From positions 1 through 60,710 of the forward strand of contig JAKSTF010000003.1 in NCBI GenBank assembly GCA_024402715.1: a stretch of 60,710 nucleotides of DNA, given 5' to 3'. Origin of the DNA: Alphaproteobacteria bacterium (GTDB lineage Bacteria > Pseudomonadota > Alphaproteobacteria > Rs-D84). Each line of letters starts with the position of its first letter. The first letter of the stretch is position 1. Both the position numbers and the translations under genes were made by a program. Under the pieces are notes generated by a model. It was not told the DNA's origin. It saw only the letters and a list, made by a program, of their open reading frames with translations, and did not search any database. This document shows positions 1-60,710 of this stretch, in pieces.

Positions 1-493
1 GGTTACCGCCGGTTGTTAAATGTGTAGAAGAGTGAGTTCCACCATAATAAATAGTAGTATTTCCTGGACAATAATACCCCGCCGTACAAGCAGTCTGTCC
101 GCTACCTGCGGTTGCGACATAGTTACCCGCTGTTGTGGTTAAAGAACAGTTTGCTTCTGAACTTGCAGCAGCCCCATTACGATAGTTAGCAGGGCATTGA
201 GTTTGTGCACTATTAGAGCTTTTATAATAACCAGAGGATACATCTTTACAAGATGTTTTACCCGTTTCATTTTGATATTTGGTTGCACCGCTGCATGCTA
301 CTTTATCGGCCTTTTCTCCGGTGCAATAATATCCCGCCGGACATATCACACATTGATCACCACTTAAATAATACCCAGCATTACAACTGGTATAGGTTAT
401 ATCACAGGTATAACCGGCGGCAAGTGCGTTTGCTGTGATAAAAAGTCCAAAAATGCATGTAAAATAACATAATGTACGGCATAATTTATGCAT
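1..493 (-). CDS. Secreted Cys-rich CxAGY-repeat protein, C-terminus cut by window edge
   Basis: An open frame runs from an ATG at 493 off the left edge, so 164 residues are visible. It begins with a signal peptide (basic MHKLCR, hydrophobic stretch, cleavage likely after ITANALA). Short Cys-rich units of the type CNAGYYL, CPAGYYC and CTAGYYCPG then follow. A strong Shine-Dalgarno AAGGAAGG lies just before the ATG, and a promoter is visible at 517-546. The units resemble the Cys-rich tails of large surface proteins in uncultured host-associated Alphaproteobacteria. A cell-envelope or adhesin-like role is inference only. The same CNAGY unit reappears at the far right edge of the window. Confidence 0.8.
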   Translation of the reverse strand, partial: MHKLCRTLCYFTCIFGLFITANALAAGYTCDITYTSCNAGYYLSGDQCVICPAGYYCTGEKADKVACSGATKYQNETGKTSCKDVSSGYYKSSNSAQTQCPANYRNGAAASSEANCSLTTTAGNYVATAGSGQTACTAGYYCPGNTTIYYGGTHSSTHLTTGGN

Positions 494-516
494 AAGAATC
501 CTTCCTTTTATAAAGG

Positions 517-546
517 ATGATAGAAAAATTTATATATTTAGTGCAA
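517..546 (-). promoter_or_regulatory. Promoter for the left-edge Cys-rich gene
   Basis: On the minus strand, TTGCAC (541-546) and TATCAT (517-522) are 18 bp apart, 24 bp upstream of the ATG at 493. Confidence 0.5.
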
Positions 547-610
547 TTAAAAAAATTAATTTGTTGTATTTTTTTAATTAATTGTGTTTTTGATGGTTGT
601 CGTTTAAAGT

Positions 611-652
611 CGTCACCCCGTTGCAGAACGGGGGCCATCGCAATGCAGACGT
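611..652. repeat. 42-bp dispersed repeat, copy 1
   Basis: This stretch matches 48792-48833 at about 36 of 42 positions with no gaps. The shared core is GTTGCAGAACGGG followed by CGCAATGC and GACGT. Both copies lie between genes, 48 kb apart. Confidence 0.75.
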
Positions 653-675
653 ATAATTATAATTTTTTTCAATGG

Positions 676-695
676 ATCCCGGCCTACGCCGGGAT
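676..695. repeat. GC-rich palindromic element
   Basis: ATCCCGGC, loop CTAC, GCCGGGAT form a perfect 8-bp stem, preceded by GG and followed by GACGG. A partial echo (GCCGGGATGACGG) occurs about 20 bp further on. This is the common 'GGATCCCGG...CCGGGATGAC' type of intergenic palindrome in Proteobacteria. It could also work as a weak terminator for the operon ending at 829. Confidence 0.6.
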
Positions 696-828
696 GACGG
701 TAAGGGGGGCTGATTGCCGGGATGACGGGGGAGAGGGGGGGATAGTTGATGTGTGATGGTGTGATGTGGGCTGGGGTGGTATATTTTTAATTTATGGGTA
801 TAGTGTGCGTGGGGCAGTGTGGGGTTGG

Positions 829-2013
829 TTACTTACATTCAACCACACCCCAATAAAGGCCGGCCCCGTATTTTACGGCCATTTCATTTTTTGTTGAGTG
901 ACCACAAAATGGTATTCCACCACCACAGGTATATGTTATTCCACCAATTACACATGTGTTTTGATTTGTAAATTCTTCACATGGACATGCAACATTTGTA
1001 CAACCTTGGTTTAGTGTCATAAGATTTCCCAATGCCTTTGGACAACTGGAACTGATGCCACTTAATTTTGACAGGGATGCCGGATTGCGTGAATATTTAC
1101 TGTACATTTCACGACAGCCTGTTGTTTTATTTATTTTCCCATAACCTTGGACCTGTTGATTTGTGCAATTGGTTATGTACCATTTTTTCTGTGTGTCATC
1201 CCATACTTCGTACGTAGATGGGCAATCTGGTTTTGAAACACACGATTTGGGATCATTACCGGTATCATTTTGTGGAACAATACATGCAGAACCACTGCGT
1301 TCATAGCCATCCTGACACCGTTGATATGCGGTGTATGTCTGTTTGCAGGTGATGCTGGTATCTGGCCAATCACAATATTCTTTAATAATTTCATGTTTGT
1401 CATTCAAACATAACCAATCACGTTTACATGCCGATTTTGCGGTTTGTGTTTCACATTTTTTTACACCGCAGGGTTCTATGGCTGTTAGATTTTCTGGAAT
1501 AACATCATCGGTCGTTTCAGAGGCCGTTTTTTCAGGTTGTGAATTTGTTGCTGGCTGTGGTTGTTCTGGTGTTACAATAATTGGTTGGATAATCGTATGT
1601 TTTGATGTTAATAAATCTGGGTATGTTATGCCCAAGCATTTTTTGTATTCAGTAATATCTGTTTGGGTCCAACATTGTTGTTTGAATTCCATCCCCGCCA
1701 TATCTGATTTAGTTTTATTTTGACCCCACACTAAATCGGTTTTTTCTAATTTTGCAGCCGGCTGGCAGATACCGGTATCGTTATCAAAATAATACCCAAT
1801 GTCACATTGTATACATCCCGAACCAAAACCTTCGGGAAAATTTCCAAAACGTGTGTTGGTTAAGATGTCAGTGGGACATTCTTTTACACAATTGGCATTA
1901 TCGTATTGATATTTTGCCGTAACAGTTTCAAGAACGCATTCTGCATATGTACCAATTGGCATCATAAACAACATGGAAAAACAACCGTAAAAAATATTCC
2001 GTTTTTTTAACAT
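829..2013 (-). CDS. Secreted Cys-rich protein of unknown function (394 aa)
   Basis: The first 24 residues form a signal peptide ending GTYA before ECVLE. The mature protein has well over 30 cysteines, with CxxGY/CxxGYY units (CDIGYYFDND, CQDGYERSG), a Thr/Pro/Glu-rich middle around residues 150-180 and a C-terminal Cys-rich half. I recognise no family. The disulfide-like Cys density points to an exported protein. It starts 4 bp after the stop of the 469-aa gene and is the last gene of a three-gene run (5983 to 829). Surface or envelope function is inferred from the signal peptide and Cys pattern. Confidence 0.8.
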   Translation of the reverse strand: MLKKRNIFYGCFSMLFMMPIGTYAECVLETVTAKYQYDNANCVKECPTDILTNTRFGNFPEGFGSGCIQCDIGYYFDNDTGICQPAAKLEKTDLVWGQNKTKSDMAGMEFKQQCWTQTDITEYKKCLGITYPDLLTSKHTIIQPIIVTPEQPQPATNSQPEKTASETTDDVIPENLTAIEPCGVKKCETQTAKSACKRDWLCLNDKHEIIKEYCDWPDTSITCKQTYTAYQRCQDGYERSGSACIVPQNDTGNDPKSCVSKPDCPSTYEVWDDTQKKWYITNCTNQQVQGYGKINKTTGCREMYSKYSRNPASLSKLSGISSSCPKALGNLMTLNQGCTNVACPCEEFTNQNTCVIGGITYTCGGGIPFCGHSTKNEMAVKYGAGLYWGVVECK

Positions 2014-2017
2014 TGTT

Positions 2018-3427
2018 TTATTGTTTGTTTTTTACACATGTCGCGTATTCATCGGGGTCCATTTTTGTCCAACACCAATTTTCATTCCATTTTTGCCCGC
2101 CATTTGTTTTGGTTGGACCGTATAACAGATAGTTTTTTTCCATCGGTTCGGTGGACACGCAGGTGTTTCCCTTAAATATGTCGCCTGTATTACACTTTAC
2201 ACAAACACCATTGCTGTCAATGCCGGTTTTGGCATCGGTATTACATACATCACATGTGTAATCACCTGATTTTGTAAAGGCCATGTCATTATCTTTGCAA
2301 AAATATTTTATACAACCATTTTCGCTTAATGATTCATGAATACTGGCATCAAAATCCGTGGCTGGGAACCCCGGACAAAATTTCGGTTTCGATGCAGGGG
2401 CAGTTTGTGTTTCTTGGGCCGGTTCTGTTTGTGGTTCTGGAATCAGGGCGTCTGGAACAGGTTCTGCTTTTGGGGCAGGTTTACATGTGCCGTCGTCGGC
2501 AATGCCGTTATCGCATTTTACGCAGTCGCGTTTAGCGGTATCTGCAAAACCCTTTGAAGAATCTTTGCATTTGAATTTGCTGCACGTGCCATCAGAGAAT
2601 TCTGTATGTTGTGTGCTGTTAAATTGGTTTTCTGTGTATCCAGTGCACCAATTGGTAACGCAATCCGTTTCAGCTGCATTTGCCGTATATCCGGCGGCAC
2701 ATAATAATTTTTTTGTTCCGGTTTCTGCAACATTATCTACGTAACTGCGTGCAACTTTGTAGTCTTTGCGATGACAGTCAAATTGAACGGGACGGGCAAT
2801 AACACCATGTTTCAAATATTTTACAACCCCCAACACAACATCATGTTCGGGATCTTTGCCCCATTGTTTAAACCCAAGAACATATTTTTCACGTTCGCCA
2901 TCTTTGCCACCAGATGTTTTTAATTTTATATTGTTAAATTTTGTTGAATAATCGGTTGTATCTTTGGTTGTTGCACCGGATACACGTTGTGTGCAACCAT
3001 CACCAGTATAGCCAGATTTACATAATGTAATACAATCATTGGCGGTACATTGGCGATTGCTGCTGCACATTGGATAATAGTAGTTAGTATATGAATACTT
3101 TTCTTTGTCTTTGTTATTACATTGCATTTGATATGGACAAAACTGTGCACCGTTTTCGTATATTTTTTCTGCAATTAATCCAACAACAGCACCTTCGTCG
3201 CCTGGATATGTTCCACATGGCCCGTTGTTACAATCTTTACTGCCATATTTTTGCAAAACACCATCTAAAATAAAACCAGCAGATGTTCCTGTCGCATTTT
3301 GTTCGCCGTTGTACCCCCACCAAGACCATGTTTTAGCATCGGCTACAGTTATTGAATGCGCAGAATATCCAGGTAAAAAAGCAACCGCAAATAGACACCA
3401 TGCAATTAAATAAATATAACGTTTCAT
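2018..3427 (-). CDS. Secreted Cys-rich protein of unknown function (469 aa)
   Basis: The signal peptide occupies about residues 1-23 (hydrophobic YLIAWCLFAVAFLPG, then YSAHS). The N-terminal half holds WSWWGYNGEQ and a Cys-rich region with C-x-S-GYTGDGC. The middle has a CxAGYTAN unit, and a Pro/Glu/Ala-rich linker lies near residues 315-345. The C-terminal part is again Cys-rich and closes with a WCWTKMDPDEYATC motif. A similar 'CWTQTDITEYKKC' motif occurs in the downstream 394-aa protein, so the two share a domain (W..T..D..EY..C). Function is unknown. It sits 24 bp after the 843-aa gene and 4 bp before the 394-aa gene, probably in one transcript. Confidence 0.8.
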   Translation of the reverse strand: MKRYIYLIAWCLFAVAFLPGYSAHSITVADAKTWSWWGYNGEQNATGTSAGFILDGVLQKYGSKDCNNGPCGTYPGDEGAVVGLIAEKIYENGAQFCPYQMQCNNKDKEKYSYTNYYYPMCSSNRQCTANDCITLCKSGYTGDGCTQRVSGATTKDTTDYSTKFNNIKLKTSGGKDGEREKYVLGFKQWGKDPEHDVVLGVVKYLKHGVIARPVQFDCHRKDYKVARSYVDNVAETGTKKLLCAAGYTANAAETDCVTNWCTGYTENQFNSTQHTEFSDGTCSKFKCKDSSKGFADTAKRDCVKCDNGIADDGTCKPAPKAEPVPDALIPEPQTEPAQETQTAPASKPKFCPGFPATDFDASIHESLSENGCIKYFCKDNDMAFTKSGDYTCDVCNTDAKTGIDSNGVCVKCNTGDIFKGNTCVSTEPMEKNYLLYGPTKTNGGQKWNENWCWTKMDPDEYATCVKNKQ

Positions 3428-3451
3428 GTTTTTGTTTCTCCGTATTCATAT

Positions 3452-5983
3452 TTAATTTTGTGGTGCATAACAGGTTGAATTTTCCCAATACCCACCCAAC
3501 GATTTACAACGTTGTTCGTACCATTCATCTGTAAATTCACAGGAATCTGTTTGCGGATTATATTTTGCAACAACTGTATCGCCATCAGAATTCCATTTAT
3601 TACACGCAATGGCTACGCTGTTCGATAAACAATATCCCCAAGATGTGCGTTCAGCCGTTGCGTTATGATCAGAATACAGGGCCAAATAAAACGCACCCAA
3701 TGTTTCTGGGTTCCCACCAGTGGTTTTCAAATGATTATACTCTGTTGGGTTAACCCAATTACCATTTAATTCTGAACATTTTTCCGATAACTGTTCGGTT
3801 AATAGCTCATAAACATTCTTCAATGCCGAACGTGCCTGTTGTTGTGTCAATGCGGGTAAATTATTAAATGTTTGCGGATCCTTTGATGAAGGATCAAAAC
3901 AATTTTCAACCGCATATTTTGTAACAGTTCCTGCTAACGTTTTTGTACTGATACTGTCCAGAGTAACCGACGCCAGGTTATCATCGATGCCGTTACCATA
4001 GTCTAAACTGCGGCAATTCCATGGGTATTTATCGGTTCCATTTGTTGGGGTACATAATTTTTCCAAATAATTGTTTAATGCAACTTCGCACCCTTCGGCG
4101 GCACGTGAGTTATCAACACTGTCAACGAAATTCAATAATGCGGTTAAACCACATGTGCTAGCACCCTCGTCACCACCAATCAAGTGTCCCGCACCATCAA
4201 AATTACAGGCAGTGTTACCATTCGCATTACCATACAATGCGGCACAGGCAACAACCTTTTCCTTGCACATTGCTTTGGATGCATATGCGGCCAGGGCACC
4301 TGCCTGTTGTGATGTTGTCTGATCAAAATCTTTCAAAGCACCGCTTTGTTTGTCGTAACATTCGCGCATTGTTGAAACACAGTTGTTGCGAACTTCTTCG
4401 ACTTTGGCTGCCTGGGCCTGGGCGATTTCAATTATTGCGGTTCGTTTAAATTCATCCCATACGGTTTTGGAAATGTCACGACATGCATCCAATGCCTGGG
4501 TTGCAAACATTTTACGTTTTTCTAAGAAATCATTGAATTCTGGGTTCTTAGATAAAATCTCTGCACCGCCATCCAACTTGATCATATATTCCAATTGAAA
4601 TAAACGGGGACTGTAAATTGGTTCGCCGTTGCTGATATTTACATATGCGCCAGAATAATCCAAACATTTATAATAACCCTTGCCACAGGCTGTATCAGAT
4701 AACAGTGCCACCCGAACCTGATCCAAGCAGTCATTAACGTCTTGGGAGTTATGATTTCTGTATTCTTCCAATCTGGCATCACGTAACATTTTTTCTGCCT
4801 GGCGAACGGTGGCCATAGCGGTTTGTTTGGATGCATCGATCTTTTTGGCGTATGCATTACAATCCTGGGTTATCATAATGCTGTATGCACTTTTGGCCAT
4901 GGTTAATGTTGCATCATTTTCACACTGATCGCTGATCATTGCAACACATTGTGAATTTGATTTATTGTATAATTCTTTACCTTCCAATGTGGTTAAATCA
5001 ACACCGCTGCTGGAAAATGCGCTGCCGTTGTTGCCAAATCCGCCGCCGGACCATATATCACCGATATCAGATGAAAAATCCAACGATAACACGCCCATAG
5101 ATGTGCCGGATGTGGACGATTTTTTTGTGCTTTTCTTTTTCCCGGATAGTAAATCACCAATTTCACTTAATAAATTTGCAGATGCACTGGTGTCGTTTTT
5201 CATTGCTGCTTCGCCGGCAGTCGCAGAATACATTGCGTTTACCTCAGCTGCGGTTTTATCGACGGCATTCAAATTGTTGTTTTCAAAGTTTTGTAATAAA
5301 ATTTTGGCTTGATCTATGGCATCTTCCATGTCACGAAATTCTGTGAAACGTTCACTGCAAAAACATCTGCGATATTTATCATTTGCATTGGCACAAAATT
5401 GATCCATACATGTGGCATATGATTCACGACATGCTGCATATGCCCCCCCAATTTTAGATATATCTGTAAAAACGGCCGTTGCACGTGCCTGGGCGGCGCG
5501 TGATGCGTTTAGCGGTGTGGTGGCACTGCGACCACGTGCAATACCGGGTGTTGTTAACGCTGATATTCCGGAACGTGAAGTATTTGGGGTTGATATTGCG
5601 GAACGGACCGCAGTATTTGATGCAGCACTGCGTAAAGTGCCGGTGACATTTGTTGCGTTTTTGCGTGATGCCACAGAATTTATTGCATTGCGTGATGTTC
5701 CCGAACGTGATGCAGTGGTTGTAACCTTTGATACAATATTTTTTGCCCGTCTGTTTGATACTGTATGGCCGGTACCGGTCGTACCGGTGCGTGTTGTTGT
5801 GTTACCACGTTGTGTTTGTTGATCCACAGAACGCCCCACACGAACATCGGTGCGTCCCGTTGCATCAATTACAGTTGCACCACGTGGATTTGCCGTCTGT
5901 ATCGCATATGCATTGTTGTAAACAAATGCAACCGTCGCACAAATTAATCCAAAACCACAAAATTTATAAATGGAATTTTTCAC
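3452..5983 (-). CDS. Large secreted protein with Arg/Thr/Ser low-complexity head (843 aa)
   Basis: The start is GTG at 5983 with a purine-rich AAAGAGAGA about 8 bp upstream; the nearby ATG at 5990 is out of frame. A signal peptide ending NAYA is followed by about 150 residues of low-complexity Arg/Thr/Ser/Ala/Gly sequence containing 'SRSG'-like units. Next comes a Cys-containing region (ACRESYATCMDQFCAN, RRCFCSERF), a long Ala/Glu/Lys-rich part likely to be helical, and paired Cys throughout. The C-terminus is Cys-rich (CKSLGGYWENSTC). I do not recognise the family. It heads a run of three secreted-protein genes, so a joint envelope role is plausible but unproven. Confidence 0.8.
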   Translation of the reverse strand: MKNSIYKFCGFGLICATVAFVYNNAYAIQTANPRGATVIDATGRTDVRVGRSVDQQTQRGNTTTRTGTTGTGHTVSNRRAKNIVSKVTTTASRSGTSRNAINSVASRKNATNVTGTLRSAASNTAVRSAISTPNTSRSGISALTTPGIARGRSATTPLNASRAAQARATAVFTDISKIGGAYAACRESYATCMDQFCANANDKYRRCFCSERFTEFRDMEDAIDQAKILLQNFENNNLNAVDKTAAEVNAMYSATAGEAAMKNDTSASANLLSEIGDLLSGKKKSTKKSSTSGTSMGVLSLDFSSDIGDIWSGGGFGNNGSAFSSSGVDLTTLEGKELYNKSNSQCVAMISDQCENDATLTMAKSAYSIMITQDCNAYAKKIDASKQTAMATVRQAEKMLRDARLEEYRNHNSQDVNDCLDQVRVALLSDTACGKGYYKCLDYSGAYVNISNGEPIYSPRLFQLEYMIKLDGGAEILSKNPEFNDFLEKRKMFATQALDACRDISKTVWDEFKRTAIIEIAQAQAAKVEEVRNNCVSTMRECYDKQSGALKDFDQTTSQQAGALAAYASKAMCKEKVVACAALYGNANGNTACNFDGAGHLIGGDEGASTCGLTALLNFVDSVDNSRAAEGCEVALNNYLEKLCTPTNGTDKYPWNCRSLDYGNGIDDNLASVTLDSISTKTLAGTVTKYAVENCFDPSSKDPQTFNNLPALTQQQARSALKNVYELLTEQLSEKCSELNGNWVNPTEYNHLKTTGGNPETLGAFYLALYSDHNATAERTSWGYCLSNSVAIACNKWNSDGDTVVAKYNPQTDSCEFTDEWYEQRCKSLGGYWENSTCYAPQN

Positions 5984-6045
5984 GGGACATCTCTCTTTGT
6001 TAATCTAAGGATAACATTTTTCAAATTTTTAAATCAACCATTAAT

Positions 6046-6654
6046 TTATTCTATGCAACAATTCACTGCATTTTTTACCCAGTCACCCAATTTGCGAACA
6101 GTTGATTTTGATTCTGTTGTCAATTTTTCAGATGATTTTGATACTTTTTTTCCAGAAATTTTGCCGTCAATTAGGCAGGTTGCGGTTGCACGTTCATAAA
6201 CATCTGGGGCAATTTTTTGAACACCGGTCATATCAATCAATTCCATGTTAATACCCCAAAATAATGAATACAAATCATATGCACGATTAAACATTGCGTA
6301 TGCATCATTGGTGTTGCCCGCGGATAAGGCTTTGGTGCCAACCTCTATCAAGCGCATAGACGCCGCCAACAAATGTTTTGAAATACACCAAACTTCGCCA
6401 TCTTCGGCCGATGATTTTTTCACAATGCGAGTCATTAAATCTTTGCGCATATCACGTACCGTATTAATCATATCGTAAAAACCGGTTTTACGTGTTTTTG
6501 CACCACTGAAAAAGAAATGTTCTTCTAATGACACCAAATTCATCAACGCGATTGTTAAATCTTGGTCAGATGATAAATCCATCGGGTTGACCTTTTTAGA
6601 TTCATCAACCTTTTTTATCATTTCGTCTAATGTCATCTTTTTTTCTTTTTTCAT
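6046..6654 (-). CDS. Unknown cytoplasmic alpha-helical protein (202 aa)
   Basis: No signal peptide or membrane segment is seen. The start is supported by an AAGGAAAT Shine-Dalgarno before the ATG at 6654; a second Met at 6636 is possible. The body is mostly helical (SLEEHFFFSG, NTVRDMRKDLMTRIVKKSS, AMFNRAYDLYSLFWGINMEL) and the tail is Lys/Ser-rich. No known motif is visible. It lies 29 bp from the membrane protein gene upstream and 62 bp before the secreted-protein genes, all on the minus strand, so it is likely cotranscribed with both. Confidence 0.75.
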   Translation of the reverse strand: MKKEKKMTLDEMIKKVDESKKVNPMDLSSDQDLTIALMNLVSLEEHFFFSGAKTRKTGFYDMINTVRDMRKDLMTRIVKKSSAEDGEVWCISKHLLAASMRLIEVGTKALSAGNTNDAYAMFNRAYDLYSLFWGINMELIDMTGVQKIAPDVYERATATCLIDGKISGKKVSKSSEKLTTESKSTVRKLGDWVKNAVNCCIE

Positions 6655-6683
6655 TTTTTATTTCCTTTTTTACAATTTTTTAA

Positions 6684-7232
6684 TCAACACAAATTAATTC
6701 CAATCGATGGCAGCCATTCTATGATTGCCCAAAATATCAATGTTGTAATCAATAAACCGCCAAATGGCATAACAACCTTTTGAAATGGGAACAGGGCATG
6801 TCCACCATGTGTGTTTTTATAACGAATATATGCCCGTGCCATGGTATAAAACACCAGCGTTCCAACAAGCGTCCCCAGCATAAATCTGTCAATTCCCCAA
6901 ATACAATCGCGGTTAAAATGAACCATTGGATTATTGTGTGGCATAAAGTAAACCATGGACAGGGCAACATAATACGCAATAAAATTTACAATATACCAAA
7001 ATGTGTTACGAACACCATGACGATGCATAAATGACGCCGTCCACATAATCAAAGATAATGTTAAACCACCAGCCCAGATGCCGGTTAAAACATCATCAAC
7101 CCCCAACAGACGTGCACCTTCTAATCCGGCGCCAACTGCAACCGTACAAACAGGACACACAGCCGATGAAATACCCGGTATCAATGACGAAACAATTACC
7201 ATTAATGCCGAAAATAACCACAATTTTTTCAT
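6684..7232 (-). CDS. Multi-pass membrane protein with N-terminal CPVC motif (182 aa)
   Basis: The chosen start at 7232 has the Shine-Dalgarno AAGGAAAGGAAAC right upstream; the longer frame (to 7277) lacks one. An N-terminal hydrophobic stretch of about 23 residues is followed by VCPVCTVAVGAG and then about four more hydrophobic segments. The pattern 'CPVCTVAVGAGL...LGVDDVLTGIWAGGL' resembles a conserved but uncharacterised family of small membrane proteins. The CPVC could be a redox or metal site, which is inference. The gene lies 60 bp downstream of rsmH. Confidence 0.75.
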   Translation of the reverse strand: MKKLWLFSALMVIVSSLIPGISSAVCPVCTVAVGAGLEGARLLGVDDVLTGIWAGGLTLSLIMWTASFMHRHGVRNTFWYIVNFIAYYVALSMVYFMPHNNPMVHFNRDCIWGIDRFMLGTLVGTLVFYTMARAYIRYKNTHGGHALFPFQKVVMPFGGLLITTLIFWAIIEWLPSIGINLC

Positions 7233-7292
7233 TACGTTTCCTTTCCTTAAAATTGCATTTTTACCAATTTTGCACAAATTTGGCCATATGTG

Positions 7293-8147
7293 TCAACATG
7301 ATTTTGTAACCATACGCATTCGTGCACTGCGTGCACGTTGATTTTTTTCAATTTCATCTGTCGATGGTGCAACAGCCGGGTTGGGTATAAATGGTGCCTG
7401 TGCCACTGTTGGCATACGTGGATCGCCGGGGGCGGTTGTCCATTGCCGGAAAATATTCTTTACAAATCGGTCTTCGATTGAATGAAATGTAACACATATA
7501 CACCGACCGCCGGGACGTAATAGGCGTGGAACGGAATCTAATGCAGAACGTATCTGGCCCATTTCATCGTTAACGGCAATTCGTAATGCCTGAAATACCG
7601 GTGCAACGTCGCGTGGATTATTAATTAAATTGCGTAATTTCAATGTGGTGTCCGGCACCGCGGTTTTTATTATTGTTGCCATATGCATAGCGTTGCGAAT
7701 ATCGCCATAATCACGTAAAATTTGTGCAATTTCGGCAATAGTTGATTTTTTTATAAATTCAGCAGCGGTAATCCCAACACCAGACATTCGCATATCTAAG
7801 GGGCCATCGCCACGAAATGAAAAACCGCGTTTGGGTTCATCAATTTGCATAGAAGATATTCCCAAATCAAACACAATCGCATCACAAGAGGCATCGGGTA
7901 ATTCGGACATGGCTGAAAAGGGTTGGGCGATAAAGGAAAAACGGCCCTCATATTTTTTTTCCATAATACGTGCGTCTGATTCAACATGCGGGTCCCTGTC
8001 AAATGCAATTACATTGGCACCGACATCCAAAAATGCACGTGAATACCCACCGGCACCAAATGTGGCATCAACAACAGTTTGACCATGGATATTCCCCAGG
8101 GCATCCATTACAGAATCCAATAAAACGGGTATATGTTGTGCCGTCAT
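7293..8147 (-). CDS. rsmH: 16S rRNA m4C1402 methyltransferase RsmH
   Basis: RsmH uses S-adenosylmethionine to methylate N4 of C1402 in 16S rRNA, in the ribosomal decoding centre. The 284-residue protein starts TAQHIPVLLDSVMDAL and has the AdoMet site DATFGAGGYSRA. Other family motifs are FDLGISSMQID, RGFSFRGDGPLDMRM and, near the end, FHSIEDRFVKNIFR; the usual RsmH length is about 300. The gene usually heads the dcw cluster, but here it overlaps the stop of dnaE by 4 bp (ATGA) and is followed by unknown genes. Translational coupling to dnaE is likely. Confidence 0.96.
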   Translation of the reverse strand: MTAQHIPVLLDSVMDALGNIHGQTVVDATFGAGGYSRAFLDVGANVIAFDRDPHVESDARIMEKKYEGRFSFIAQPFSAMSELPDASCDAIVFDLGISSMQIDEPKRGFSFRGDGPLDMRMSGVGITAAEFIKKSTIAEIAQILRDYGDIRNAMHMATIIKTAVPDTTLKLRNLINNPRDVAPVFQALRIAVNDEMGQIRSALDSVPRLLRPGGRCICVTFHSIEDRFVKNIFRQWTTAPGDPRMPTVAQAPFIPNPAVAPSTDEIEKNQRARSARMRMVTKSC

Positions 8148-11100
8148 TCAATATTTACCTTTATTCCCAACCCCGTAAAGTCGGCAGCGGTATTTGCACC
8201 CAATTCAACCCCATTTGGCAATGTAATTGTTGCAACGTGATTGCCTGTATGCAAATTTAAAATAACACGAGTTGGGCCGTTGGGTAATGTAATTAATGCC
8301 TTTTTTACATCGGGTAAAACCGATTGATTATGAATATCTAATGTTATTCGTTTGGCAATTTTTGCAACCCATTGGGCCAATGGCGTTATAGAATCAACAA
8401 AAATAGATACACGATCATCACGATTTGATATCTTTCCAGAAATTACAACAACCGTTTCGGTGGATAAAATCTGGCTGAAGGTTGATGCAGATTCACCAAA
8501 TGCGACGGCATCAATATTTCCAAAACTGTCTGATGCGTTTATGGTTATCATATCTTTGCCAGATTTGGTTCTGCGACGTGAAAAAGATCCAATATTTGCG
8601 GCAATTTGAACTGGTTTGCGATCGTCTAAGTCAATTAAAGTCGCACTGGTGGCCAATTTTGCACGTGTAATTAAATTTTTATATTGATCCAATGGATGGG
8701 CGGATATATAAAATCCCAATGCAGACAATTCATTTTCCAGACGTTGTGCAAAAGTCCATGGTTCGGTCACAGTCAAGCTTTGAATCAATCGGTTTTCATT
8801 GACGTCATCTTCAACTGTATTGGCAAACAATGATAGTAAATTACCACCATCGCGGGATTTTGATGCGTATGATAAAATTGCATCCGCATTCATAAATATT
8901 TTTGCCCGGTTGGGTTCCAAAGAATCTAAGACACCGACTTTTGCAAAGGCTTCTAATATACGTTTGTTCATAATTGGTGCACAACGTTTTGCAAAATCTG
9001 TCAAATTTTTAAATCGACCATTTTTATTTCGTTCTGCAACAATTGCGTCTGTGGCGGTTGTGCCAACGCCTTTGATTGCGGCCAAACCATATATTATTTT
9101 ACCATCGCGGACAATAAATAATGATTCACTTTGATTTATATCTGGGGCAACAATTGGAATATTAAAATTCGATTTTGCGTCGTCAACAAATACAGCTAAT
9201 TGGTCTGTATCGTTTAAATTACTGGACATCGATGCTGCCAAAAATTCAGGTGGATAATTTGCCTTTAAATAGGCGCATTGGTTTGCAACGATAGAATACG
9301 CAATTGCATGTGATTTATTAAATGCATATTTTGCAAATTCTTTGAACTGTTCCCATAATTTTTTTGCGGTATCACGATCCAACGTTTGTTCTTTTTCACA
9401 GCCTTCGAAAAATTTACCCTCTAATTCATTTAATTTTTCGATTAATTTTTTACCCATTGCCTTACGTACAGTATCAGATTGCCCACGTGTAAAACCGGCC
9501 AATGCACGGGTTAATTGCATAACTTGTTCTTGATAAACGATAATGCCATACGTTTCTTTTAAAATTGGTTCAGCCTTTGGATGAACGTATTCAATTTTTT
9601 CTTCACCATGCATACGGGCGATAAATTGTGGAATAAATGCGATTGGGCCGGGGCGGTTTAATGCATTTAATGCAGATATTTCTAAAAAACTGGTTGGATG
9701 CATTTTGCGCAATGTCTGTTGAACAAATTGGGCATCAAATTGGAATATTCCTTCGGTTAAACCACGTTGCCATAAATCCATTGTTTTTTCATCATCAACC
9801 GGTATTTTGTCTAAATCTATATTAATACCACGGGTTTGTTGGATAAGTTTTACCGCATATTTTAAAACGACCAAAGTTTCCAAACCCAAAAAGTCAAATT
9901 TGATTAATCCGGCGGATTCCAAATAATGGCCATCAAATTGGCACGATGGTAATGGATTGGCCGGGTCACGATAAACCGGGGCAATCTTTGTTGTTGGCCG
10001 GTCACCGATAACAACGCCACATGCGTGTTGTCCCAAATTTCGAATTGAACCCTCTAAGGCCTCAGCTACGTTAACAACTTTGTTCATATCGTCATCAGTT
10101 GCCAAAATATCTTGAATTTCACTGGATGCATCAACCGCATCTTTCAGGGTTTTAGCCTCTTGCGGGATTAATTTTGATAATCTGTCCGATTTGGAATATG
10201 GGATACCATACACACGACCAATATCACGAATTGCACCACGGGCCTGTAAACTGCCAAATGTTATGATACGACATACAGAATCATGCCCATATTTATCACA
10301 TATGTATGCCAATACGCGTTCAATACCGGTTGGTTCAAAATCAACGTCAAAATCGGGCATGGATATACGGTCAGGATTTAAAAAACGTTCAAACAACAAA
10401 CCATATTTTAACGGATTAACATGGGTAATACCCAAAGCCCACGCCACAATAGAACCCGCACCAGAACCGCGCCCTGGGCCGGTTAATACATCATTATTTC
10501 TGCACCATTGAATATAATCTGCAACAATCAGAAAATATCCAGGGAAACCCATGCCAATAATGACCCCTAATTCAAATTCAGCCTGTTCATAATATGGGTC
10601 TGTATCTGTGATATTTTGTTCCTGTAAACGTTGAGCCAACCCATCCATTGTATTTTTGCGTAACATCGCACATTCTGTTTCCAAATCGTCACCAAAACGT
10701 GGCAACAGGGGTTTTTCATGAACATTTACCATAAAACCACATCTGTGGGCAATATAAACAGTATTTTCAATTGCTTCGGGTAAATCAGAAAACAATTCGG
10801 CCATTTCTTCGGATGATTTAAAGTATTGTTCAGAAGATTTGCGGTTGCGGTCCGGATCGATAACCTTGGTCTGACCTAATACACACCCCAAAGCATCAGC
10901 CGCTTCATAATCATCAGCACAACCGAATGCGGCATCGTTTGTAGCAACAATTGGTATATTTAATTCACGGGCCAATTTTAAAAATGCGGGTTCTGTTTTG
11001 ATTTCTTCGGTTAATCCATGTCGTTGAATTTCCATATAAAATCTGTCGCCAAATATATCAAGAAATTGTTGGGTAAATGTCTTTGCCAGGGGGGCTTGAT

Positions 11101-11554
11101 TATTTAATATAGCCATACCAATTGGACCTGTATGTGCACCAGATAAACATATTAAACCATCGCTGTGGTTGGATAATTCATCAAATGAAATATATGGTCC
11201 CAAATGATGATTGTCGGTGCGCATGTACATGATGCGGCTGATTTCGCATAAATTTAAATAACCTGTATGGTTTTGTGCTAATAATACGATATGTGATAAA
11301 GATGATTCACGTAAAATTTTAGGATCGGCTGTGTGATGATTTAATGATATTTCTACACCAATAATTGGCTGTAAATGATTTTTCGGCATAACATCTGAAA
11401 ACTCAGCACAGCCAGACATTAAATTAGTGTCTGTTAATGCACAGGCCGACATATTTAAACCCGTGCATAATTTAGGGATATCTTTGACCCGGATGGTCCC
11501 AGCACCGACAGATAAACGTGAATGTGTGCGAAGATGAATAAACTGTTTTTCCAT
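8144..11554 (-). CDS. dnaE: DNA polymerase III alpha subunit
   Basis: This is the replicative polymerase catalytic subunit, 1136 aa from the chosen start (usual length about 1150). It carries an N-terminal PHP domain (residues 1-270), a polymerase core with the acidic pair in PDFDVDF (Asp401, Asp403) and the third acidic site in FDFLGLETL, and a C-terminal OB-fold region. In the PHP domain, HSRLSVGAG and TDTNLMSGCAEF replace the metal-binding residues of proofreading-type PHP domains, so it is probably inactive. The start at 11554 (MEKQFIHLRTHS) fits the family. It has no Shine-Dalgarno, and a promoter ends only 10 bp upstream. Confidence 0.97.
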   Translation of the reverse strand: MEKQFIHLRTHSRLSVGAGTIRVKDIPKLCTGLNMSACALTDTNLMSGCAEFSDVMPKNHLQPIIGVEISLNHHTADPKILRESSLSHIVLLAQNHTGYLNLCEISRIMYMRTDNHHLGPYISFDELSNHSDGLICLSGAHTGPIGMAILNNQAPLAKTFTQQFLDIFGDRFYMEIQRHGLTEEIKTEPAFLKLARELNIPIVATNDAAFGCADDYEAADALGCVLGQTKVIDPDRNRKSSEQYFKSSEEMAELFSDLPEAIENTVYIAHRCGFMVNVHEKPLLPRFGDDLETECAMLRKNTMDGLAQRLQEQNITDTDPYYEQAEFELGVIIGMGFPGYFLIVADYIQWCRNNDVLTGPGRGSGAGSIVAWALGITHVNPLKYGLLFERFLNPDRISMPDFDVDFEPTGIERVLAYICDKYGHDSVCRIITFGSLQARGAIRDIGRVYGIPYSKSDRLSKLIPQEAKTLKDAVDASSEIQDILATDDDMNKVVNVAEALEGSIRNLGQHACGVVIGDRPTTKIAPVYRDPANPLPSCQFDGHYLESAGLIKFDFLGLETLVVLKYAVKLIQQTRGINIDLDKIPVDDEKTMDLWQRGLTEGIFQFDAQFVQQTLRKMHPTSFLEISALNALNRPGPIAFIPQFIARMHGEEKIEYVHPKAEPILKETYGIIVYQEQVMQLTRALAGFTRGQSDTVRKAMGKKLIEKLNELEGKFFEGCEKEQTLDRDTAKKLWEQFKEFAKYAFNKSHAIAYSIVANQCAYLKANYPPEFLAASMSSNLNDTDQLAVFVDDAKSNFNIPIVAPDINQSESLFIVRDGKIIYGLAAIKGVGTTATDAIVAERNKNGRFKNLTDFAKRCAPIMNKRILEAFAKVGVLDSLEPNRAKIFMNADAILSYASKSRDGGNLLSLFANTVEDDVNENRLIQSLTVTEPWTFAQRLENELSALGFYISAHPLDQYKNLITRAKLATSATLIDLDDRKPVQIAANIGSFSRRRTKSGKDMITINASDSFGNIDAVAFGESASTFSQILSTETVVVISGKISNRDDRVSIFVDSITPLAQWVAKIAKRITLDIHNQSVLPDVKKALITLPNGPTRVILNLHTGNHVATITLPNGVELGANTAADFTGLGIKVNIE

Positions 11555-11564
11555 TATGGTTGCG

Positions 11565-11594
11565 ATCATAGCAAAAAATAGCAAAGCAGGGCAA
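11565..11594 (-). promoter_or_regulatory. Promoter of dnaE, nearly leaderless
   Basis: TTGCCC (11589-11594) and TATGAT (11565-11570) are 18 bp apart on the minus strand. The -10 box ends 10 bp before the ATG at 11554, leaving a 5' leader of only a few bases. Confidence 0.45.
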
Positions 11595-11636
11595 CCATAT
11601 ATTTAATAAAAATGGTAAAAAAAATATATAAATAAA

Positions 11637-11658
11637 AATCCCACCAAACGGTGGGATT
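11637..11658 (-). terminator. Terminator of rpsD
   Basis: AATCCCACC, loop AAAC, GGTGGGATT make a 9-bp stem, followed on the minus strand by a T-rich tract. It starts 19 bp after the rpsD stop. Confidence 0.85.
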
Positions 11659-11676
11659 TTTATTTGTATTCTATGA

Positions 11677-12309
11677 TTAACGAGAATAGAATTCAACAAC
11701 CAATTCAGGGAACATTTGAACAGGATATGGTACATCTGCAAATGCAGGTACACGTACAAATGTTGCGGTGAAATTAGCACTGTCAACATTGATATAATCC
11801 GGCCAATTGCGTTCTGCAGATTCCAATGCCAAAACAACCAATGGCATTTGTTTTGCTTTTTCGCTGACCGTGATAACGTCACCCGGTCTTACCTGATATG
11901 ATGCAATTTTAACACGTTTGCCATTAACCATGATGTGGCCGTGGCTGACCAATTGACGTGCCGAGAAAACAGTTGGTGCCAATTTAGAACGATAAACAAC
12001 CGCATCCAAGCGGCGTTCCAACAAACCAATCAAATTTTCTGGTGTGTCGCCTTTCATATTATCTGCTTCTAAATAATATGCACGGAACTTCTTTTCACCA
12101 ATATTGCCGTAATAACCCTTTAAAGTCTGTTTTGCACGCATCTGTTTTGCGTAATCAGACGAACTGGCCCCGCGGGAAGTAGGTCCATGTTGACCAGGTT
12201 TATATTTACGTTTGTTAAACGGAGATTTTGCTTGACCCCACAGGTTAACACCCAAACTGCGGCCAATTTTTAATTTTCTTGTGCTACGTTTTGCACCAGC
12301 TCTTGCCAT
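11677..12309 (-). CDS. rpsD: 30S ribosomal protein S4
   Basis: S4 binds 16S rRNA early in 30S assembly. The 210-residue protein begins [20 protein letters not shown] and has the S4 RNA-binding domain ([33 protein letters not shown]) at about residues 95-160. It ends in the typical [10 protein letters not shown]. It stands alone here between dnaE and rplS, not in an alpha operon. It has its own promoter (12422-12450), a leader of about 100 nt and a terminator. In other bacteria S4 represses its own operon by binding the leader, and the leader here could serve that role, though I see no specific structure. Confidence 0.97.
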
Positions 12310-12421
12310 TTTTTATCCTTATTTTTTGGTTTTTTCGGTGCCAGGCGAATAACAGAATCCTTATTTCAAACGGGACCAAAATGCACCGATGATTATTCAG
12401 CTCTGATTACCCAGCGACTGC

Positions 12422-12450
12422 ACTTTACTATATTCATTATGAAAATTCAA
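12422..12450 (-). promoter_or_regulatory. Promoter of rpsD
   Basis: TTGAAT (12445-12450) and TAAAGT (12422-12427) are 17 bp apart on the minus strand, giving a leader of about 105 nt before the rpsD ATG. Confidence 0.5.
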
Positions 12451-12479
12451 GTATTTTGTTGAATTATTTGCTGGTTATA

Positions 12480-12600
12480 TTGTAGTTGTGTATGGGTAAA
12501 TGGGGAATGTTGCGATGAATGGGGGCAGACCCGCACCGTTTGGAATGGCGGTGGACTGTTTGACAGTGATGCGGTGTGGAGAGGAAAGGTTGAAAAAAAT
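12480..12600. ncRNA. Possible structured small RNA, strand unclear
   Basis: This stretch is clearly richer in GC than its surroundings and is not protein-coding in any convincing frame. CCGCACC (12531-12537) can pair with GGTGTGG (12573-12579). Between them lies a perfect ACTGT/ACAGT hairpin (12555-12567). No match to SRP RNA, RNase P RNA or another known RNA was recognised, and no clear promoter was found. Confidence 0.2.
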
Positions 12601-12612
12601 TACAAAACAAAA

Positions 12613-12635
12613 AAACCGCCACCATGTGACGGTTT
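12613..12635 (-). terminator. Terminator of the rpsP-rplS operon
   Basis: AAACCGCCA, loop CCATG, TGACGGTTT pair with one mismatch, and a long run of A on the plus strand gives the T tract on the minus strand. It follows rplS by 32 bp. Confidence 0.8.
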
Positions 12636-12667
12636 TGCAAACACATATTTCATTATATGTATTTTTA

Positions 12668-13057
12668 TTATTTTTTGCCTTTTTCAGCAGATGTTGCAGA
12701 CAAATCTTCAACAATACGTGCCTTTTTGCCAGACAAACCGCGCAAGAAAAATAATTTTGCACGACGGACACGACCGATACGTACTTTTTCAATTTTTTCA
12801 ATAGCAGGGCTGTATAATGGGAATTTGCGTTCAACGCCAACACCGTATGATTCACGACGAACTGTGAATGATGCGTTGTTACCATTACCACCATCACGTG
12901 CGATAACAAAACCTTCGAATAACTGAATACGGAATTTGTCGCCATCTTTGATTTTTACGTGAACACGTACAGTATCACCGGCCTTAAATGCAGGAATTTC
13001 TTTGTTCGCATTTAATTTTGCAATTTGTTCAGCTTCGATTTTTTTAATGATATTCAT
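12668..13057 (-). CDS. rplS: 50S ribosomal protein L19
   Basis: L19 sits at the 30S-50S interface. The 129-residue protein reads [15 protein letters not shown], then [30 protein letters not shown] and [13 protein letters not shown], all standard L19 motifs. It ends in a short Lys-rich tail. It is the last gene of the rpsP-rimM-trmD-rplS operon, overlaps the trmD stop by 4 bp and is followed by a strong terminator. Confidence 0.97.
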
Positions 13058-13740
13058 TTTTCATTTTCCTTTATTAAATCCGGACGACGTTCTTTGGTTA
13101 TTTCGTCCGATTGTTGTTTCCGCCACCGTTCTATGTTGCCGTGGTGACCGGACAGCAGGACTTCTGGGACATTTTGTCCACGCCATACTGACGGGCGGGT
13201 GTATAACGGCCATTCCAACCCCCCGATTTCAAAACTTTCGTTCGTGGTGGATTCAGACCCACCATGCAATACATTATCCATCACGCGAACGCAACTGTCA
13301 ATAAAAACTTGTGCTGCAATTTCACCACCGGACAGAATGTAATCACCAATGGATAATTCGTGTATATTATACACATCTATGATTCTTTGGTCAATACCTT
13401 CGTATCGGCCACACAATAGTGTATAGGTTTCATTTGGATTTGCAATAAATTCGCGGACCATTTTTTGATTCAATCTTGGGCCACGTGGGGAAAAATAAAT
13501 TATTTTCCCTGGATTTTTTACAGAATCCAAGGCTTTTCCCAGTACATCAGCCCGCATAACCATTCCAGAACCGCCACCAAATTGCACATCATCGACACTG
13601 CCGTAATTATTAATTGAAAAATCACGAATATTTATAATGTCATATGACCATGTGCCATTATTCAGTGCACGTCCAACCACACCGGCACCAAGTGTTCCCG
13701 GGAATAATTCTGGAAAAATTGTCAAAATATTAAAATGCAC
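13054..13740 (-). CDS. trmD: tRNA (guanine-N1-)-methyltransferase TrmD
   Basis: TrmD methylates N1 of G37 in tRNAs that read CNN and some other codons, preventing +1 frameshifting. The 228 residues contain [16 protein letters not shown] at the N-terminus, [14 protein letters not shown], the trefoil-knot AdoMet site [15 protein letters not shown] and [11 protein letters not shown]. The C-terminal part has [23 protein letters not shown]. It lies between a small Cys-containing gene (5 bp away) and rplS (4-bp overlap). Confidence 0.97.
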
Positions 13741-13745
13741 GTTTT

Positions 13746-14006
13746 TTATCTTTGTTTATTATGTTTATAACAAGAAACGCAAATCCCTAGCATAGGTAAA
13801 AAATATTCCCGCGCTGCACGTGATTCAAAATTGTATTTATGTATAATTTTTTCATCATGTTGTTCGGTTTCCTGGATTATCCTGACCCCGACTTTGTTGC
13901 AATATTCTATAACAGGGCATACACCTGTTTTGTCAATACACGTGCAATCTGTTGATATAAAATGCCCCGTTTTTTTGCATAAAAATTTCATAAATGTTTC
14001 TGACAT
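13746..14006 (-). CDS. Small Cys-containing protein in the trmD operon (86 aa)
   Basis: This short protein has seven cysteines arranged CKKTG, DCTCIDKTGVCPVIEYC and GICVSCYKH, a layout that could bind zinc or an Fe-S cluster. No signal peptide is present. Its ATG shares one base with the rimM stop (TAATG), and it ends 5 bp before trmD, so it is translated as part of the operon. I do not recognise the family. The position between rimM and trmD suggests a link to ribosome or tRNA maturation, which is inference from context only. Confidence 0.7.
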   Translation of the reverse strand: MSETFMKFLCKKTGHFISTDCTCIDKTGVCPVIEYCNKVGVRIIQETEQHDEKIIHKYNFESRAAREYFLPMLGICVSCYKHNKQR

Positions 14007-14473
14007 TATTTTACCATTATAACTTTATTTTGTATGTCTACATCTGCCCCAATAAAAGATAGCATTTCACCATTATCTAATTCAATAATATCGCCGCCGC
14101 CAAAATCGTGAAAACATTCAATTTGTCCAATTATTACACCGGCACGCATAACATTAAAACCAATTAAATCTGTCTGATAATATTCACCATTATGTAATTC
14201 TGGCAGGGTGTCACGCATTACAAATAACTCCGTATTTCGTAATTTTTCCGCGCTGTTTCTGTCGTCTATACCGTTAATATGGGCAACAATAACATCAGAA
14301 ACCGGACTTAAACGACGAATAAATTTAAAATCACGTCCCGTGAATTTATTAGATAAAATAGACATTTTTTTTAAATCATCCGGGGTGGTTGTATATGTTT
14401 GAATACGAACATCACCACGTATTCCCTGTGGGGCAACAATTTTACCAACCAATATTTTTTTATTATCTGACAT
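14006..14473 (-). CDS. rimM: Ribosome maturation factor RimM
   Basis: RimM assists maturation of the 30S head and binds S19. The 155-residue protein has the N-terminal motif VGKIVAPQGIRGDVRIQTYT, a core with NGIDDRNSAEKLRNTELFV, and a C-terminal PRC-barrel part (GEYYQTDLIGFNV, DFGGGDIIEL). Length is near the usual 165-175. It is embedded in the rpsP-trmD operon with a one-base stop/start overlap to the small gene downstream. Confidence 0.95.
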   Translation of the reverse strand: MSDNKKILVGKIVAPQGIRGDVRIQTYTTTPDDLKKMSILSNKFTGRDFKFIRRLSPVSDVIVAHINGIDDRNSAEKLRNTELFVMRDTLPELHNGEYYQTDLIGFNVMRAGVIIGQIECFHDFGGGDIIELDNGEMLSFIGADVDIQNKVIMVK

Positions 14474-14481
14474 GGCTAAAA

Positions 14482-14691
14482 TTATTTTTTATGTATTTTA
14501 TTCCTGGCCGACTGTAATAATTTATAATTTATGTATCGTTGGCAAAGCGACTTTTGATCTCCGGCTGGGCAACGATTATCTGCGATACCAACCGTGGGTA
14601 TTTTGTCGTTTGTTAGTGGACTATCATAATACAATGGATCCTTGTATTTACAATAATCATTGCTGAATGGGCAATTTTTGTTGTCTGTCAT
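14482..14691 (-). CDS. Small Cys-containing protein after rpsP (69 aa)
   Basis: The protein has cysteines in NCPFSNDYC and in RCPAGDQKSLC, a spacing that could make a small metal site. It is polar, with no membrane segment or signal peptide, and ends in a basic tail. It lies between the rpsP terminator (14717-14740) and rimM (8 bp away), so it is expressed by read-through or from a promoter I cannot place. Family and function are unknown. Confidence 0.6.
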   Translation of the reverse strand: MTDNKNCPFSNDYCKYKDPLYYDSPLTNDKIPTVGIADNRCPAGDQKSLCQRYINYKLLQSARNKIHKK

Positions 14692-14716
14692 TTATATACC
14701 CCCATGTTTCCATATA

Positions 14717-14740
14717 AAACCCGGCATAACAACCGGGTTT
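14717..14740 (-). terminator. Terminator or attenuator after rpsP
   Basis: AAACCCGG, an 8-nt loop and CCGGGTTT form a perfect 8-bp stem, 27 bp after the rpsP stop. Because rimM and trmD follow on the same strand, it may only reduce transcription into them. Confidence 0.75.
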
Positions 14741-14767
14741 ATAAAATAAAAAATACGACAAATTGTT

Positions 14768-15157
14768 TTATTCAGCTGTGGTTTCGGCTGCAGCTTTGGC
14801 GGCTTCGGCCGCTTTGGCTAATTTTTCAGCTTTGTCTTTAATTTTCATTTGTGTCTTTTCTGATTGCAAATGTTTCTTTGTTTGAACAGGAACAGGTTTT
14901 GCAGCAACCAAACCAGCTTTTACAAAGAATTTATAAACACGATCTGATGGTTTTGCACCATTTGCCAACCAGGCTTTTACACGTTCAATATTCAAAATAA
15001 CACGTTTTTCACTGTCACGTGGTTGCATTGGGTCATATTTACCAACGGTTTCTAAAACATTACCTGAGTTACGTGCATTACGTGAATCTGTAACAATAAC
15101 GTGATAGTATGGACGTTTTTTTGCACCGAAACGCGCCAATCTGATAACAGTTGCCAT
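14768..15157 (-). CDS. rpsP: 30S ribosomal protein S16
   Basis: S16 is an early 30S assembly protein. The first 80 residues match the family (MATVIRLARFGAKKRPYYHV, DSRNARNSGNVLETVGKYDP, WLANGAKPSDRV). A C-terminal extension of about 45 residues follows, rich in Lys, Ala and Glu, as in many Alphaproteobacteria. A clear Shine-Dalgarno AAGGAG lies before the ATG. It is the first gene of the operon, with its own promoter (15263-15291) and a leader of roughly 100 nt. Confidence 0.96.
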   Translation of the reverse strand: MATVIRLARFGAKKRPYYHVIVTDSRNARNSGNVLETVGKYDPMQPRDSEKRVILNIERVKAWLANGAKPSDRVYKFFVKAGLVAAKPVPVQTKKHLQSEKTQMKIKDKAEKLAKAAEAAKAAAETTAE

Positions 15158-15262
15158 ATTTTTAACTCCTTAAATTTTTAACTGTTTATCCCAAAAAGAA
15201 AAACCACACCAAGGATAAAAACTTATCGGATGGCGGACCACGCGTTACCACGCACTGGTTAA

Positions 15263-15291
15263 ATTATAATGGCAATCTTTGGGATTTGCAG
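15263..15291 (-). promoter_or_regulatory. Promoter of the rpsP operon
   Basis: CTGCAA (15286-15291) and a perfect TATAAT (15263-15268) are 17 bp apart on the minus strand. The leader to rpsP is about 100 nt and contains a GATAA/TTATC hairpin of unknown role. Confidence 0.65.
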
Positions 15292-15344
15292 GGACATTAT
15301 GTAATGATTTTTATAAAAAGTCAAATATTTTATTGTTTTTGTCC

Positions 15345-15371
15345 TTGATATTTTTTTATACACAGTATAAA
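15345..15371 (+). promoter_or_regulatory. Promoter of tRNA-Gly
   Basis: TTGATA (15345-15350) and TATAAA (15366-15371) are 15 bp apart, ending 14 bp before the tRNA 5' end. Confidence 0.5.
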
Positions 15372-15385
15372 ATCTGTAATGTTTT

Positions 15386-15459
15386 GCGGGCGTGGTATAA
15401 TGGCAGCACGAAAGCTTCCCAAGCTTTAGACGAGGGTTCGATTCCCTTCGCCCGCACCA
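15386..15459 (+). tRNA. tRNA-Gly (anticodon CCC)
   Basis: A full cloverleaf is readable: acceptor GCGGGCG paired with CGCCCGC, D arm GGTATAATGGCAGC, anticodon stem AAAGC/GCTTT with loop TTCCCAA, and T arm GAGGG TTCGATT CCCTT. The CCA end is encoded. A near-copy of its 3' 20 bp lies 114 bp downstream. Confidence 0.95.
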
Positions 15460-15553
15460 AGTTTGAATTGTGTGTCGTATGAGTCGGGTGTCCTTGTGAC
15501 GCACACATCAATTCGTTGCTAATAACGCAACTCGTTGTGTGTTTATACATGCG

Positions 15554-15573
15554 GATTCCCTTCGCTCGCACCA
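15554..15573 (+). repeat. Copied 3' end of tRNA-Gly
   Basis: Twenty bases (T-arm end, acceptor and CCA) repeat 15440-15459 with one difference (CGCCCG becomes CGCTCG). No cloverleaf can be formed upstream of it. This looks like an attachment-site remnant or the stub of a decayed tandem tRNA. Confidence 0.7.
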
Positions 15574-15580
15574 GAAATTC

Positions 15581-15604
15581 AGCCGGCCATTGTGCCGGTT
15601 TTTT
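15581..15604 (+). terminator. Terminator downstream of tRNA-Gly
   Basis: AGCCGGC, loop CATTGT, GCCGGTT pair over 7 bp with one G-T pair, followed by a T tract. It lies just after the copied tRNA end, so the tRNA transcript probably runs through that copy. Confidence 0.7.
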
Positions 15605-15640
15605 GTTATTTGATATAAGAAGCCTTTAATTAAGATAAAA

Positions 15641-15660
15641 ACAGCACCAATCGGTGCTGT
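15641..15660 (-). terminator. Terminator of the 89-aa gene
   Basis: ACAGCACC, loop AATC, GGTGCTGT make a perfect 8-bp stem directly after the stop at 15663. It is followed on the minus strand by TTTTATC. Confidence 0.75.
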
Positions 15661-15662
15661 GG

Positions 15663-15932
15663 TTACCTTGATTGTGCAATCATCTGATTTTTGAATTTTA
15701 ATAACCATTGTCTTTTTTTTTCAATCTCTTGCGTGGTTAATCCGGATTGTTCAATTCTGCGAATTAATTTTTCTACCTGGTGCAAGATATCAGTACGGTT
15801 ATATTGAGATGCAGATTTTATTATATTACGGCACAGTTCAATTAATTTTTCTTCTTCTGAACTGCGTTGTTTTTTATATCTGTTGTTTTCATAAACACAA
15901 CGTAAAACATTTGCACGACGATCATTCCCCAT
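15663..15932 (-). CDS. Small basic helical protein of unknown function (89 aa)
   Basis: The sequence is polar and strongly helical (SSEEEKLIELCRNIIKSAS, DILHQVEKLIRRIEQSG, QEIEKKRQWLLKFKNQMI), with a basic start and end. There is no signal peptide, membrane segment or recognised motif. It lies 27 bp downstream of the LysM gene and just before a terminator, so it is probably the second gene of that transcript. Confidence 0.65.
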   Translation of the reverse strand: MGNDRRANVLRCVYENNRYKKQRSSEEEKLIELCRNIIKSASQYNRTDILHQVEKLIRRIEQSGLTTQEIEKKRQWLLKFKNQMIAQSR

Positions 15933-15959
15933 GTCTAGCCCCTGTGGTTTAGTGAAATT

Positions 15960-17156
15960 TTATTTTACAGAAACAGGTATTTGTAATATCTGTTTTGGAA
16001 AAATCAAATCTGGATTTGCAATATTATTGCGTTTTGCAATTATGCTGAACAATACACCACGACGCAGAAAATTGCGTGCAATTATCCATAAACAATCACC
16101 ACGACGAACGGTGTAATATGTGTCGTCATCCCCGGTCATTTCTGGCATAGTAAATTTATGTTCAACGCGTGCCACGGTATTGCCATCGCCATCATGTAAG
16201 CGAACGGTTAATGTGTATTCGCGTCCGGTTTCCAATTGACCAACATCGGCACCCAGGCCAAAATGATGATGATCCGAAACACGTGCAAAGCCCATATAAC
16301 GTTCATTCAATGTTAATGAAACGCGTAAACGTGGCAATGCATCACCGGTTACGACGATACGACCGGTGTCTAAATAATCAATTTTTGACACAGATAAATC
16401 ACCATCTGCTAACATTTTTGGCGATTGCAATAAAGTACTGCCTTCGCGTGTCATTAATAATGAAACAGAATTCTCATACCCGTGTGCCGAAACATACAAA
16501 AATACATTTTCTTGGGATTTGATGCCTGAATCTGCACCGATTAAGGATAAAGTATAATTGCCGGGTGCAAATGCATTAACGGGGGCATAAACAAATTCAC
16601 CATTACCATCGGTCCGTTCGGTTGCAGTTATTTTGCCATTAATAACGATTGATATATTTTGATTTGCAACCCAACGTCCGGCAACAACGACGTTACCGCT
16701 GGGTTCGATGCGAACGATATCAAAACTGGGGGTAACGTTTTCTGTATTTGTATCTGTGGGTTGCTCAACAGTTTGAATTACAGGGTCTGGAACATTTGGA
16801 ACAGGTGTAACTGCAACAACAGAGGTATCTGTGGAATGTATAAATGCAAACCAAATTGCGATAAAAATAACCGCCAAAGCACACATAATTGGAAACCAAT
16901 ATGCCGCCAAACCGCGACGACGTTCAGGACCATAAACAACAATTGCAGGATTAATAGTTTCTTTTTTTGAATCTGTTGTTGCAATAATAACTGGGGCCGC
17001 CGTTTTTTTATGATTTAAAAATGAATTTAATTTTCTTAAAAAACGTCCCGTAAAATTACGACGTTTTTCCATCCAATCGTTTTGTTGTGCGATTGCCTCT
17101 TCGATTATTTCATTGGTTGATCGTTTGGTTTTTCCCATAGAATTCTTTTTCACCAT
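15960..17156 (-). CDS. Membrane-anchored LysM protein (398 aa)
   Basis: The order is a basic cytoplasmic head (residues 1-85), one membrane segment (about 86-106, YWFPIMCALAVIFIAIWFAF), a Thr/Pro-rich linker, Ig-like beta repeats (about 150-330) and a C-terminal LysM domain (YYTVRRGDCLWIIARNF to PKQILQIPV, about 346-396). LysM binds peptidoglycan GlcNAc-MurNAc chains, so the protein probably ties the inner membrane to the wall. This layout is common in Alphaproteobacteria. The start at 17156 has the Shine-Dalgarno AAGGAGA. It is divergent from the kinase gene at 17285. Confidence 0.85.
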   Translation of the reverse strand: MVKKNSMGKTKRSTNEIIEEAIAQQNDWMEKRRNFTGRFLRKLNSFLNHKKTAAPVIIATTDSKKETINPAIVVYGPERRRGLAAYWFPIMCALAVIFIAIWFAFIHSTDTSVVAVTPVPNVPDPVIQTVEQPTDTNTENVTPSFDIVRIEPSGNVVVAGRWVANQNISIVINGKITATERTDGNGEFVYAPVNAFAPGNYTLSLIGADSGIKSQENVFLYVSAHGYENSVSLLMTREGSTLLQSPKMLADGDLSVSKIDYLDTGRIVVTGDALPRLRVSLTLNERYMGFARVSDHHHFGLGADVGQLETGREYTLTVRLHDGDGNTVARVEHKFTMPEMTGDDDTYYTVRRGDCLWIIARNFLRRGVLFSIIAKRNNIANPDLIFPKQILQIPVSVK

Positions 17157-17188
17157 ACAGATGTCTCCTTGTGTTTTACGTAGGATTA

Positions 17189-17234
17189 TTTATAACTTTT
17201 GGACAAATTATTGCAAATTTATTTTCTTTGTCAA
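17189..17234 (-). promoter_or_regulatory. Promoter region of the LysM gene
   Basis: Two candidates overlap on the minus strand: TTGCAA (17211-17216) to TATAAA (17189-17194), 16-bp spacer; and TTGACA (17229-17234) to TAATTT (17205-17210), 18-bp spacer. Confidence 0.5.
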
Positions 17235-17242
17235 CTTATTTG

Positions 17243-17251
17243 TGATATAAT
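17243..17251 (+). promoter_or_regulatory. Extended -10 promoter of the PfkA-family gene
   Basis: TGATATAAT is an extended -10 box with no good -35. It ends 33 bp before the ATG, which also has the Shine-Dalgarno AAAAGGAAA. Confidence 0.4.
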
Positions 17252-17284
17252 TTTGTAATAAAATAACAAAAGGAAAAAGAGACT

Positions 17285-18364
17285 ATGAAAAGAATTGGAA
17301 TTATGACCACCGGGGGGGATTGTTCTGGTTTAAACACAGTAATCCAACGTGTAATGCGTGGTGCGGCGTTACGTGGTTGGACTGTTATAGGTATTAATGA
17401 TGGGACAGACGGTTTGTTAACCGTACCCCAAGAAATAATAACATTAACGCCAGATGTATTATCAATTGAAAATTCACATTTATCGGGCAGTGTTTTGCAC
17501 AATGGACGTCCCGGTGCAATGAATTTTGCCGTTGCGGCACATAATGATACGTTGGCAGAATTTAAAAACCATTTACGTCGTTCATTACAGAATCTAAAAT
17601 TGGATGCGTTGATATTGGTCGGCGGAAATGGCAGTTTGTCGTTGGCGTGGTGTAATCGTGATATTTATGCAGATTTGCAATTAATATGTATTCCCAAAAC
17701 GATTGATTTGGATGTTCCGCAAACAGATATAACCGTTGGTTTTGATACGGCGGTTCAACAATTAACATCGTTTTGTGATCAATTGTTATTAACCGCACGC
17801 AGTCATCATCGTTGGTTTGTAGTCCAGGCGATGGGGCGTGATTGTGGGGAATTGGCATTGCATGCCGGTATCGCCGCTGGGGCCGAGGCTATATTGATTC
17901 CAGAAATAAAATTTGATTTGGATTGTTTGATTGCGCATATCCGCAATGCAAAAACAGATTATGGTATTATTATGGTATCCGAAGGGGTTTCATTGCGTGG
18001 ACATTCCGGACAGCCGGCCGATATTATTTCACGTCGTTTAAATGCCGAAGGAATTGCAAACAGAACCGCATTTCCGGAACATATTCAACGTTCGGGTGAT
18101 ACAACCGCACGTGACAGAATTACCGCCACGCAAATGGCCGAATGTGCATTAAATGCAATTGATAATAATGAAACATACGTTATGACGGCGATACAAAATG
18201 GGTATTGCAAAACAATTAGTTTGGCTGATTTTTTTGATTCCGGTAAATATATCCAGGATTCAAAAATAGATGGCCTGCAAACCTCAAATTCATATGTATC
18301 CCCGGACAGTCCATTGTTATCGTTGGCGTGTAATATGGATATATATATTGGTGAAATGCAATAA
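17285..18364 (+). CDS. 6-phosphofructokinase family protein
   Basis: The PfkA fold is clear: GGDCSGLN (10-17), GGNGS (113-117), PKTIDLDV (138-144), MGRDCGELALHAG (183-195) and HIQRSGDTTARDR (266-278). The family phosphorylates fructose 6-phosphate with ATP or pyrophosphate. The Lys in PKTID is usual in PPi-dependent and actinobacterial-type enzymes. The Gly in GGNGS is usual for ATP users, so the donor cannot be set from this. Two differences are notable: the Mg-binding Asp of GGDGS is Asn (residue 115), and the Asn of TIDND is Leu. It faces gpmI, the other glycolytic gene here, across a shared terminator. Confidence 0.85.
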   Translation: MKRIGIMTTGGDCSGLNTVIQRVMRGAALRGWTVIGINDGTDGLLTVPQEIITLTPDVLSIENSHLSGSVLHNGRPGAMNFAVAAHNDTLAEFKNHLRRSLQNLKLDALILVGGNGSLSLAWCNRDIYADLQLICIPKTIDLDVPQTDITVGFDTAVQQLTSFCDQLLLTARSHHRWFVVQAMGRDCGELALHAGIAAGAEAILIPEIKFDLDCLIAHIRNAKTDYGIIMVSEGVSLRGHSGQPADIISRRLNAEGIANRTAFPEHIQRSGDTTARDRITATQMAECALNAIDNNETYVMTAIQNGYCKTISLADFFDSGKYIQDSKIDGLQTSNSYVSPDSPLLSLACNMDIYIGEMQ

Positions 18365-18372
18365 TGTTAAAA

Positions 18373-18397
18373 AAAATCCCCCAAAATGGGGGATTTT
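18373..18397. terminator. Shared terminator between the PfkA-family gene and gpmI
   Basis: AAAATCCCCCA, loop AAA, TGGGGGATTTT form a perfect stem with A and T tracts on both sides, placed between two convergent genes. Confidence 0.9.
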
Positions 18398-18400
18398 GTG

Positions 18401-19873
18401 TTATATCAAACTGGTGCCGGTCATTTCTGATGGCTGGGGCAGATTTAATAAATGTAATATTGTTGGGGCAATATCTGATAATCCACCATTATTTATTGTA
18501 TGTTGGATGTTTGATACAACAATAACATTTACCGGGTTTGTTGTATGTGCAGTCCATGGTGAATTATTTTCATCATCCCACATTTTTTCTGCATTCCCGT
18601 GATCTGCGGTAATAACAACCGTTCCATCTAATTCCAACACCGCCGGTATTAAACGGGCCAATTGTGAATCCAATGTTTCCATTGCACGAACCGCGGCATC
18701 AATATTACCGGTATGACCCACCATATCGCCATTGGCATAATTCAAAATAACAACATCAAATTTATCTAATTTTGGTAATAAAGCATTGGTTATTTCAATT
18801 GCAGACATTTCTGGTTTCATATCAAATGTTGCAACATGTGGTGATTCAATTAAAATTTTTTCTCCGCCTGGGAAGTCAATATTACGTTCGGCATCAAAGA
18901 AATATGTAACATGGTTATATTTTTCTGTTTCCGCAATCCGTAATTGACTTAAACCGGCCGCAGCAATTACATCGCCCAATGTATTTTCAATTGCAATATC
19001 TGGCAACAGAGCGGGGCAGTATTCGTTTAAGCCTTCGCCATATTGTGAAAAACATAACATACGTGCATTGGCCGGTAAAATTGCACGAACAATTTGACGT
19101 GCACGATCGCTGCGATAGTTTCCAAATAAGAAACCATCAGTTTGTTTAATTGGAACGCATCCATCAATCACAGTTGGTTTGATAAATTCATCTGTTTCGC
19201 CACGATTTGTTGCCATTGTAATGGCATCTGTAATAGTTGATGCATGATATTCGGCACGTGCATTTACAATGGCATTTGCCGCCAATTCTGTACGATCCAA
19301 ATTTTGATTACGATCCATCGCATAATAACGTCCAGATATAGATCCAAAAAAGGCTTGATTAGATGTAAAATATTGTTTTAATTGTTCGTGAATCATATTT
19401 ACAAATTCAATTGCAGAACCGGGCAGGGTATCACGCCCATCTGCAATAAAATGTATACATAAACGTAATCCTGAATCCAATACACGTTTTGCGATAATTA
19501 ACATATCATCAATATTGGCATGGACACGACCATTTGACATCAATCCGGCCATATGAACAATTCCACCAGATTGTTTTACATCAGATATAAATTCGTGTAA
19601 TTGGACATTTTTGTTCCAGTCCTCGATTTGAAAACGGCGTAAAAATTGATTTACAACGCGCCCAGCGCCGATTGTGATGTGGCCAACCTCAGAATTACCC
19701 ATGGTGTTATGTGGTAATCCAACTGCGGGACCACTGGCATCCAATACGGCATGTGGATATGTTTTTAATAAATTATTAAAGAACGGCATTTTTGCCATTG
19801 CAACGGCATTGTGTTTGGAATCAGAACTGATACCAACGCCATCCATTATGCATAAAACAACTGGTTTGGTCAT
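18401..19873 (-). CDS. gpmI: 2,3-bisphosphoglycerate-independent phosphoglycerate mutase
   Basis: The enzyme interconverts 3- and 2-phosphoglycerate in glycolysis using two Mn ions and a Ser nucleophile. The 490-residue protein (usual about 510) starts TKPVVLCIMDGVGISSDSK and has the nucleophile motif MGNSEVGH. Further family motifs are HFIADGRDTLPGSA, YYAMDRNQN, NYANGDMVGHTGN and TADHGNAEKM, the last two supplying metal ligands. It has its own promoter (19915-19943) and converges on the PfkA-family gene. Confidence 0.96.
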   Translation of the reverse strand: MTKPVVLCIMDGVGISSDSKHNAVAMAKMPFFNNLLKTYPHAVLDASGPAVGLPHNTMGNSEVGHITIGAGRVVNQFLRRFQIEDWNKNVQLHEFISDVKQSGGIVHMAGLMSNGRVHANIDDMLIIAKRVLDSGLRLCIHFIADGRDTLPGSAIEFVNMIHEQLKQYFTSNQAFFGSISGRYYAMDRNQNLDRTELAANAIVNARAEYHASTITDAITMATNRGETDEFIKPTVIDGCVPIKQTDGFLFGNYRSDRARQIVRAILPANARMLCFSQYGEGLNEYCPALLPDIAIENTLGDVIAAAGLSQLRIAETEKYNHVTYFFDAERNIDFPGGEKILIESPHVATFDMKPEMSAIEITNALLPKLDKFDVVILNYANGDMVGHTGNIDAAVRAMETLDSQLARLIPAVLELDGTVVITADHGNAEKMWDDENNSPWTAHTTNPVNVIVVSNIQHTINNGGLSDIAPTILHLLNLPQPSEMTGTSLI

Positions 19874-19914
19874 TTATAAATACTCCTGGTTAAAAAAATC
19901 TGTTGTGACGGCAT

Positions 19915-19943
19915 AATTTATCACAATAGTTTTTTATTTGCAA
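19915..19943 (-). promoter_or_regulatory. Promoter of gpmI
   Basis: TTGCAA (19938-19943) and TAAATT (19915-19920) are 17 bp apart on the minus strand, 41 bp before the ATG; a Shine-Dalgarno AGGAG follows. Confidence 0.55.
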
Positions 19944-20025
19944 AAGAAAAAGATTTTTGCCTGGTATGTGGCGTGAAATAAAAAATTACGTTTTTATAAA
20001 ACGCTGGGAAGTATAAACAAAAAAA

Positions 20026-20042
20026 CACGTCATACAGACGTG
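20026..20042 (-). terminator. Terminator of tRNA-Met
   Basis: CACGTC, loop ATACA, GACGTG, with seven A on the plus strand giving seven T on the minus strand, 13 bp after the tRNA 3' end. Confidence 0.75.
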
Positions 20043-20054
20043 CGATTTATTTTT

Positions 20055-20131
20055 TGGTGGGTTAGGTAGGACTCGAACCCACGACCAAAGCGTTATGAGC
20101 GCTCCGCTCTAACCAACTGAGCTACTAACCC
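20055..20131 (-). tRNA. tRNA with CAT anticodon, probably elongator Met
   Basis: The acceptor GGGTTAG pairs with CTAACCC, and the CCA end is encoded. The D arm is AGCTCAGTTGGTTAGAGC, the anticodon loop CTCATAA and the T arm CGTGG GTTCGAG TCCTA. The first acceptor pair is G-C, so it is not the initiator. An Ile2 tRNA (CAT modified to lysidine) cannot be excluded by eye. Confidence 0.9.
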
Positions 20132-20216
20132 AACGCAGACAATTATATACATTGTTTATGAACAGTGCAAGTGGTTTTTATTATTTTTCTTTATTTTTGT
20201 TACGTAATGCGGCAAT

Positions 20217-21497
20217 ATGTTTGTCGATATGGCTGAATTAGTTCGAATTTTAAGTGATACGCAAATAACCGCATGGAATACAATTGAACGTACAAATGCG
20301 AATGTTGTTATCATGGGGCAGGCTGGTACTGGAAAGTCAACATTTATTAATTATTTCAAGGCAAATACAAAAAAACGTGTAATTTGTGCATGTCCAACCG
20401 CGGTATCTGCATTAAATGTTGGTGGGCAAACAATTCATTCTATGTTTCAAATTCAACCACGTGATTTTGTTGTGCCAGATTTATTAAAATTAAAGGCAAA
20501 AACACGTAATGTTTTAGTAGCAGCCGATGTTTTAATAATTGATGAAATATCAATGGTTGCCCCAGATTTATTGGATGCAATGGATATTTTAGCACGTCAG
20601 GCCAGACGTGACAGCAGACCATTTGGTGGATTGCAAATAGTTGCAATTGGTGATTTGTTTCAATTGCCGCCAGTTATTACGAATTATGCATCGGATATGT
20701 ATCAGGCGGAATATGGTTTTGCAAATGCATATTTTTTTGACAGCCATGTTTATCCGCGTTGTGATTTTGTTCGTTTTGATTTTAATACGGTATATCGTCA
20801 AAATGATGCACCATTATTGGATAATTTGCGCCGGTTGCGTAATGGTGATATTGGGGCGTTGGATTTTTTTAATAAATGTAAAATTGATAACAATGAACAA
20901 CGTGAAAATGCAATTATTATTACACCGTTTAGGGCGGTTGCAGAACGTATAAATTCAGATAGATTGAATCAGATAAATGCACCAATGATAACATATACCG
21001 GTGTTTTATCTGGAACGTTTTCCGAACGTGATGTACCGGCCCCAATGCAATTAAATTTAAAGGTTGGGGCATTGGTTGTTTTTGTAAAAAATGGCGATCG
21101 TTGGCATAACGGTTCGATGGGGCGAATACAAAGTTTGGGGACACGGGAAATTGTTGTTCAATTATTAAATCAATCACGTGATATCGTTTCTGTGCGACCT
21201 GAAAAATGGCAAAAAATTGAATATACACGTGATGAAAATGATAGATTAATTGAAAATGAGGTTGGCAGTTTTAAACAATTCCCATTAAATTTGGGATATG
21301 CCATGACAATCCACAAAGCCCAGGGTAAAACGTTGGATGCGGTTGTTGTGGATATATCGCGTGGTGCATTTGCACATGGGCAAACGTATGTTGCGTTATC
21401 ACGAACGCGTTCTGCGGCCGATATGCATATTGCATCACCATTACGGGATCGTGATGTTATTTTTGATTCACGTATTTTAGATTTTGTTTCAAAATGA
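20217..21497 (+). CDS. Pif1/RecD-like superfamily 1 helicase (426 aa)
   Basis: The protein has the motifs of Pif1-type 5'-3' DNA helicases: Walker A GQAGTGKS (34-41), CPTAVSALNVGGQTIHSMF, Walker B IIDEISMV (107-114), and GDLFQLPPV. Near the C-terminus are the UvrD_C_2-type motifs YAMTIHKAQGKTLDAVVVD and YVALSRTR. Such helicases unwind forked DNA, G-quadruplexes or R-loops. It has no Shine-Dalgarno; the Met at 20229 is an alternative start. It ends 3 bp from the convergent rimI gene. Confidence 0.88.
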   Translation: MFVDMAELVRILSDTQITAWNTIERTNANVVIMGQAGTGKSTFINYFKANTKKRVICACPTAVSALNVGGQTIHSMFQIQPRDFVVPDLLKLKAKTRNVLVAADVLIIDEISMVAPDLLDAMDILARQARRDSRPFGGLQIVAIGDLFQLPPVITNYASDMYQAEYGFANAYFFDSHVYPRCDFVRFDFNTVYRQNDAPLLDNLRRLRNGDIGALDFFNKCKIDNNEQRENAIIITPFRAVAERINSDRLNQINAPMITYTGVLSGTFSERDVPAPMQLNLKVGALVVFVKNGDRWHNGSMGRIQSLGTREIVVQLLNQSRDIVSVRPEKWQKIEYTRDENDRLIENEVGSFKQFPLNLGYAMTIHKAQGKTLDAVVVDISRGAFAHGQTYVALSRTRSAADMHIASPLRDRDVIFDSRILDFVSK

Positions 21498-21499
21498 AC

Positions 21500-21886
21500 C
21501 TAAATTCGTTTTTCCATTAATATTGCATCTACGCCATCATAATATTTTGGACGAATACCAATTTGGTTATATCCAGCAGAACGGTATAATGCAATTGCGG
21601 GTGTGTTTTTGGCGTTAACCTCTAAAAATATATTGTGAACACCGTTTTTTGACATATCATGTTCAGCCAAGCCTAACATTGCTGCACCAATACCATTACA
21701 GCGTGCATTTGGGGCAACACCGATACTGATTATTTCGCCCGTATCGATAACGCTGCGATATACAATAAAACCGTTTTGACTGGCGATTATTTCACAACCC
21801 GATTTTTTTAAATCTGCAAAATCCGTTTCGGACCATGGTTTGTCCGGGAAACATTGTTTATGAAGATTTGCCAATTGGTTAAGCAT
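21500..21886 (-). CDS. rimI: Ribosomal protein S18 N-acetyltransferase RimI-like
   Basis: This GNAT-fold acetyltransferase has the AcCoA-binding segment SIGVAPNARCNGIGAAML (Q/RxxGxG/A type), FLEVNAKNTPAIALYRSAGYNQIGIRPKYY and VDAILMEK, close to RimI. RimI acetylates the N-terminal Ala of S18 and is usually next to tsaB, as here. From the chosen start (21886) it is 128 residues, a little short. It overlaps the end of tsaB by 8 bp. Confidence 0.88.
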   Translation of the reverse strand: MLNQLANLHKQCFPDKPWSETDFADLKKSGCEIIASQNGFIVYRSVIDTGEIISIGVAPNARCNGIGAAMLGLAEHDMSKNGVHNIFLEVNAKNTPAIALYRSAGYNQIGIRPKYYDGVDAILMEKRI

Positions 21887-22442
21887 TTTGTTTTTTCTGT
21901 GCGTTTTCTTCTGCATAACTGGGGCGTAAATACATTGGAACCACTGGTTCAATTTTATCGACAGATAATTTATCAATTACGATTTTGACAGCGTTTTTTA
22001 AATTAAATGGACGATGACCAACGGTGCGTGGCCATTGCATTTGTTTGTATTCTAATGTATCAATATCCATTGTGCATGGCGGCAAATTTGCGGCACCAAC
22101 AAAGAAATCACCACGGCCAGATTCAATTGCAACAAATGCATCCGGAGTTTCTGCCAAATATAATTCAAACGCATTTACCGAAATTAAAGGGATGTTTAAC
22201 CCCATTGATAACCCCTTGGCATAGGCAATTCCCAAACGTATTCCGGTGAAACTGCCCGGGCCAACAACAACCCCAATTGCAGATAAATCAGACCATTTTT
22301 TGCCACACTCTGTGATAAATTCTTCGGTCGCCATTGGCAATGCGATTGATTGTTTTTCCACCACTATATGCTTATGTTTATCGTTCAAAACAAATTCCAA
22401 ACCACCGCCTGAGGTATTTATAATTAAAATATTCTGTTGCAT
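21879..22442 (-). CDS. tsaB: tRNA t6A synthesis protein TsaB
   Basis: TsaB is the partner of TsaD in forming N6-threonylcarbamoyl-adenosine at position 37 of ANN-reading tRNAs. The chosen start (QQNILIINTSGGG, 187 aa) matches the ASKHA-type N-terminus of the family. The motifs VVVGPGSFTGIRLGIAYAKGL, PLISVNAFELYL and AIESGRGDFFVG are diagnostic. The longer open frame upstream overlaps lon and is not used. It starts 11 bp after the lon-like stop and overlaps rimI. TsaD is encoded at 58061-59191. Confidence 0.93.
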   Translation of the reverse strand: MQQNILIINTSGGGLEFVLNDKHKHIVVEKQSIALPMATEEFITECGKKWSDLSAIGVVVGPGSFTGIRLGIAYAKGLSMGLNIPLISVNAFELYLAETPDAFVAIESGRGDFFVGAANLPPCTMDIDTLEYKQMQWPRTVGHRPFNLKNAVKIVIDKLSVDKIEPVVPMYLRPSYAEENAQKKQNA

Positions 22443-22452
22443 ATCAATATCT

Positions 22453-24219
22453 TTAAATTTGTGCAGAAAATCCGATTTTATTAGATAATCCTGAGTTTTT
22501 ACGGATTGATAATAAATCGTCAATTTTTGATATCGTAAATTCTGTAGGTGCATCTTCGCCATCGTTTTCCAATAATTGACGACGTAAAATTGCAGTTAAT
22601 TCACGTTGTAATTGGCGAACCCCCTGTTCAGATGTATATTTTTGTATGACGTGACGTACTGCGTCGTCACTGATTTTTATATTATCAACGTTCCATCCTG
22701 TATCATATGCAGCACGACCAATTAAATGTTCGTGTGCGATTTTAATTTTTTCGTCCACACTGTAACCTGGAATTTCGATAATTTCCATACGATCTTTTAG
22801 GGCATTTGATAAATTTAGACTGTTTGCTGTGGCAATGAACATAACGTTTGATAAATCAAAATCAACCTCTAGATAATGATCTCGGAATGTTTTGTTTTGT
22901 TCTGGATCCAATATCTCTAACAATGCGGATTCAGGATCACCACGCCAATCGCGTCCCATTTTATCAATTTCATCTAATACAATTACCGGATTATTGACCC
23001 CACAACGTTTTAATGCATCCATAATGCGTCCCGTTTGGGCACCGATATATGTTTTACGATGACCACGAAAATGCGATTCATCTGAAATACCACCCAATGA
23101 TATACGTTGATACTTTCGTCCCAGGGCCTGGGCAATGGATTTGCACAGTGATGTTTTTCCAACCCCAGGTGCACCAACCAAACATAAAATCCCCCCACGA
23201 TTGCCCCCGGTTTTTTTCATTACGGCAATGTGTTCCAAAATACGTTCTTTGACCGCTTGCATACCAGAGTGATGATTGTCCAATATCTTACGCGCAGCCG
23301 TTAAATCAATTTTGGATTTGTCAGATTTATTCCATGGCATTGCCAATAATTCATCCAAGTATGATTTTAATAATCCACCCTCGTTAGACATAGGGGACAT
23401 ATTGCGCATGCGACGCCATTCTGATAATGCCTTGTCCATAACAGGGGCAGGCAAGTGTGCACTTTCAATGCGTTTACGTATTTTGTCAACGTCCATTTCT
23501 TCGCTGTCATCGCCCAATTCTTGGTGTATAACACGCAATTTTTCCTGTAATATTGCATCACGGTGGTTGCGATCCAAACGTTGTTGAACACGACGATTAA
23601 TTGTTGCCTCAATTTTGGCATTTTCGGCCATTAATCCCAAATTATACAAAATGGCCGTTAATTTTTCCGTCCATGTATTCATTAATAATATTTTTAATGC
23701 GTTATCAGTTTCGAAATTCGCAACCTGAACAACATAATCGACAAATGCGGGTGTCGGGTATTCATGAATCAGTGTTCGCAATTTCGCAAAAGACTTACGT
23801 TTTGCGGGTTCTGCCATTGAAATCAATGCGGTAACAATTTTATCACGCAACATTTGTATTTCTGGGCTGTCTGGGCTGTCGGTGATTTCAATTGGTGTTA
23901 CATCCGCAACAAAACCATCCGCAACATACATGATACTGTCCAGTTTAACAACAGTGCGTGCCTGAATAATACAATGCAAACCACCATCGGGCAGACGTAA
24001 AACATTTGTTATATCTGCCAAGACACCGGCATGATAAATATCAGATTCATCTGTGGGGACACCACCGGTACGTTGTGGAACGATTACAATACGTTTTGAT
24101 GCATCTGGTGCATTTGCCGCCTGAATACAGGCAATTGCCGCAGGATGATTTATGAACAACGGCATAGTTGTCCCAGGATGAATAACAACATCATTAAATG
24201 GTAATACAAATTCTTTCAT
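22453..24219 (-). CDS. Lon-like AAA+ protein lacking the protease domain
   Basis: The 588 residues have the Lon N-terminal substrate domain (about 1-195), the helical linker (about 200-330) and a complete AAA+ module. That module shows Walker A GAPGVGKT (349-356), Walker B VIVLDEID (412-419), sensor-1 ATANS, the Arg finger in ALKDRMEII and sensor-2 GVRQLQREL. The protein then stops at NKIGFSAQI, where Lon enzymes continue into the Ser-Lys S16 protease domain of about 190 residues. No protease sequence follows in any frame; tsaB begins 11 bp later. It may be an ATP-driven unfoldase or chaperone, or a decayed protease. No Shine-Dalgarno is present, and the promoter ends 10 bp upstream. Confidence 0.92.
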   Translation of the reverse strand: MKEFVLPFNDVVIHPGTTMPLFINHPAAIACIQAANAPDASKRIVIVPQRTGGVPTDESDIYHAGVLADITNVLRLPDGGLHCIIQARTVVKLDSIMYVADGFVADVTPIEITDSPDSPEIQMLRDKIVTALISMAEPAKRKSFAKLRTLIHEYPTPAFVDYVVQVANFETDNALKILLMNTWTEKLTAILYNLGLMAENAKIEATINRRVQQRLDRNHRDAILQEKLRVIHQELGDDSEEMDVDKIRKRIESAHLPAPVMDKALSEWRRMRNMSPMSNEGGLLKSYLDELLAMPWNKSDKSKIDLTAARKILDNHHSGMQAVKERILEHIAVMKKTGGNRGGILCLVGAPGVGKTSLCKSIAQALGRKYQRISLGGISDESHFRGHRKTYIGAQTGRIMDALKRCGVNNPVIVLDEIDKMGRDWRGDPESALLEILDPEQNKTFRDHYLEVDFDLSNVMFIATANSLNLSNALKDRMEIIEIPGYSVDEKIKIAHEHLIGRAAYDTGWNVDNIKISDDAVRHVIQKYTSEQGVRQLQRELTAILRRQLLENDGEDAPTEFTISKIDDLLSIRKNSGLSNKIGFSAQI

Positions 24220-24229
24220 AGTGATTTAT

Positions 24230-24258
24230 AATATAGGGCGTTTTAAGTTCTTTTTCAA
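24230..24258 (-). promoter_or_regulatory. Promoter of the lon-like gene, nearly leaderless
   Basis: TTGAAA (24253-24258) and TATATT (24230-24235) are 17 bp apart on the minus strand. The -10 box ends 10 bp before the ATG at 24219, so the leader is only a few bases. Confidence 0.65.
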
Positions 24259-24266
24259 GTCAAATA

Positions 24267-24292
24267 AAAACCCCCGAAAAACGGGGTTTTTT
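24267..24292 (-). terminator. Terminator of the 74-aa membrane protein gene
   Basis: CCCCG, loop AAAAA, CGGGG with A and T tracts on either side, 18 bp after the stop at 24310. Confidence 0.75.
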
Positions 24293-24309
24293 ATTCCAAA
24301 TAATCAAAA

Positions 24310-24534
24310 TTAACGACGACGAAAAACATTGTGTTGTGCGGTATTGCTGGAACGCTTTGACAAATAACGTGCGGCAATTAAAACCAACCACTCAACGCTT
24401 AAAACGGCCAATAATGCGAATTTCTGATCCAATTGTTCAACAAAACCTAAAACATACACAAATTGTGCGATATAAGAAATGTATAAAATACCAAAAATTC
24501 CTGTAAAGAATATTCTTTTGATTTTTCCAAACAT
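24310..24534 (-). CDS. Small membrane protein (74 aa)
   Basis: The start at 24534 is set by the Shine-Dalgarno AAGGAAC; the longer open frame would run into the tmRNA gene. Two hydrophobic segments are visible (about 8-32 and 39-57), with a basic C-terminal tail ending FRRR. No family was recognised. It lies about 45 bp downstream of ssrA and before a terminator, so it may be cotranscribed with the tmRNA precursor. Confidence 0.65.
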   Translation of the reverse strand: MFGKIKRIFFTGIFGILYISYIAQFVYVLGFVEQLDQKFALLAVLSVEWLVLIAARYLSKRSSNTAQHNVFRRR

Positions 24535-24579
24535 AATCGGTTCCTTTTTATTTTTTACCTTTGATACTAAATTATAGAA

Positions 24580-24897
24580 ATATCGGGTTTCTGGTGCCAG
24601 GTACCCGACAACCCCGCAATAGCAAAAATGAATATAATCAACAATTGCCAATTATACTCTGCGCCATCTTAGGCAGCCATTGCAAAGCGAACATTGTCGT
24701 TCGCAGCGATTCTATCGCCATTCAGTTTTTAATTGGTATTTAACGACACCACGTCGAATTCAACCGATTTGCCTTTACTGCGTCTGTCGAAACTGTGTCA
24801 TCCCCATGATTTTTATTGGTGGAGATGCCGGGTACCGCCCCCGGGTCCAAAACGACTATTTCGCAACGGATTCAGAATCATCTTCGCATATGCGACG
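24580..24897 (-). ncRNA. ssrA: tmRNA, permuted two-piece type
   Basis: tmRNA rescues stalled ribosomes and tags their products for proteolysis. The gene is circularly permuted as in other Alphaproteobacteria: the acceptor piece comes first and ends with an encoded CCA (24817-24819), preceded by ACCCGGGGGCGGTACCCGG. An 11-nt intervening segment follows, then the coding piece begins GGGGATGACA (from 24805) with GTTTCGACAG. GGGGATG pairs with the acceptor CATCTCC. The tag frame (24704-24669) encodes ANDNVRFAMAA and a TAA stop. The coding piece ends near GGTACCTGGCACCAG and AACCCGAT. The outer ends are approximate. Its promoter is at 24904-24931. Confidence 0.93.
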
Positions 24898-24903
24898 CTA
24901 AAT

Positions 24904-24931
24904 ATTATAATCTTTGCGGTGGAAATTGCAA
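24904..24931 (-). promoter_or_regulatory. Promoter of ssrA
   Basis: TTGCAA (24926-24931) and a perfect TATAAT (24904-24909) are 16 bp apart on the minus strand, directly before the tmRNA precursor. Confidence 0.75.
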
Positions 24932-24941
24932 GTTTTTAAGT

Positions 24942-24947
24942 TATAAT
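24942..24947 (+). promoter_or_regulatory. -10 box of obgE
   Basis: TATAAT ends 21 bp before the obgE ATG, divergent from the ssrA promoter. The -35 is weak (TGGAAA at 16 bp). Confidence 0.45.
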
Positions 24948-24965
24948 GATAAAAAATAGGGTTAA

Positions 24966-26538
<1,573 letters not shown>

Positions 26539-26576
26539 AAAGTTTTAATATACTAAGTGAAAAAAAGGAGAAAAAA

Positions 26577-27203
26577 ATGTCACAGGTATCATTAAAGGGA
26601 ACACAAACAGAAAAAAATATTTTGACAGCGTTCGCCGGTGAATCGCAGGCACGTAATCGTTATTCTTTTTTTGCATCAAAGGCCAAAGATGAAGGTTATC
26701 AGGCAATTGCAAAAATATTTTTAGAAACCGCGGAACAGGAACGTGAACATGCATCACGTTTGTTTAAAATGTTAGAGGGGGGCGTTGTTGAAATAACCGC
26801 ATCGTTTCCGGCCGGTAAAATTGGTACCACATTGGAAAATTTACGTTCCGCCGCGTTTGGTGAAAATGATGAAAATACAGATATGTATCCAAAATTTGCA
26901 CAAATTGCCGCTCAAGAAGGTTTTCCGGCCATTGCAGAAATTTTGAAAAATATTGGATATGCAGAACGTTACCATGAATCACGTTTTCGTGCATTAATTG
27001 ATGCAATTGAAAATGGAACATTGTTTAAACAGGACAAAGTTGTTATGTGGCGTTGCACAAATTGTGGCAATTGGCACATTGGGACCGAGGCTCCATCCGT
27101 TTGTCCGGCATGTTTACACCCACAGGGATATTTTATCAGCGAAGGAACCATTAACCGTTGTGATACTAATGAAGGTTTTTGTGAGTACACAAACATCGAT
27201 TAA
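26577..27203 (+). CDS. Rubrerythrin
   Basis: Rubrerythrin is a non-haem diiron peroxidase that removes hydrogen peroxide in anaerobes and microaerophiles. The four-helix part has the ligands in AGESQARNRY, AEQEREHA, AQEGFPAIAEI and AERYHESRF. A C-terminal rubredoxin-like knuckle follows (CTNCGNWHIG and CPACLHPQGYF). The start at 26577 has a strong AAGGAGA Shine-Dalgarno, giving 208 residues. A terminator follows directly. Together with the peroxiredoxin at 33903 it suggests a low-oxygen lifestyle. Confidence 0.95.
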   Translation: MSQVSLKGTQTEKNILTAFAGESQARNRYSFFASKAKDEGYQAIAKIFLETAEQEREHASRLFKMLEGGVVEITASFPAGKIGTTLENLRSAAFGENDENTDMYPKFAQIAAQEGFPAIAEILKNIGYAERYHESRFRALIDAIENGTLFKQDKVVMWRCTNCGNWHIGTEAPSVCPACLHPQGYFISEGTINRCDTNEGFCEYTNID

Positions 27204-27230
27204 AAAACGCCCCAAAACGGGGCATTTTTT
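27204..27230. terminator. Terminator between rubrerythrin and the lipoprotein gene
   Basis: GCCCC, loop AAAAC, GGGGC with A tract left and T tract right, between two convergent genes. Confidence 0.85.
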
Positions 27231-27247
27231 ATTAAATTAAATGGTTG

Positions 27248-27754
27248 TTATTTGGCAATAATACGTGCACGTGAACCATTTGAACCATCCATAATATATA
27301 CAGATTGACCAACGGAATATACTGTATCGGCGGTCTGGGTTAATGTTATCAATTCACCATTACTTAATTTTACAATATATTCAATTCCATCAGATGCTGA
27401 TAATGTTTCTTGGGTTTTGCCACCTAAATATCCACCCAATAAGATACCAGCGGTGGTTCCAAGAACTTTTGCGGTATTTTTATGTTTTTTATGTTTTTGG
27501 GCAATGCTTTTACCAATTTCATTTCCCGCGGTTCCACCTGCAACGGCACCCGCGATTGTTCCAATCGAACCATTTTGCGTTGCGATTTTAACGGGACGGG
27601 TACTGGTGATAACGCCTTCTTTGACCGTATTAATTTTTCCGGTATCAACGGTATTATACGTTGATGAAGGGCCACTGTAATTGGATGGGACCATATTAAC
27701 GGTGCATGCCGATAATGAAATGGTAATAACAGATGTGATAATAATATTTTTCAT
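27248..27754 (-). CDS. Lipoprotein with glycine-zipper domain (17-kDa antigen/SlyB-like)
   Basis: The signal peptide ends in a lipobox, ISLSAC, with Cys17 the likely lipidated residue. Residues about 63-110 form a glycine zipper (IGTIAGAVAGGTAGNEIG and GTTAGILLGGYLGG), as in the rickettsial 17-kDa antigen and SlyB/PcP outer-membrane lipoproteins. The C-terminal part is a small beta domain (YIVKLSNGELITL, GQSVYIM). Start supported by the Shine-Dalgarno AAAGGTG. It has its own promoter (27782-27810). Confidence 0.88.
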   Translation of the reverse strand: MKNIIITSVITISLSACTVNMVPSNYSGPSSTYNTVDTGKINTVKEGVITSTRPVKIATQNGSIGTIAGAVAGGTAGNEIGKSIAQKHKKHKNTAKVLGTTAGILLGGYLGGKTQETLSASDGIEYIVKLSNGELITLTQTADTVYSVGQSVYIMDGSNGSRARIIAK

Positions 27755-27781
27755 AATAATTCACCTTTGATTTACACGAAT

Positions 27782-27810
27782 ATGTTACTTTTATTTTGTG
27801 GTTTTATCAA
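27782..27810 (-). promoter_or_regulatory. Promoter of the glycine-zipper lipoprotein gene
   Basis: TTGATA (27805-27810) and TAACAT (27782-27787) are 17 bp apart on the minus strand. Confidence 0.5.
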
Positions 27811-27931
27811 TAAAATTTGTTGGCAAATAATTTATCGCTTAAAAAGCCATTATAAAAATCATTTGTTGTTGAAACAAATTGTAAAAATGTGATATATTTT
27901 CGATATAAATATATTTTTTAGGGACGGGAAA

Positions 27932-29350
27932 ATGCATAGGTTTAAATTTTTATGTTTTTCATTGGTAATAGTTGTTTTTTCTACAATGCATAGTGTTGGG
28001 TATGCTGAAGATGAAAAAAAACAAGTCGATAAAAAAGAAGACCTGGTACAAAATACAGGAAAAGAAGAGCCGAATACGGGAAATCCGAATAACGATAGTA
28101 CATCTGTGGAAAATATAAATATATCGGGGATTGTTGTTGATGATGATAGTGAACCACTACCAGGGGTTACAGTTGTAACTGTCGATAATACCGCAAAGGG
28201 AATTGCAACCGATACAGATGGTCGGTTTTTATTAGATGATGTTCCAAGTAATACGAACATTAAATTTTCGTATGTTGGTTATACGACACAAACAGTTCCT
28301 GCAGTTAACTTTTATAACAATGGAGAATATACTGTCGTTTTAACAGCAGACCATAAAGATCTTGATGAAGTTACAGCTATTGCATGTAGTCTGGAAGGAA
28401 ATGTAGCAACGGCAAAAAAAATAAACGGTGTATGTAAACCGACACAATGTAAAGAAGGATTTGTATTATGGAATGAAACAACAGAAAATTTAAATAATGA
28501 TGGCGGTTCATGTGATGCCCAAAATATTGACGACTGTCAATCCGTAACGTATGGTGATGCATGTGTTCAAAAAACAGATGCTGATATCGATCAAGAAAAC
28601 GCGGTGGCGGATGAATCAAATGCAGAACCACAAATGAGTAAAGAAGAACGTGAAAAATTAATTGCGGAAAAGGAACAGGCATTAAAGGCGGCCAAAGAAA
28701 AAGAAACCAGTACGGCAAACAAAGCACTGGGGGCGGCATCAATGGCGGCATCGGGTATTGGTGCGATGGAATTGGCATCTGCAATTGCTGAAAAACGTGC
28801 CGATGAAAATGCCGAGGCCGATATGACTGCATATTTGGCCACGTTCCGGTGTGATTATGGTGATGGAAAATCATTTAAGGGTGGTGAAACAGAAATTCAA
28901 TTACCGGGCGGTAATGCATTAATTGAATATTATGGTGAATATATGCGATTGGCCAATGATTTAAAGATACGGAAACAGGCATTGGGGATGAAGCCTGGTA
29001 TTGAATCAGAGGTTGTATTGGATGCATCCCAATTGGGATTATATGATGATGAAACACGTGAACGGGGCGAAGGTGCCTTTACATCGATATATCGTGCGTT
29101 AACGAATCTGGATGGTACGGATGCGAAAAAATGGGATGAACAAAAATCTGCTACAAAAACGAAACGCAATGTTGGCATTGGATTGACGGCCACGGGTGTT
29201 GTGGGTGGTGCGGTTGGTGATATGATAATCAATCGTGAAAAAACGGATACGGATGAAAAAACGGATAAAAAATCCGATACCGGTTTAAATTTAAAGAATA
29301 TGTTCGAAAATGCCGCAGATAATATAGGTGTAACTAAAATTACCAATTAA
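27932..29350 (+). CDS. Secreted protein with carboxypeptidase-regulatory-like domain (472 aa)
   Basis: A signal peptide (cleavage near GYA-EDEKK, residue 25) precedes an acidic linker. Residues about 63-147 read like the carboxypeptidase-D regulatory-like domain that heads Bacteroidota SusC/TonB-dependent receptors: ISGIVVDD, PLPGVTVVTVDNTAKG, ATDTDGRFLLDDV, FSYVGYTTQ, then LDEVTAI. A short Cys-rich part with CKEGFVLW, a Glu/Lys/Ala helical region (about 235-265), a Gly/Ala hydrophobic stretch (about 268-287) and a second one (about 419-436) follow. The C-terminal half is not recognised. No beta-barrel is present. A horizontally acquired or recruited surface protein is plausible. Confidence 0.8.
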   Translation: MHRFKFLCFSLVIVVFSTMHSVGYAEDEKKQVDKKEDLVQNTGKEEPNTGNPNNDSTSVENINISGIVVDDDSEPLPGVTVVTVDNTAKGIATDTDGRFLLDDVPSNTNIKFSYVGYTTQTVPAVNFYNNGEYTVVLTADHKDLDEVTAIACSLEGNVATAKKINGVCKPTQCKEGFVLWNETTENLNNDGGSCDAQNIDDCQSVTYGDACVQKTDADIDQENAVADESNAEPQMSKEEREKLIAEKEQALKAAKEKETSTANKALGAASMAASGIGAMELASAIAEKRADENAEADMTAYLATFRCDYGDGKSFKGGETEIQLPGGNALIEYYGEYMRLANDLKIRKQALGMKPGIESEVVLDASQLGLYDDETRERGEGAFTSIYRALTNLDGTDAKKWDEQKSATKTKRNVGIGLTATGVVGGAVGDMIINREKTDTDEKTDKKSDTGLNLKNMFENAADNIGVTKITN

Positions 29351-29428
29351 TTGATGAATGAACAGCAGGGCAGTGAAGATATTTCTGGTGCTGTACAGAA
29401 AATGCTTCCAAAATAGGTAATTGTTCAC

Positions 29429-29455
29429 TGTGGTATGTTTTAGTACGATGCCACA
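29429..29455 (+). terminator. Possible weak terminator after the secreted protein
   Basis: TGTGGTAT, 11-nt loop, ATGCCACA pair with one G-T pair, then TTTGT. The T tract is poor. Confidence 0.35.
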
Positions 29456-29554
29456 TTTGTAATAGAAGGCGTATCGTCTTTTAAAAATCTGATTATGTAT
29501 AATATTTGAATGTGCATTTTTTTTAATGAATCCATATTAATATTCGTAATAAAA

Positions 29555-29578
29555 AAATCCCCCGTTTGTGGGGGATTT
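29555..29578 (-). terminator. Terminator of dnaK
   Basis: AAATCCCCC, 6-nt loop, GGGGGATTT form a perfect 9-bp stem with seven T on the minus strand, 19 bp after the dnaK stop. Confidence 0.88.
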
Positions 29579-29597
29579 ATCGTTTGTGCATAATTTA

Positions 29598-31487
29598 TTA
29601 TTTTTCAGAAAAATCTGCATCACGCGTGCCGTCGGTATTCTGTTGTTCAGAATTTGCATTGGCATTTTGTTCCGCCTGGGCTGCTTTATAAACTGCTTCG
29701 CCCAATTTCATTGCTTTTTCTGTTAATGCATCTGTTTTTTCTTTCAGACTTTCTGCGGTTGCATCTGTCTTGGCCAATTCGTCGCTTAATGCCTGTTTGG
29801 CCGTTTCAATTGCACTGCGTTCATCGGTACTGATTTTGTCACCGTGTTCTTTTAATGATTTTTCAATGCTGAAAATAGCGGTCTCGGCTGTATTGCGTGC
29901 TTCGACCAGGGCGCGTTTTTTCTTGTCTGCATCGGCATTAGCTGCGGCTTCGTCAACCATTTTTTTGATGTCTTCTTCGGATAGACCACCGTCTGATTTA
30001 ATTGATATTGCCTGTTCTTTGCCTGTTCCTTTGTCCTTGGCAGAAACATGAACAATACCATTTGCGTCAATGTCAAATGAAACCTCTATCTGTGGAACGC
30101 CCATTGGGGCAGGGGCAATACCCTCTAAATTAAATTGACCCAATAATTTATTATCTTCGGCCATATCACGTTCACCCTGAAATACACGGATGGTTACAGC
30201 TGATTGATTGTCTTCGGCTGTGCTGAAAATCTGAGATTTCTTTGTTGGGATTGTTGTATTGCGATCAATCATGCGTGTAAATACACCACCACGTGTTTCA
30301 ATTCCCAATGATAACGGTGTTACGTCTAATAATAAAACATCTTTAACATCACCTTTTAATACACCACCCTGAATTGCGGCACCCAATGCAACAACTTCGT
30401 CCGGATTTACACCTTTGTGTGGGTCACGGCCAAAGAATTCTTTTACAACATCTTGAACCTTTGGCATACGGGTTTGACCACCAACCAAAATAACTTCATT
30501 GATTTGTGATTTATCCAAACCGGCATCAGCCAATGCACGTTTACATGGTTCAATTGTTTTTTGAATCAAATCATCAACCAATGATTCCAATTTTGCACGT
30601 GTTAATGTTGTATTAAAATGTTTTGGCCCCGTTGCGTCTGCGGTCAAGAATGGCAGGTTAATATCTGCAGTTGCCTTAGACGACAATTCAATTTTTGCTT
30701 TTTCAGCGGCTTCTTTTAATCTTTGTAATGCCAATTTATCATTTGATAAATCGATACCCGTTTGTGATTTAAATTCATCAATCAAGAATTTCAAAATACG
30801 GGCATCAAAATCAGAACCACCCAATGCGGTATCACCGTTTGTTGATTTAACTTCGAATACACCGTCAACAATTTCCAAAATAGAAATATCAAATGTACCA
30901 CCGCCCAAGTCATATACGGCGATTGTCCCATTTTTATCTTTTTCCATACCATATGCCAAAGCAGCGGCGGTTGGTTCGTTTACGATACGCAAAACATTCA
31001 AACCTGCAATACGACCTGCATCCTTGGTTGCCTGACGTTGTGAATCATTAAAGTATGCAGGAACGGTAATAACAGCGTCTGTAACAGGTTCACCTAAGTA
31101 ATTTTCTGCATCTTTTTTCAATTTTGCCAACACCATTGCAGAAACCTGTGATGGCGCATATTTTTTGCCATTTATTTCAACCCAGGCATCCCCATTGTCG
31201 CCTGCAACAATTTTATATGGAACACGTGCAGCGATTTCTTTGACGGCAGGGCTGTCAAAACGCAGGCCCATTAAACGTTTGATTTCATAAATTGTATTTT
31301 CTGGATTTGTAACTGCTTGATTCTTGGCGGTAATACCAACCAATTGTTCGTTTGACTGTGTTATTGCAATAATCGACGGTGTTGTACGTCCACCTTCGGA
31401 ATTTTCAATAATTTTTGGATCCGTAGCATCCATAAATGCCATTGCTGAATTGGTTGTCCCCAAATCGATACCGATAACTTTTCCCAT
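29598..31487 (-). CDS. dnaK: Chaperone DnaK (Hsp70)
   Basis: DnaK is the ATP-driven Hsp70 that binds hydrophobic peptide segments. The 629 residues include [65 protein letters not shown] and [11 protein letters not shown]. The substrate domain has [17 protein letters not shown]. The C-terminal tail ends DADFSEK in place of the common acidic EExK end. dnaJ and grpE are not adjacent. The promoter at 31521-31550 has a CTTGAAA -35 of heat-shock type. Confidence 0.98.
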
Positions 31488-31520
31488 TTTTTACTCCTGT
31501 TAAATTATTTGCTTAGACAC

Positions 31521-31550
31521 GATATAGTGAACAATAAATATCATTTCAAG
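31521..31550 (-). promoter_or_regulatory. Promoter of dnaK, heat-shock-like
   Basis: CTTGAAA (31544-31550) and TATATC (31521-31526) lie 17 bp apart on the minus strand. The CTTGAA box and CTATAT resemble the alphaproteobacterial RpoH pattern, but a sigma-70 reading (TTGAAA/TATATC) is also possible. Confidence 0.5.
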
Positions 31551-31597
31551 ACCACAGGAAAAAAATATTAAAATAATTTTACAAAATATGATTTTTG

Positions 31598-31625
31598 TTG
31601 ACAAAATAAAGAAATAGTTTATAAC
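31598..31625 (+). promoter_or_regulatory. Promoter of the 144-aa gene
   Basis: A consensus TTGACA (31598-31603) and TATAAC (31620-31625) are 16 bp apart, about 50 bp before the ATG. Confidence 0.65.
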
Positions 31626-31674
31626 ATATAAAGCATACACTTAGATTAACCTGATTAAATTAAGGAGCAAAATC

Positions 31675-32109
31675 ATGGAACCAATGTGTATTGATATAAA
31701 AACATATAGCTTAGTCCACAATAATAACACACGTGTAAAAAAGAAACAACGTATAGAAATTAAAGGGGATAAGATTATATTGAATGATGAGTATGATATT
31801 TCAAAACGTAAACTGGCTTGGGATATAAAATATGACTTTAAAAAATTAATTCAAAATGATTTTGCAGGAAATAAAATAAATTTTGCATATTTTGTTGATT
31901 TAAAAGATGTTCCTGATTACGAAAAAAAAATAAATAAGCTGTGCTCTGTGATAAAAAACGGTATATGTCGTATGGAAGCTGATGCTGATCGTGGAAGACA
32001 AACCCTGATTGTCGGTATCAGCAGTTCTGAAGAAAAATTGGATTTTTATAAATGGTGTGCTGCATATGAATTTAAAAAGTGCGCTGAATTAAATCTTTTG
32101 ATAAGATAA
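31675..32109 (+). CDS. Unknown soluble protein (144 aa)
   Basis: A strong Shine-Dalgarno AAGGAG supports the ATG at 31675. The protein is Lys-rich, without signal peptide or membrane segment, and has mixed beta/alpha sequence (IEIKGDKIILNDEYD, KLCSVIKNGICRMEADADRG, LIVGISSSEEKLDFYKWC). I recognise no family. It is monocistronic, with its own strong promoter and a perfect-palindrome terminator. Confidence 0.7.
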   Translation: MEPMCIDIKTYSLVHNNNTRVKKKQRIEIKGDKIILNDEYDISKRKLAWDIKYDFKKLIQNDFAGNKINFAYFVDLKDVPDYEKKINKLCSVIKNGICRMEADADRGRQTLIVGISSSEEKLDFYKWCAAYEFKKCAELNLLIR

Positions 32110-32129
32110 TAAGTATAAAAAGTAAAAAA

Positions 32130-32151
32130 AGACCGAACAATTGTTCGGTCT
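32130..32151. terminator. Shared terminator of the 144-aa gene and rplY
   Basis: AGACCGAACAA and TTGTTCGGTCT make a perfect 22-bp palindrome with A tract to the left, lying between convergent genes. Confidence 0.85.
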
Positions 32152-32172
32152 AAATAATTTATATTTAACAAA

Positions 32173-32793
32173 TTATTTTTTTGCAGGTGCTGCCGCAGGT
32201 GCCGCTGCTTTGGCCGCATCGGCTGCATCTTCGGGCATTTTACCACCAATTGTTGCAAATGCCAATTCTGCCTGGTGCAGGCCCAATTCAATACCATTTG
32301 GTAATACCAAATCAGAACCATGAACTGCATCACCGATTGTCAAATCTGTTAAATCAATTATGATTTTTTCAGGTATATTTTGAACCAAACCACGTAATGC
32401 AACCTTACGTACAGCAAAGTTCAATACACCGCCCAATTTTAACCCACGTGATGTTTCTGCATTGATAACTTCGACCGGAACAACAACGTTAACAGGTTTT
32501 TTAACATCGATACGTTTGAAATCGGCGTGAATAACAACGTCAGAAACTGGATGATATTGAATATCCATCAACATTGCATTTTCTGTTTTGCCGTTTGCGT
32601 TAATTTCGATTAATTTTGTCCGCAAACTTGGTGTTTTTAATAACATATTAAATTCATGACCATTTAATTCAATAGTTACGGGTTCTTGTTTTTCACCATA
32701 GATTACAGCAGGGACGTTTTTGCCTTTGCGGATGCTGCGTGAGGCCCCCTTGCCAGTACGTTCGCGAATTTCTGCATTTAATTTAATTGACAT
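32173..32793 (-). CDS. rplY: 50S ribosomal protein L25 (CTC family)
   Basis: L25 binds 5S rRNA. The N-terminal L25 domain (about 1-90: RERTGKGASRSIRKGKNVPA, VIYGEKQEPV, HPVSDVVIHADF) is followed by the CTC/TL5 beta domain (about 95-185) and an Ala/Pro/Lys-rich tail. The 206-residue length is typical of the long form in Alphaproteobacteria. It shares a terminator with the 144-aa gene. Confidence 0.96.
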   Translation of the reverse strand: MSIKLNAEIRERTGKGASRSIRKGKNVPAVIYGEKQEPVTIELNGHEFNMLLKTPSLRTKLIEINANGKTENAMLMDIQYHPVSDVVIHADFKRIDVKKPVNVVVPVEVINAETSRGLKLGGVLNFAVRKVALRGLVQNIPEKIIIDLTDLTIGDAVHGSDLVLPNGIELGLHQAELAFATIGGKMPEDAADAAKAAAPAAAPAKK

Positions 32794-32874
32794 TTTTTTT
32801 CCTTATGTTTGTTATTATACACAACCTCCAAGGGTGTCGTGCGGGGTATATTATTTATTAAAATGTTTGAAAAA

Positions 32875-33447
32875 TCAAGGTTTTTGTTCAGATATTTTTT
32901 GTAAAATTAAAAATCTGGCCCGACCGTATTTTTTATCGCGTAAAATTTTCCAATTTTGGCATGGTGTTGTAAAATTAACACCATCTTGTTCCCAGATTAA
33001 GATTGCGTTATTTGGTGCGATTTTACCCAATTTTTTTACAAATTGTTCCCCCAATGCAGCATCGGCGTATGGTGGGTCCAAAAATATCAAATTAGAAACA
33101 GGGCCATATTTAGAAATTACGGAAAAAGCATCGCAGATTTCTGTTCGGGCGGTATTGTCAATTGATAATAATTCTAAATTTTTACGAATTGTTTTCATTG
33201 AAACTGCTGACACATCGGTAATAACAACATTTGCTATGTCATATCGTGACAGACATTCAATGCCAAAGGCCCCACTGCCACCAAAGGTGTCCCATACATT
33301 AATTGTGGTATTTGGATCAATTATTCCGGATTCCAACATATTAAATAATGCTATTCTGGCCCGATTTTGGGTTGGACGAGCACCGGTCGGCAATACTAAT
33401 TTTCGGCCACGATATTTCCCAGATATAATTTGTAAATGTGAATTCAT
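32875..33447 (-). CDS. rsmD: 16S rRNA m2G966 methyltransferase RsmD
   Basis: RsmD methylates N2 of G966 in 16S rRNA on 30S subunits. Motifs are IISGKYRGRKLVLPTG, RPTQNRARIALFNML, the AdoMet site DTFGGSGAFGIECLSR and the catalytic LIFLDPPY. The start at 33447 (NSHLQIISGKY) is chosen because a -10 box ends 7 bp upstream, which rules out the longer forms. It gives 190 residues, close to the family norm. It is divergent from the alkyltransferase-like gene. Confidence 0.94.
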   Translation of the reverse strand: MNSHLQIISGKYRGRKLVLPTGARPTQNRARIALFNMLESGIIDPNTTINVWDTFGGSGAFGIECLSRYDIANVVITDVSAVSMKTIRKNLELLSIDNTARTEICDAFSVISKYGPVSNLIFLDPPYADAALGEQFVKKLGKIAPNNAILIWEQDGVNFTTPCQNWKILRDKKYGRARFLILQKISEQKP

Positions 33448-33454
33448 ATTGATC

Positions 33455-33483
33455 ATATTAGTGCACTTTTTGCAATAATCCAA
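33455..33483 (-). promoter_or_regulatory. Promoter of rsmD, leaderless type
   Basis: TTGGAT (33478-33483) and TAATAT (33455-33460) are 17 bp apart on the minus strand. The -10 ends 7 bp before the ATG at 33447, so transcription should begin at or next to the start codon. Confidence 0.55.
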
Positions 33484-33493
33484 GGGAATTTAT

Positions 33494-33522
33494 TTGCGTT
33501 TATATTTTTCGTAACATATAAT
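33494..33522 (+). promoter_or_regulatory. Promoter of the alkyltransferase-like gene, nearly leaderless
   Basis: TTGCGT (33494-33499) and TATAAT (33517-33522) are 17 bp apart. The -10 box overlaps the first in-frame ATG (33521), so that codon cannot be used; the next ATG (33533) lies 10 bp beyond the box. Confidence 0.6.
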
Positions 33523-33532
33523 GTCGACTGAC

Positions 33533-33877
33533 ATGAAAACATTTAATGAACAAGTTTATGATATTGTTGCCCGCATTCCCGCCGGACGTGTTGCAACGTT
33601 TGGCCAAATTGCACGTATGATTGGGCGACCACGTATGGCACGTTTTGTTGGTTATGCATCAAATAATAAAAACAGCTGGCATTTGCCATGGCATCGCGTT
33701 GTTTTCAAAGATGGCAGTTTATGCAATGAACCTTTTCATTCACAGCAATATCAGGCATTGTTGGACGAAGGGGTTGAATTTGACAATGAAGAACGTGTAT
33801 TGGTTGACAAATTTCAGTGGAATCCAGAAAACGAATCTGCCCCAATTGATTTACGTGATATGCCATTTGTGTTTTGA
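33533..33877 (+). CDS. Alkyltransferase-like protein (ATL, MGMT-related)
   Basis: The sequence matches the DNA-binding domain of O6-alkylguanine transferases: YDIVARIPAGRVATFGQIARMIG with the helix-turn-helix, then LPWHRVV. The reactive Cys of PCHRV is Trp53, the mark of ATL proteins, which bind O6-alkylguanine without repairing it and recruit nucleotide excision repair. From the chosen start it is 114 residues. It converges on the peroxiredoxin gene and shares a terminator with it. Confidence 0.92.
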   Translation: MKTFNEQVYDIVARIPAGRVATFGQIARMIGRPRMARFVGYASNNKNSWHLPWHRVVFKDGSLCNEPFHSQQYQALLDEGVEFDNEERVLVDKFQWNPENESAPIDLRDMPFVF

Positions 33878-33880
33878 TAA

Positions 33881-33902
33881 AAAATCCCCACTTTGGGGAT
33901 TT
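33881..33902. terminator. Shared terminator of the ATL and peroxiredoxin genes
   Basis: AAATCCCCA, loop CTT, TGGGGATTT flanked by A and T tracts between convergent genes. Confidence 0.85.
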
Positions 33903-34676
33903 TTACTTTTTTATTTTTTTATTGGTTGTATTCTTTGTGCCGTATAATGTGTCAAAAATTTTATCTTTGTCTAATTGTTTAAATGCCAAAAACCATGCAC
34001 GGACATCTAAATTTGTTTTTTTGTTGTTTATCCGTTGGTTTAATGCAGCGGTTGTTGCTGGGGCAGGTGCAACTACGGCTTTGCCGGGTTCCCAATCAGC
34101 AGGGGTTGATACCATAAAATTATCAGTCGTTTGTAATGCAATCAATAACCGCATTATTTCTGCCATATTTCGTCCATTTGATGCAGGATAATATAAAATT
34201 GCACGAATTATTCCGTGTGGATCAATCATAAAAACAGCTCGAACCGTTTTTGTGGAATATGTTTCCGGATGCACCATACCATACATTTTTGCAATATTCA
34301 TTTGCATATCATCAATTAATGGAAATGTGATTTCTGTATACATACCATCATCATCTTCAATGTGGCTTATTGCGTGCAACCATGCCAAATGGCCTGTTAA
34401 CGTTCCGACAGACAATCCAACCGGTTCCGCATTTAATTTATGAAATTCATCCAAATGTTTTTGGAAAGCCATAAATTCTGTTGTACAAATTGGTGTAAAA
34501 TCGGATGGGTGAGAAAAAAAGACTATCCATTTCCCAGCGAAATCAGATGGAAAATCAATAGGACCATTTGTGGTTTCAGCGTGAAATTTTGGTGCGGCAT
34601 CGCCAATTAGTGGCATTGATAAAATTGTTGAATCTTTATGATGATTACATTGACAATTATCAAATAAATCACACAT
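33903..34676 (-). CDS. Peroxiredoxin (Prx6/AhpC-TSA type)
   Basis: This thiol peroxidase reduces hydrogen peroxide and organic peroxides. The peroxidatic Cys is Cys64 in HPSDFTPICTTEF. MIDPHGIIRAILYYPASNGRN is typical of the Prx6 branch. Two additions stand out: a short Cys/His-rich head (MCDLFDNCQCNHH) and a C-terminal extension of about 45 residues (from AAVLNQRI-like sequence to a Lys-rich end). Shine-Dalgarno AAAGGAG precedes the ATG at 34676. Confidence 0.92.
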   Translation of the reverse strand: MCDLFDNCQCNHHKDSTILSMPLIGDAAPKFHAETTNGPIDFPSDFAGKWIVFFSHPSDFTPICTTEFMAFQKHLDEFHKLNAEPVGLSVGTLTGHLAWLHAISHIEDDDGMYTEITFPLIDDMQMNIAKMYGMVHPETYSTKTVRAVFMIDPHGIIRAILYYPASNGRNMAEIMRLLIALQTTDNFMVSTPADWEPGKAVVAPAPATTAALNQRINNKKTNLDVRAWFLAFKQLDKDKIFDTLYGTKNTTNKKIKK

Positions 34677-34800
34677 GTTTATCTCCTTTGTTCTTACGTA
34701 TATTTAGATTAACATTTTGAATATGTGTTTTGGCACAGGAACCTATTCATTAAAAATGTTGGTATTTGATGAAAAAAAAACATGCTAAATAAATTTATTC

Positions 34801-34828
34801 TTGATAAAACACGTAAAGCATTTAATAA
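34801..34828 (+). promoter_or_regulatory. Promoter of ihfB-accDA
   Basis: TTGATA (34801-34806) and TAATAA (34823-34828) are 16 bp apart, 31 bp before the ihfB ATG. Confidence 0.5.
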
Positions 34829-34859
34829 TGTAAGACGATTAAACAAAGGAAGAAACAAT

Positions 34860-35138
34860 ATGAAACGTTCTGATATTGTGCGGACAATACAGGTACAATT
34901 CAAACATATGCGTGCAAATGACGCAGCCGCCATATTGGATACAGTGGCCGATCACATGATCGAATCTGTGTCCAAGGGTGATCGTATTGAAATTCGTGGT
35001 TTTGGAACATTTCAACCACGTGCACGTGCAACAAAAATTGGGTATAACCCATGTACCGGACAACCAATGGAATTGCCGGCAAATACGACGATTTTATTCA
35101 AACCCAGTCGTGAATTAACAAAAGAAATGAACGAGTAA
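34860..35138 (+). CDS. ihfB: Integration host factor beta subunit
   Basis: IhfB pairs with IhfA to bend DNA at specific sites. The start at 34860 has the Shine-Dalgarno AAAGGAAG and gives 92 residues, standard for the family. Motifs are MKRSDIVRTIQ, DRIEIRGFGTFQPR and the DNA-arm IGYNPCTGQPMELPA, ending FKPSRELTKEMNE. GRIEIRGFGxF-type sequence favours the beta subunit over HU or IhfA. It ends 5 bp before accDA, so the two are probably one operon. Confidence 0.9.
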   Translation: MKRSDIVRTIQVQFKHMRANDAAAILDTVADHMIESVSKGDRIEIRGFGTFQPRARATKIGYNPCTGQPMELPANTTILFKPSRELTKEMNE

Positions 35139-35143
35139 TAAAG

Positions 35144-36889
35144 ATGTTATTTGGTAAAAAATCTGGTTTAAAAAATGATGATCGCGGACGTTATGATCGT
35201 GTACGTCGTTTGATGTGGATCAAGTGTGAAGCCTGCGGCCGTTTGGTGTATTACAAAGATTACAAGGATAATCATTATATCTGTCCACGTTGTGGTCGGG
35301 CATTTATTATGACACCTAAACAGCGTTTTGATTTGTTATTTGATGATAATGCGTGGACACGTTTTGTTTTACCTGTGGTATCTGATGATCCATTAAATTT
35401 CGTTGATCGGCGTCCATACGCAGAACGCTTGGCCGATGCACGGTCTGATACCGGATATCGTGATGCGGTCACAACTGCAGATGGAAAAATCGGTGGAATC
35501 GATACAACAGTGTGTGTATTAAATGGGGACTTTTTGATGGGGTCTATGGGACGTGCGGCCGGTGATGGTATCGTGGCCAGTATGGAACACGCCATCGAAG
35601 AAAAACGTCCGTTTATTATGGTTACGGCCAGTGGCGGTGCCCGTATGCATGAAAATATTTTATCTTTGATGCAAATGGCACGAACAACGGCGGCGGTGAA
35701 TCGTTTAAATGCCGCAGGAATCCCATATGTTGTATTGTTAACAGATCCAACATACGGCGGTGTTACTGCATCTTTTGCAATGTTGGGCGATATCCATATT
35801 GCAGAACAGGGGGCACGTATTGGATTCGCTGGGCGTCGTGTTATCGAACAAAATATTCGTGAAAAATTGCCTTCGAATTTCCAAACGGCTGAATATCTGT
35901 ATGAACATGGTATGGTTGATATGGTTGTTCCACGTGCAGGATTACATGATGCGTTGGTAAAAATATTAAATGTTTTAACCAAACAGAAAAAAGCCCAAAA
36001 AACAATATCTGTTCAAACACCAATGGTGGATCCTGGTAAAAAAGTACGTGGCATGGGTGAAACGGATGCGTATGATAAAGTTTTGATGGCCCGTAATGAA
36101 AATCGTCCTCATTTCTTGGACTATATTGATGGAATTGTGGACGATTGGACATATTTGGCGGGCGACCGAACATATGCCGAAGATCCGGCCATGGGCAGTG
36201 GCATTGGTTTTTGGCGTGGCATACCGTGTGTAATAATTGGCCAAGAACAGGGACGAACGATTGAAACACGTCAACACCATCGTTTTGGTATGGCAAATCC
36301 AGATGGCTATCGCAAGGCTATACGTATGATGCATTTGGCAGAAAAATTCAATTTACCATTAATTTCATTATTTGATACCGCCGGGGCATTTGCGGGACGT
36401 GAAGGCGAAGAACGTGGTCAATCTCAGGCGGTTGCATCTTCTATTGCCGAAGGATTACGCATGCGCGCACCATACATTGCTGTAAATGTTGGTCAGGGCG
36501 GTTCAGGTGGTGCGATTGCCATTGGAACCGGTGACAGGGTTTTAATGATGGAAAATGCAATTTATTCTGTAATTGCCCCGGAATCCTGTGCCAGTATTTT
36601 ATGGAAAGATAATAAATTTAAGGCCCAGGCGGCCCAGGCAATGAAATTGACGGCACGCGATATGGCGAATTTAAATGTTGTTGATCAAATAATAAATGAA
36701 CCGGCCGGCGGTGCACATACTGATTGGCAGGCAACAATGGAATTGTTGTCCGCAGCGGTTGCAGAAAATATTGTTGATTTGCAACAAATCCCTGTTGAAG
36801 AATTGCCAAAGCGTCGTGCAGAAAAATTTATAGCAATGACGCGTGATGTTGAAATATACCAACCGGAACATAAATCCGAAGAACATTAA
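35144..36889 (+). CDS. accDA: Fused acetyl-CoA carboxylase carboxyltransferase, AccD-AccA
   Basis: The carboxyltransferase moves carboxyl from biotin-BCCP to acetyl-CoA, making malonyl-CoA for fatty acid synthesis. Residues about 1-290 are AccD, with the zinc ribbon Cys28, Cys31, Cys47, Cys50 and the crotonase-like core (MGSMGRAAGDGIV, VTASGGARMHEN, DPTYGGVTASFA). Residues about 305-581 are AccA (ARNENRPHFLDYIDGI, FGMANPDGYRKAIRMMHLA, DTAGAFAGREGEERGQ, GQGGSGGAIAIG, YSVIAPESCASILW). The usual coiled N-terminus of AccA is mostly missing. The subunits are separate genes in most Proteobacteria. No frameshift or internal stop is present. Confidence 0.95.
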   Translation: MLFGKKSGLKNDDRGRYDRVRRLMWIKCEACGRLVYYKDYKDNHYICPRCGRAFIMTPKQRFDLLFDDNAWTRFVLPVVSDDPLNFVDRRPYAERLADARSDTGYRDAVTTADGKIGGIDTTVCVLNGDFLMGSMGRAAGDGIVASMEHAIEEKRPFIMVTASGGARMHENILSLMQMARTTAAVNRLNAAGIPYVVLLTDPTYGGVTASFAMLGDIHIAEQGARIGFAGRRVIEQNIREKLPSNFQTAEYLYEHGMVDMVVPRAGLHDALVKILNVLTKQKKAQKTISVQTPMVDPGKKVRGMGETDAYDKVLMARNENRPHFLDYIDGIVDDWTYLAGDRTYAEDPAMGSGIGFWRGIPCVIIGQEQGRTIETRQHHRFGMANPDGYRKAIRMMHLAEKFNLPLISLFDTAGAFAGREGEERGQSQAVASSIAEGLRMRAPYIAVNVGQGGSGGAIAIGTGDRVLMMENAIYSVIAPESCASILWKDNKFKAQAAQAMKLTARDMANLNVVDQIINEPAGGAHTDWQATMELLSAAVAENIVDLQQIPVEELPKRRAEKFIAMTRDVEIYQPEHKSEEH

Positions 36890-36890
36890 A

Positions 36891-36914
36891 AATGCCCCAC
36901 TTGGGGCGTTTTTT
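36891..36914 (+). terminator. Terminator of accDA
   Basis: AATGCCCC, loop ACTT, GGGGCGTT followed by TTTT, just after the stop at 36889. Confidence 0.85.
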
Positions 36915-36977
36915 TACTTTACACAGATTTAATAATAACATACAATTGTAAGGTCTTATAAACAAAGGATGGAAATA

Positions 36978-37484
36978 ATGGCACAAAAAACTGCTAAGAA
37001 AACAACTGTAAAAAAAACAGCAGAAAAAAAGAATGCGACTGTAAAAGCAACCGTTAAGAAGACAAACACAAAAAAGACAACAGCAAATGTTGCACCTGAA
37101 ATGGTTAAAGAATGTACATGTGGGGGCGAATGTGCAAAAAGTTGTGCATGTGAATGTTGCAAAAATGCACGTCGTGTAATAATTAAAAAATTAATCATTA
37201 CATTAATTGTATTTTCTTTGGGTTTTGTGGCAGCAAAATTGACCTGTTGTCATTGTCATAAAAACAATGGATTTCGTGGACCACGTGTTGAATTTATTGA
37301 CGGTTGTTTGAACCGAGCAAGTGTAAAGTGCGACCATATGCGTGAAATTTTACCACAAATTGATTTGGACAACGATGGTTGCATAACACGCAAAGAATGG
37401 CGTATGGCACGTCCCAAAATGCGTGGTGGTAATATTGTGCAAGAAACCGAACATGAAGATGTTATAGAAACAGTTGAAGAATAA
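36978..37484 (+). CDS. Membrane protein with Lys-rich head, Cys cluster and EF-hand (168 aa)
   Basis: The start at 36978 has AAAGGA at suitable spacing; the Met at 36969 would overlap it. Residues 1-40 are Lys/Thr-rich with KKTxxKK units, like histone H1-type tails. Residues 46-61 hold seven cysteines (CTCGGECAKSCACECC). One membrane segment is at about 68-88, followed by CCHCH. A complete EF-hand loop lies at 129-140 (Asp129, Asp131, Asp133, Gly134, Ile136, Glu140), so calcium binding is likely. The acidic tail ends TVEE. No homologue was recognised. Confidence 0.78.
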   Translation: MAQKTAKKTTVKKTAEKKNATVKATVKKTNTKKTTANVAPEMVKECTCGGECAKSCACECCKNARRVIIKKLIITLIVFSLGFVAAKLTCCHCHKNNGFRGPRVEFIDGCLNRASVKCDHMREILPQIDLDNDGCITRKEWRMARPKMRGGNIVQETEHEDVIETVEE

Positions 37485-37506
37485 AAAATGCCCGGTTGGG
37501 CATTTT
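37485..37506 (+). terminator. Terminator of the EF-hand protein gene
   Basis: AAAATGCCC, loop GGTT, GGGCATTTT followed by T's, directly after the stop. Confidence 0.85.
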
Positions 37507-37532
37507 TTATTTAAAAACGTTTGTATATTTAC

Positions 37533-37561
37533 TTGCAATCTTTACGACAATTGATTATAAT
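37533..37561 (+). promoter_or_regulatory. Promoter of tRNA-Ser
   Basis: TTGCAA (37533-37538) and a perfect TATAAT (37556-37561) are 17 bp apart, ending 21 bp before the tRNA. Confidence 0.75.
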
Positions 37562-37582
37562 ACCAACCGTCAACCATGATGC

Positions 37583-37671
37583 GGAGCGTTGGCAGAGTGG
37601 TAATGCAGCGGATTGCTAATCCGTGACCGTGTTATAGCGGTCCATAGGTTCGAGTCCTATACGCTCCGCCA
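37583..37671 (+). tRNA. tRNA-Ser (anticodon GCT)
   Basis: The acceptor GGAGCGT pairs with ACGCTCC, discriminator G, and CCA is encoded. The anticodon stem CGGAT/ATCCG carries loop TGCTA within TTGCTAA, and the long variable arm (TGACCGTGTTATAGCGGTCC) marks a class II serine tRNA. The T arm is ATAGG TTCGAGT CCTAT. Confidence 0.95.
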
Positions 37672-37688
37672 GATTGATTTGTATGTAT

Positions 37689-37710
37689 CCACCGTTTGGT
37701 GGGCTTTTTT
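37689..37710 (+). terminator. Terminator of tRNA-Ser
   Basis: CCACC, loop GTTT, GGTGG followed by GCTTTTTT, 18 bp after the tRNA. Confidence 0.75.
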
Positions 37711-37786
37711 ATAGTCTTGTTATTTTTATATCACGTCATATTTTCATTCTGAAATATAGTAGTTTTTACGGTTGGTCGGTGTGGTA

Positions 37787-37811
37787 AAAATGCCCCATCG
37801 AGGGGCATTTT
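37787..37811 (-). terminator. Terminator of the 566-aa gene
   Basis: AAAATGCCCC, loop ATCGA, GGGGCATTTT, just downstream of the stop at 37816 on the minus strand. Confidence 0.85.
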
Positions 37812-37815
37812 AATA

Positions 37816-39516
37816 TTATCTTGCAATTAACTTTAATTGCTCATAGATTTTTACATTTATTGCAGCCGTTAGTTCATGAATTTTTTTACTGGCCAATTCA
37901 TAATTCTTTTGGCCAATATTTCGTTGGTGTTCAGACAAACTCATTGAATTCAGGCGTTTGGTTAACCAAGTACAATATTTCACATACCAATCAATTTGTC
38001 TGTTTAATTCTTCTATTTCTAACATCTTGTTTGTCATACGTGTAGCGGTTGCTTTTTCTAAATTTGGAACAGGTAATATATCTTTTTCAGCACATGATTC
38101 TTGTTTAACGGGTGCAGTTTCTGTATTTACATCGTTTCTGATTATAGTTCCATCATTTGCAATTATATATTTTTTACTGTGTTCATCCGCATTAATAATT
38201 TCTGGATTACACGATAAAGACTCTATCATTTCCTTTGATTCTTTGTTATTACCTAACCATTCTGACAAATTAACACTTTCATGGGTATTAATAGTGGTGG
38301 CCCGATTTTTTATAATGGCTTCAACTCTTTTATCTACATCCTTTTTTTCACGGGCGTACATAAGTAACATATCTTTGCCTTCTACAACTGCACACAAGAA
38401 TGCCATTTGATTATATACATATAGCTTATATTGCGTGATAACGTCAAAAAAGCTCTTTTTTAAAAACTTATCTTTTTTACCGTTAAGCACTTGTGTATAA
38501 AAATTATGTAACCTTTTTTTAACTTTGTTTTGTTCGTTCTTAGGGCGGTCTGTTAAAAGATTTTGAAATATTTTTGATACCAAAATTTCGCTGTCTGTAT
38601 TTTGATCAATTTTTTCTTGTTTTTGTGATATTTTATCTAAATACTTATCAATTTCTGATATTAACAACCATGTATTCTCATCAGTCGTATTATTATACGT
38701 ATTAATGTATTGTTTTTTTGTAACGTTTTTGATTTGTTTTTTTGTTGTGTCTAAAAAATAAAATGAATTGTTTCGTTTTACACAAATAAAAGTTCTTTCT
38801 GCATACTCAATTTTTAATAATGCCGAGTTACAGTTTTCTATATTTTCTAGGACTTCTTTTTTAAATGTATTCCTGTTGCCGGTAATATCATGTACCAAAT
38901 TTGTTACAAAAATACGATATAATTTTTTATCGTCTTTTAATTTATTGGCAAAATCCGGACGGATTTTTATTTCTGCGGTATTTTCTATATTGTTCATTTT
39001 TTTATCTTTTGTTTGTATACCAGATATTTCGGTGATTGTAGATTGGTTATTAGAATCATTTAAAGTTTTTTTATCACTTATACCTTTTGGTAATCTATCT
39101 TTTTTGTTTGGCCAATTTATGTATGCTTCAAAATCTAATAAATCAACACAATCAATATTACCAGTATCAATTTTTTTTACTAAATTTTTACATAAATCTA
39201 TATCTGCATCTTGATTACCGTCGGTATTTTTATCTCCGGAATTTAATATATACAAAATCGAATCTTTAATAGTGTAATAAAACCGATATCCAAGATTTTT
39301 ACCATTGCAATTAAAACCATAAAACGCTTCGCAATTTCGATTAGTTGTTTCACTATGACTATTTAAATATTCTTTTAAATAAGTTCTTAGTTCCTCGGGT
39401 GAAGATATAAGTTTTGCATTATCTAGAATATCTAAAAATTTATCTAATACATCTGGATAGGATTTGTTAAACCTTTTCAAATTGTTACAAACAGTTTGTG
39501 TTATTAATACTTTCAT
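37816..39516 (-). CDS. Unknown large protein with RelE/HigB-like N-terminal domain (566 aa)
   Basis: The first 115 residues resemble a RelE/HigB-fold toxin of the type that ends 'R-YF...GDKxTQxxDIxxA': here GYRFYYTIKDSILYILNSGD, then KNTDGNQDADIDLCKNLVKK. The rest, very rich in Lys, Asn, Asp and Thr, has no recognised domain; a helical C-terminus (about 500-566) may be coiled. No antitoxin gene lies beside it. The composition is more AT-rich than the housekeeping neighbours, suggesting acquired DNA. A palindrome (39550-39564) overlaps the likely -10 box. Its role is unknown, and the toxin-like reading is an inference from one motif. Confidence 0.7.
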   Translation of the reverse strand: MKVLITQTVCNNLKRFNKSYPDVLDKFLDILDNAKLISSPEELRTYLKEYLNSHSETTNRNCEAFYGFNCNGKNLGYRFYYTIKDSILYILNSGDKNTDGNQDADIDLCKNLVKKIDTGNIDCVDLLDFEAYINWPNKKDRLPKGISDKKTLNDSNNQSTITEISGIQTKDKKMNNIENTAEIKIRPDFANKLKDDKKLYRIFVTNLVHDITGNRNTFKKEVLENIENCNSALLKIEYAERTFICVKRNNSFYFLDTTKKQIKNVTKKQYINTYNNTTDENTWLLISEIDKYLDKISQKQEKIDQNTDSEILVSKIFQNLLTDRPKNEQNKVKKRLHNFYTQVLNGKKDKFLKKSFFDVITQYKLYVYNQMAFLCAVVEGKDMLLMYAREKKDVDKRVEAIIKNRATTINTHESVNLSEWLGNNKESKEMIESLSCNPEIINADEHSKKYIIANDGTIIRNDVNTETAPVKQESCAEKDILPVPNLEKATATRMTNKMLEIEELNRQIDWYVKYCTWLTKRLNSMSLSEHQRNIGQKNYELASKKIHELTAAINVKIYEQLKLIAR

Positions 39517-39549
39517 AGCAGATTGAACCTTTCTATAATATTACCTTGA

Positions 39550-39564
39550 TTTATCTTAGATAAA
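39550..39564. promoter_or_regulatory. Palindrome over the promoter of the 566-aa gene
   Basis: TTTATCT-T-AGATAAA is a perfect 7-bp inverted repeat that covers the -10 box TAAGAT, and so is well placed for a repressor. Confidence 0.4.
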
Positions 39565-39580
39565 AATATATATTTGTCAA
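39553..39580 (-). promoter_or_regulatory. Promoter of the 566-aa gene
   Basis: TTGACA (39575-39580) and TAAGAT (39553-39558) are 16 bp apart on the minus strand. Confidence 0.5.
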
Positions 39581-39605
39581 TATTTTTTTAAAGATTATTA
39601 TTCGT

Positions 39606-39634
39606 TTGAAAAAAAATCACATTTTTATTAGTAT
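39606..39634 (+). promoter_or_regulatory. Promoter of cysS
   Basis: TTGAAA (39606-39611) and TAGTAT (39629-39634) are 17 bp apart; the ATG follows 30 bp later with the Shine-Dalgarno AAAGGA. Confidence 0.55.
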
Positions 39635-39664
39635 CTTAGTCAAAGATTACAAAGGATACACGTT

Positions 39665-41092
39665 ATGAATATTAGATTATTTAATACAATGTCGCGTCAA
39701 ATAGAGGATTTTAAACCATTGGCCCCTGGCCATGTTGGTTTTTATTCATGCGGTCCAACGGTATATCATTACACCCATGTTGGCAATTTACGCACATTTA
39801 TTCATAACGATATATTGAAACGAATGTTCATTGAAAACGGCTTTACCGTTCATCACGTTATGAATATCACCGATGTTGGCCATCTAACAAATGATGATGA
39901 CGACAGTGGCCAAGATAAAATGGAAAAGGGGGCCGCCCGTGATAATAAATCTGTGTGGGATATTGCCAAATTTTATAAAGATGAATTTTTGCGTGACATT
40001 TCAGATTTGAATATTTTACGGCCAACCGATATGCCACACGCAACAGATTATATAAACGAACAAATCGAATTGGTAAAAAAATTGGAAAAAATGGGGTATA
40101 CGTATGAAATCCCAGGCGATGGCATTTATTATGACACATCAAAATTTCCAGAATATGGTAAATTAACCGGCGGAACACTGGCTGGAAATCAGGCGGGGGC
40201 TCGTGTAGAATTTAATCATTTAAAACGTAATTTAACCGATTTTGCGTTATGGAAATTTTCACCAACGAATGAAAAACGTCAAATGGAATGGGACAGCCCG
40301 TGGGGAATTGGTTTCCCAGGTTGGCATGCAGAATGCAGTGCAATGAGTATGAAATTATTAGGCAATCATTTTGATATCCATTCTGGGGGCGAGGATTTGG
40401 CCCGTATTCATCACACAAATGAAATCGCCCAATCAGAACCAATAACCGGTGCACCATGGGTTTCATATTGGGTCCACAGCAGTTTTTTATTAGATAAAAC
40501 TGGTGAAAAAATGAGTAAATCCAAAGGCGAATTTTTGCGTTTAGAGTCTATACGTTCACGTGGAATTGATCCAATTGTATATCGCTATTTGATAACCCTG
40601 GGACATTTTCAGACACAATTGGCATTTTCATGGGATGCGATGGATGCGGCGGAGGCCGGATACAAAAATATTGTACGTCGTGTTGCGGATTTTATGACGG
40701 ATAAAAATGGTGGTGATTTAATACCGGATGTATATTCTGGGTGGCACGACAAAATGTTGTCGGCTGTATCGGATAATTTAAAAACAGCCAGTGCTTTGGT
40801 TATTTTTCAAGATTTATTAAAAGACACATCGGTAAATCCGAAAACAAAATTAGCATTGGTTGAATTTGTAGACCGTTTGTTGGGGTTGCAATTTATGGAT
40901 CGTGCACAAAAATTGTATGATTTGGAATCTGTTGCCGCACCAGATGAAATTGTTCAAATGGCCCAACAACGTATAACGGCAAAATTATCCAAAGATTGGG
41001 AAACTGCGGATGCACTGCGGATGCAGATTGATGCCGCAGGCTGGACTGTTTTAGATACCAAAGATGGATTTAAATTGGTAAAAAAAGCATAA
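39665..41092 (+). CDS. cysS: Cysteinyl-tRNA synthetase
   Basis: CysRS charges tRNA-Cys. The 475-residue protein has SCGPTVYHYTHVGNLRTFI with the HIGH-like HVGN, and the zinc site residues in SCGPTVY and GWHAECSAMS. HSGGEDLARIHHTNEIAQSE and the KMSKSKGEFL loop complete the class I core, followed by the C-terminal helical domain. Length is normal. It has its own promoter and a strong terminator. Confidence 0.97.
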   Translation: MNIRLFNTMSRQIEDFKPLAPGHVGFYSCGPTVYHYTHVGNLRTFIHNDILKRMFIENGFTVHHVMNITDVGHLTNDDDDSGQDKMEKGAARDNKSVWDIAKFYKDEFLRDISDLNILRPTDMPHATDYINEQIELVKKLEKMGYTYEIPGDGIYYDTSKFPEYGKLTGGTLAGNQAGARVEFNHLKRNLTDFALWKFSPTNEKRQMEWDSPWGIGFPGWHAECSAMSMKLLGNHFDIHSGGEDLARIHHTNEIAQSEPITGAPWVSYWVHSSFLLDKTGEKMSKSKGEFLRLESIRSRGIDPIVYRYLITLGHFQTQLAFSWDAMDAAEAGYKNIVRRVADFMTDKNGGDLIPDVYSGWHDKMLSAVSDNLKTASALVIFQDLLKDTSVNPKTKLALVEFVDRLLGLQFMDRAQKLYDLESVAAPDEIVQMAQQRITAKLSKDWETADALRMQIDAAGWTVLDTKDGFKLVKKA

Positions 41093-41093
41093 T

Positions 41094-41126
41094 AAAAAAC
41101 GTTCCGATTTTACGGGACGTTTTTTT
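41094..41126 (+). terminator. Terminator of cysS
   Basis: AAAAAACGTTCCG, loop ATTTTA, CGGGACGTTTTTT with one G-T pair, directly after the stop. Confidence 0.85.
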
Positions 41127-41138
41127 ATAAAAATTGTC

Positions 41139-41167
41139 TTGAAAATTGGCCTATTTTGGTGTATATT
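41139..41167 (+). promoter_or_regulatory. Promoter of trcR
   Basis: TTGAAA (41139-41144) and TATATT (41162-41167) are 17 bp apart, 25 bp before the ATG at 41193. It excludes an upstream start. Confidence 0.65.
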
Positions 41168-41192
41168 GCCCGCATTAACAAGAGGAACGTTC

Positions 41193-41711
41193 ATGAATTA
41201 TCCATACATGCCAAAATCCACAGCGTTGTGGTTGATTGAAAATACAGCATTAACATTTGAACAGATTGCAGACTTCTGCGGTTTGCATGAATTAGAGGTT
41301 AAAAATATCGCAGATGCCGAAAGCAGTAAAATCCAAGGTTTAAACCCCGTTTTGAACGGTCAGGTAACACGCGAAGATATTGCCGCCTGTGAAGCAGATC
41401 CTGAAAAACGTTTGACATTACGCGAAGAAATTGTTGTTGCACAAAAGGCACAAAATAAAAAAGGTGTTGGATATACGCCAAAATTACATCGTCAAAATCG
41501 TTTGGGTGGAATTTTATGGATTTTGAAAAACTATCCAGAATTATCCGACGGACAAATTGCACGTTTGATGCGCAGCACAAATCCAACCGTTGCATCTGTC
41601 CGAAATAAAACACATAAATCATATTCTGTTATTCAAATACAAAGTCCTATTGTATTGGGGTTGGTGTCAGAATCTGCATTACAAGATGCAATGGCTAAGA
41701 TAAAGAAATAA
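41193..41711 (+). CDS. trcR: Cell-cycle transcriptional regulator TrcR (DUF1013)
   Basis: This family is confined to Alphaproteobacteria. The 172 residues match it closely: MPKSTALWLIENTALTFEQI, ADFCGLHELEVKNIAD, GLNPVLNGQVTREDI and, in the second half, LWILKNYPELSDGQIARLM then VASVRNKTHKS. It has two helix-turn-helix-like regions. The start at 41193 has the Shine-Dalgarno AGAGGAA and lies below the promoter. It precedes rpoD by 51 bp with no terminator between them, so cotranscription is possible. Confidence 0.9.
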   Translation: MNYPYMPKSTALWLIENTALTFEQIADFCGLHELEVKNIADAESSKIQGLNPVLNGQVTREDIAACEADPEKRLTLREEIVVAQKAQNKKGVGYTPKLHRQNRLGGILWILKNYPELSDGQIARLMRSTNPTVASVRNKTHKSYSVIQIQSPIVLGLVSESALQDAMAKIKK

Positions 41712-41762
41712 TTATTGCATCGTATAAACGTGTCGTGTTGATTTTATATAATTTGGGGGATT

Positions 41763-43835
41763 ATGGTAATGGTAAAAAAATTAGACGAAGCCACAAAATT
41801 GTTGATTGAATCTTTGCCAGAAAATTTGCAAAAGTTGGCAACGTCGGCCATTGAAAATGGTTATTTGTCACAAATCGAATTTAATGCCGCCACCGAAGCG
41901 GACGAGGTCCCCGAAGAAGAACAAGACGAAGTTCTGGATTTCTTTCAGCAAGATTTAGGTTTGGAAATCCTGGAAAGTGATGCATATCCACAAGGTGCCG
42001 AGAAGTATTATGATGACGATTCCGATGAACCCCAAGACAAAACCAGAAATCTGTTAAATGCCGAAGCAGAACAGGTTGATGTCAGTGACGATGATTATGA
42101 ATATTTTGCCAAACAATTGGAACGCAGCCAAACAGGCAATCTGGTTTTAGGTGTTCAGGATTCCGTCCAATCGTATTTGAAACAGATCGGTACAGTGCAA
42201 TTGTTAACCGCCGCTGGTGAAGTTGCAATTGCCCAACGTATTGAGGCCGCGACCCGTTTAATGGTATATGGACTGTGTGAAAGTCCTATGACCATTCAAG
42301 CAATGTTGGATTGGTTCCAACAATTGCAAAATGAGGATATTCGCTTGCGTTACATTTTGAACTTAGAAGTTATGTATTCCAGTGAAGCCGAACAGAAATC
42401 ATTGGCTGCATTGTCCGAAACATTAAAGTCAAAAGGTATTGATCAGGTTGATGATTTGGATGATGATGATTTAGATGATTTAGAAGAAAATTCTGTCGAA
42501 GACGATGACGACGATGACGACGACGAAATGAAAAAAGATGATTCGCCACGTGGAACATCTGGGGTACCAATTCCGGTTATGGAAGAATCATTAATGCCAT
42601 CTGTTCTGGAATTATTCACAAAAATCAAACGAATATTTACCAGTATGCAAAAATTACAGTCTAAACGTTTGGATAATTTAACAGTATCCGACCAACCCGA
42701 TGCGGCTTTGGAAAAGAAGTATGCAAAATTGCGTTTAGAGTTATTTGAATCTGTCAGCAAAATTCGTTTGAACGATGATCGTATAGCAGAAATTTTGGAA
42801 CATTTAACAAAACGTGACCAATTGTTAATGGGGTTGGAGGGCAAGTTATTACGTTTAGCAGTGGCCAATAAAATTAAACGTGAAGACTTTTTGGCTGAGT
42901 ATGCCGGCAATGAAATGAACCGTAATTGGGTAAAAAAATTAGCACAACATAAAAATTCAACATGGGTTAATTTTGCCAAGTTACACGAAAAAGATATTTT
43001 AAAAATTCAAGAAGATATAACAGCAATTGCACATGAAACAGGGCAGCCAACCGCTGAATATAAAAAAGTGGTAGAATTGGTTCGTCGTGGCCAGACAGAG
43101 GCAGCACGTGCAAAACGCGAAATGATCGAAGCAAACTTACGCTTGGTTATAAAATTTGCAAAAAAATCCAGTAATCGTGGACTAGGGTTGGATTTTTCTG
43201 ATTTGGTCCAAGATGGTAACATTGGTTTGATGAAAGCGGTTGATAAATTTGATTATCGTTTGGGGAATAAATTTTCGACCTATGCAACAAATTGGATTCA
43301 ACAGGGTATATCACGCAGCATTGCAGACCAAGCCAGAACCATTCGTATACCGGTGCATATGATTGATAATATACACAAAATCCAACGTGCATCACGCCAA
43401 TTTATGCATAAATACGGGCGTCAACCAACGGCGGAAGAATTGTCCAAGATTATTTATCTGCCTGTTGATAAAATCCACAAAGCAATGAAAGTTAATTTAA
43501 AACCAATATCATTAGAGGCCCCTGTTGGCAGCGAAGATGACAGCAGTCGTCTGGAAATTATTGCAGATGAAACTGCAAAAAATCCATTTACATCGGCTGC
43601 ACAAAAGAATTTGCGAAAAATAGTTACCCAGATTTTGTCTGAATTGGACCCAAAAGAAGAAACTGTTTTACGTCAACGTTTTGGTATGAGTACCAATAAA
43701 ACCAGTACTTTGGAAGAGGTTGGGGAATACATCGGTGTTACCCGTGAACGTATCCGCCAAATTGAACAAAAGGCATTAAACAAATTAAAACACCCAACAC
43801 GTGCGCGTAAATTACGCAGTTTCTTGGAAGATTAA
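41763..43835 (+). CDS. rpoD: Housekeeping sigma factor RpoD (sigma-70)
   Basis: RpoD directs RNA polymerase to most promoters. The 690 residues contain region 1.2 ([20 protein letters not shown]), a very acidic insert (about 230-255, a run of Asp/Glu) in the non-conserved region, and regions 2.1-2.4 ([59 protein letters not shown]). Region 3 and the 4.2 helix-turn-helix ([20 protein letters not shown]) follow. The start has a GGGGGA upstream. A strong terminator follows. Confidence 0.97.
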
Positions 43836-43892
43836 TTTTTTGTTCGTTCGTGGTGTGATCATTTAAGCAAAAAAATCGATCCAAAAAAATTA

Positions 43893-43930
43893 TCCCCCAA
43901 AAAGATCAACTTTTTTCGGGGGGTATTTTT
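43893..43930 (+). terminator. Terminator of rpoD
   Basis: CCCCCAAAAAG, loop ATCAA, CTTTTTTCGGGGG followed by TATTTTTT. The stem is long with a one-base bulge. Confidence 0.8.
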
Positions 43931-43941
43931 TATGTAAAAAC

Positions 43942-43969
43942 TTGATTTTATTCCTGGACTGTTTAATAA
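43942..43969 (+). promoter_or_regulatory. Promoter of the small lipoprotein gene
   Basis: TTGATT (43942-43947) and TAATAA (43964-43969) are 16 bp apart, 41 bp before the ATG. Confidence 0.45.
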
Positions 43970-44010
43970 TACAAAACAGGTGTATTTAATTAAACAAAAG
44001 GCGAAATATC

Positions 44011-44217
44011 ATGAAACAGACAATTTTGTTAATAGCGGTTGCATTTACAATGTGTGGATGTTATACATATAAAACAACACATACAATTAAAACAGACGGC
44101 AAAGAATGTTCATACGTAGTCCACAAAAGTGGTAATGCATTGGTTGGATATTCCGAAACCGATTTAACAAATGAAAAACGTTCTGAAAAAGATTGTAATG
44201 CATGGATAAGTAAATAA
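44011..44217 (+). CDS. Small putative lipoprotein (68 aa)
   Basis: A short signal peptide ends in FTMCGCYTYK, where Cys17 fits a lipobox after a small residue. The mature part of about 50 residues is polar, with two more Cys that could pair. A Shine-Dalgarno-like AAAGGCGA precedes the ATG. The gene has its own promoter and terminator. Function is unknown. Confidence 0.7.
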   Translation: MKQTILLIAVAFTMCGCYTYKTTHTIKTDGKECSYVVHKSGNALVGYSETDLTNEKRSEKDCNAWISK

Positions 44218-44234
44218 ATTTTGTTTCAAAAATC

Positions 44235-44263
44235 AAATCCCCACCACTTTGGTGGGGATTTTT
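44235..44263 (+). terminator. Terminator of the small lipoprotein gene
   Basis: AAATCCCCACC, loop ACTTT, GGTGGGGATTT form a perfect 11-bp stem followed by T's. Confidence 0.9.
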
Positions 44264-44547
44264 ATATTTATCTGCCATAAAAATCTAACCAACGTTTTAC
44301 GTTTATACTGCATAAGTAGCATACCAAGTAAAAAATCTCAACAAAATTTTATCTTACACCACCATACAAGCACCAATTTTACAAAATGTATTTTATTGAA
44401 TTTACATATTTATTCTTTATTGCTTAAACATTTTTTCAATTTTAATTCAAATATAAATTTTTATTTGTTCCCAAATCAACAAACAACAAATTCTAACGTT
44501 CGTTAAAACTTTATGCTTATAACGAACATAAACATCGGATAAATACT
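44264..44547. other. AT-rich upstream region of the restriction-like locus
   Basis: This is about 280 bp of strongly AT-rich DNA without a credible gene. The only structured element is the inverted repeat at 44498-44527. This is the left border of the accessory locus. Confidence 0.5.
44498..44527. promoter_or_regulatory. Inverted repeat upstream of the helicase gene, possible operator
   Basis: GTTCGTTA (44498-44505) and TAACGAAC (44520-44527) are a perfect 8-bp inverted repeat with a 14-nt centre, 20 bp before the helicase ATG. The position fits a repressor site or an mRNA hairpin. Confidence 0.5.
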
Positions 44548-47358
44548 ATGTCAAAACAAATGATTATTTATTGGTACACAACCAAGAAACAATTCAATGA
44601 AATTGAACCGGGGCAAACATGGTGTATTGGTGAAGTTGACCCGAACGCCGGTAAATATTTTGGTATGTCCACCGCCAAAGCGGCCGAAACCCGCGTGCGT
44701 GAAGAACTGGGCAAAACCAAAGACGGGGCACGCATAACCTTTGATGATATTACCGATTTAGAATATGATTCATTTGAATTTCCGAACCCAAATAACAAAG
44801 AAAAAGGTATGGATAAAGATATCCATGCAATGTTAAAAAACATTAATTGTAAACAAATTGCCACAGAATGGTTTAATACTACACCTGATGAAATAAAACG
44901 TGTCATAGGGCATTTGGTTGCAGGGACATCACTTGGCACAAAATACGAATTACGCAAAAGACAAAGCAGCGCAATCGGCGCATTCAAGAAAGCATTGGAT
45001 AACAAACAAAAAAAATTTGGTTTATTCGCAATGCCACGATTTGGGAAAACAATATGTTCATTTGAAATGATGAATTTGTTGTTTGAAAGATTTCCAGACA
45101 AAAAATACATATTCTTTATTTCTGCAAAACTGGATGCAGAACAAGCATTGCGCGAAGATTATTATAAATTTGACCAAAGTTGTAATTTCAAATTATGTTT
45201 ATACGATTCTGATACCAAGGTCACATTAGAAGATTTACAAAAAGATAAATATCTGTTCTTTGCCAGCAAACAATGGTTTGATGGTAAAAACTTAGATGAA
45301 ATAAGAAAACGATTTCCCTGTGTAAATCACGACGATTGTGCGGCGGTGTTTTTTGACGAGGCTCATTTTGCCCGCATGACAGATAATGCCCAAGGCACAA
45401 TACGTTTATTAAATCCGTGTATGCAGATTGATATTACCGGCACACCGTTCAGACTAAAAACTAACGAAGATTATGACGATAACAACTCGTATGTTTATAG
45501 TGTTTTGGACGAATATGACGATTATGAAAATTCAGACAACAAAGACGCATTCCGGTTAAAGAATCCTGAAATGGTTTATATAACACCGAAAAATGAATTC
45601 TTTAAAACAGACAGTTCTTTTGGTGAATTTTTTGACAGTGATGACTGCAAAGACAGTATCAAAGAATGGGTGTCCAAAACATTCTATGGCGGAAAATTTA
45701 ATATCGACGGTAAACCATTGCCGATAACTAATGCCATTGTGGTTTTGCCGCCACGCCGTAAATATTGTGATTTGTTTGCTGCGGCTGTTAATGAATTAGT
45801 TCGCGACAACAAATACGCCATCAAATGCACAAAAACCACCACCAAAGATAACGATGACAGGGACTATATTCCTGACAATGAACAACGTTTCAAAGAATGG
45901 AATCGTATATGTAAAAACGAACCAAATTGTTTCCACCTGTTGGTGACAATTGGTAAAGGTTTACAGGCCGTGTCATTTCCCGATTGTCATGCAGTTATAA
46001 TGATGTGTGATATGACATCGCCAGAACAATACATTCAGGCGGCATTTCGCAGCAAAACACCAAACGGTATCAAAAAAGAAGCATATGTTGTTGACTATAA
46101 CAAAGGCCGCACATTACAGGTAATTGATACATTCATCAAGAATCATTTGGCGGTTCGGGCATGTGACGCAAATTACAAAACAGAATATCAACGCGCTTTG
46201 TCGCGTATTGATATCCGTGACCACACACTTGTTCGCCAAGAATATACATTTGAAGAAATATTCCAAACATTCATATCAAATTGGAATATTGAAAGAATTA
46301 CCGACACCATAGATTTTGATATAGAAAGATTGGTTAACAAGATAGATTTAAGCGGGGTTAAATTATCGGATTTACAAAAACCACATCAATTAACATTACA
46401 GTTAACTGAACGTGGCGACGATTATAAGCAATCAGCCCCCAAAACCGAAGAACCAGAAACAGGCACAGATGATGGCGGTGACGGCGGCGCCAAACATTTG
46501 GCACCTGATTGGTTGGAAAAACATATAGAAAAATTGAAATCAGATTTAATTAAATACGGATATATCCCATTTGGTGGCACCGAATCAGATAGATTGAAAG
46601 ATATAAATCCGGATGAAATACAAAGACGTGCATTACGTGTCGGCAAAAATGACGACGAACAAGATGTTTGGTCATATCTGGGCGGTGATGGCGATTGGGA
46701 TGATATATACATTGATGAATCTGGCCTGTCACCATCAACTGTTCGTTGGAAATACGTTATAAATAACAAGTTTGTTAATGTTAGTGGCGAAGGTTCACAC
46801 GGCGAAGGTGCCGCAGATATAAAAAAGGCGAAGGCATTCATAAACGCAATTATTCGTTATTTACCCGCATATTTCTTGGTTTCCGGTGTTCCAAATGGGT
46901 TTGATGATTTCAAAGACCGTTTCGGTCGTCAAACCGTTTCTGAAAAGCACCAAGAACGTCAGTTATTCCGTGAATTTATGGGGATGGGTATAGATTACCG
47001 TTATATCATTGAAATATTGAAAGTATGTGACGCAGGCAGTCGTGAACAAATCATTGCATATTGTGCGGACAAAGTTGCCAAATGTTATACCGCGGATGGC
47101 AAATTGATTCCAGAAAACGTTTTGGAATTACTGTGGGTTTATAAAAAAGACGGCAGCCGCCCTGTGCCAAAAGGGCTAGCCGACATAATGCGCAAAGATA
47201 AAAACTATGACATTGTCGTTTGTGGTGGTTATTGGTTAACAGATAGCACAACAAAAATATATATATATCACCGACAGTTTTGCAGAATCCAAAATCATAA
47301 AAAAATTACGCCCAAATTGTCAGGCCCTGTATTCCAACGACATTTTACAAACACTTGA
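44548..47358 (+). CDS. GIY-YIG-like nuclease/SF2 helicase protein of a restriction-like system
   Basis: Residues about 1-120 resemble the T5orf172/MUG113 branch of GIY-YIG nucleases, with Arg49 (ETRVREEL) and Glu107 (TEWF) as candidate catalytic residues; the GIY and YIG strands are degenerate. The helicase core has Walker A-like AMPRFGKT (161-168), DEAH (270-273), DITGTPFR (295-302) and the motif VI-like QAAFRSK (497-503). The C-terminal half is unassigned. Such proteins power DNA translocation in Type I, III and ISP restriction systems. The frame ends about 30 residues after an (AT)6 run at 47257-47268; one more AT unit would fuse it to the methyltransferase gene that follows. Confidence 0.85.
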   Translation: MSKQMIIYWYTTKKQFNEIEPGQTWCIGEVDPNAGKYFGMSTAKAAETRVREELGKTKDGARITFDDITDLEYDSFEFPNPNNKEKGMDKDIHAMLKNINCKQIATEWFNTTPDEIKRVIGHLVAGTSLGTKYELRKRQSSAIGAFKKALDNKQKKFGLFAMPRFGKTICSFEMMNLLFERFPDKKYIFFISAKLDAEQALREDYYKFDQSCNFKLCLYDSDTKVTLEDLQKDKYLFFASKQWFDGKNLDEIRKRFPCVNHDDCAAVFFDEAHFARMTDNAQGTIRLLNPCMQIDITGTPFRLKTNEDYDDNNSYVYSVLDEYDDYENSDNKDAFRLKNPEMVYITPKNEFFKTDSSFGEFFDSDDCKDSIKEWVSKTFYGGKFNIDGKPLPITNAIVVLPPRRKYCDLFAAAVNELVRDNKYAIKCTKTTTKDNDDRDYIPDNEQRFKEWNRICKNEPNCFHLLVTIGKGLQAVSFPDCHAVIMMCDMTSPEQYIQAAFRSKTPNGIKKEAYVVDYNKGRTLQVIDTFIKNHLAVRACDANYKTEYQRALSRIDIRDHTLVRQEYTFEEIFQTFISNWNIERITDTIDFDIERLVNKIDLSGVKLSDLQKPHQLTLQLTERGDDYKQSAPKTEEPETGTDDGGDGGAKHLAPDWLEKHIEKLKSDLIKYGYIPFGGTESDRLKDINPDEIQRRALRVGKNDDEQDVWSYLGGDGDWDDIYIDESGLSPSTVRWKYVINNKFVNVSGEGSHGEGAADIKKAKAFINAIIRYLPAYFLVSGVPNGFDDFKDRFGRQTVSEKHQERQLFREFMGMGIDYRYIIEILKVCDAGSREQIIAYCADKVAKCYTADGKLIPENVLELLWVYKKDGSRPVPKGLADIMRKDKNYDIVVCGGYWLTDSTTKIYIYHRQFCRIQNHKKITPKLSGPVFQRHFTNT
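47257..47268. repeat. (AT)6 run at the helicase-methyltransferase frame junction
   Basis: Six AT units lie in helicase codons 904-907. After the run, the frame of the methyltransferase gene is open back to this point, with 36 sense codons before its ATG. Adding one AT unit (+2) joins the two frames without a stop. Confidence 0.85.
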
Positions 47359-47377
47359 AAATGAAAGAGAAAACATC

Positions 47378-48214
47378 ATGAAATTCAAATCATTTATAAT
47401 GAATCCCCCCTATGGCAATCTGCATTTGCCAATATTAAAACAGATGATTGAAACAGTTGTTGATAACGGTGGTCATGGTGTTAGTTTACAACCAGTTCGT
47501 TGGTTGCAAGACCCATTAAAAGAATATAAACAAGGGACGGATTATAAGAGATTTGGGCAAGTTTTTAATAGTTATATAGACGATATTGTAATTATTCCTT
47601 CAACCGAATGTGGTAAATTATTTGGTGCTATATTTACAATGGATTTGGGCATATACAGGGCAAAACAAAATGCTGCACTACAATTAGATTCTTTCGCAAA
47701 AGATGAACTATTAGAAAAAATATTAAAAATATTAACAACACAAAGTCAATTTCATACAACAATAAGCAAAAAGATTGAAAAAGAAAAGCGATTTGGAATT
47801 CGTGTAAAAGTTAATGAAATACAAGATAATGGTAGAGCTGGTAACGGCGGTCGTAAATCGTATATAGGATTATATCAAACCTTTTTGGTGATAAATGGTT
47901 TAATTAATGGAAAAGATTGGACAGATTCAATACAAAAGAACCAACATAGCCGTCAAGAAGGCGATATGTTACCATATAGCATAGAGTTTGCAAACGAACT
48001 GTCAGCCAAAAATTTTATAGAATCAACAAAAACAATATTTTTTCAATATTTGCTATTAAAAATGCACCAAGACATACACATGCCAAGTCAATGGTTGCCA
48101 TTTATGAATGATTATTCTGAACCATGGACAGATGAACGGTTTTATGCATATTTTGATATAACACCAGATGAACAAAAAATAATCGAAAAGACGGTTAAAG
48201 ACGCAAAGAAATAA
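47378..48214 (+). CDS. Catalytic half of an N6-adenine DNA methyltransferase (NPPY motif)
   Basis: The motif IV catalytic NPPY is at residues 9-12 (FIMNPPYGNLHL), so there is no room for the AdoMet-binding motif I before it. The rest looks like the second half of Eco57I/Type III-like methyltransferases, ending SQWLPFMNDYSEPWTDERFY and AYFDITPDEQKIIE. The open frame reaches upstream to the (AT)6 run, which suggests it was, or in another phase is, the C-terminal part of the helicase protein. Its stop overlaps the start of the next gene by one base (TAATG). With the next gene it would supply a complete methyltransferase in reversed order. Confidence 0.82.
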   Translation: MKFKSFIMNPPYGNLHLPILKQMIETVVDNGGHGVSLQPVRWLQDPLKEYKQGTDYKRFGQVFNSYIDDIVIIPSTECGKLFGAIFTMDLGIYRAKQNAALQLDSFAKDELLEKILKILTTQSQFHTTISKKIEKEKRFGIRVKVNEIQDNGRAGNGGRKSYIGLYQTFLVINGLINGKDWTDSIQKNQHSRQEGDMLPYSIEFANELSAKNFIESTKTIFFQYLLLKMHQDIHMPSQWLPFMNDYSEPWTDERFYAYFDITPDEQKIIEKTVKDAKK

Positions 48215-48765
48215 TGACACGTAAAAACGGTTTTTATAATTGCGATAATTGTGCGGGGGATTTGTGTTTGACACGTGCCGAATGTAAATCCGCCGGTGCT
48301 TTTCATACACCAAAAAAATTGGCCATGAACATGGCAAAAAAGTTATATCCAGATTACTTAAAATGTAAAACCAAAGCGGAAATTATTGAAAAATTCGGTG
48401 AACGGGGGCGCGAATTTTTAAATGGTTTTAACTTGATTGACCCATGTTGCGGAACGGGTAATTTGTTGGCCGCTGCGATGAATGTATATAAATGGATGGA
48501 TGAAGAAGATTTATATGGGGTTGATATTGACCCACGGGCCGTTGAGTTCTGTATCAAAAAATTTCCCCACGGACATTTTCAGGTCGGTGATTGTTTATTA
48601 GAAGATTTAACAGACGATAAATTTTGGCAACACCCATCCGATGGACTATTCGGGGCATACAAGGCAGAAAAATTACAAGCCGCCACAGCAATATTAAAAG
48701 ACAAAAGTATAAAACAACGTAAAGAATTATCAAACGTTCTTTTACAGGAAAAACATATCAATTGA
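48214..48765 (+). CDS. AdoMet-binding half of an N6-adenine DNA methyltransferase
   Basis: Residues 76-83 are the motif I DPCCGTGN, followed by the motif II-like GVDIDPRAVEFC (102-113) and FQVGDCLLEDL. FHTPKKLAMNMAKKL before it fits motif X. An N-terminal Cys cluster (CDNCAGDLCLTRAEC, residues 10-24) could bind zinc. No NPPY follows: the protein ends in a helical tail at residue 183. The missing catalytic half is the preceding gene, so the two probably act together. It is followed by the second copy of the 42-bp repeat. Confidence 0.82.
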   Translation: MTRKNGFYNCDNCAGDLCLTRAECKSAGAFHTPKKLAMNMAKKLYPDYLKCKTKAEIIEKFGERGREFLNGFNLIDPCCGTGNLLAAAMNVYKWMDEEDLYGVDIDPRAVEFCIKKFPHGHFQVGDCLLEDLTDDKFWQHPSDGLFGAYKAEKLQAATAILKDKSIKQRKELSNVLLQEKHIN

Positions 48766-48791
48766 TTTTATACACCAACATTCTCGCCCGT

Positions 48792-48833
48792 CGTCACCAC
48801 GTTGCAGAACGGGTTGCACCGCAATGCGGACGT
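48792..48833. repeat. 42-bp dispersed repeat, copy 2
   Basis: It matches 611-652 at about 36 of 42 positions. It lies just after the methyltransferase genes, at the right border of the accessory locus. Confidence 0.75.
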
Positions 48834-48857
48834 GATAGTATCCATTACACAAAAATA

Positions 48858-50783
48858 TTATACGTTTCCTTTTAATGATGTATAAATTTTACCTAAATCT
48901 TTTTGCAATATATCCACAATCAAATTGTCACTATTTTCTGTTTTTTTGGCACCAGCTAATATTTTTTCAAATCCACGAACAAATTGTGTTGCCTGGGAAT
49001 GAAATACGCTGTTGTTTTTTAATAATGACTGCAATTGTTTTTTGTCTGTGTTTGCCAAAACCTTGGCAACCCATTGTGAAAACACCGTTTTATCTCCAGC
49101 ATGATATTTTTTCCAAACCATATCTGGAACCTTTGCACTGACCCCCGTCGCCATGACCAAATCATATGATTGATCGTGCATTTTATCAAACATACGTTCG
49201 CATTGCTTTAAAAAATCCGTGCTGCTGATTGTTGCACCAAATGTTTGTGGTACGGGAACCGTTCGTATTGCATCCATCGGGGCCGCAGCACGTGCAACCA
49301 TCATTTGTTTATTTAATGTCTGCATTGTTTCAACGGCCTTGGCGTAATCTGACATCAAATCTATCATTTGTTGACGTGATTGGCCGGCCAAATCTTCCAA
49401 TTTTGCCGATGATTCACCAACGGTGATTGCAGATTCTGAGACACTGCGTTTCATCGAATCAATTTTTTCATTCAAAGATGTTATATTGCGTTCCATATTT
49501 TGTGCAATTTCATTTGAATCGTGTGCAACTCCCGGTAATGTGGCATAATAACGTTCAATCAATTCCGATAACGGCTGTAATTTAGCAGTCGTTTCTTCGG
49601 ACATTTTTATCAATCCCTGTGATTGACCGGTTAACTGTGTATGTGCCTCATTCATTTTAATTAATGTTTCACGCACTCCGGTTGCCATCGCACGCACAGA
49701 TTCAGAAAATGCCCCCGCAGATTTTCGCGTATTTTCCAATGTAACATTGGCGGTGCCAGATACATTTTTCAATTCATTTACAACATCCGCCGCAAACTCT
49801 TTGATTTCTGAATTAAATCTGTTTGTTAATCCGGTTAATTCCGTCGATATACCACGAACCGCATTTTCTGTTGCTGCACCCGAATTTATCAATGCAGTAA
49901 CGATTTCTTGTATTTTTTCATCCTGTTTATTAATTGACGATTCCGCCAAACGAATCTGTCCACCCACCAAATTCGACGTATTTGTTAACGCATTCACCTG
50001 GGCCGATAATTGGCGTTTTAGGCGTTCCATATTATTAACTTGATCTGTTAATAATCTATTATTTTGTTCCATTAATGATTTATAATCTGTGGCCGACGAT
50101 TGAACATTTGCAAAACCTGATGCTGTAGATTGATTCAATGTTTCCATCTGATTACGTAAAACATCCGATTGCGCTGTTAATTCCTTCATTTGATTTTCAT
50201 TTGTTTCAAATGCGGATTTTAGATGTTGCCCCAATACATCACTGGATGAAATCCAGGAATCTATTTGATTATGAATTGCAGATATTTTTTCAGTTGTATC
50301 TTGGGTTGTTGTATCAACTTTGGCCAATGTCATGTTGATTGTATCGGAAAAACGTTCGGCTGCCCCCAATGCATCCGCCCAATCATTTGACATAACAACA
50401 CTGTTTAATCCTGTAACCGTATTATCAAGACGTTGTGTCATAACAGACAATTGCTTAACCGATGCATCAGCCATTCCGACCAATTTTTCATTTTGTATTT
50501 TTATCGACTTTTTCAATTCTTCCGCCGCCGCAATATGCCCCTGCAGTGAATCCGACATAGATTTAAACAATGTTTCAATTGTTGTAATTTCATCCGACAT
50601 AATCGTGCGAAATACACGTGCGGCATCACCAACCTTGGCACGACCGGGGCGGGTTATTATTTCCAATACAGATTCCATAACACGCTGCGTTCGACGCGAT
50701 ACCCAAAACAACGATACCAGTGTTCCCGCCAATAACACCGCAAAAACCGACGCTGTAACCAAATATATCAATTCCCAATCCAT
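48858..50783 (-). CDS. Membrane-anchored coiled-coil protein (641 aa)
   Basis: One N-terminal membrane segment (about 5-28, LIYLVTASVFAVLLAGTLVSLFW split around residue 15) precedes roughly 480 residues of Gln/Asn/Ser/Thr-rich helical sequence with heptad-like spacing, such as ETLFKSMSDSLQGHI and NRLLTDQVNNMERLKRQL. A distinct globular end follows (about 530-641, with DFLKQCERMFDKMHDQSYDL and WKKYHAGDKTVFSQWVAKV). This resembles chemoreceptor or RmuC-like scaffolds in overall shape but lacks their signature motifs. It is divergent from addA. Function is unknown. Confidence 0.75.
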   Translation of the reverse strand: MDWELIYLVTASVFAVLLAGTLVSLFWVSRRTQRVMESVLEIITRPGRAKVGDAARVFRTIMSDEITTIETLFKSMSDSLQGHIAAAEELKKSIKIQNEKLVGMADASVKQLSVMTQRLDNTVTGLNSVVMSNDWADALGAAERFSDTINMTLAKVDTTTQDTTEKISAIHNQIDSWISSSDVLGQHLKSAFETNENQMKELTAQSDVLRNQMETLNQSTASGFANVQSSATDYKSLMEQNNRLLTDQVNNMERLKRQLSAQVNALTNTSNLVGGQIRLAESSINKQDEKIQEIVTALINSGAATENAVRGISTELTGLTNRFNSEIKEFAADVVNELKNVSGTANVTLENTRKSAGAFSESVRAMATGVRETLIKMNEAHTQLTGQSQGLIKMSEETTAKLQPLSELIERYYATLPGVAHDSNEIAQNMERNITSLNEKIDSMKRSVSESAITVGESSAKLEDLAGQSRQQMIDLMSDYAKAVETMQTLNKQMMVARAAAPMDAIRTVPVPQTFGATISSTDFLKQCERMFDKMHDQSYDLVMATGVSAKVPDMVWKKYHAGDKTVFSQWVAKVLANTDKKQLQSLLKNNSVFHSQATQFVRGFEKILAGAKKTENSDNLIVDILQKDLGKIYTSLKGNV

Positions 50784-50821
50784 TGTTTTTTCCTTATCCC
50801 CCGTTTGACACGCATATACTC

Positions 50822-50862
50822 TTGCAGAATTACGAAATTTATACTAAAATTTATACTATAAT
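50822..50862 (+). promoter_or_regulatory. Promoter region of addA
   Basis: TTGCAG (50822-50827) and TAAAAT (50845-50850) are 17 bp apart. A second -10-like TATAAT lies at 50857-50862, part of a short direct repeat (AATTTATACTA). A weak Shine-Dalgarno AAGGG follows. Confidence 0.5.
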
Positions 50863-50874
50863 GCAAGGGTATAA

Positions 50875-53514
50875 ATGACAGAAAAAACAAAATTTACACC
50901 AGAACAAGATGTTGCTGCTGACCCAACAAAAAACATTTGGGTTCAGGCAAACGCCGGAACTGGAAAAACAAAAGTATTGGTTTATCGATTGCTGCGTATA
51001 TTGTTCCGCAGTCCAAATTGCAGTACAACCGGAATATTATGTTTAACATACACAAACGCAGCGGCGGGGGAAATGCGTAACCGAATTTTAAAAGAATTGC
51101 GCAATTGGGCAACCGCCACCGATGAACAATTATCTGATTTGTTGGACGGCGTCACAGAAAACGGAAACGTCACCGCGTCGGACATCGCACATGCACGTCG
51201 TATATTTTTTGAATACATTGATAATCCAGAAATTTTAAAAATAAAAACTATACATGGTTTTTGCGAAGAAATTCTGCATCGTTTCCCGTTGGAGGTTAAT
51301 TTATCACCATCATGGTCGTTGGCATCCGATACGGTCCAACATGTTTTACAACAGGACGCATTCAGTAAAATGATAAACCATTCCAATAACAATACATATA
51401 TCCAAGATGCATTCGCCCATATTGTGAACATGGTATCAGAAAAATATTTGGATGATATGTTAGGCCTGTTAACCGAACAATATAAATACTTTTTTCAGAT
51501 TGATGATTTTGACACGTATCGACAATACTTTATTGATACAACAAAGGATTTTTTAAATATCAACGTCCCAAAAAAACTGGACATTGATACAGAAACATTA
51601 AAAAATATAATAATGGCCGCCCAAAATGATAATAATACCAGAAAAAATCCGGTAAAATATCTGAACACTATTATCACTAAAACACAACAATATATTGATA
51701 AAACTATAGATTTTAACGAATACAAAAACGCGTATTTGACAGACAAATACACAAAAGACAAAAACATTTCAAAACAAGAATACCTGGTTGATGAACAAAA
51801 CAGGGTTTATGAAACCCATCAATATTTAGCAAACAAACAAATTTTTGATAATACAATCGCATTGTTTGATTTATCTGCCGCATTTGCAAAAACATACCGT
51901 GAAATAAAGCAACAACGGAATTTATTAGATTTTGAAGATTTAATTTTATACACAAAAAAATTATTTTCCCAACCAAATACCATGGGGTGGGTATTATCCC
52001 AATTAAACATATCTTTATCACATATTTTAATAGACGAAGCCCAAGATACCAGTCCAACACAATGGGATATACTGCGTATGTTGGTTGACGAATTTTTTAC
52101 CGAAGGCGATACCCCAGAACGCCAACATTCATTATTCGTCGTCGGTGACAGCAAACAATCTATATACGGATTCCAGGGGGCCGATTCACGGGCGTTTGCG
52201 CGCAGCCGGGAACAAATCGCGACACAAATATCACAAAATATGCGCACAATCCATGATATTCCACTGGAGAAAAGCTTTCGTTCTGTGCCTGTTATACTGA
52301 ATTCTGTAGACAAATTTTTTACCAACCCATCTGTCACAGATTCCACAGGATTCAACAATAATCCACACAAACATTTTAAGAACGATTCTGGAATCGTCGA
52401 AATACATAAATTGGTATCTGCACGCGAAACAGACAATAATACACAAACATACGTAAAAACAATTGCCGATAAAATACACGATTTGATTAAAACAGGCAAA
52501 TACAAACCCAAAGATATAATGGTCCTGGTACAAAAACGCGCTCCATTTGCAGTACCATTACTTAACGAACTACAAAAACAGGAAATTCCCGTTGCCGGCA
52601 GTGACCGGGTTAAATTGCCTACATTCCCCGCAATTTGCGATTTATTGAATTTGATACGTTTTTGCATTAATCAGGCCGACGATTATAGTTTATGTTGTGT
52701 ATTAAAAAGTCCGATTTTCCGTTTGACAGATGCAGATATTTTTAAATTGTGTTCTGAACGCAACAAAATTAATAAAACATCACAACAAACAAACAAACAA
52801 CACCAACCAATAACCGTATATGACATATTAAAACAATATCACCCGGATATATTTGATAAATTAACCGAATTTATAAAAATGTCAGAAATAATGGCACCAT
52901 ATACATTTTTTTCAAATATATTAACCCCAGATATTCGGGCCAGTTTTATCGCAGCACTTGGTAAACAAGTCATAGTTCCAATTGATGAATTTATGACAAT
53001 ATGTCTGTCATACGAACGAACACAACCCGGAACATTGTATCATTTTATAAAAAACTTTATTACAGGTAACAGTGAAGTAAAACGCGATTTAAATGCCACT
53101 GATGGAGTTCGTGTCGTTACCGTCCACGGCAGCAAAGGTTTGGAAGCCCCCGTGGTATTCTTAATAGACACTGTAACTATTCCAGAAAATGACGAAATAT
53201 TAACAATCCCAACAAACAAAAATATCGATAAAAAATATGTAAAATCAAACATTTTTCCGCCGGTGTGGATATGGACCAAAGGATGCGACAATACCGAACA
53301 ACAGACATTTGCCAAAAACATAAATAAACAACAACACACAGAAGAATACTATCGTTTATTATACGTCGCAATGACACGTGCGTGCGCCGAGTTGTACATA
53401 TATGGATACACACCACACACTTTGGCTAATGATATGGCATGGTATACCAAATTACAAAAGGTTTTTGTTCCTGACAACCAATCAGCCGCCACATACATAA
53501 GGATTACAGAATGA
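50875..53514 (+). CDS. addA: AddA helicase part (UvrD/RecB-type), nuclease domain separate
   Basis: AddA is the UvrD-like helicase-nuclease of the AddAB double-strand-break repair complex. All helicase motifs are present: QANAGTGKTKVL, LTYTNAAAGEM, TIHGFCEEIL, ILIDEAQDTSPTQWDIL, VVGDSKQSIYGFQGAD, VVTVHGSKGLEAPVVFLID and RLLYVAMTRA. The 879 residues stop after the helicase, where AddA normally continues into a RecB-family nuclease to about 1150. That nuclease is the next gene, overlapping by 4 bp (ATGA). AddB is not in the window. Gene fission with translational coupling is the simplest reading. Confidence 0.92.
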   Translation: MTEKTKFTPEQDVAADPTKNIWVQANAGTGKTKVLVYRLLRILFRSPNCSTTGILCLTYTNAAAGEMRNRILKELRNWATATDEQLSDLLDGVTENGNVTASDIAHARRIFFEYIDNPEILKIKTIHGFCEEILHRFPLEVNLSPSWSLASDTVQHVLQQDAFSKMINHSNNNTYIQDAFAHIVNMVSEKYLDDMLGLLTEQYKYFFQIDDFDTYRQYFIDTTKDFLNINVPKKLDIDTETLKNIIMAAQNDNNTRKNPVKYLNTIITKTQQYIDKTIDFNEYKNAYLTDKYTKDKNISKQEYLVDEQNRVYETHQYLANKQIFDNTIALFDLSAAFAKTYREIKQQRNLLDFEDLILYTKKLFSQPNTMGWVLSQLNISLSHILIDEAQDTSPTQWDILRMLVDEFFTEGDTPERQHSLFVVGDSKQSIYGFQGADSRAFARSREQIATQISQNMRTIHDIPLEKSFRSVPVILNSVDKFFTNPSVTDSTGFNNNPHKHFKNDSGIVEIHKLVSARETDNNTQTYVKTIADKIHDLIKTGKYKPKDIMVLVQKRAPFAVPLLNELQKQEIPVAGSDRVKLPTFPAICDLLNLIRFCINQADDYSLCCVLKSPIFRLTDADIFKLCSERNKINKTSQQTNKQHQPITVYDILKQYHPDIFDKLTEFIKMSEIMAPYTFFSNILTPDIRASFIAALGKQVIVPIDEFMTICLSYERTQPGTLYHFIKNFITGNSEVKRDLNATDGVRVVTVHGSKGLEAPVVFLIDTVTIPENDEILTIPTNKNIDKKYVKSNIFPPVWIWTKGCDNTEQQTFAKNINKQQHTEEYYRLLYVAMTRACAELYIYGYTPHTLANDMAWYTKLQKVFVPDNQSAATYIRITE

Positions 53515-53960
53515 CAGAATCGATTGCAGACCTGCTAAACACACAAGACGAAATAAATTACGCAACAAATATTGGACAAAGTGTCCACCAAAAAATGCAA
53601 CATATTTTTGTCGATAATAATATATGGCATGGCGATAAAAATATAACAGACAAAATTTCACAACACGCTGAATTAACACGTTTTTTTACAAAAAACGCAT
53701 TAACAGAAATCCCCGTTGCAGGCATAATAAATAATCATTTTATCAGTCGACGCATAGACCGTATGATTATAAATCACACAACACACAATATCGATATATT
53801 AGATTATAAAACCAACACAATTCGCGACGATATCATCCGCAAAAAATACCAAAAACAGGTTAACGAATATATTGAAATAATGCAAAAAATATATCCAAAT
53901 TATACAATAAATGGGTATATTTTGTGGTTGCACGACTGTTTTTTAGATAAAATAAAATAA
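53511..53960 (+). CDS. RecB-type nuclease domain of AddA as a separate gene (149 aa)
   Basis: This small protein is the PD-(D/E)XK nuclease domain normally found at the AddA C-terminus. The catalytic set is complete: His26 in GQSVHQKM, Asp83 in RRIDRM, Asp98 and Lys100 in DILDYKTN, then QVNEYIEIM. Its ATG overlaps the stop of the helicase gene by 4 bp. Because every active-site residue is kept, it is probably functional as a separate subunit and not a decayed end. Confidence 0.88.
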   Translation: MTESIADLLNTQDEINYATNIGQSVHQKMQHIFVDNNIWHGDKNITDKISQHAELTRFFTKNALTEIPVAGIINNHFISRRIDRMIINHTTHNIDILDYKTNTIRDDIIRKKYQKQVNEYIEIMQKIYPNYTINGYILWLHDCFLDKIK

Positions 53961-54513
53961 ACTAAATTATTAAATACAATCATTGACTTATAATCTATTT
54001 GTGATTTATTGTTTAATATATCAAAAAAATTAAAAAATTTGTATAAAACAGATACAGAAAATATTAATCTGAAAAACAAATAATCACACAAAACTTAGTA
54101 TCAACAATCATTACATCATTTAGTATTTGGTCATTTAACCATTTATTTTTAATATACTAACAAAATACCTTATTTACCAATCTGTAAATTCTTGAACGCA
54201 GATTATTCAACGGAAAAACATTGCCACGTTTTGATATTATATAAACACATAATCACATTATCAAAGACATATAAAAATTTAAAAAATATTCTACAATTGA
54301 TTGCATTCAATTAATTAAAATAAATTAAATTCCACCAAATAATTAATTACCATATTTTTTTATTGTCAATTATTTTCAAAACCAATTATATGGCAACCCG
54401 TTCTTGGTATTCTTAGCAACAACACGTAAAACATACAACACATACATAACATGCATAAATAATATACAAAAAACTTATACTGAATAGATATTGAAAAAAT
54501 AGTTATAAAACAC
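53961..54513. other. AT-rich intergenic gap of about 550 bp
   Basis: This is the longest gene-free stretch in the window and is extremely AT-rich. The few open frames inside it on the minus strand are low-complexity and lack Shine-Dalgarno sequences or protein features. I see no tRNA, no GC-rich hairpin terminator and no clear tandem repeat. The recN promoter begins at its right end. Confidence 0.6.
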
Positions 54514-54543
54514 TTGAAATCAATTATAAAAAACAAGTATAAT
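54514..54543 (+). promoter_or_regulatory. Promoter of recN, leaderless type
   Basis: TTGAAA (54514-54519) and a perfect TATAAT (54538-54543) are 18 bp apart. Only 6 bp separate the -10 box from the ATG at 54550, so the mRNA should begin at the start codon. Confidence 0.65.
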
Positions 54544-54549
54544 CCAGAC

Positions 54550-56199
54550 ATGTTAACAAATTTGCAAATTTCTAATATTGTCTTAATTGAAAAACTGAAT
54601 CTGGAATTCGGGCAGGGGTTGAACATACTAACCGGCGAAACAGGCGCCGGAAAAAGTATTTTATTGGATGCACTGGCATTGGCATTGGGTGCCCGATCGG
54701 ATACAGGCTTAATTCGACACGGTTGCGAAACTGCATCAGTTGTAGCAATGTTTGATAAAATAAACCAAAACGTTCAATCAATACTAAACGAAAATGGCAT
54801 TGAATGTGATAACGATTTGATTTTACGCAGAACTTTGACTTTAGATGGCAAAAGCAGGGCATGGGTTAACGACACACCCGTATCAATAAAAACATTGAAA
54901 CAAATCGGTGACAATCTGGTTGAAATACATGGTCAATTTGCAAATCATGCGCTGCTAGATCCCACAACACATCGCGGAACACTAGATGAATTTGGTACCA
55001 CATACATAAATGGTTATGACCGTATTATAAATGCAACACATAACGCATATTCAGAATACCATAAGGCATCAATAAAACTAACACAATTACAACAAATGCT
55101 GGAAAACGCCGTAGTCGAACGCGATTTTTTGGAACACAATGTTGCCGAATTGCGTAATTTATCGCCAAAAATCGGTGAAGAACAAGAATTAGCCAATATG
55201 CGTGCTACAATGATGGCTGCTGAAAAAGATGCCGGTATTTTAGCTGAAGCCACCGAAATATTATCCCCACGTGGTCAATCATTAGAATCACAAATATGTA
55301 ATGCAGCACATGTTTTACAAAGAATAAAAACCGATCCTAATCCATTTCAAAGTCAAATCAATCAGTTATACGACACGGCTGAAATAATTGCAACAATATC
55401 ACAAACATTAACACCGATAGAAATTGATACAGCCAATTTAGATAGTATAGAAGAACGTTTGTTTGCCATCAGGGCAGTGGCACGTAAACACCATGTCACT
55501 GCAGATGAATTACCTAACAAATTAAAACAATTGACCGAACAATTAAACACAATTGATAATTCTGACATCGAATTAAGACAAGCCATTGAATATACAAACA
55601 AATGTAAAAATTTATTTGATGATTGGGCAAAAAAATTAACACAGGTCCGAACACAGGCGGCAATTGATTTACGTAATCGTTTAGTGGCAGAATTGCCAGA
55701 TCTTAAATTAGCCCAAGCCGATTTTTCAGTTCAAATAACAGATACCCAACCATCACAAAATGGTGCGGACGATATTATTTTTATGATAAAAACAAATCCA
55801 GGAATGCCTTTTTCACCATTACATAAGGCTGCATCTGGTGGTGAATTGGCACGTTTAATGTTGGCAATGCGTGTTGTTTTAACATCTGAAAATGTGGCAC
55901 GTACATTTATTTTTGATGAAATTGATACCGGCATCAGTGGTGCGACTGCCAGTGCTGTTGGATTACGATTGAACCGTTTGGCAACCGATTCCCAAGCGCT
56001 AGTTATCACACATTCTGCCCAAGTTGCGGGGTATGCCGATCGTCATTTTAAAATCGAAAAAAACGCAACTGAAACAACCACTACTACAAATGTTATCGAA
56101 ATTAAAGGCGATAATCGAATTGCAGAAATCGCCAGAATTGTCAGCGGTTCAGAAATAACACCAGAATCCATTGCCACCGCAAAAACATTAATTAAATAA
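54550..56199 (+). CDS. recN: DNA repair protein RecN
   Basis: RecN is an SMC-like ATPase acting in double-strand-break repair. From 54550 it is 549 residues, typical for the family: LTNLQISNIVLIEKLNLEF, Walker A TGETGAGKS, the Q-loop-like EIHGQFANHALLDP, a coiled-coil middle, the signature ASGGELARLMLAMRVVL and Walker B FIFDEIDTGISG. The start is fixed by the promoter 6 bp upstream; no Shine-Dalgarno is present. It shares a terminator with the convergent xseA gene. Confidence 0.96.
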   Translation: MLTNLQISNIVLIEKLNLEFGQGLNILTGETGAGKSILLDALALALGARSDTGLIRHGCETASVVAMFDKINQNVQSILNENGIECDNDLILRRTLTLDGKSRAWVNDTPVSIKTLKQIGDNLVEIHGQFANHALLDPTTHRGTLDEFGTTYINGYDRIINATHNAYSEYHKASIKLTQLQQMLENAVVERDFLEHNVAELRNLSPKIGEEQELANMRATMMAAEKDAGILAEATEILSPRGQSLESQICNAAHVLQRIKTDPNPFQSQINQLYDTAEIIATISQTLTPIEIDTANLDSIEERLFAIRAVARKHHVTADELPNKLKQLTEQLNTIDNSDIELRQAIEYTNKCKNLFDDWAKKLTQVRTQAAIDLRNRLVAELPDLKLAQADFSVQITDTQPSQNGADDIIFMIKTNPGMPFSPLHKAASGGELARLMLAMRVVLTSENVARTFIFDEIDTGISGATASAVGLRLNRLATDSQALVITHSAQVAGYADRHFKIEKNATETTTTTNVIEIKGDNRIAEIARIVSGSEITPESIATAKTLIK

Positions 56200-56233
56200 A
56201 TTTTGTGCGATAATTTGTTATCCTGTATTACAA

Positions 56234-56270
56234 AAAATAACGTCCACAAAACAGGTGTGAACGTTATTTT
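56234..56270. terminator. Shared terminator of recN and xseA
   Basis: AAAATAACGT and ACGTTATTTT are perfect complements around a 17-nt centre with further CAC/GTG pairing, flanked by A and T tracts. Confidence 0.75.
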
Positions 56271-56286
56271 TATCGCTGTATAACAA

Positions 56287-57522
56287 TCAAATTTTTATAA
56301 CTCCATCTGCAAATTCTATCATCGCAGGTCTTTGGGCATTTTCGGCACGACTTATAACCCCCCCAACATCATCACGGACAATTGCATAGCCGCGTGCCAA
56401 GACACTGCGATAACTTAATGATGTTAACATTTTCCCTAAATATTCTATGGCCTGTGTTCTGGATTGCATTTTATTTTGCAAAATATTCGGCATATTACCA
56501 AACATTTCCATTTGATGTTTAACCGATATCAATCGATTATTTATTATAAGCTCCATTGTTCTATGTAAATCATCCAAACGTTGAACACGTTCCATAACCA
56601 TTTGATTTGGGCTTTTTATTGTAATATTTTCCATACGTGATTTTGCATTTACCAAACGTGTTGCAAAATGCCCAGATAATCTGTGCCACAAATTATCCAA
56701 TTCTTGAAACAAAGATAATTTTGTTGGAACAACCATTTCTGCTGCACCAGTTGGGGTTGGCGCCCGAACATCGGCCGCAAAATCGATCAACATCCAATCA
56801 GGTTCGTGCCCAACACCGGAAATCAATGGAATTTCACTGGCTGCTGCGGCACGCACAACGATTTCTTCGGAAAAAGGCAATAAATCCTCTAATGCACCAC
56901 CACCACGGGCAACAATTATTACATCAACATTTTTTGCACGATTAAAATATTCTATGCCGGCCGCAACCTCAGCCGCCGCCGTCGCCCCCTGAACGGTTGC
57001 AGAATATAACAAAACCCGTACAGGAAAACGTTCACGTAAACGATTTTGAATATCTTGGAAGGCGGCACCGGTCGGGCTGGTAACAACACCTATACAGTGC
57101 GGTAATCTAGGTAAGGACCGCTTGCGTGAAACATCAAATAAGCCTTCACGTGCCAGTTTTTGCTTGCGTTCTTCTAACATTTTTAAAATCGCACCAACCC
57201 CAGCCATTTCAATTTCATTGACAATAATTTGATAATTACTGCGGGCTGGATATGTTGTAAAACGCCCAGTTACAATAACCTCCATCCCATCTTCTAATTT
57301 AAAATTTATTGGTGTGCCACGCCATACAATCACCGAAATCGCGGCCCCAGAATCTTTTATCGTCATATAAATATGACCGGATGATGCACGTGTAATTTGC
57401 GACAATTCACCACGAATTTTTATACATGGGAATGCCGTTTCAACAACCCCCTTCAATAACGCAGATGCATCTGTTACACTAAATATAGTATCTGATTTTA
57501 CAAACGGTTCCGGTTTTTGCAT
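56287..57522 (-). CDS. xseA: Exodeoxyribonuclease VII large subunit
   Basis: XseA degrades single-stranded DNA together with XseB. The 411-residue protein has the OB-fold head (FSVTDASALLKGVVETAFP, IRGELSQITRASSGHIYMTI) and the catalytic region (IGVVTSPTGAAFQDI, VIIVARGGGALEDLLPF, SGVGHEPDWMLIDFAAD, RAPTPTGAAE). A helical C-terminal arm follows. The ATG shares one base with the stop of the upstream gene (TAATG), and AAGGG lies upstream. xseB is not nearby. Confidence 0.95.
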   Translation of the reverse strand: MQKPEPFVKSDTIFSVTDASALLKGVVETAFPCIKIRGELSQITRASSGHIYMTIKDSGAAISVIVWRGTPINFKLEDGMEVIVTGRFTTYPARSNYQIIVNEIEMAGVGAILKMLEERKQKLAREGLFDVSRKRSLPRLPHCIGVVTSPTGAAFQDIQNRLRERFPVRVLLYSATVQGATAAAEVAAGIEYFNRAKNVDVIIVARGGGALEDLLPFSEEIVVRAAAASEIPLISGVGHEPDWMLIDFAADVRAPTPTGAAEMVVPTKLSLFQELDNLWHRLSGHFATRLVNAKSRMENITIKSPNQMVMERVQRLDDLHRTMELIINNRLISVKHQMEMFGNMPNILQNKMQSRTQAIEYLGKMLTSLSYRSVLARGYAIVRDDVGGVISRAENAQRPAMIEFADGVIKI

Positions 57523-58028
57523 TAATTTAATCCCTTTGTACAACATATATCATTTGCCTGAAAAACGGCATTTAAAAAAATTTCTGCATCATGTTCATCA
57601 TCTGCATCTATTTTTACAGCATATCCAATATCGTATGGCACCTTTATACCATGTATAGTATATTGATCCGCCGTTAAATCAAACACAGTTTTTGTCGGGA
57701 CATGTTGAATAAAACAATGTGGCCCATAACTCCATAATTCATTTATATACATCAAACGCCATTTTTTCGATTGCATTTGTTTAATAAACGCACAACTGGA
57801 CGCCCTGCAAAATGCGTCTGCATCATAGGTAAATACACTTTCCGCACCATCTGCTAAACGACTGGCAAATGTGGCTTTTTTTACATATGTTATTTTAAAA
57901 CTGTCACGAAACAGCAATACTAAATTTTTGGCCTGCATACGTTCCATCGGTGACAAGTCCATATTATCTAACTGATACAACAAACATTTAGTTGCATTTT
58001 CAAAAAAATCATTTTTTTTCTTATCCAT
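57522..58028 (-). CDS. Possible transglutaminase/papain-like fold protein (168 aa)
   Basis: The second half shows a candidate Cys-His-Asp triad: Cys79 in ASSCAFIKQ (or Cys74), His104 or His109 in GPHCFIQH, and Asp117 in FDLTADQY. The order and the DLTADQ motif resemble transglutaminase-like cysteine proteins found in many bacteria. The first half is helical and unassigned. The assignment is tentative. It is followed by xseA with a one-base overlap and may be transcribed from an extended -10 box just upstream. Confidence 0.7.
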   Translation of the reverse strand: MDKKKNDFFENATKCLLYQLDNMDLSPMERMQAKNLVLLFRDSFKITYVKKATFASRLADGAESVFTYDADAFCRASSCAFIKQMQSKKWRLMYINELWSYGPHCFIQHVPTKTVFDLTADQYTIHGIKVPYDIGYAVKIDADDEHDAEIFLNAVFQANDICCTKGLN

Positions 58029-58037
58029 TTCATATTT

Positions 58038-58046
58038 ATTATATCA
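58038..58046 (-). promoter_or_regulatory. Extended -10 box before the 168-aa gene, nearly leaderless
   Basis: TGATATAAT on the minus strand ends 9 bp before the ATG at 58028. No good -35 is seen. Confidence 0.4.
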
Positions 58047-58060
58047 CAAAAACAATAATT

Positions 58061-59191
58061 CTACAATTCTGTCAATGGCCAACGTGGACGTGGTGCAATC
58101 GGTGCTGTAACAATTCGATTACACATAAAATTTTCAATTCCAGCCCACGCAATCATGGCACCATTATCTGTACACAAATTTAATGGCGGGGCGGCAAACA
58201 ACATTTTATACTTTTGTGCCAGCATTTCCATTGCCGCACGTATAGCACTGTTTTTTGCAACCCCACCTGCAACGACCAAATGCTTTGGTTTAGCCAAAAT
58301 CACCCGTTTATCCTGCATTGCATGATCCAATCGATTAACAATACAATCAACAACCGTCCTCTGAAAGGACGCACAAAAATCATTTACAAACCCGTCATCG
58401 TGTGGGGCGGGGTACTTATCCAAAAACGTCCGTGCCGCAGTCTTGATTCCACTGAACGAAAAATCACACCCCGCCTTATCACACAATGGACGCGGAAACA
58501 CAAACCGGTTTGGGTTGCCGCACCGTGCGCGTTCATCAACAACAGGTCCACCGGGGTATTCCAAGCCTAACATCTTGGCAATTTTATCAAACGCTTCGCC
58601 CGCGCTGTCATCCAATGTCTGACCAATCAGATCATACCGTCCAACCCCACGAACCAACAATATCTGACAATGTCCCCCGGACGCCAACATTAATAAATAC
58701 GGGAACGTAACAAAGTCTCCATCTGCCCCATTTGCAGTCGCCGCATGCAGGCGCGGAACAAGGGCATGAGCCTCTAAATGATTAACTGCAACCAAAGGTT
58801 TATCTAACGACTGCGCAATCCCAACTGCCGTCATCCAACCAACTAAAACACCACCAATTAATCCAGGTCCCGCAGTTGCTGCAATAACATCCATATCTTT
58901 TAATGTAACACCTGCAGATTTTAAGGTTTGTTTTATAACAGTATCTATGGCTAAAATATGTGCACGTGCCGCCAACTCGGGAACCACACCGCCATACTTT
59001 TGATGTTCCGGTATTTGTGAATATACGATATGTGATAAAATATTACGATTAGAATCAACAATTGCAGCCGCTGTTTCATCACACGATGATTCAATCCCCA
59101 AACACAACACATGAGGTTTATTTTCAATGACGCGGTGGTCACTTGATTTCAAATTTCCCATATCAATACGAATAATTTTTTCTGAATTCAT
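58061..59191 (-). CDS. tsaD: tRNA t6A37 threonylcarbamoyltransferase TsaD
   Basis: TsaD transfers threonylcarbamoyl to A37 of ANN-reading tRNAs, with TsaB (21879-22442), TsaE and TsaC. The 376 residues include LGIESSCDETAAAIVD, GGVVPELAARAHI, TAGPGLIGGVLVG, the metal site VNHLEAHALVPRL, LASGGHCQILLV, DDSAGEAFDKIAKML and VAGGVAKNSAIR. A 28-residue N-terminal extension precedes the core; the Met 10 codons in could be the true start. Its ATG overlaps the stop of the DUF1460 gene by 4 bp. Confidence 0.96.
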   Translation of the reverse strand: MNSEKIIRIDMGNLKSSDHRVIENKPHVLCLGIESSCDETAAAIVDSNRNILSHIVYSQIPEHQKYGGVVPELAARAHILAIDTVIKQTLKSAGVTLKDMDVIAATAGPGLIGGVLVGWMTAVGIAQSLDKPLVAVNHLEAHALVPRLHAATANGADGDFVTFPYLLMLASGGHCQILLVRGVGRYDLIGQTLDDSAGEAFDKIAKMLGLEYPGGPVVDERARCGNPNRFVFPRPLCDKAGCDFSFSGIKTAARTFLDKYPAPHDDGFVNDFCASFQRTVVDCIVNRLDHAMQDKRVILAKPKHLVVAGGVAKNSAIRAAMEMLAQKYKMLFAAPPLNLCTDNGAMIAWAGIENFMCNRIVTAPIAPRPRWPLTEL

Positions 59192-59877
59192 TGCTTTATT
59201 CCCAATAATATTATACCTAAATTTTCTTTGTTTTTACAACGGCTTGTAATATATTCTTCAAACAACACATCAACAACCTGTTTTTTTTCAGATGATGCAT
59301 GTCTAAAAATCCCCCCCGGTAATAAAAACCCCATATGAACCACAGCAAAATCAGTCCCAAGACGATTGATTTTTTTTGAATTATCCGCAACAAATAATAC
59401 AACCAACGGTGCAATAATGTCTATTTTTTTCAAATTTTTATACGGCAAATATTCAATATCAACCCAAACAGGTTCAAAATCTGAATTAATATTATGAACA
59501 CGTTTTAACCAGGCCGCTTTATCTATTTTTACCCGTTTAATCTCTGTTTGACCATATAAATTGCTGATATTTTTAACAATATCTGAATTTGATACCAACC
59601 AATCTGATTCAATAAAATGATTTCTGTGCAAAAAATCGACTTTACCGTCCATATATCTGATTTTATTCAATTTTTTTTCATTACCATCCGCTAAAACAGT
59701 TTCAACAAATGTGGTACAATCAAACGCATCAAACCGAATTAACGGATCTGCATCATACCCAAAACCTTCGCCTAAAGGATCATTAATATATTTAGTTCCT
59801 ACGTATTCAGCACCGATTTGCGGGGTACAATTACACGTACAACAAAATAAAACAAATATAAAAACAAACCTTTTCAT
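59188..59877 (-). CDS. DUF1460 family, N-acetylmuramoyl-alanine amidase-like lipoprotein
   Basis: The family has an NlpC/P60-like cysteine hydrolase fold. Catalytic candidates are Cys54 in FDCTTFVETVLA, His181 in VVHMGFLL and His193 in IFRHASSEK; HRNHF (84-88) is also typical. The N-terminus is a signal peptide followed by FCCTCNCTP, which could be a lipobox. A role in peptidoglycan turnover is inferred from the family. It lies 10 bp after the 101-aa gene and overlaps tsaD by 4 bp. Confidence 0.85.
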   Translation of the reverse strand: MKRFVFIFVLFCCTCNCTPQIGAEYVGTKYINDPLGEGFGYDADPLIRFDAFDCTTFVETVLADGNEKKLNKIRYMDGKVDFLHRNHFIESDWLVSNSDIVKNISNLYGQTEIKRVKIDKAAWLKRVHNINSDFEPVWVDIEYLPYKNLKKIDIIAPLVVLFVADNSKKINRLGTDFAVVHMGFLLPGGIFRHASSEKKQVVDVLFEEYITSRCKNKENLGIILLGIKQ

Positions 59878-59887
59878 ATTAAAAATA

Positions 59888-60193
59888 TTATAAATTTTCT
59901 TTCAATTGAATTCCGGTATAACATAATGACGCCGCATCACGTACAGTCATTTCACCCGAATCTGGCAAATCTGAAATTTTATCAACACATTTAACCAAAA
60001 TATCCGTATTTTCTTCATTCGCAATCAATACTTTGATTGTGGCCACCCTTTGTTCAACCGACGCAGCACGCCAACGACGTAAATTACCAGTTTCTAAATC
60101 GTTCGATTTCATCGCGAAAAAAAATACCACCAAAACAGATATAAATACGGCCGCCCCAATAAATATTTTAAAATATTTTTTTATAAAATTCAT
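59888..60193 (-). CDS. Small single-pass membrane protein (101 aa)
   Basis: A strong Shine-Dalgarno AAGGAGAG precedes the ATG. One membrane segment (about 9-28, FKIFIGAAVFISVLVVFFF) is followed by a helical domain outside the membrane (EQRVATIKVLIANEENTDI, MTVRDAASLCYTGIQL), which looks like a HEAT-like or helical-repeat fragment. The family is not recognised. It lies between the DUF2155 and DUF1460 genes in one probable operon. Confidence 0.7.
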   Translation of the reverse strand: MNFIKKYFKIFIGAAVFISVLVVFFFAMKSNDLETGNLRRWRAASVEQRVATIKVLIANEENTDILVKCVDKISDLPDSGEMTVRDAASLCYTGIQLKENL

Positions 60194-60218
60194 TTTTCTC
60201 TCCTTATGATACTAATAA

Positions 60219-60572
60219 TTATTCACAACGAACCAACCATAAATCATAATCAGCATTTTGTAATGGATTATCACCCGGTTCATTTCTGCTCATCCAGCCC
60301 CCAAATATTTGTCCGGCCGCAGCAGTTGAAACCTGTATAAATGCAAAAAAATCTTCGGCCTGAAACGGATCCGTTTGTTTACATGATTTAACTGTAATTA
60401 ACAATTTTTCAAACTCAACCGAACGACCAACCGGAATTTTTACACTTTGCGTTTTCCCAGCCGCCTTGTTCATAATACGAACGACAGCCGTATTTCCGTC
60501 AATGTATGCCATAACCGGCATCACAGCAAATAAATATAATACACCAAACAAAAAAATGATTTTCTTTAACAT
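60219..60572 (-). CDS. DUF2155 domain protein, periplasmic
   Basis: DUF2155 proteins are typical of Alphaproteobacteria and of unknown function. The 117 residues begin with a signal peptide (cleavage near PVMA-YIDG) and show the family pattern AVVRIMNKAAGKTQSVKIPV, GRSVEFEKLLITVKSC, GGWMSRNEP and YDLWLVRCE. Two Cys probably form a disulfide. The start at 60572 is chosen because a -10 box ends 7 bp upstream, excluding the two upstream Met codons. Confidence 0.88.
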   Translation of the reverse strand: MLKKIIFLFGVLYLFAVMPVMAYIDGNTAVVRIMNKAAGKTQSVKIPVGRSVEFEKLLITVKSCKQTDPFQAEDFFAFIQVSTAAAGQIFGGWMSRNEPGDNPLQNADYDLWLVRCE

Positions 60573-60579
60573 AATAAAC

Positions 60580-60607
60580 ATAATAGTGCACAAAATATAA
60601 AAGTCAA
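60580..60607 (-). promoter_or_regulatory. Promoter of the DUF2155 gene, leaderless type
   Basis: TTGACT (60602-60607) and TATTAT (60580-60585) are 16 bp apart on the minus strand, and 7 bp separate the -10 box from the ATG. Confidence 0.6.
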
Positions 60608-60612
60608 TTTAT

Positions 60613-60634
60613 AAACGCACCGAAAGGTGCGTTT
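60613..60634 (-). terminator. Terminator of the right-edge Cys-rich gene
   Basis: AAACGCACC, loop GAAA, GGTGCGTTT form a perfect 9-bp stem, 31 bp after the stop at 60665. Confidence 0.85.
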
Positions 60635-60664
60635 TTATATTATACGGATATTTTTGTTGTTATA

Positions 60665-60710
60665 TTACCATGCTGTATATCCGGCATTACATGTCCGAAC
60701 ACATTTCTTT
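60665..60710 (-). CDS. C-terminal end of another Cys-rich CNAGY protein, cut by window edge
   Basis: The last 14 codons are visible and read KKCVRTCNAGYTAW, then TAA. The CNAGY unit is the same as in the protein at the left edge, and a strong terminator follows. The rest lies outside the window, so nothing more can be said about length or start. Confidence 0.65.
   Translation of the reverse strand, partial: KKCVRTCNAGYTAW

Follow-up and report, generated by a model that had tools for sequence, protein, structure and literature searches.

Type ISP enzymes such as LlaGI and LlaBIII carry, in this order, a nuclease, an SF2 translocase, a middle region and a methyltransferase part (PMC3874165, PMC4666363). 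In M. mycoides, a dinucleotide run inside the restriction-modification gene mmyCImod, present as (AG)12 or (AG)10, sets the reading frame of that gene (PMC3498834). Dinucleotide phase-variable restriction-modification genes and Type ISP-like designs are both known already, and the system that we describe here may add to them. It was found in a stretch of 60,710 nucleotides, the whole of which we will call the window. The window belongs to an uncultured alphaproteobacterium with a draft genome of ~1.0 Mb (63 contigs, 5.55% estimated contamination), which we presume to be of gut origin and to belong to the genus Enterousia, both being guesses on our part.

When 84,980 species genomes were scanned, two close relatives emerged, L009 and L008, which were matched through their contigs to genomes G150 and G152, both in the genus of the window. 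Of the relatives that have the complete locus, L009 is the closest (~65% identical), and in it one continuous frame of 1,227 residues spans what is split in the window between two open reading frames, A and B, and is followed by a third one, C. Type ISP appears, from the sequence, to be the closest described design: the intact L009 protein is likewise a single chain, in which head, helicase, middle region and NPPY part are held together in the same order. The resemblance has limits, however. The head is GIY-YIG-like (a weak match) and not Mrr, the AdoMet motif I sits in a separate small protein with no complete gamma methyltransferase in the long chain, no recognition domain was identified in the L009 chain, and the window allele is broken. 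With mmyCImod the locus shares a dinucleotide run that sets the frame of a restriction-modification gene, but the window run has six units, is made of AT and not AG, lies in the gene of a long fused enzyme, and is known here with one count.

The operon and its genomic setting

ORF A (44548-47358, + strand) encodes 936 amino acids, which comprise a GIY-YIG-like (T5orf172/MUG113-like) head, an SF2 helicase, a middle region and the start of a methyltransferase part. The helicase is of the ResIII/SWI2 type (ResIII, E=5.1e-14) and carries the motifs AMPRFGKT and DEAH, while the T5orf172/MUG113 match of the head is weak (E about 0.005, below the cut-off), and a Pfam profile search of that head gave no Mrr match. 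ORF B (47270-48214, + strand) is the remainder of the fused protein, with 314 amino acids and an NPPY motif IV at 47402-47413; read from its own ATG at 47378, it would give a product of 278 amino acids. It has no significant Pfam match despite its NPPY. A third gene, ORF C (48214-48765, + strand), which was absent from the earlier note, belongs to the same unit, and its start overlaps the stop of ORF B as TAATG, an overlap also found in L009. ORF C is a probable small methyltransferase subunit, with a motif X-like GAFHTP, the motif I DPCCGTG, no NPPY, an N6_Mtase match above the cut-off (E=4.5e-05) and a partner in L009. The AdoMet motif and the NPPY thus lie on different polypeptides in both species, on adjacent proteins at 47270-48765 in the window and 8710-10232 in L009, and with both motifs present (C and B, respectively) the system as a whole would be an N6-adenine DNA methyltransferase. 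Searches of PADLOC, NCBIfam and PDB sequences found no family for the long protein beyond the helicase, and no solved structure was matched by its sequence. AlphaFold predicted the C-terminal part of L009 and ORF C poorly (mean pLDDT 40, the alignments having 4 and 2 sequences).

On its two sides the operon has rpoD and a conserved gene of 641 amino acids, the latter followed by a UvrD-family helicase gene (window 43836-48858). The distance from rpoD to the 641-amino-acid gene is about 0.74 kb in G001 and 5.0 kb in the window, so the window locus looks like an insertion site. Around the L009 operon (890-5569 and 11154-13526) we observed a resolvase, an AAA ATPase/RloB-like pair, a weak match to a Phage_CRI-type replication protein and a phage integrase. 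Since resolvase, RloB-like pair and integrase are its neighbours, the L009 operon probably sits in a mobile defence island. Searches for mobile relatives gave no close relative of ORF A or of ORF B in phages, plasmids or viral contigs, none of ORF C in viral contigs, no close match of the locus DNA in plasmids and no copy of the repeat-flank pattern in viral contigs; the only plasmid matches to the system were remote helicases.

More distant cousins show the same parts in other arrangements. Helicase, NPPY protein and small AdoMet-motif protein are separate in C61 (this genome), G125 and G084, G006 has a helicase with an NPPY partner, and in G152, G128, G137 and G174 single open frames of 1,335-1,373 residues carry the helicase-side and NPPY parts. 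Except for G006, these cousins form the Eco57I-family systems of the genus, which resemble the window system in pairing a T5orf172-ResIII helicase with an NPPY protein (PF07669, Eco57I), and of which C61, G125 and G084 have the small AdoMet-motif protein alongside. The window and L009 proteins are, in contrast, too diverged for the PF07669 model, and gene order and fusion state differ. In profile comparisons, the L009/window B region aligns to the NPPY cousins over its C-terminal 98 columns (E=1.3e-7), and ORF C matches the small cousins in the region of motifs X, I and II (E=1.7e-6). The motif partition is also the same in the cousins L035 (4693-6835), L075 (1103-3263) and L076 (4261-6355), and some cousin NPPY proteins carry a degenerate motif I, such as DPCCKSG.

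An (AT)6 run at the break of the reading frame

An exact, uninterrupted (AT)6 run is found inside the coding frame at 47257-47268 (+ strand), just where the earlier note had placed it, and it is both the site of the frame break relative to L009 and a candidate slippage tract. It is the longest dinucleotide run of the window, the only other one with at least five units being an (AT)5 at 18339, and Markov models of order 1-5 predict 0.014-0.086 occurrences of the sequence ATATATATATAT per strand of the window. With its flanks, the repeat reads ACAACAAAA-(AT)n-CACCGACAG. After the repeat ORF A is out of frame, and counted from the first base of the run it continues for 33 codons to its stop at 47356-47358, which agrees with the earlier description of a helicase frame ending shortly after it. 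In frame B, no stop codon occurs from 47240 until the one at 48212-48214, and 36 sense codons (47270-47377) stand ahead of its ATG. The openness of these codons is weak evidence by itself, since wrong-frame stretches of 36 codons, taken from real genes of this DNA, lack a stop in about 6% of cases. They do, however, match L009 (TDSFAESKIIKKLRPN in the window, TDNFSDAEIMKKLRPN in L009), with identities of 64/78/44% at the three codon positions, the third being the weak one. The earlier claim that they read as protein is thus borne out by a fused relative.

The alignment with L009 places the frame switch between 47256 and 47270. At the break, L009 reads AAA ATG TAT ATT ACA GAT and the window AAA (AT)6 C ACC GAC; the L009 site, ATGTATATT, contains no repeat. 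Between the same flanking codons there are 13 bases in the window and 9 in L009, which puts the switch inside the tract and makes the L009 length the equivalent of four AT units. The number of units decides the frame, and the fused reading is obtained only for counts equal to 1 modulo 3. The window protein would then have about 1,220 residues (903 + 3 or 5 + 314), a little below the ~1250 first proposed, and the fusion of helicase and methyltransferase that had been predicted from the window has its counterpart in the single L009 protein, which reads through the point where helicase homologues might have ended. Transcriptional slippage at the break is unlikely, as the nearest homopolymer is only an A5.

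Constraint is similar on both sides of the break. Amino-acid identity to L009 is 66% for A, 60% for B (across 314 amino acids) and 63% for C, with a dN of 0.27, 0.32 and 0.26, respectively, the pairwise dS being near-saturated, and the 4.2 kb of A, B and C show no further lesion in the comparison with L009. Nothing in L009 corresponds to the 33 codons that A adds after the run. As far as this comparison goes, A and B are not two natural genes but the frameshifted form of a gene that is normally fused, since the switch falls within the 13 bases that hold the repeat and constraint is alike on either side. Likewise, the conserved 36 codons, the lack of an L009 counterpart for the last 33 of A and the even dN indicate that the break is recent, reversible or not real, rather than an old gene boundary.

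This bears directly on the idea that (AT)6 is itself functional, with A and B as two working polypeptides, or with a +1 ribosome shift at the run. Separate helicase, NPPY and small AdoMet-motif subunits do exist in C61, G125 and G084, and an ATG stands just ahead of the NPPY motif in both the window species and L009, where, at about 8800, an AAGGA lies 7 nt before this internal ATG and may mark an internal start for the methyltransferase half. The cut, however, interrupts a stretch that is conserved in the fused form, translation from the ATG would leave out the 36 conserved codons ahead of it, and the final 33 codons of A match nothing, so that we regard natural fission or recoding as very improbable.

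An error of sequence or consensus, by which a draft assembly would misreport the count of a gene that is truly in frame, is improbable too, if slightly less so. The fragmentation and estimated contamination of this genome speak for it, and so does the contig of L008 (CALYRP010000082.1), which ends at 3962, 7 nt before the site homologous to the AT run. Short-read sequencing, on the other hand, normally reads a dinucleotide run of 12 bases correctly, although the platform used here may differ. The position of the L008 end is odd and probably a coincidence; we dropped repeat-length polymorphism as its cause, since the contig stops before the tract and not inside it, the wrong place for such a branch.

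A possible slippage switch

We propose, at close to an even chance, that this is a restriction-modification operon whose out-of-frame allele is one state of a reversible on/off switch. Its long gene would encode a GIY-YIG-like nuclease, an ATP-driven translocase and the NPPY part, and would be followed by the small AdoMet-motif gene. The out-of-frame allele would have arisen by a slipped-strand change of the AT run, which lies close to where the methyltransferase part begins. With six units, the product would be a nuclease-helicase of 936 residues that lacks the NPPY and C-terminal part, and the enzyme should then not restrict DNA in a site-directed way; the NPPY part could be produced, if at all, only on its own from the ATG at 47378. 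As B starts there right before NPPY and C supplies motifs X and I, methylation without restriction by these two proteins is conceivable. Slippage that brings the count to 1 modulo 3, by adding or removing units, would restore the single chain of about 1,220 residues, which together with C would methylate and restrict. The site would most likely behave as a low-to-moderate-rate switch.

Several lines of evidence speak for this proposal: L009 reads through as 1,227 residues with a TAATG-linked partner, the reading frame changes within the 13 bases that include the run, codons translated only in the fused reading are conserved, the 4.2 kb show no other damage and a similar dN across the break, unusually long AT tracts occur elsewhere in this genome, and the M. 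mycoides mod gene provides a precedent with its (AG)12/(AG)10 alleles (PMC3498834). Against it, the run is known from one sequence (one genome per species) and L009 lacks the repeat, MutS is present in the genome, and the two units gained relative to the L009 length would need either two successive steps, a single double step or the loss of one unit from a run of seven. The absence from L009 lowers the claim of a contingency locus without removing it, because such tracts can be species-specific. Six units are also short by published experience. They equal the cut-off used in Campylobacter (six or more units), near which rates may be too low for switching (PMC6321876), and fall below the cut-off of 8 units used in Neisseria, in which dinucleotide tracts were invariant (PMC5953494); in Haemophilus, 7 of 8 five-unit loci changed in sequence and not in length (PMC2651432). 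Phase variation at (AT)6 is nevertheless plausible.

The shortness of the run and its absence from L009 would equally suit a recent fixed loss, in which a single slip or indel in the run has put the enzyme out of action, the repeat is no switch and the gene is on its way to becoming a pseudogene. The presence of the system in only 3 of the 201 genomes of the order points the same way. The intact state of A, B and C, with purifying-type divergence throughout, argues against such a loss, yet it only shows that the break is recent; we consider this explanation unlikely, but a serious one, and the earlier note had already raised it, along with a sequencing error. Between it and a reversible switch, we retain the latter as our working reading.

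Other AT tracts in the genome

Only five places in this genome have at least six AT units. Besides the coding run, there are four (AT)8-9 tracts (L083, L032, L033 and L034; in genome G000 at C4:3309-3326, C25:5878-5893, C36:2430-2445 and C63:27286-27301), as against two (AT)7 in total across 140 sampled other genomes of the genus. Each of the four is followed, after roughly 20-40 nt, by a gene whose protein is rich in cysteine and has a signal-peptide-like start; in 3 of the 4 a TTGCAA, possibly a -35 box as read by eye, stands directly at the tract. Their position is suited to promoter switching, which makes them candidates for promoter phase variation. Their layout, unlike that of the coding tract, resembles the hif fimbrial promoter of Haemophilus influenzae with its (TA)9-11 (PMC2651432); hif is a case of promoter switching, whereas the candidate promoter boxes of the present genome were identified by eye. 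We rejected a loss of MutS as the cause of repeat growth, since the gene is present. That AT slippage serves this organism as a general switch, acting through the coding tract on the GIY-YIG-helicase-methyltransferase enzyme, whose methyltransferase is spread over two polypeptides, and through promoter tracts on exported cysteine-rich proteins, seems to us rather doubtful.

Implications

The locus is a sign that some helicase and methyltransferase genes that appear separate in draft genomes are in fact one gene. If the switch is real, a single dinucleotide would determine whether the cell makes a complete restriction-modification protein or a motor that lacks the methyltransferase part, and repeat-driven control of restriction would extend to a poorly known group of bacteria with genomes of ~1 Mb.

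What the first reader, a model, noticed from the sequence alone, without database searches (positions are those of the whole stretch)
44548..45500. GIY-YIG-like domain fused to a DEAH translocase
Residues 1-120 have the spacing of T5orf172/MUG113 GIY-YIG nucleases (Arg49, Glu107), directly ahead of an SF2 helicase core. With the methyltransferase halves this gives a nuclease-helicase-methyltransferase order like single-chain Type ISP enzymes, but with an unusual nuclease and a split, permuted methyltransferase. It may be a new restriction or anti-phage variant.
Basis: inference. Interest (0 to 1): 0.7.

Follow-up and report, generated by a model that had tools for sequence, protein, structure and literature searches.

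The report
Divergent split-methylase restriction system (DrdVI-like)
This is a restriction-modification system, a bacterial defence that marks its own DNA and probably cuts foreign DNA; it belongs to a little-studied but already described family (prototype DrdVI), and is a divergent form in which half of the methylating enzyme is fused to the DNA-pumping nuclease.

Summary
Residues 1-125 of ORF 44548-47358 belong to the T5orf172 branch of GIY-YIG nucleases. The window protein scores just under Pfam's cut-off, but orthologue L009 passes it, and profile comparison with 14 related nuclease-helicases gives 96% (unrelated controls below 1%). Tyr8, Arg49, Asp89 and Glu107 are identical in all 18 family members aligned. 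Asp89, not Glu107, lines up with the glutamate whose mutation kills the T5orf172 nuclease Odn. The "split methyltransferase" is part artefact, part real. ORF1 and ORF2 are one gene broken by a 2-base slip in (AT)6 at 47257-47268; orthologue L010 has an intact 1227-aa protein. ORF3 (methylase motifs X-I-II-III) is a separate gene in both genomes. The closest known systems are DrdVI and MaeIV, "split methylase" R-M systems whose cloned M1+M2 pairs make m6A. It is not a Type ISP enzyme. What differs: the M2 half (NPPY + recognition region) is fused behind the translocase, the M1 gene lies downstream, and a lineage-specific region stands where related systems have a degenerate SAM half. Close orthologues occur in 3 of 201 genomes of the order. 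A new variant of a known kind; interest modest.

The parts
44548..44943 (+). N-terminal GIY-YIG-type (T5orf172) nuclease domain, residues 1-132; Tyr8, Arg49, Asp89, Glu107 invariant in the family
   Evidence: predicted strand/helix order b-b-a-b-a at low confidence
44941..46160 (+). SF2 (ResIII/HsdR-like) translocase core, PRFGKT (Walker A, 163-168), DEAH (270-273), QAAFR (497-501)
   Evidence: ResIII E 5e-14; SWI2_SNF2 over cut-off; HsdR subfamily, partial match; motifs invariant in 18 members
46495..47250 (+). Lineage-specific region (about residues 650-901) between translocase and methylase half; no known match
   Evidence: conserved in 3 orthologues; no Pfam match; no profile match to the corresponding region of related systems (0.4%); fold prediction uninformative (pLDDT 40)
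47257..47268 (+). (AT)6 tract with a 2-base slip relative to L010; breaks the gene into ORF1 and ORF2
   Evidence: intact 1227-aa ORF in L010
47378..48214 (+). ORF2: M2 half of the methylase, motif IV NPPY plus C-terminal (putative recognition) region; C-terminus of the same gene, or expressed from the internal Met that coincides with the natural start of stand-alone M2 halves
   Evidence: E 4e-7 to a related methylase; 95.6% to M2 family; dN/dS 0.18
48214..48765 (+). ORF3: M1 subunit, motifs X (FHTP), I (DPCCGTGN), II (GVDID), III (VGDC); no NPPY; TAATGA overlap with ORF2
   Evidence: N6_Mtase over cut-off; 93.5% to the M1 family including M1.DrdVI; dN/dS 0.10

Best explanation
A two-gene, DrdVI-like split-methylase restriction-modification system, inserted between rpoD and a conserved downstream gene. 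Gene 1 (ORF1+ORF2, about 1220 aa when in frame) carries the GIY-YIG nuclease, the SF2 DNA translocase, a linker region, and the catalytic NPPY plus target-recognition half of an adenine methylase (M2). Gene 2 (ORF3) supplies the SAM-binding half (M1) in trans. Inferred mechanism: M1 and the M2 half together form one N6-adenine methylase that marks an asymmetric site. On an unmarked site the same complex switches to ATP-driven movement by the SF2 motor, and the N-terminal GIY-YIG domain cuts. In the window the large gene is out of frame after residue ~905 by a 2-base slip. This is an assembly error, a recent mutation, or a tolerated split: the second piece starts at the same MKF...NPPY position where related systems start a separate M2 gene. 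Shown: domains, motifs, homology, gene order, frameshift. Inferred: activity, site type, cleavage mechanism.
For: N-domain belongs to the T5orf172 family. ORF1 is homologous to GIY-YIG-helicases over about 500 aa (blastp E down to 4e-19). ORF2 is homologous to M2 methylases, ORF3 to M1; controls below 1%. ORF1+ORF2 are intact as one protein, followed by ORF3, in L010. ORF3 was found only in genomes with the large gene. All three parts are under purifying selection. [quoted passage not shown] The L010 copy lies next to AbiLi/AbiLii-like (RloB) genes and near a phage-type integrase. In relative G011 rpoD and the downstream gene are adjacent without the insert.
Against: No structure confirms the GIY-YIG fold: the model has pLDDT 55 and neither Foldseek nor VIA-align brought up a GIY-YIG nuclease significantly. 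The family has Asp instead of the usual catalytic Glu. The window copy is frameshifted. Identity to DrdVI-like translocases is only 20-24% and the branch is very long. No modification or cleavage data exist for this clade.
Confidence: 0.8

Rival explanations
1. The system is a decaying or switched-off copy in this strain: the (AT)6 slip is a real mutation (chance or phase variation), leaving a nuclease-translocase without its methylase half in cis.
For: The slip lies in a short dinucleotide repeat, with an intact orthologue in L010. A DrdVI-like system in Bibersteinia trehalosi is also reported frameshifted and inactive.
Against: dN/dS is 0.18 for the part behind the slip, so the loss is recent if real. 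ORF2 keeps a start at the position where related systems begin a separate M2 gene, so both pieces could still work. (AT)6 is short for phase variation. An assembly error cannot be excluded without reads.
Confidence: 0.3
2. The GIY-YIG-like domain no longer cuts (Asp89 in place of Glu) and only binds DNA; the locus is a methylase with a motor, or an anti-phage block without cleavage.
For: The catalytic-position residue is Asp in all 18 family members aligned, whereas Odn has Glu180, whose change to Ala abolishes cleavage.
Against: Tyr, Arg, the acidic residue and a second acidic residue are all invariant, also in DrdVI, which is described as an REase fused to a translocase. Invariance of active-site positions suggests selection for catalysis.
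Confidence: 0.15
3. It is a Type ISP enzyme with a swapped nuclease.
For: Same overall order nuclease - SF2 - linker - methylase - recognition region as described for Type ISP.
Against: Nuclease family differs, the methylase is split over two genes, and sequence homology is to the DrdVI-like family. No PDB relative by sequence, although Type ISP structures have been reported.
Confidence: 0.03

Closest known systems
DrdVI (Deinococcus wulumuqiensis NEB 479, plasmid pDrdVI) and MaeIV: 'split methylase' R-M systems, filed as Type IIG
   Same: M1 with intact SAM motifs and no NPPY; M2 with NPPY and recognition region; N-terminal GIY-YIG-type domain fused to an SF2 translocase; compact operon. Homology detected for all three parts to the family that includes DrdVI.
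   Different: Here M2 is fused behind the translocase, M1 is the last gene, the degenerate SAM half that M2.DrdVI carries in front of NPPY was not recognisable and a lineage-specific region stands there; translocase identity to family members only about 22%.
Fused forms such as WP_134211875.1 (Paenisporosarcina antarctica plasmid, 1437 aa, L054) and the PADLOC model REase_MTase_IIG PDLC03626
   Same: Single protein with GIY-YIG-type domain, SF2 core, then NPPY methylase half, with a separate small N-6 methylase gene.
   Different: Small M1 gene lies upstream there and the fused protein keeps a degenerate SAM half; the window protein did not match PDLC03626.
Type ISP enzymes LlaGI/LlaBIII
   Same: Order nuclease - SF2 translocase - linker - methylase - recognition domain.
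   Different: Type ISP: Mrr-family nuclease and one chain; here T5orf172 nuclease and two genes.
Odn (ICP1 gp88), T5orf172 nuclease
   Same: Same nuclease domain family; conserved Arg and the acidic position.
   Different: Odn is a stand-alone phage nuclease with a RepA-like DNA-binding domain and Glu180; here Asp89 and a motor.

Membership tests
DrdVI-like split-methylase R-M | GIY-YIG-type domain at the N-terminus of an SF2 translocase | tested here: met
DrdVI-like split-methylase R-M | Separate M1 protein with SAM motifs X-I-II and no NPPY, homologous to M1.DrdVI | tested here: met
   ORF3: (93.5%, E 2e-7)
DrdVI-like split-methylase R-M | M2 with NPPY and recognition region, homologous to M2.DrdVI | tested here: met
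   ORF2: (95.6%, E 1e-8); homology shown for the C-terminal ~70 aa, NPPY by direct reading
DrdVI-like split-methylase R-M | M2 preceded by a degenerate SAM half (as in DrdVI, L017, L050) | tested here: inconclusive
   the region before NPPY has no profile match; fold prediction too poor
DrdVI-like split-methylase R-M | M1+M2 give m6A at an asymmetric site | not testable with these tools
   published for DrdVI and MaeIV only
DrdVI-like split-methylase R-M | ATP-dependent restriction | not testable with these tools
   needs biochemistry
GIY-YIG superfamily (T5orf172) | Profile match over the curated cut-off | tested here: met
   met by orthologue L009 (20.7 bits, cut-off 20) and by related helicases; window itself 17.7-19.2 bits, below cut-off
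GIY-YIG superfamily (T5orf172) | Three-stranded GIY-YIG fold | tested here: inconclusive
   order b-b-a-b-a predicted, pLDDT 55; no significant structural match
GIY-YIG superfamily (T5orf172) | Catalytic Arg and Glu | tested here: inconclusive
   Arg49 present; the Glu position (Odn E180) is Asp89 here and in all 18 members aligned
Type ISP | Mrr-family PD-(D/E)XK nuclease at the N-terminus | tested here: not met
   N-domain is T5orf172
Type ISP | Single polypeptide carrying the whole methylase | tested here: not met
   motifs X-III lie on separate ORF3, also in L010

The most novel reading that the evidence does not exclude
A two-subunit restriction-modification enzyme in which the methylase active site can form only when a small SAM-binding subunit (ORF3) docks onto the motor-nuclease chain, with no SAM half, even a degenerate one, in cis. 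Modification and restriction would then be switched by presence of the small subunit, and the lineage-specific 650-900 region would be the docking/coupling domain.
Probability: 0.3. Interest if true: 0.45.

Novelty: new variant of a known kind. Interest (0 to 1): 0.33.

Why it matters
The DrdVI-like split-methylase systems are common on plasmids and in genomes but, in the papers found here, are known mainly from methylome reports; no mechanism of cleavage was found. This divergent branch narrows which residues are essential (Tyr8, Arg49, Asp89, Glu107 and SF2 motifs invariant over 18 proteins) and shows that the methylase halves can be redistributed between subunits, which makes the roles of M1 and M2 directly testable.

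Tried and rejected
Sequence search of PDB with the window protein, the orthologue profile and the nuclease-domain profile: nothing relevant. Fold prediction of the N-domain with three sequences: low confidence; Foldseek/VIA lists unrelated ribosomal and oxidase chains, with two phage homing/intron endonucleases in BFVD at E about 0.2, not significant; no conclusion drawn from the absence. Fold prediction of the region 640-1227 of L010: pLDDT 40, unusable. Viral contigs: no relatives with single protein or profile. ORF1 and ORF3 have no close relatives in phage records; plasmids hold only distant helicase matches for ORF1 and none for ORF3. Glu107 as the catalytic acid: rejected in favour of Asp89 by alignment with Odn E180, though Glu107 is also invariant. 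Type ISP membership: rejected. Phase variation: considered, not supported beyond the short AT tract. PADLOC hit PD-T4-4_B (E 0.025, residues 89-120) covers only the end of the nuclease domain and was not taken as evidence.

Full report
Observation. The ORF at 44548-47358 (936 aa) begins with a domain that Pfam scores just below its cut-offs for MUG113 and T5orf172 (E 0.0014 and 0.0017), followed from residue 132 by an SF2 core (ResIII E 5e-14). The sub-threshold match is real homology: orthologue L009 passes the T5orf172 cut-off (20.7 against 20 bits), and the three orthologous N-domains align to 14 N-domains of related GIY-YIG-helicases with 96.2% probability and E 2.6e-9 (94.7% with a smaller set), while unrelated pairs of the same alignments give 0.1-0.9%. 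Related helicases pass the T5orf172 cut-off on their own.

Active-site residues. In an alignment of 18 family members Tyr8, Arg49, Asp89, Glu107 and Trp108 are identical throughout, as are the SF2 motifs. Odn of phage ICP1 is a T5orf172 nuclease whose E180A change abolishes cleavage (PMC8263062). Its E180 (TEQRIHEEL) aligns with Asp89 (MDKDIHAML), not with Glu107, which lies in the later EWF motif.

The methylase. ORF2 (47378-48214) opens with MKFKSFIMNPPYG (motif IV) and ORF3 (48214-48765) carries motifs X, I, II and III but no NPPY. Orthologue L010 (64% identity, another uncultured alphaproteobacterial genome) has one intact 1227-aa ORF that joins window ORF1 and ORF2, and a separate 192-aa ORF3 starting in the stop-start overlap. 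In the window the joint is broken by one AT unit too many, (AT)6 at 47257-47268; the other frame continues as KIYITDSFAESKIIKKL...NPPYG, matching L010. ORF1, ORF2 and ORF3 are all under purifying selection against L010 (dN/dS 0.13, 0.18, 0.10; dS near saturation, so rough). Thus the split between motifs III and IV is a conserved gene boundary, while the ORF1/ORF2 split is a recent frameshift or an assembly error. ORF2's start coincides with the natural start (MKFD...NPPY) of stand-alone M2 halves in related loci, so even the broken form may work.

Distribution. Close orthologues occur in 3 of 201 genomes of the order (the window's genome and two whose matches have the coordinates of L010 and L009), in none of the other genomes in a 398-genome phylum sample, and only as distant matches in plasmids. 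ORF3 was found only where the large gene is. A relative (G011) has rpoD next to the downstream 641-aa gene with 0.68 kb between, against 5.0 kb in the window: the system is an insertion. In L010 it sits beside AbiLi/AbiLii-like (RloB) genes with a phage-type integrase near by.

What it is. Distant relatives are widespread: Treponema and Lactiplantibacillus plasmids, Rhizobium, Mycobacteroides, Variovorax, Deinococcus, a gut phage, and two more loci in the window's own genome (contigs C34 and C61). The recurring set is a small methylase piece with intact SAM motifs, an NPPY methylase piece, and a GIY-YIG-helicase. The Deinococcus plasmid is pDrdVI, and the literature names the family: M1-2.DrdVI methylates GCAGCC (m6A, filed as IIG, PMC6430315); [quoted passage not shown] That the three genes on pDrdVI shown are M1, M2 and DrdVI is inferred from plasmid name, gene content and the published description. 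ORF3 matches the M1 family (93.5%) and ORF2 the M2 family (95.6%).

What differs. In the window clade M2 is fused behind the translocase and M1 follows. Fusion of translocase and M2 is known elsewhere (1437-aa protein of Paenisporosarcina; PADLOC model PDLC03626), with M1 upstream. DrdVI-type M2 and the fused forms carry a degenerate SAM half before NPPY (visible as DPCTKSG, CPACKDG or DLYTKSG-like blocks). In the window clade this was not recognisable, and a lineage-specific region stands there (0.4%). The clade's branch is very long (2.8 substitutions per site).

Mechanism. Shown: domains, motifs, homology, gene order, constraint, insertion. Inferred: that M1 and the M2 half form one adenine methylase on the motor chain; that unmarked sites trigger ATP-driven movement and cutting by the GIY-YIG domain, by analogy with other SF2-coupled R-M enzymes. 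Neither DNA site nor cleavage pattern can be predicted.

Verdict. A real but not unprecedented system: a divergent variant of DrdVI-like split-methylase restriction-modification. It fails two defining features of Type ISP.

Noticed in passing
L013 (G000:C34:1-12000) 135-3449 and L050 (G000:C61:17500-28500) 2604-7260: The same ~1.0 Mb genome carries two further, distantly related GIY-YIG-helicase loci: C34 (1104 aa, at the contig start, so any upstream methylase genes are not visible) and C61 (859 aa helicase, 175 aa M1, 515 aa M2 with degenerate motif I). Three such systems in so small a genome is striking.
   Followed up: partly
L011, L012, L014-L016 (C-terminus of the helicase ORFs): A sub-group of the family has a degenerate motif X/I block (IFTPKKVV...FIDLYMKSGLY) fused to the C-terminus of the helicase while the NPPY half is mostly a separate protein starting MKFD...NPPY; methylase halves appear to have been moved between subunits more than once.
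   Followed up: partly
window 37816-39516 (-): 566-aa protein with only weak hits (RelE/ParE-like N-terminus, E 0.001, far below cut-off); no function found, next to a tRNA-Ser at 37583-37671.
   Followed up: no
L010 4595-8569 (-): AbiLi/AbiLii-like (AAA_21 + RloB) pair and an unidentified 684-aa protein with a P-loop-like start beside the orthologous system; the same AbiLi/AbiLii pair also flanks the related system in L015 (8018-9897).
   Followed up: partly

Follow-up and report, generated by a model that had tools for sequence, protein, structure and literature searches.

A putative two-chain adenine methyltransferase, encoded catalytic half first, and its split and fused relatives in phages

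Gene arrangement and proposed enzyme

Two neighboring genes of a gut alphaproteobacterium, here called gene A and gene B, likely encode an adenine methyltransferase that is built from two chains, with an active site composed of both, and that belongs to a Type ISP-like restriction system. The window—the whole stretch of 60,710 nt that was analyzed—comes from contig JAKSTF010000003.1 of assembly GCA_024402715.1, and the gene pair lies at 44548–48765. Judged by sequence, the two halves of the methyltransferase reside in two genes with the catalytic half first, and they very probably act together. The case is built on the split itself, on an intact relative of the frameshifted gene A, on the adjacency and complementary decay of the two halves in many loci, and on two kinds of natural fusion. 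Gene A joins a GIY-YIG-like domain, an SF2 helicase, and the NPPY catalytic half of an adenine methyltransferase, and the features of the pair are as follows:

44548–48214, + strand: gene A (inferred), an intact 1227-aa ORF in the relative G150 and alignable to it end to end
44548–44910, + strand: GIY-YIG-like (T5orf172/MUG113) N-terminal domain (Pfam E=0.005, sub-threshold)
44941–45453, + strand: helicase ATPase domain ResIII, PF04851 (5.1e-14)
46996–47064, + strand: possible decayed remnant of motif I in gene A, YRYIIEILKVCDAGSREQIIAYC (position suggested by aligning the predicted structure, here of low confidence, with M.TaqI)
47257–47268, + strand: (AT)6 run at the frameshift, where the reading frame changes (chance expectation 0.01 in the window)
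47378–48214, + strand: NPPY ORF, the C-terminal part of gene A (NPPY profile E=3.8e-41, residues 1–273)
48214–48765, + strand: gene B, AdoMet-binding subunit, 183 aa (N6_Mtase, 23.4 bits)

As assembled, gene A is divided by a frameshift into the ORFs 44548–47358 and 47378–48214. Its helicase domain carries the motifs AMPRFGKT, DEAH, and TGTP, and the PF04851 match (5e-14 in the window, 2e-14 in G150) marks an SF2 helicase/translocase. The GIY-YIG-like nuclease domain stays below the Pfam cut-off in the window, and Pfam found none in G150; for L017, a cousin protein from the window's own genome, the T5orf172 score of 21.3 exceeds the cut-off of 20. The NPPY ORF bears motif IV at 47402–47413 and a putative target recognition region. 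Gene B contains FHTP (48301–48312), LIDPCCGTGN (48433–48462), and YGVDID (48514–48531), that is, motifs X and I–III only.

A preliminary description of this DNA had seen in 47378–48214 and 48214–48765 an adenine methyltransferase split into two genes in reversed order, with NPPY in the first, DPCCGTGN in the second, and a one-base stop/start overlap between them. Both ORFs and both motifs are where it had placed them, and the overlap reads TAATG. It was also right that neither half holds the motif of the other, the NPPY chain having no intact motif I and the second protein no NPPY. The split and its order stand, whereas ORF 47378–48214 appears to be the product of a frameshift and not an independent gene; the alternative that had been offered, with the catalytic half on a helicase fusion and the AdoMet half separate, matches the intact arrangement of G150. 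The proposed profile search of both proteins succeeded for the second, which is an N6_Mtase (PF02384) above the cut-off (23.4 bits, and 25.1 for its G150 homologue, at a Pfam cut-off of 20.4), but not for the first, as the NPPY ORF gave no methyltransferase family match in Pfam, NCBIfam, PHROGs, or PADLOC. Likewise, no Pfam match of the catalytic half to PF07669 (Eco57I) was obtained in the window at E<=1; homologous catalytic halves in the loci L090, L102, L057, and L086 do match this family. PADLOC matches to mad2 and to Type II/IIG methyltransferases cover the generic AdoMet motif only and were not taken as membership. A chance pair of ORFs is rejected by the profile matches, the synteny, and the codon pattern.

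In the proposed enzyme, gene A would bring together nuclease (GIY-YIG-like) and SF2 helicase/translocase domains with the catalytic half of a gamma-type N6-adenine methyltransferase—NPPY, everything from beta-strand 4 onward, and target recognition—with its own AdoMet site presumably decayed. Gene B would provide the AdoMet-binding half (motifs X and I–III) and dock onto gene A, which would complete the active site, such that methylation needs both chains. Gene A might also hold the requirements for restricting unmodified DNA, and the pair could in this way form a restriction-modification-like defence on a Type ISP-like plan.

Intact relative and frameshift of gene A

In G150, a member of the same genus, a single 1227-aa ORF (L015:4094–7777) spans both parts of the window gene A; the next gene overlaps it by 1 bp, as in the window, and encodes a 192-aa motif-I protein of 63–65% identity to gene B. 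In the window, the reading of the helicase ORF 44548–47358 passes, across the (AT)6 run, into frame 2, which is open from 47240, upstream of the ATG at 47378. The end of this helicase ORF (YIYHRQFCRIQ...) is an out-of-frame reading, where frame 2 reads YITDSFAESKIIKKLRPN...ENIMKFKSFIMNPPYG. Skipping two AT units of 47257–47268 yields a window protein of 1221 aa, which is gapless against G150 at the junction and shares ~66% identity with its 1227-aa ORF before the junction and 59% after it; one extra AT unit would likewise keep the frame of gene A. From its sequence, ORF 47378–48214 seems to have originated not as a separate gene but as the tail of the preceding helicase gene, split off by the frameshift.

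The (AT)6 run is the longest AT run of the window and lies exactly at the shift, for which 0.01 occurrences would be expected by chance in the window; G150 does not have it. Downstream of the shift, differences between the window and G150 are most frequent at codon position 3 (0.52, vs 0.20 at position 2), and hence this stretch has evolved as coding sequence. Since the coding pattern is kept, the shift should be of recent date, reversible, or due to an error in the assembly. No other stop or shift interrupts the 3.7 kb of gene A. With gene A broken, the system may be off or dead in this assembly.

Three explanations of the shift have to be weighed, and the likelihoods given for them concern the window copy only and are separate from that of the two-chain enzyme. 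The frameshift could be an assembly or sequencing error with the real gene intact as in G150—a sizeable, if minority, possibility. The assembly is a draft of 63 contigs, the shift sits within a simple repeat, and the coding pattern is intact on both sides of it; a gap of two whole units is, however, atypical for short-read errors. It is somewhat unlikely that the window copy is a decaying pseudogene, with gene A permanently frameshifted and gene B a leftover. Gene B is intact and retains its 63–65% identity to the G150 copy, the 3.7 kb hold no second lesion, and the codon-position pattern past the shift is still that of coding sequence, all of which speak against decay, whereas the frameshift at 47257–47268 and the mobility and rare presence of the gene would suit it. 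Even so, this explanation bears on the window copy and not on the family.

A phase-variation switch is unlikely. Hereby, AT slippage would turn the fusion on, as (AT)4 or (AT)7, or off, as (AT)5 or (AT)6, and a stand-alone catalytic chain like those of the phages L062 or L085 might still be made when it is off, from the conserved internal ATG at 47378. Such switching would fit a frame change located precisely at the window's longest AT run (chance expectation 0.01) and an internal start that falls where NPPY-only proteins of phages naturally begin; it also has a two-unit dinucleotide precedent in the Type III methyltransferase M.MmyCI, which is off with AG12 and on with AG10 (PMC3498834). Yet the single assembly offers one allele only, the run is short and missing in G150, and a length error is conceivable in a draft genome.

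Genomic setting

The gene pair occurs in 2 of 201 genomes of the order, and a class-wide search of 385 genomes gave no additional copy. In the window, positions 43836–48857 form a slot between rpoD and a core gene (48858–50783), a variable insertion site in this genus, which measures ~120 bp in L132 and differs in length among other genus members. The core gene is present in 57 of 59 members; its product has 641 aa, an apparent membrane anchor, and a long coiled coil, with no Pfam match above the cut-off. The G150 copy lies near an RloB-like gene, an AAA ATPase, and an integrase-like gene in what is probably a defence island. Taken together, the rarity of the pair in the order, the variable rpoD slot, and the neighbors in G150 fit a mobile defence gene. 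The G150 surroundings (L015:3–3692 and 10516–11649) include a large predicted P-loop protein with membrane segments.

Other combinations of these parts were also seen. GIY-YIG-helicases of 1104 and 1117 aa are encoded at L017:135–3449 (G000:C34, the window's own genome) and L018:665–4018 (G006); in both, the C-terminus is a motif-I-like half that lacks NPPY and whose motif has decayed (FIDLYMKSG), and in G006 an NPPY gene lies upstream. Three-gene sets of a motif-I-only gene, a methyltransferase with decayed motif I, and a GIY-YIG-helicase are found at L016:2621–7334 (G014) and L013:3011–8125 (phage MT835565).

Relatives in phages and viral contigs

Single-sequence searches with the window proteins found nothing in viral contigs or plasmids, and among the genome contigs only G150; further relatives were reached via G150, via weak tblastn matches in Aeromonas phages, and with profiles. 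By hhalign, G150 and the window connect to the phage NPPY halves with E=6.6e-16 over 259 columns and to the phage motif-I halves with E=6e-5. The preliminary description had known of no system with this layout, which has to be revised: the reversed order also exists in Klebsiella, Vibrio, Shigella, and Aeromonas phages and in many viral contigs. On this sequence evidence, the layout is not unique to the window and appears to be widespread in phages.

Aeromonas phage Ah1 encodes a T5orf172–NPPF chain followed by a motif-I gene. In p083 of Aeromonas phage PX29, a single chain bears NPPY at residue 9 and motif I at about residue 310, after the recognition region, and the same NPPY-first order within one chain is found in the Aeromonas phages Aeh1 and CC2. 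By tblastn, fused proteins of the PX29 type turn up throughout the T4-like phages of Aeromonas, and unfused halves in phages of Klebsiella, Vibrio, Shigella, and Synechococcus; S-CAM7 has a helicase gene between its NPPY gene, which comes first, and its motif-I gene. The NPPY chain of Klebsiella phage KpV477 (L028:2005–3490) is broken into ORFs 2005–3150 and 3158–3490 before its motif-I gene, and that of L052 is broken similarly.

When viral contigs were scanned with a profile, 251 relatives of the motif-I subunit were confirmed; 80 loci were kept, and removal of near-copies left 61 distinct subunits. The motif-I-only subunit directly adjoins an NPPY gene in 45 of these 61, mostly with overlap, the NPPY gene being first in 29 and the subunit first in 16. 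A mechanical test found no adjacent NPPY gene for nine of the 61 subunits, whose full flanks were present. Chance alone does not account for the pairing, as dozens of distinct phage loci have these two halves side by side. Several upstream chains are 1055–1237 aa long with NPPY near residue 780–965, a layout as in the window, and three of the six such chains tested have a Pfam helicase domain; the succession of a helicase–NPPY fusion and a small motif-I gene recurs in L090, L095, and L102.

Two loci differ in how the halves are distributed. In L057 (IMGVR_UViG_3300028364_000095, 676–5450), five tandem NPPY/NIPF-type genes of 269–295 aa precede one AdoMet subunit, and four of the five lack an AdoMet half altogether and start at Eco57I profile position 73. 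This suggests one AdoMet subunit common to several catalytic chains. L086:317–1879 is a natural fusion in the classic order, in which the motif-I half precedes an NPPY half on the same chain; over the first 145 residues, the fusion shares 74% identity with the stand-alone subunit of L060, its motif I is intact, and no partner gene was found, all on one contig, where an assembly artefact is possible. In a tree of the NPPY domain, the window and G150 group with a viral two-gene locus (99/93), the fused PX29 type is nested among NPPY-first loci, and most subunit-first loci form one clade (100/99) with L086 inside.

Division of labor and predicted structures

In all separate small subunits that reach the motif, FT[PNA] is kept, the GxG motif I is intact, and motif II is acidic. 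In many of the catalytic partners, motif I is decayed or absent; in catalytic chains of the subunit-first clade it reads CKSG/TKSG (KSG/KTG), with a motif II resembling GIAITELT. Paired catalytic chains with a seemingly usable motif I are the exceptions L045, L049, L051, L101, and L114. The strongest evidence that the two halves form one active site comes from the fusions (PX29, L086) and the half-genes (L057).

The gene B model (pLDDT 82) aligns with residues 5–153 of CamA (Z 10.3, rmsd 2.4), a match that ends just before the NPPY of CamA. For the C-terminal 460 residues of gene A, the model has a pLDDT of 60, with residues 163–460 better and 1–160 poor (pLDDT <50). Its best match is M.TaqI 22–411 (Z 10.9, rmsd 5.3 over 239 residues, at moderate model confidence), the match to CamA has Z 10.2, and the profile of the catalytic-half family matches CamA with 1.5e-13. 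Near the motif I position, in the poorly modeled part, YIIEILxxCDAGS would be a candidate for the decayed site of gene A, and this region is conserved between the window and G150. Both halves thus appear gamma-type N6-adenine methyltransferase by profile and predicted fold, and a categorically new kind of enzyme was rejected on these grounds.

It is improbable that gene A instead forms a full methyltransferase by itself, its AdoMet site being unusual, and that gene B is a separate methyltransferase-like partner with no shared active site, which regulates or stabilizes gene A or methylates something else. The whole C-terminal model aligns with M.TaqI 22–411, such that the full fold may persist, but the matching N-terminal part is the one with pLDDT <50. 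In the same way, the intact-looking motif I of the five exceptional paired chains is countered by NPPY-only chains that stand beside a subunit without any AdoMet half (L057, L062, L074, and L085) and by the fusions PX29 and L086, which link the subunit straight to the NPPY half.

Implications

No published description of this layout was found in the open-access literature, which is weak evidence of absence. Beyond the window, the data may reflect a large, so far undescribed modular family of adenine methyltransferases in phages and bacteria, whose AdoMet subunit works in trans—a proposition we hold at slightly less than even. One small subunit would serve a single catalytic/recognition chain or several, each having lost its own AdoMet site, and the two-gene forms with or without a decayed half, together with the re-fused forms in both orders, would be living intermediates of a permutation by duplication.

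If true, methyl-donor binding on the one side and base recognition and catalysis on the other would be separable subunits in a widespread enzyme family, and a single AdoMet subunit could serve several specificities. With the series of split, half-less, and fused forms, the permutation-by-duplication model for DNA methyltransferases (PMC5944983) could then be tested directly. Motif-based annotation would miss both halves, many of which are called hypothetical. The occurrence in a bacterial genome would point to a Type ISP-like defence with a different nuclease.

Comparison with known systems

The best structural and profile matches of both halves are the gamma-class enzymes M.TaqI, CamA, and M.BseCI. 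In each of these, a single chain carries both motifs, I ahead of IV, in contrast to the two chains with the catalytic half first described here. Amino-methyltransferases of the beta class have the motif order IV–VIII, TRD, X, I–III, and this order matches the gene pair and PX29 p083: IV, TRD, X, and I follow each other across two genes in the window and within one chain in PX29 and CC2. None of the window, G150, or PX29 proteins matches PF01555 (N6_N4_Mtase). The beta-like order is probably an independent permutation, the kinship in sequence being gamma-type.

PHROG 11371 (unknown function) and PHROG 21201 (DNA methyltransferase) contain the fused permuted protein and the separate motif-I subunit of T4-like phages. 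These proteins have no fused helicase, and the window proteins are tied to them through profiles only.

In M.AquI and M.EcoHK31I, two polypeptides make up one DNA methyltransferase of the m5C type (PMC3404938). Gene A and gene B resemble these natural two-polypeptide enzymes in being adjacent genes with complementary motifs, and differ in that M.AquI and M.EcoHK31I methylate to m5C, are split elsewhere, and hold motifs I–VIII together in the larger subunit.

The Type ISP plan, as in LlaGI and LlaBIII, consists of a nuclease, an SF2 translocase, a gamma-type adenine methyltransferase, and a recognition region (PMC3874165), and the system of gene A and gene B has the same order of parts. Type ISP enzymes are single chains with an Mrr nuclease; Pfam detects no Mrr domain in the window or G150, where the weak matches are to T5orf172/MUG113. 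Their methyltransferase is complete within the same chain, whereas here, and in G150 as well, the intact motif I resides in the AdoMet half encoded by a separate downstream gene. Most likely, the system would work like Type ISP enzymes but is not a member of them, as its nuclease differs and its methyltransferase is split.
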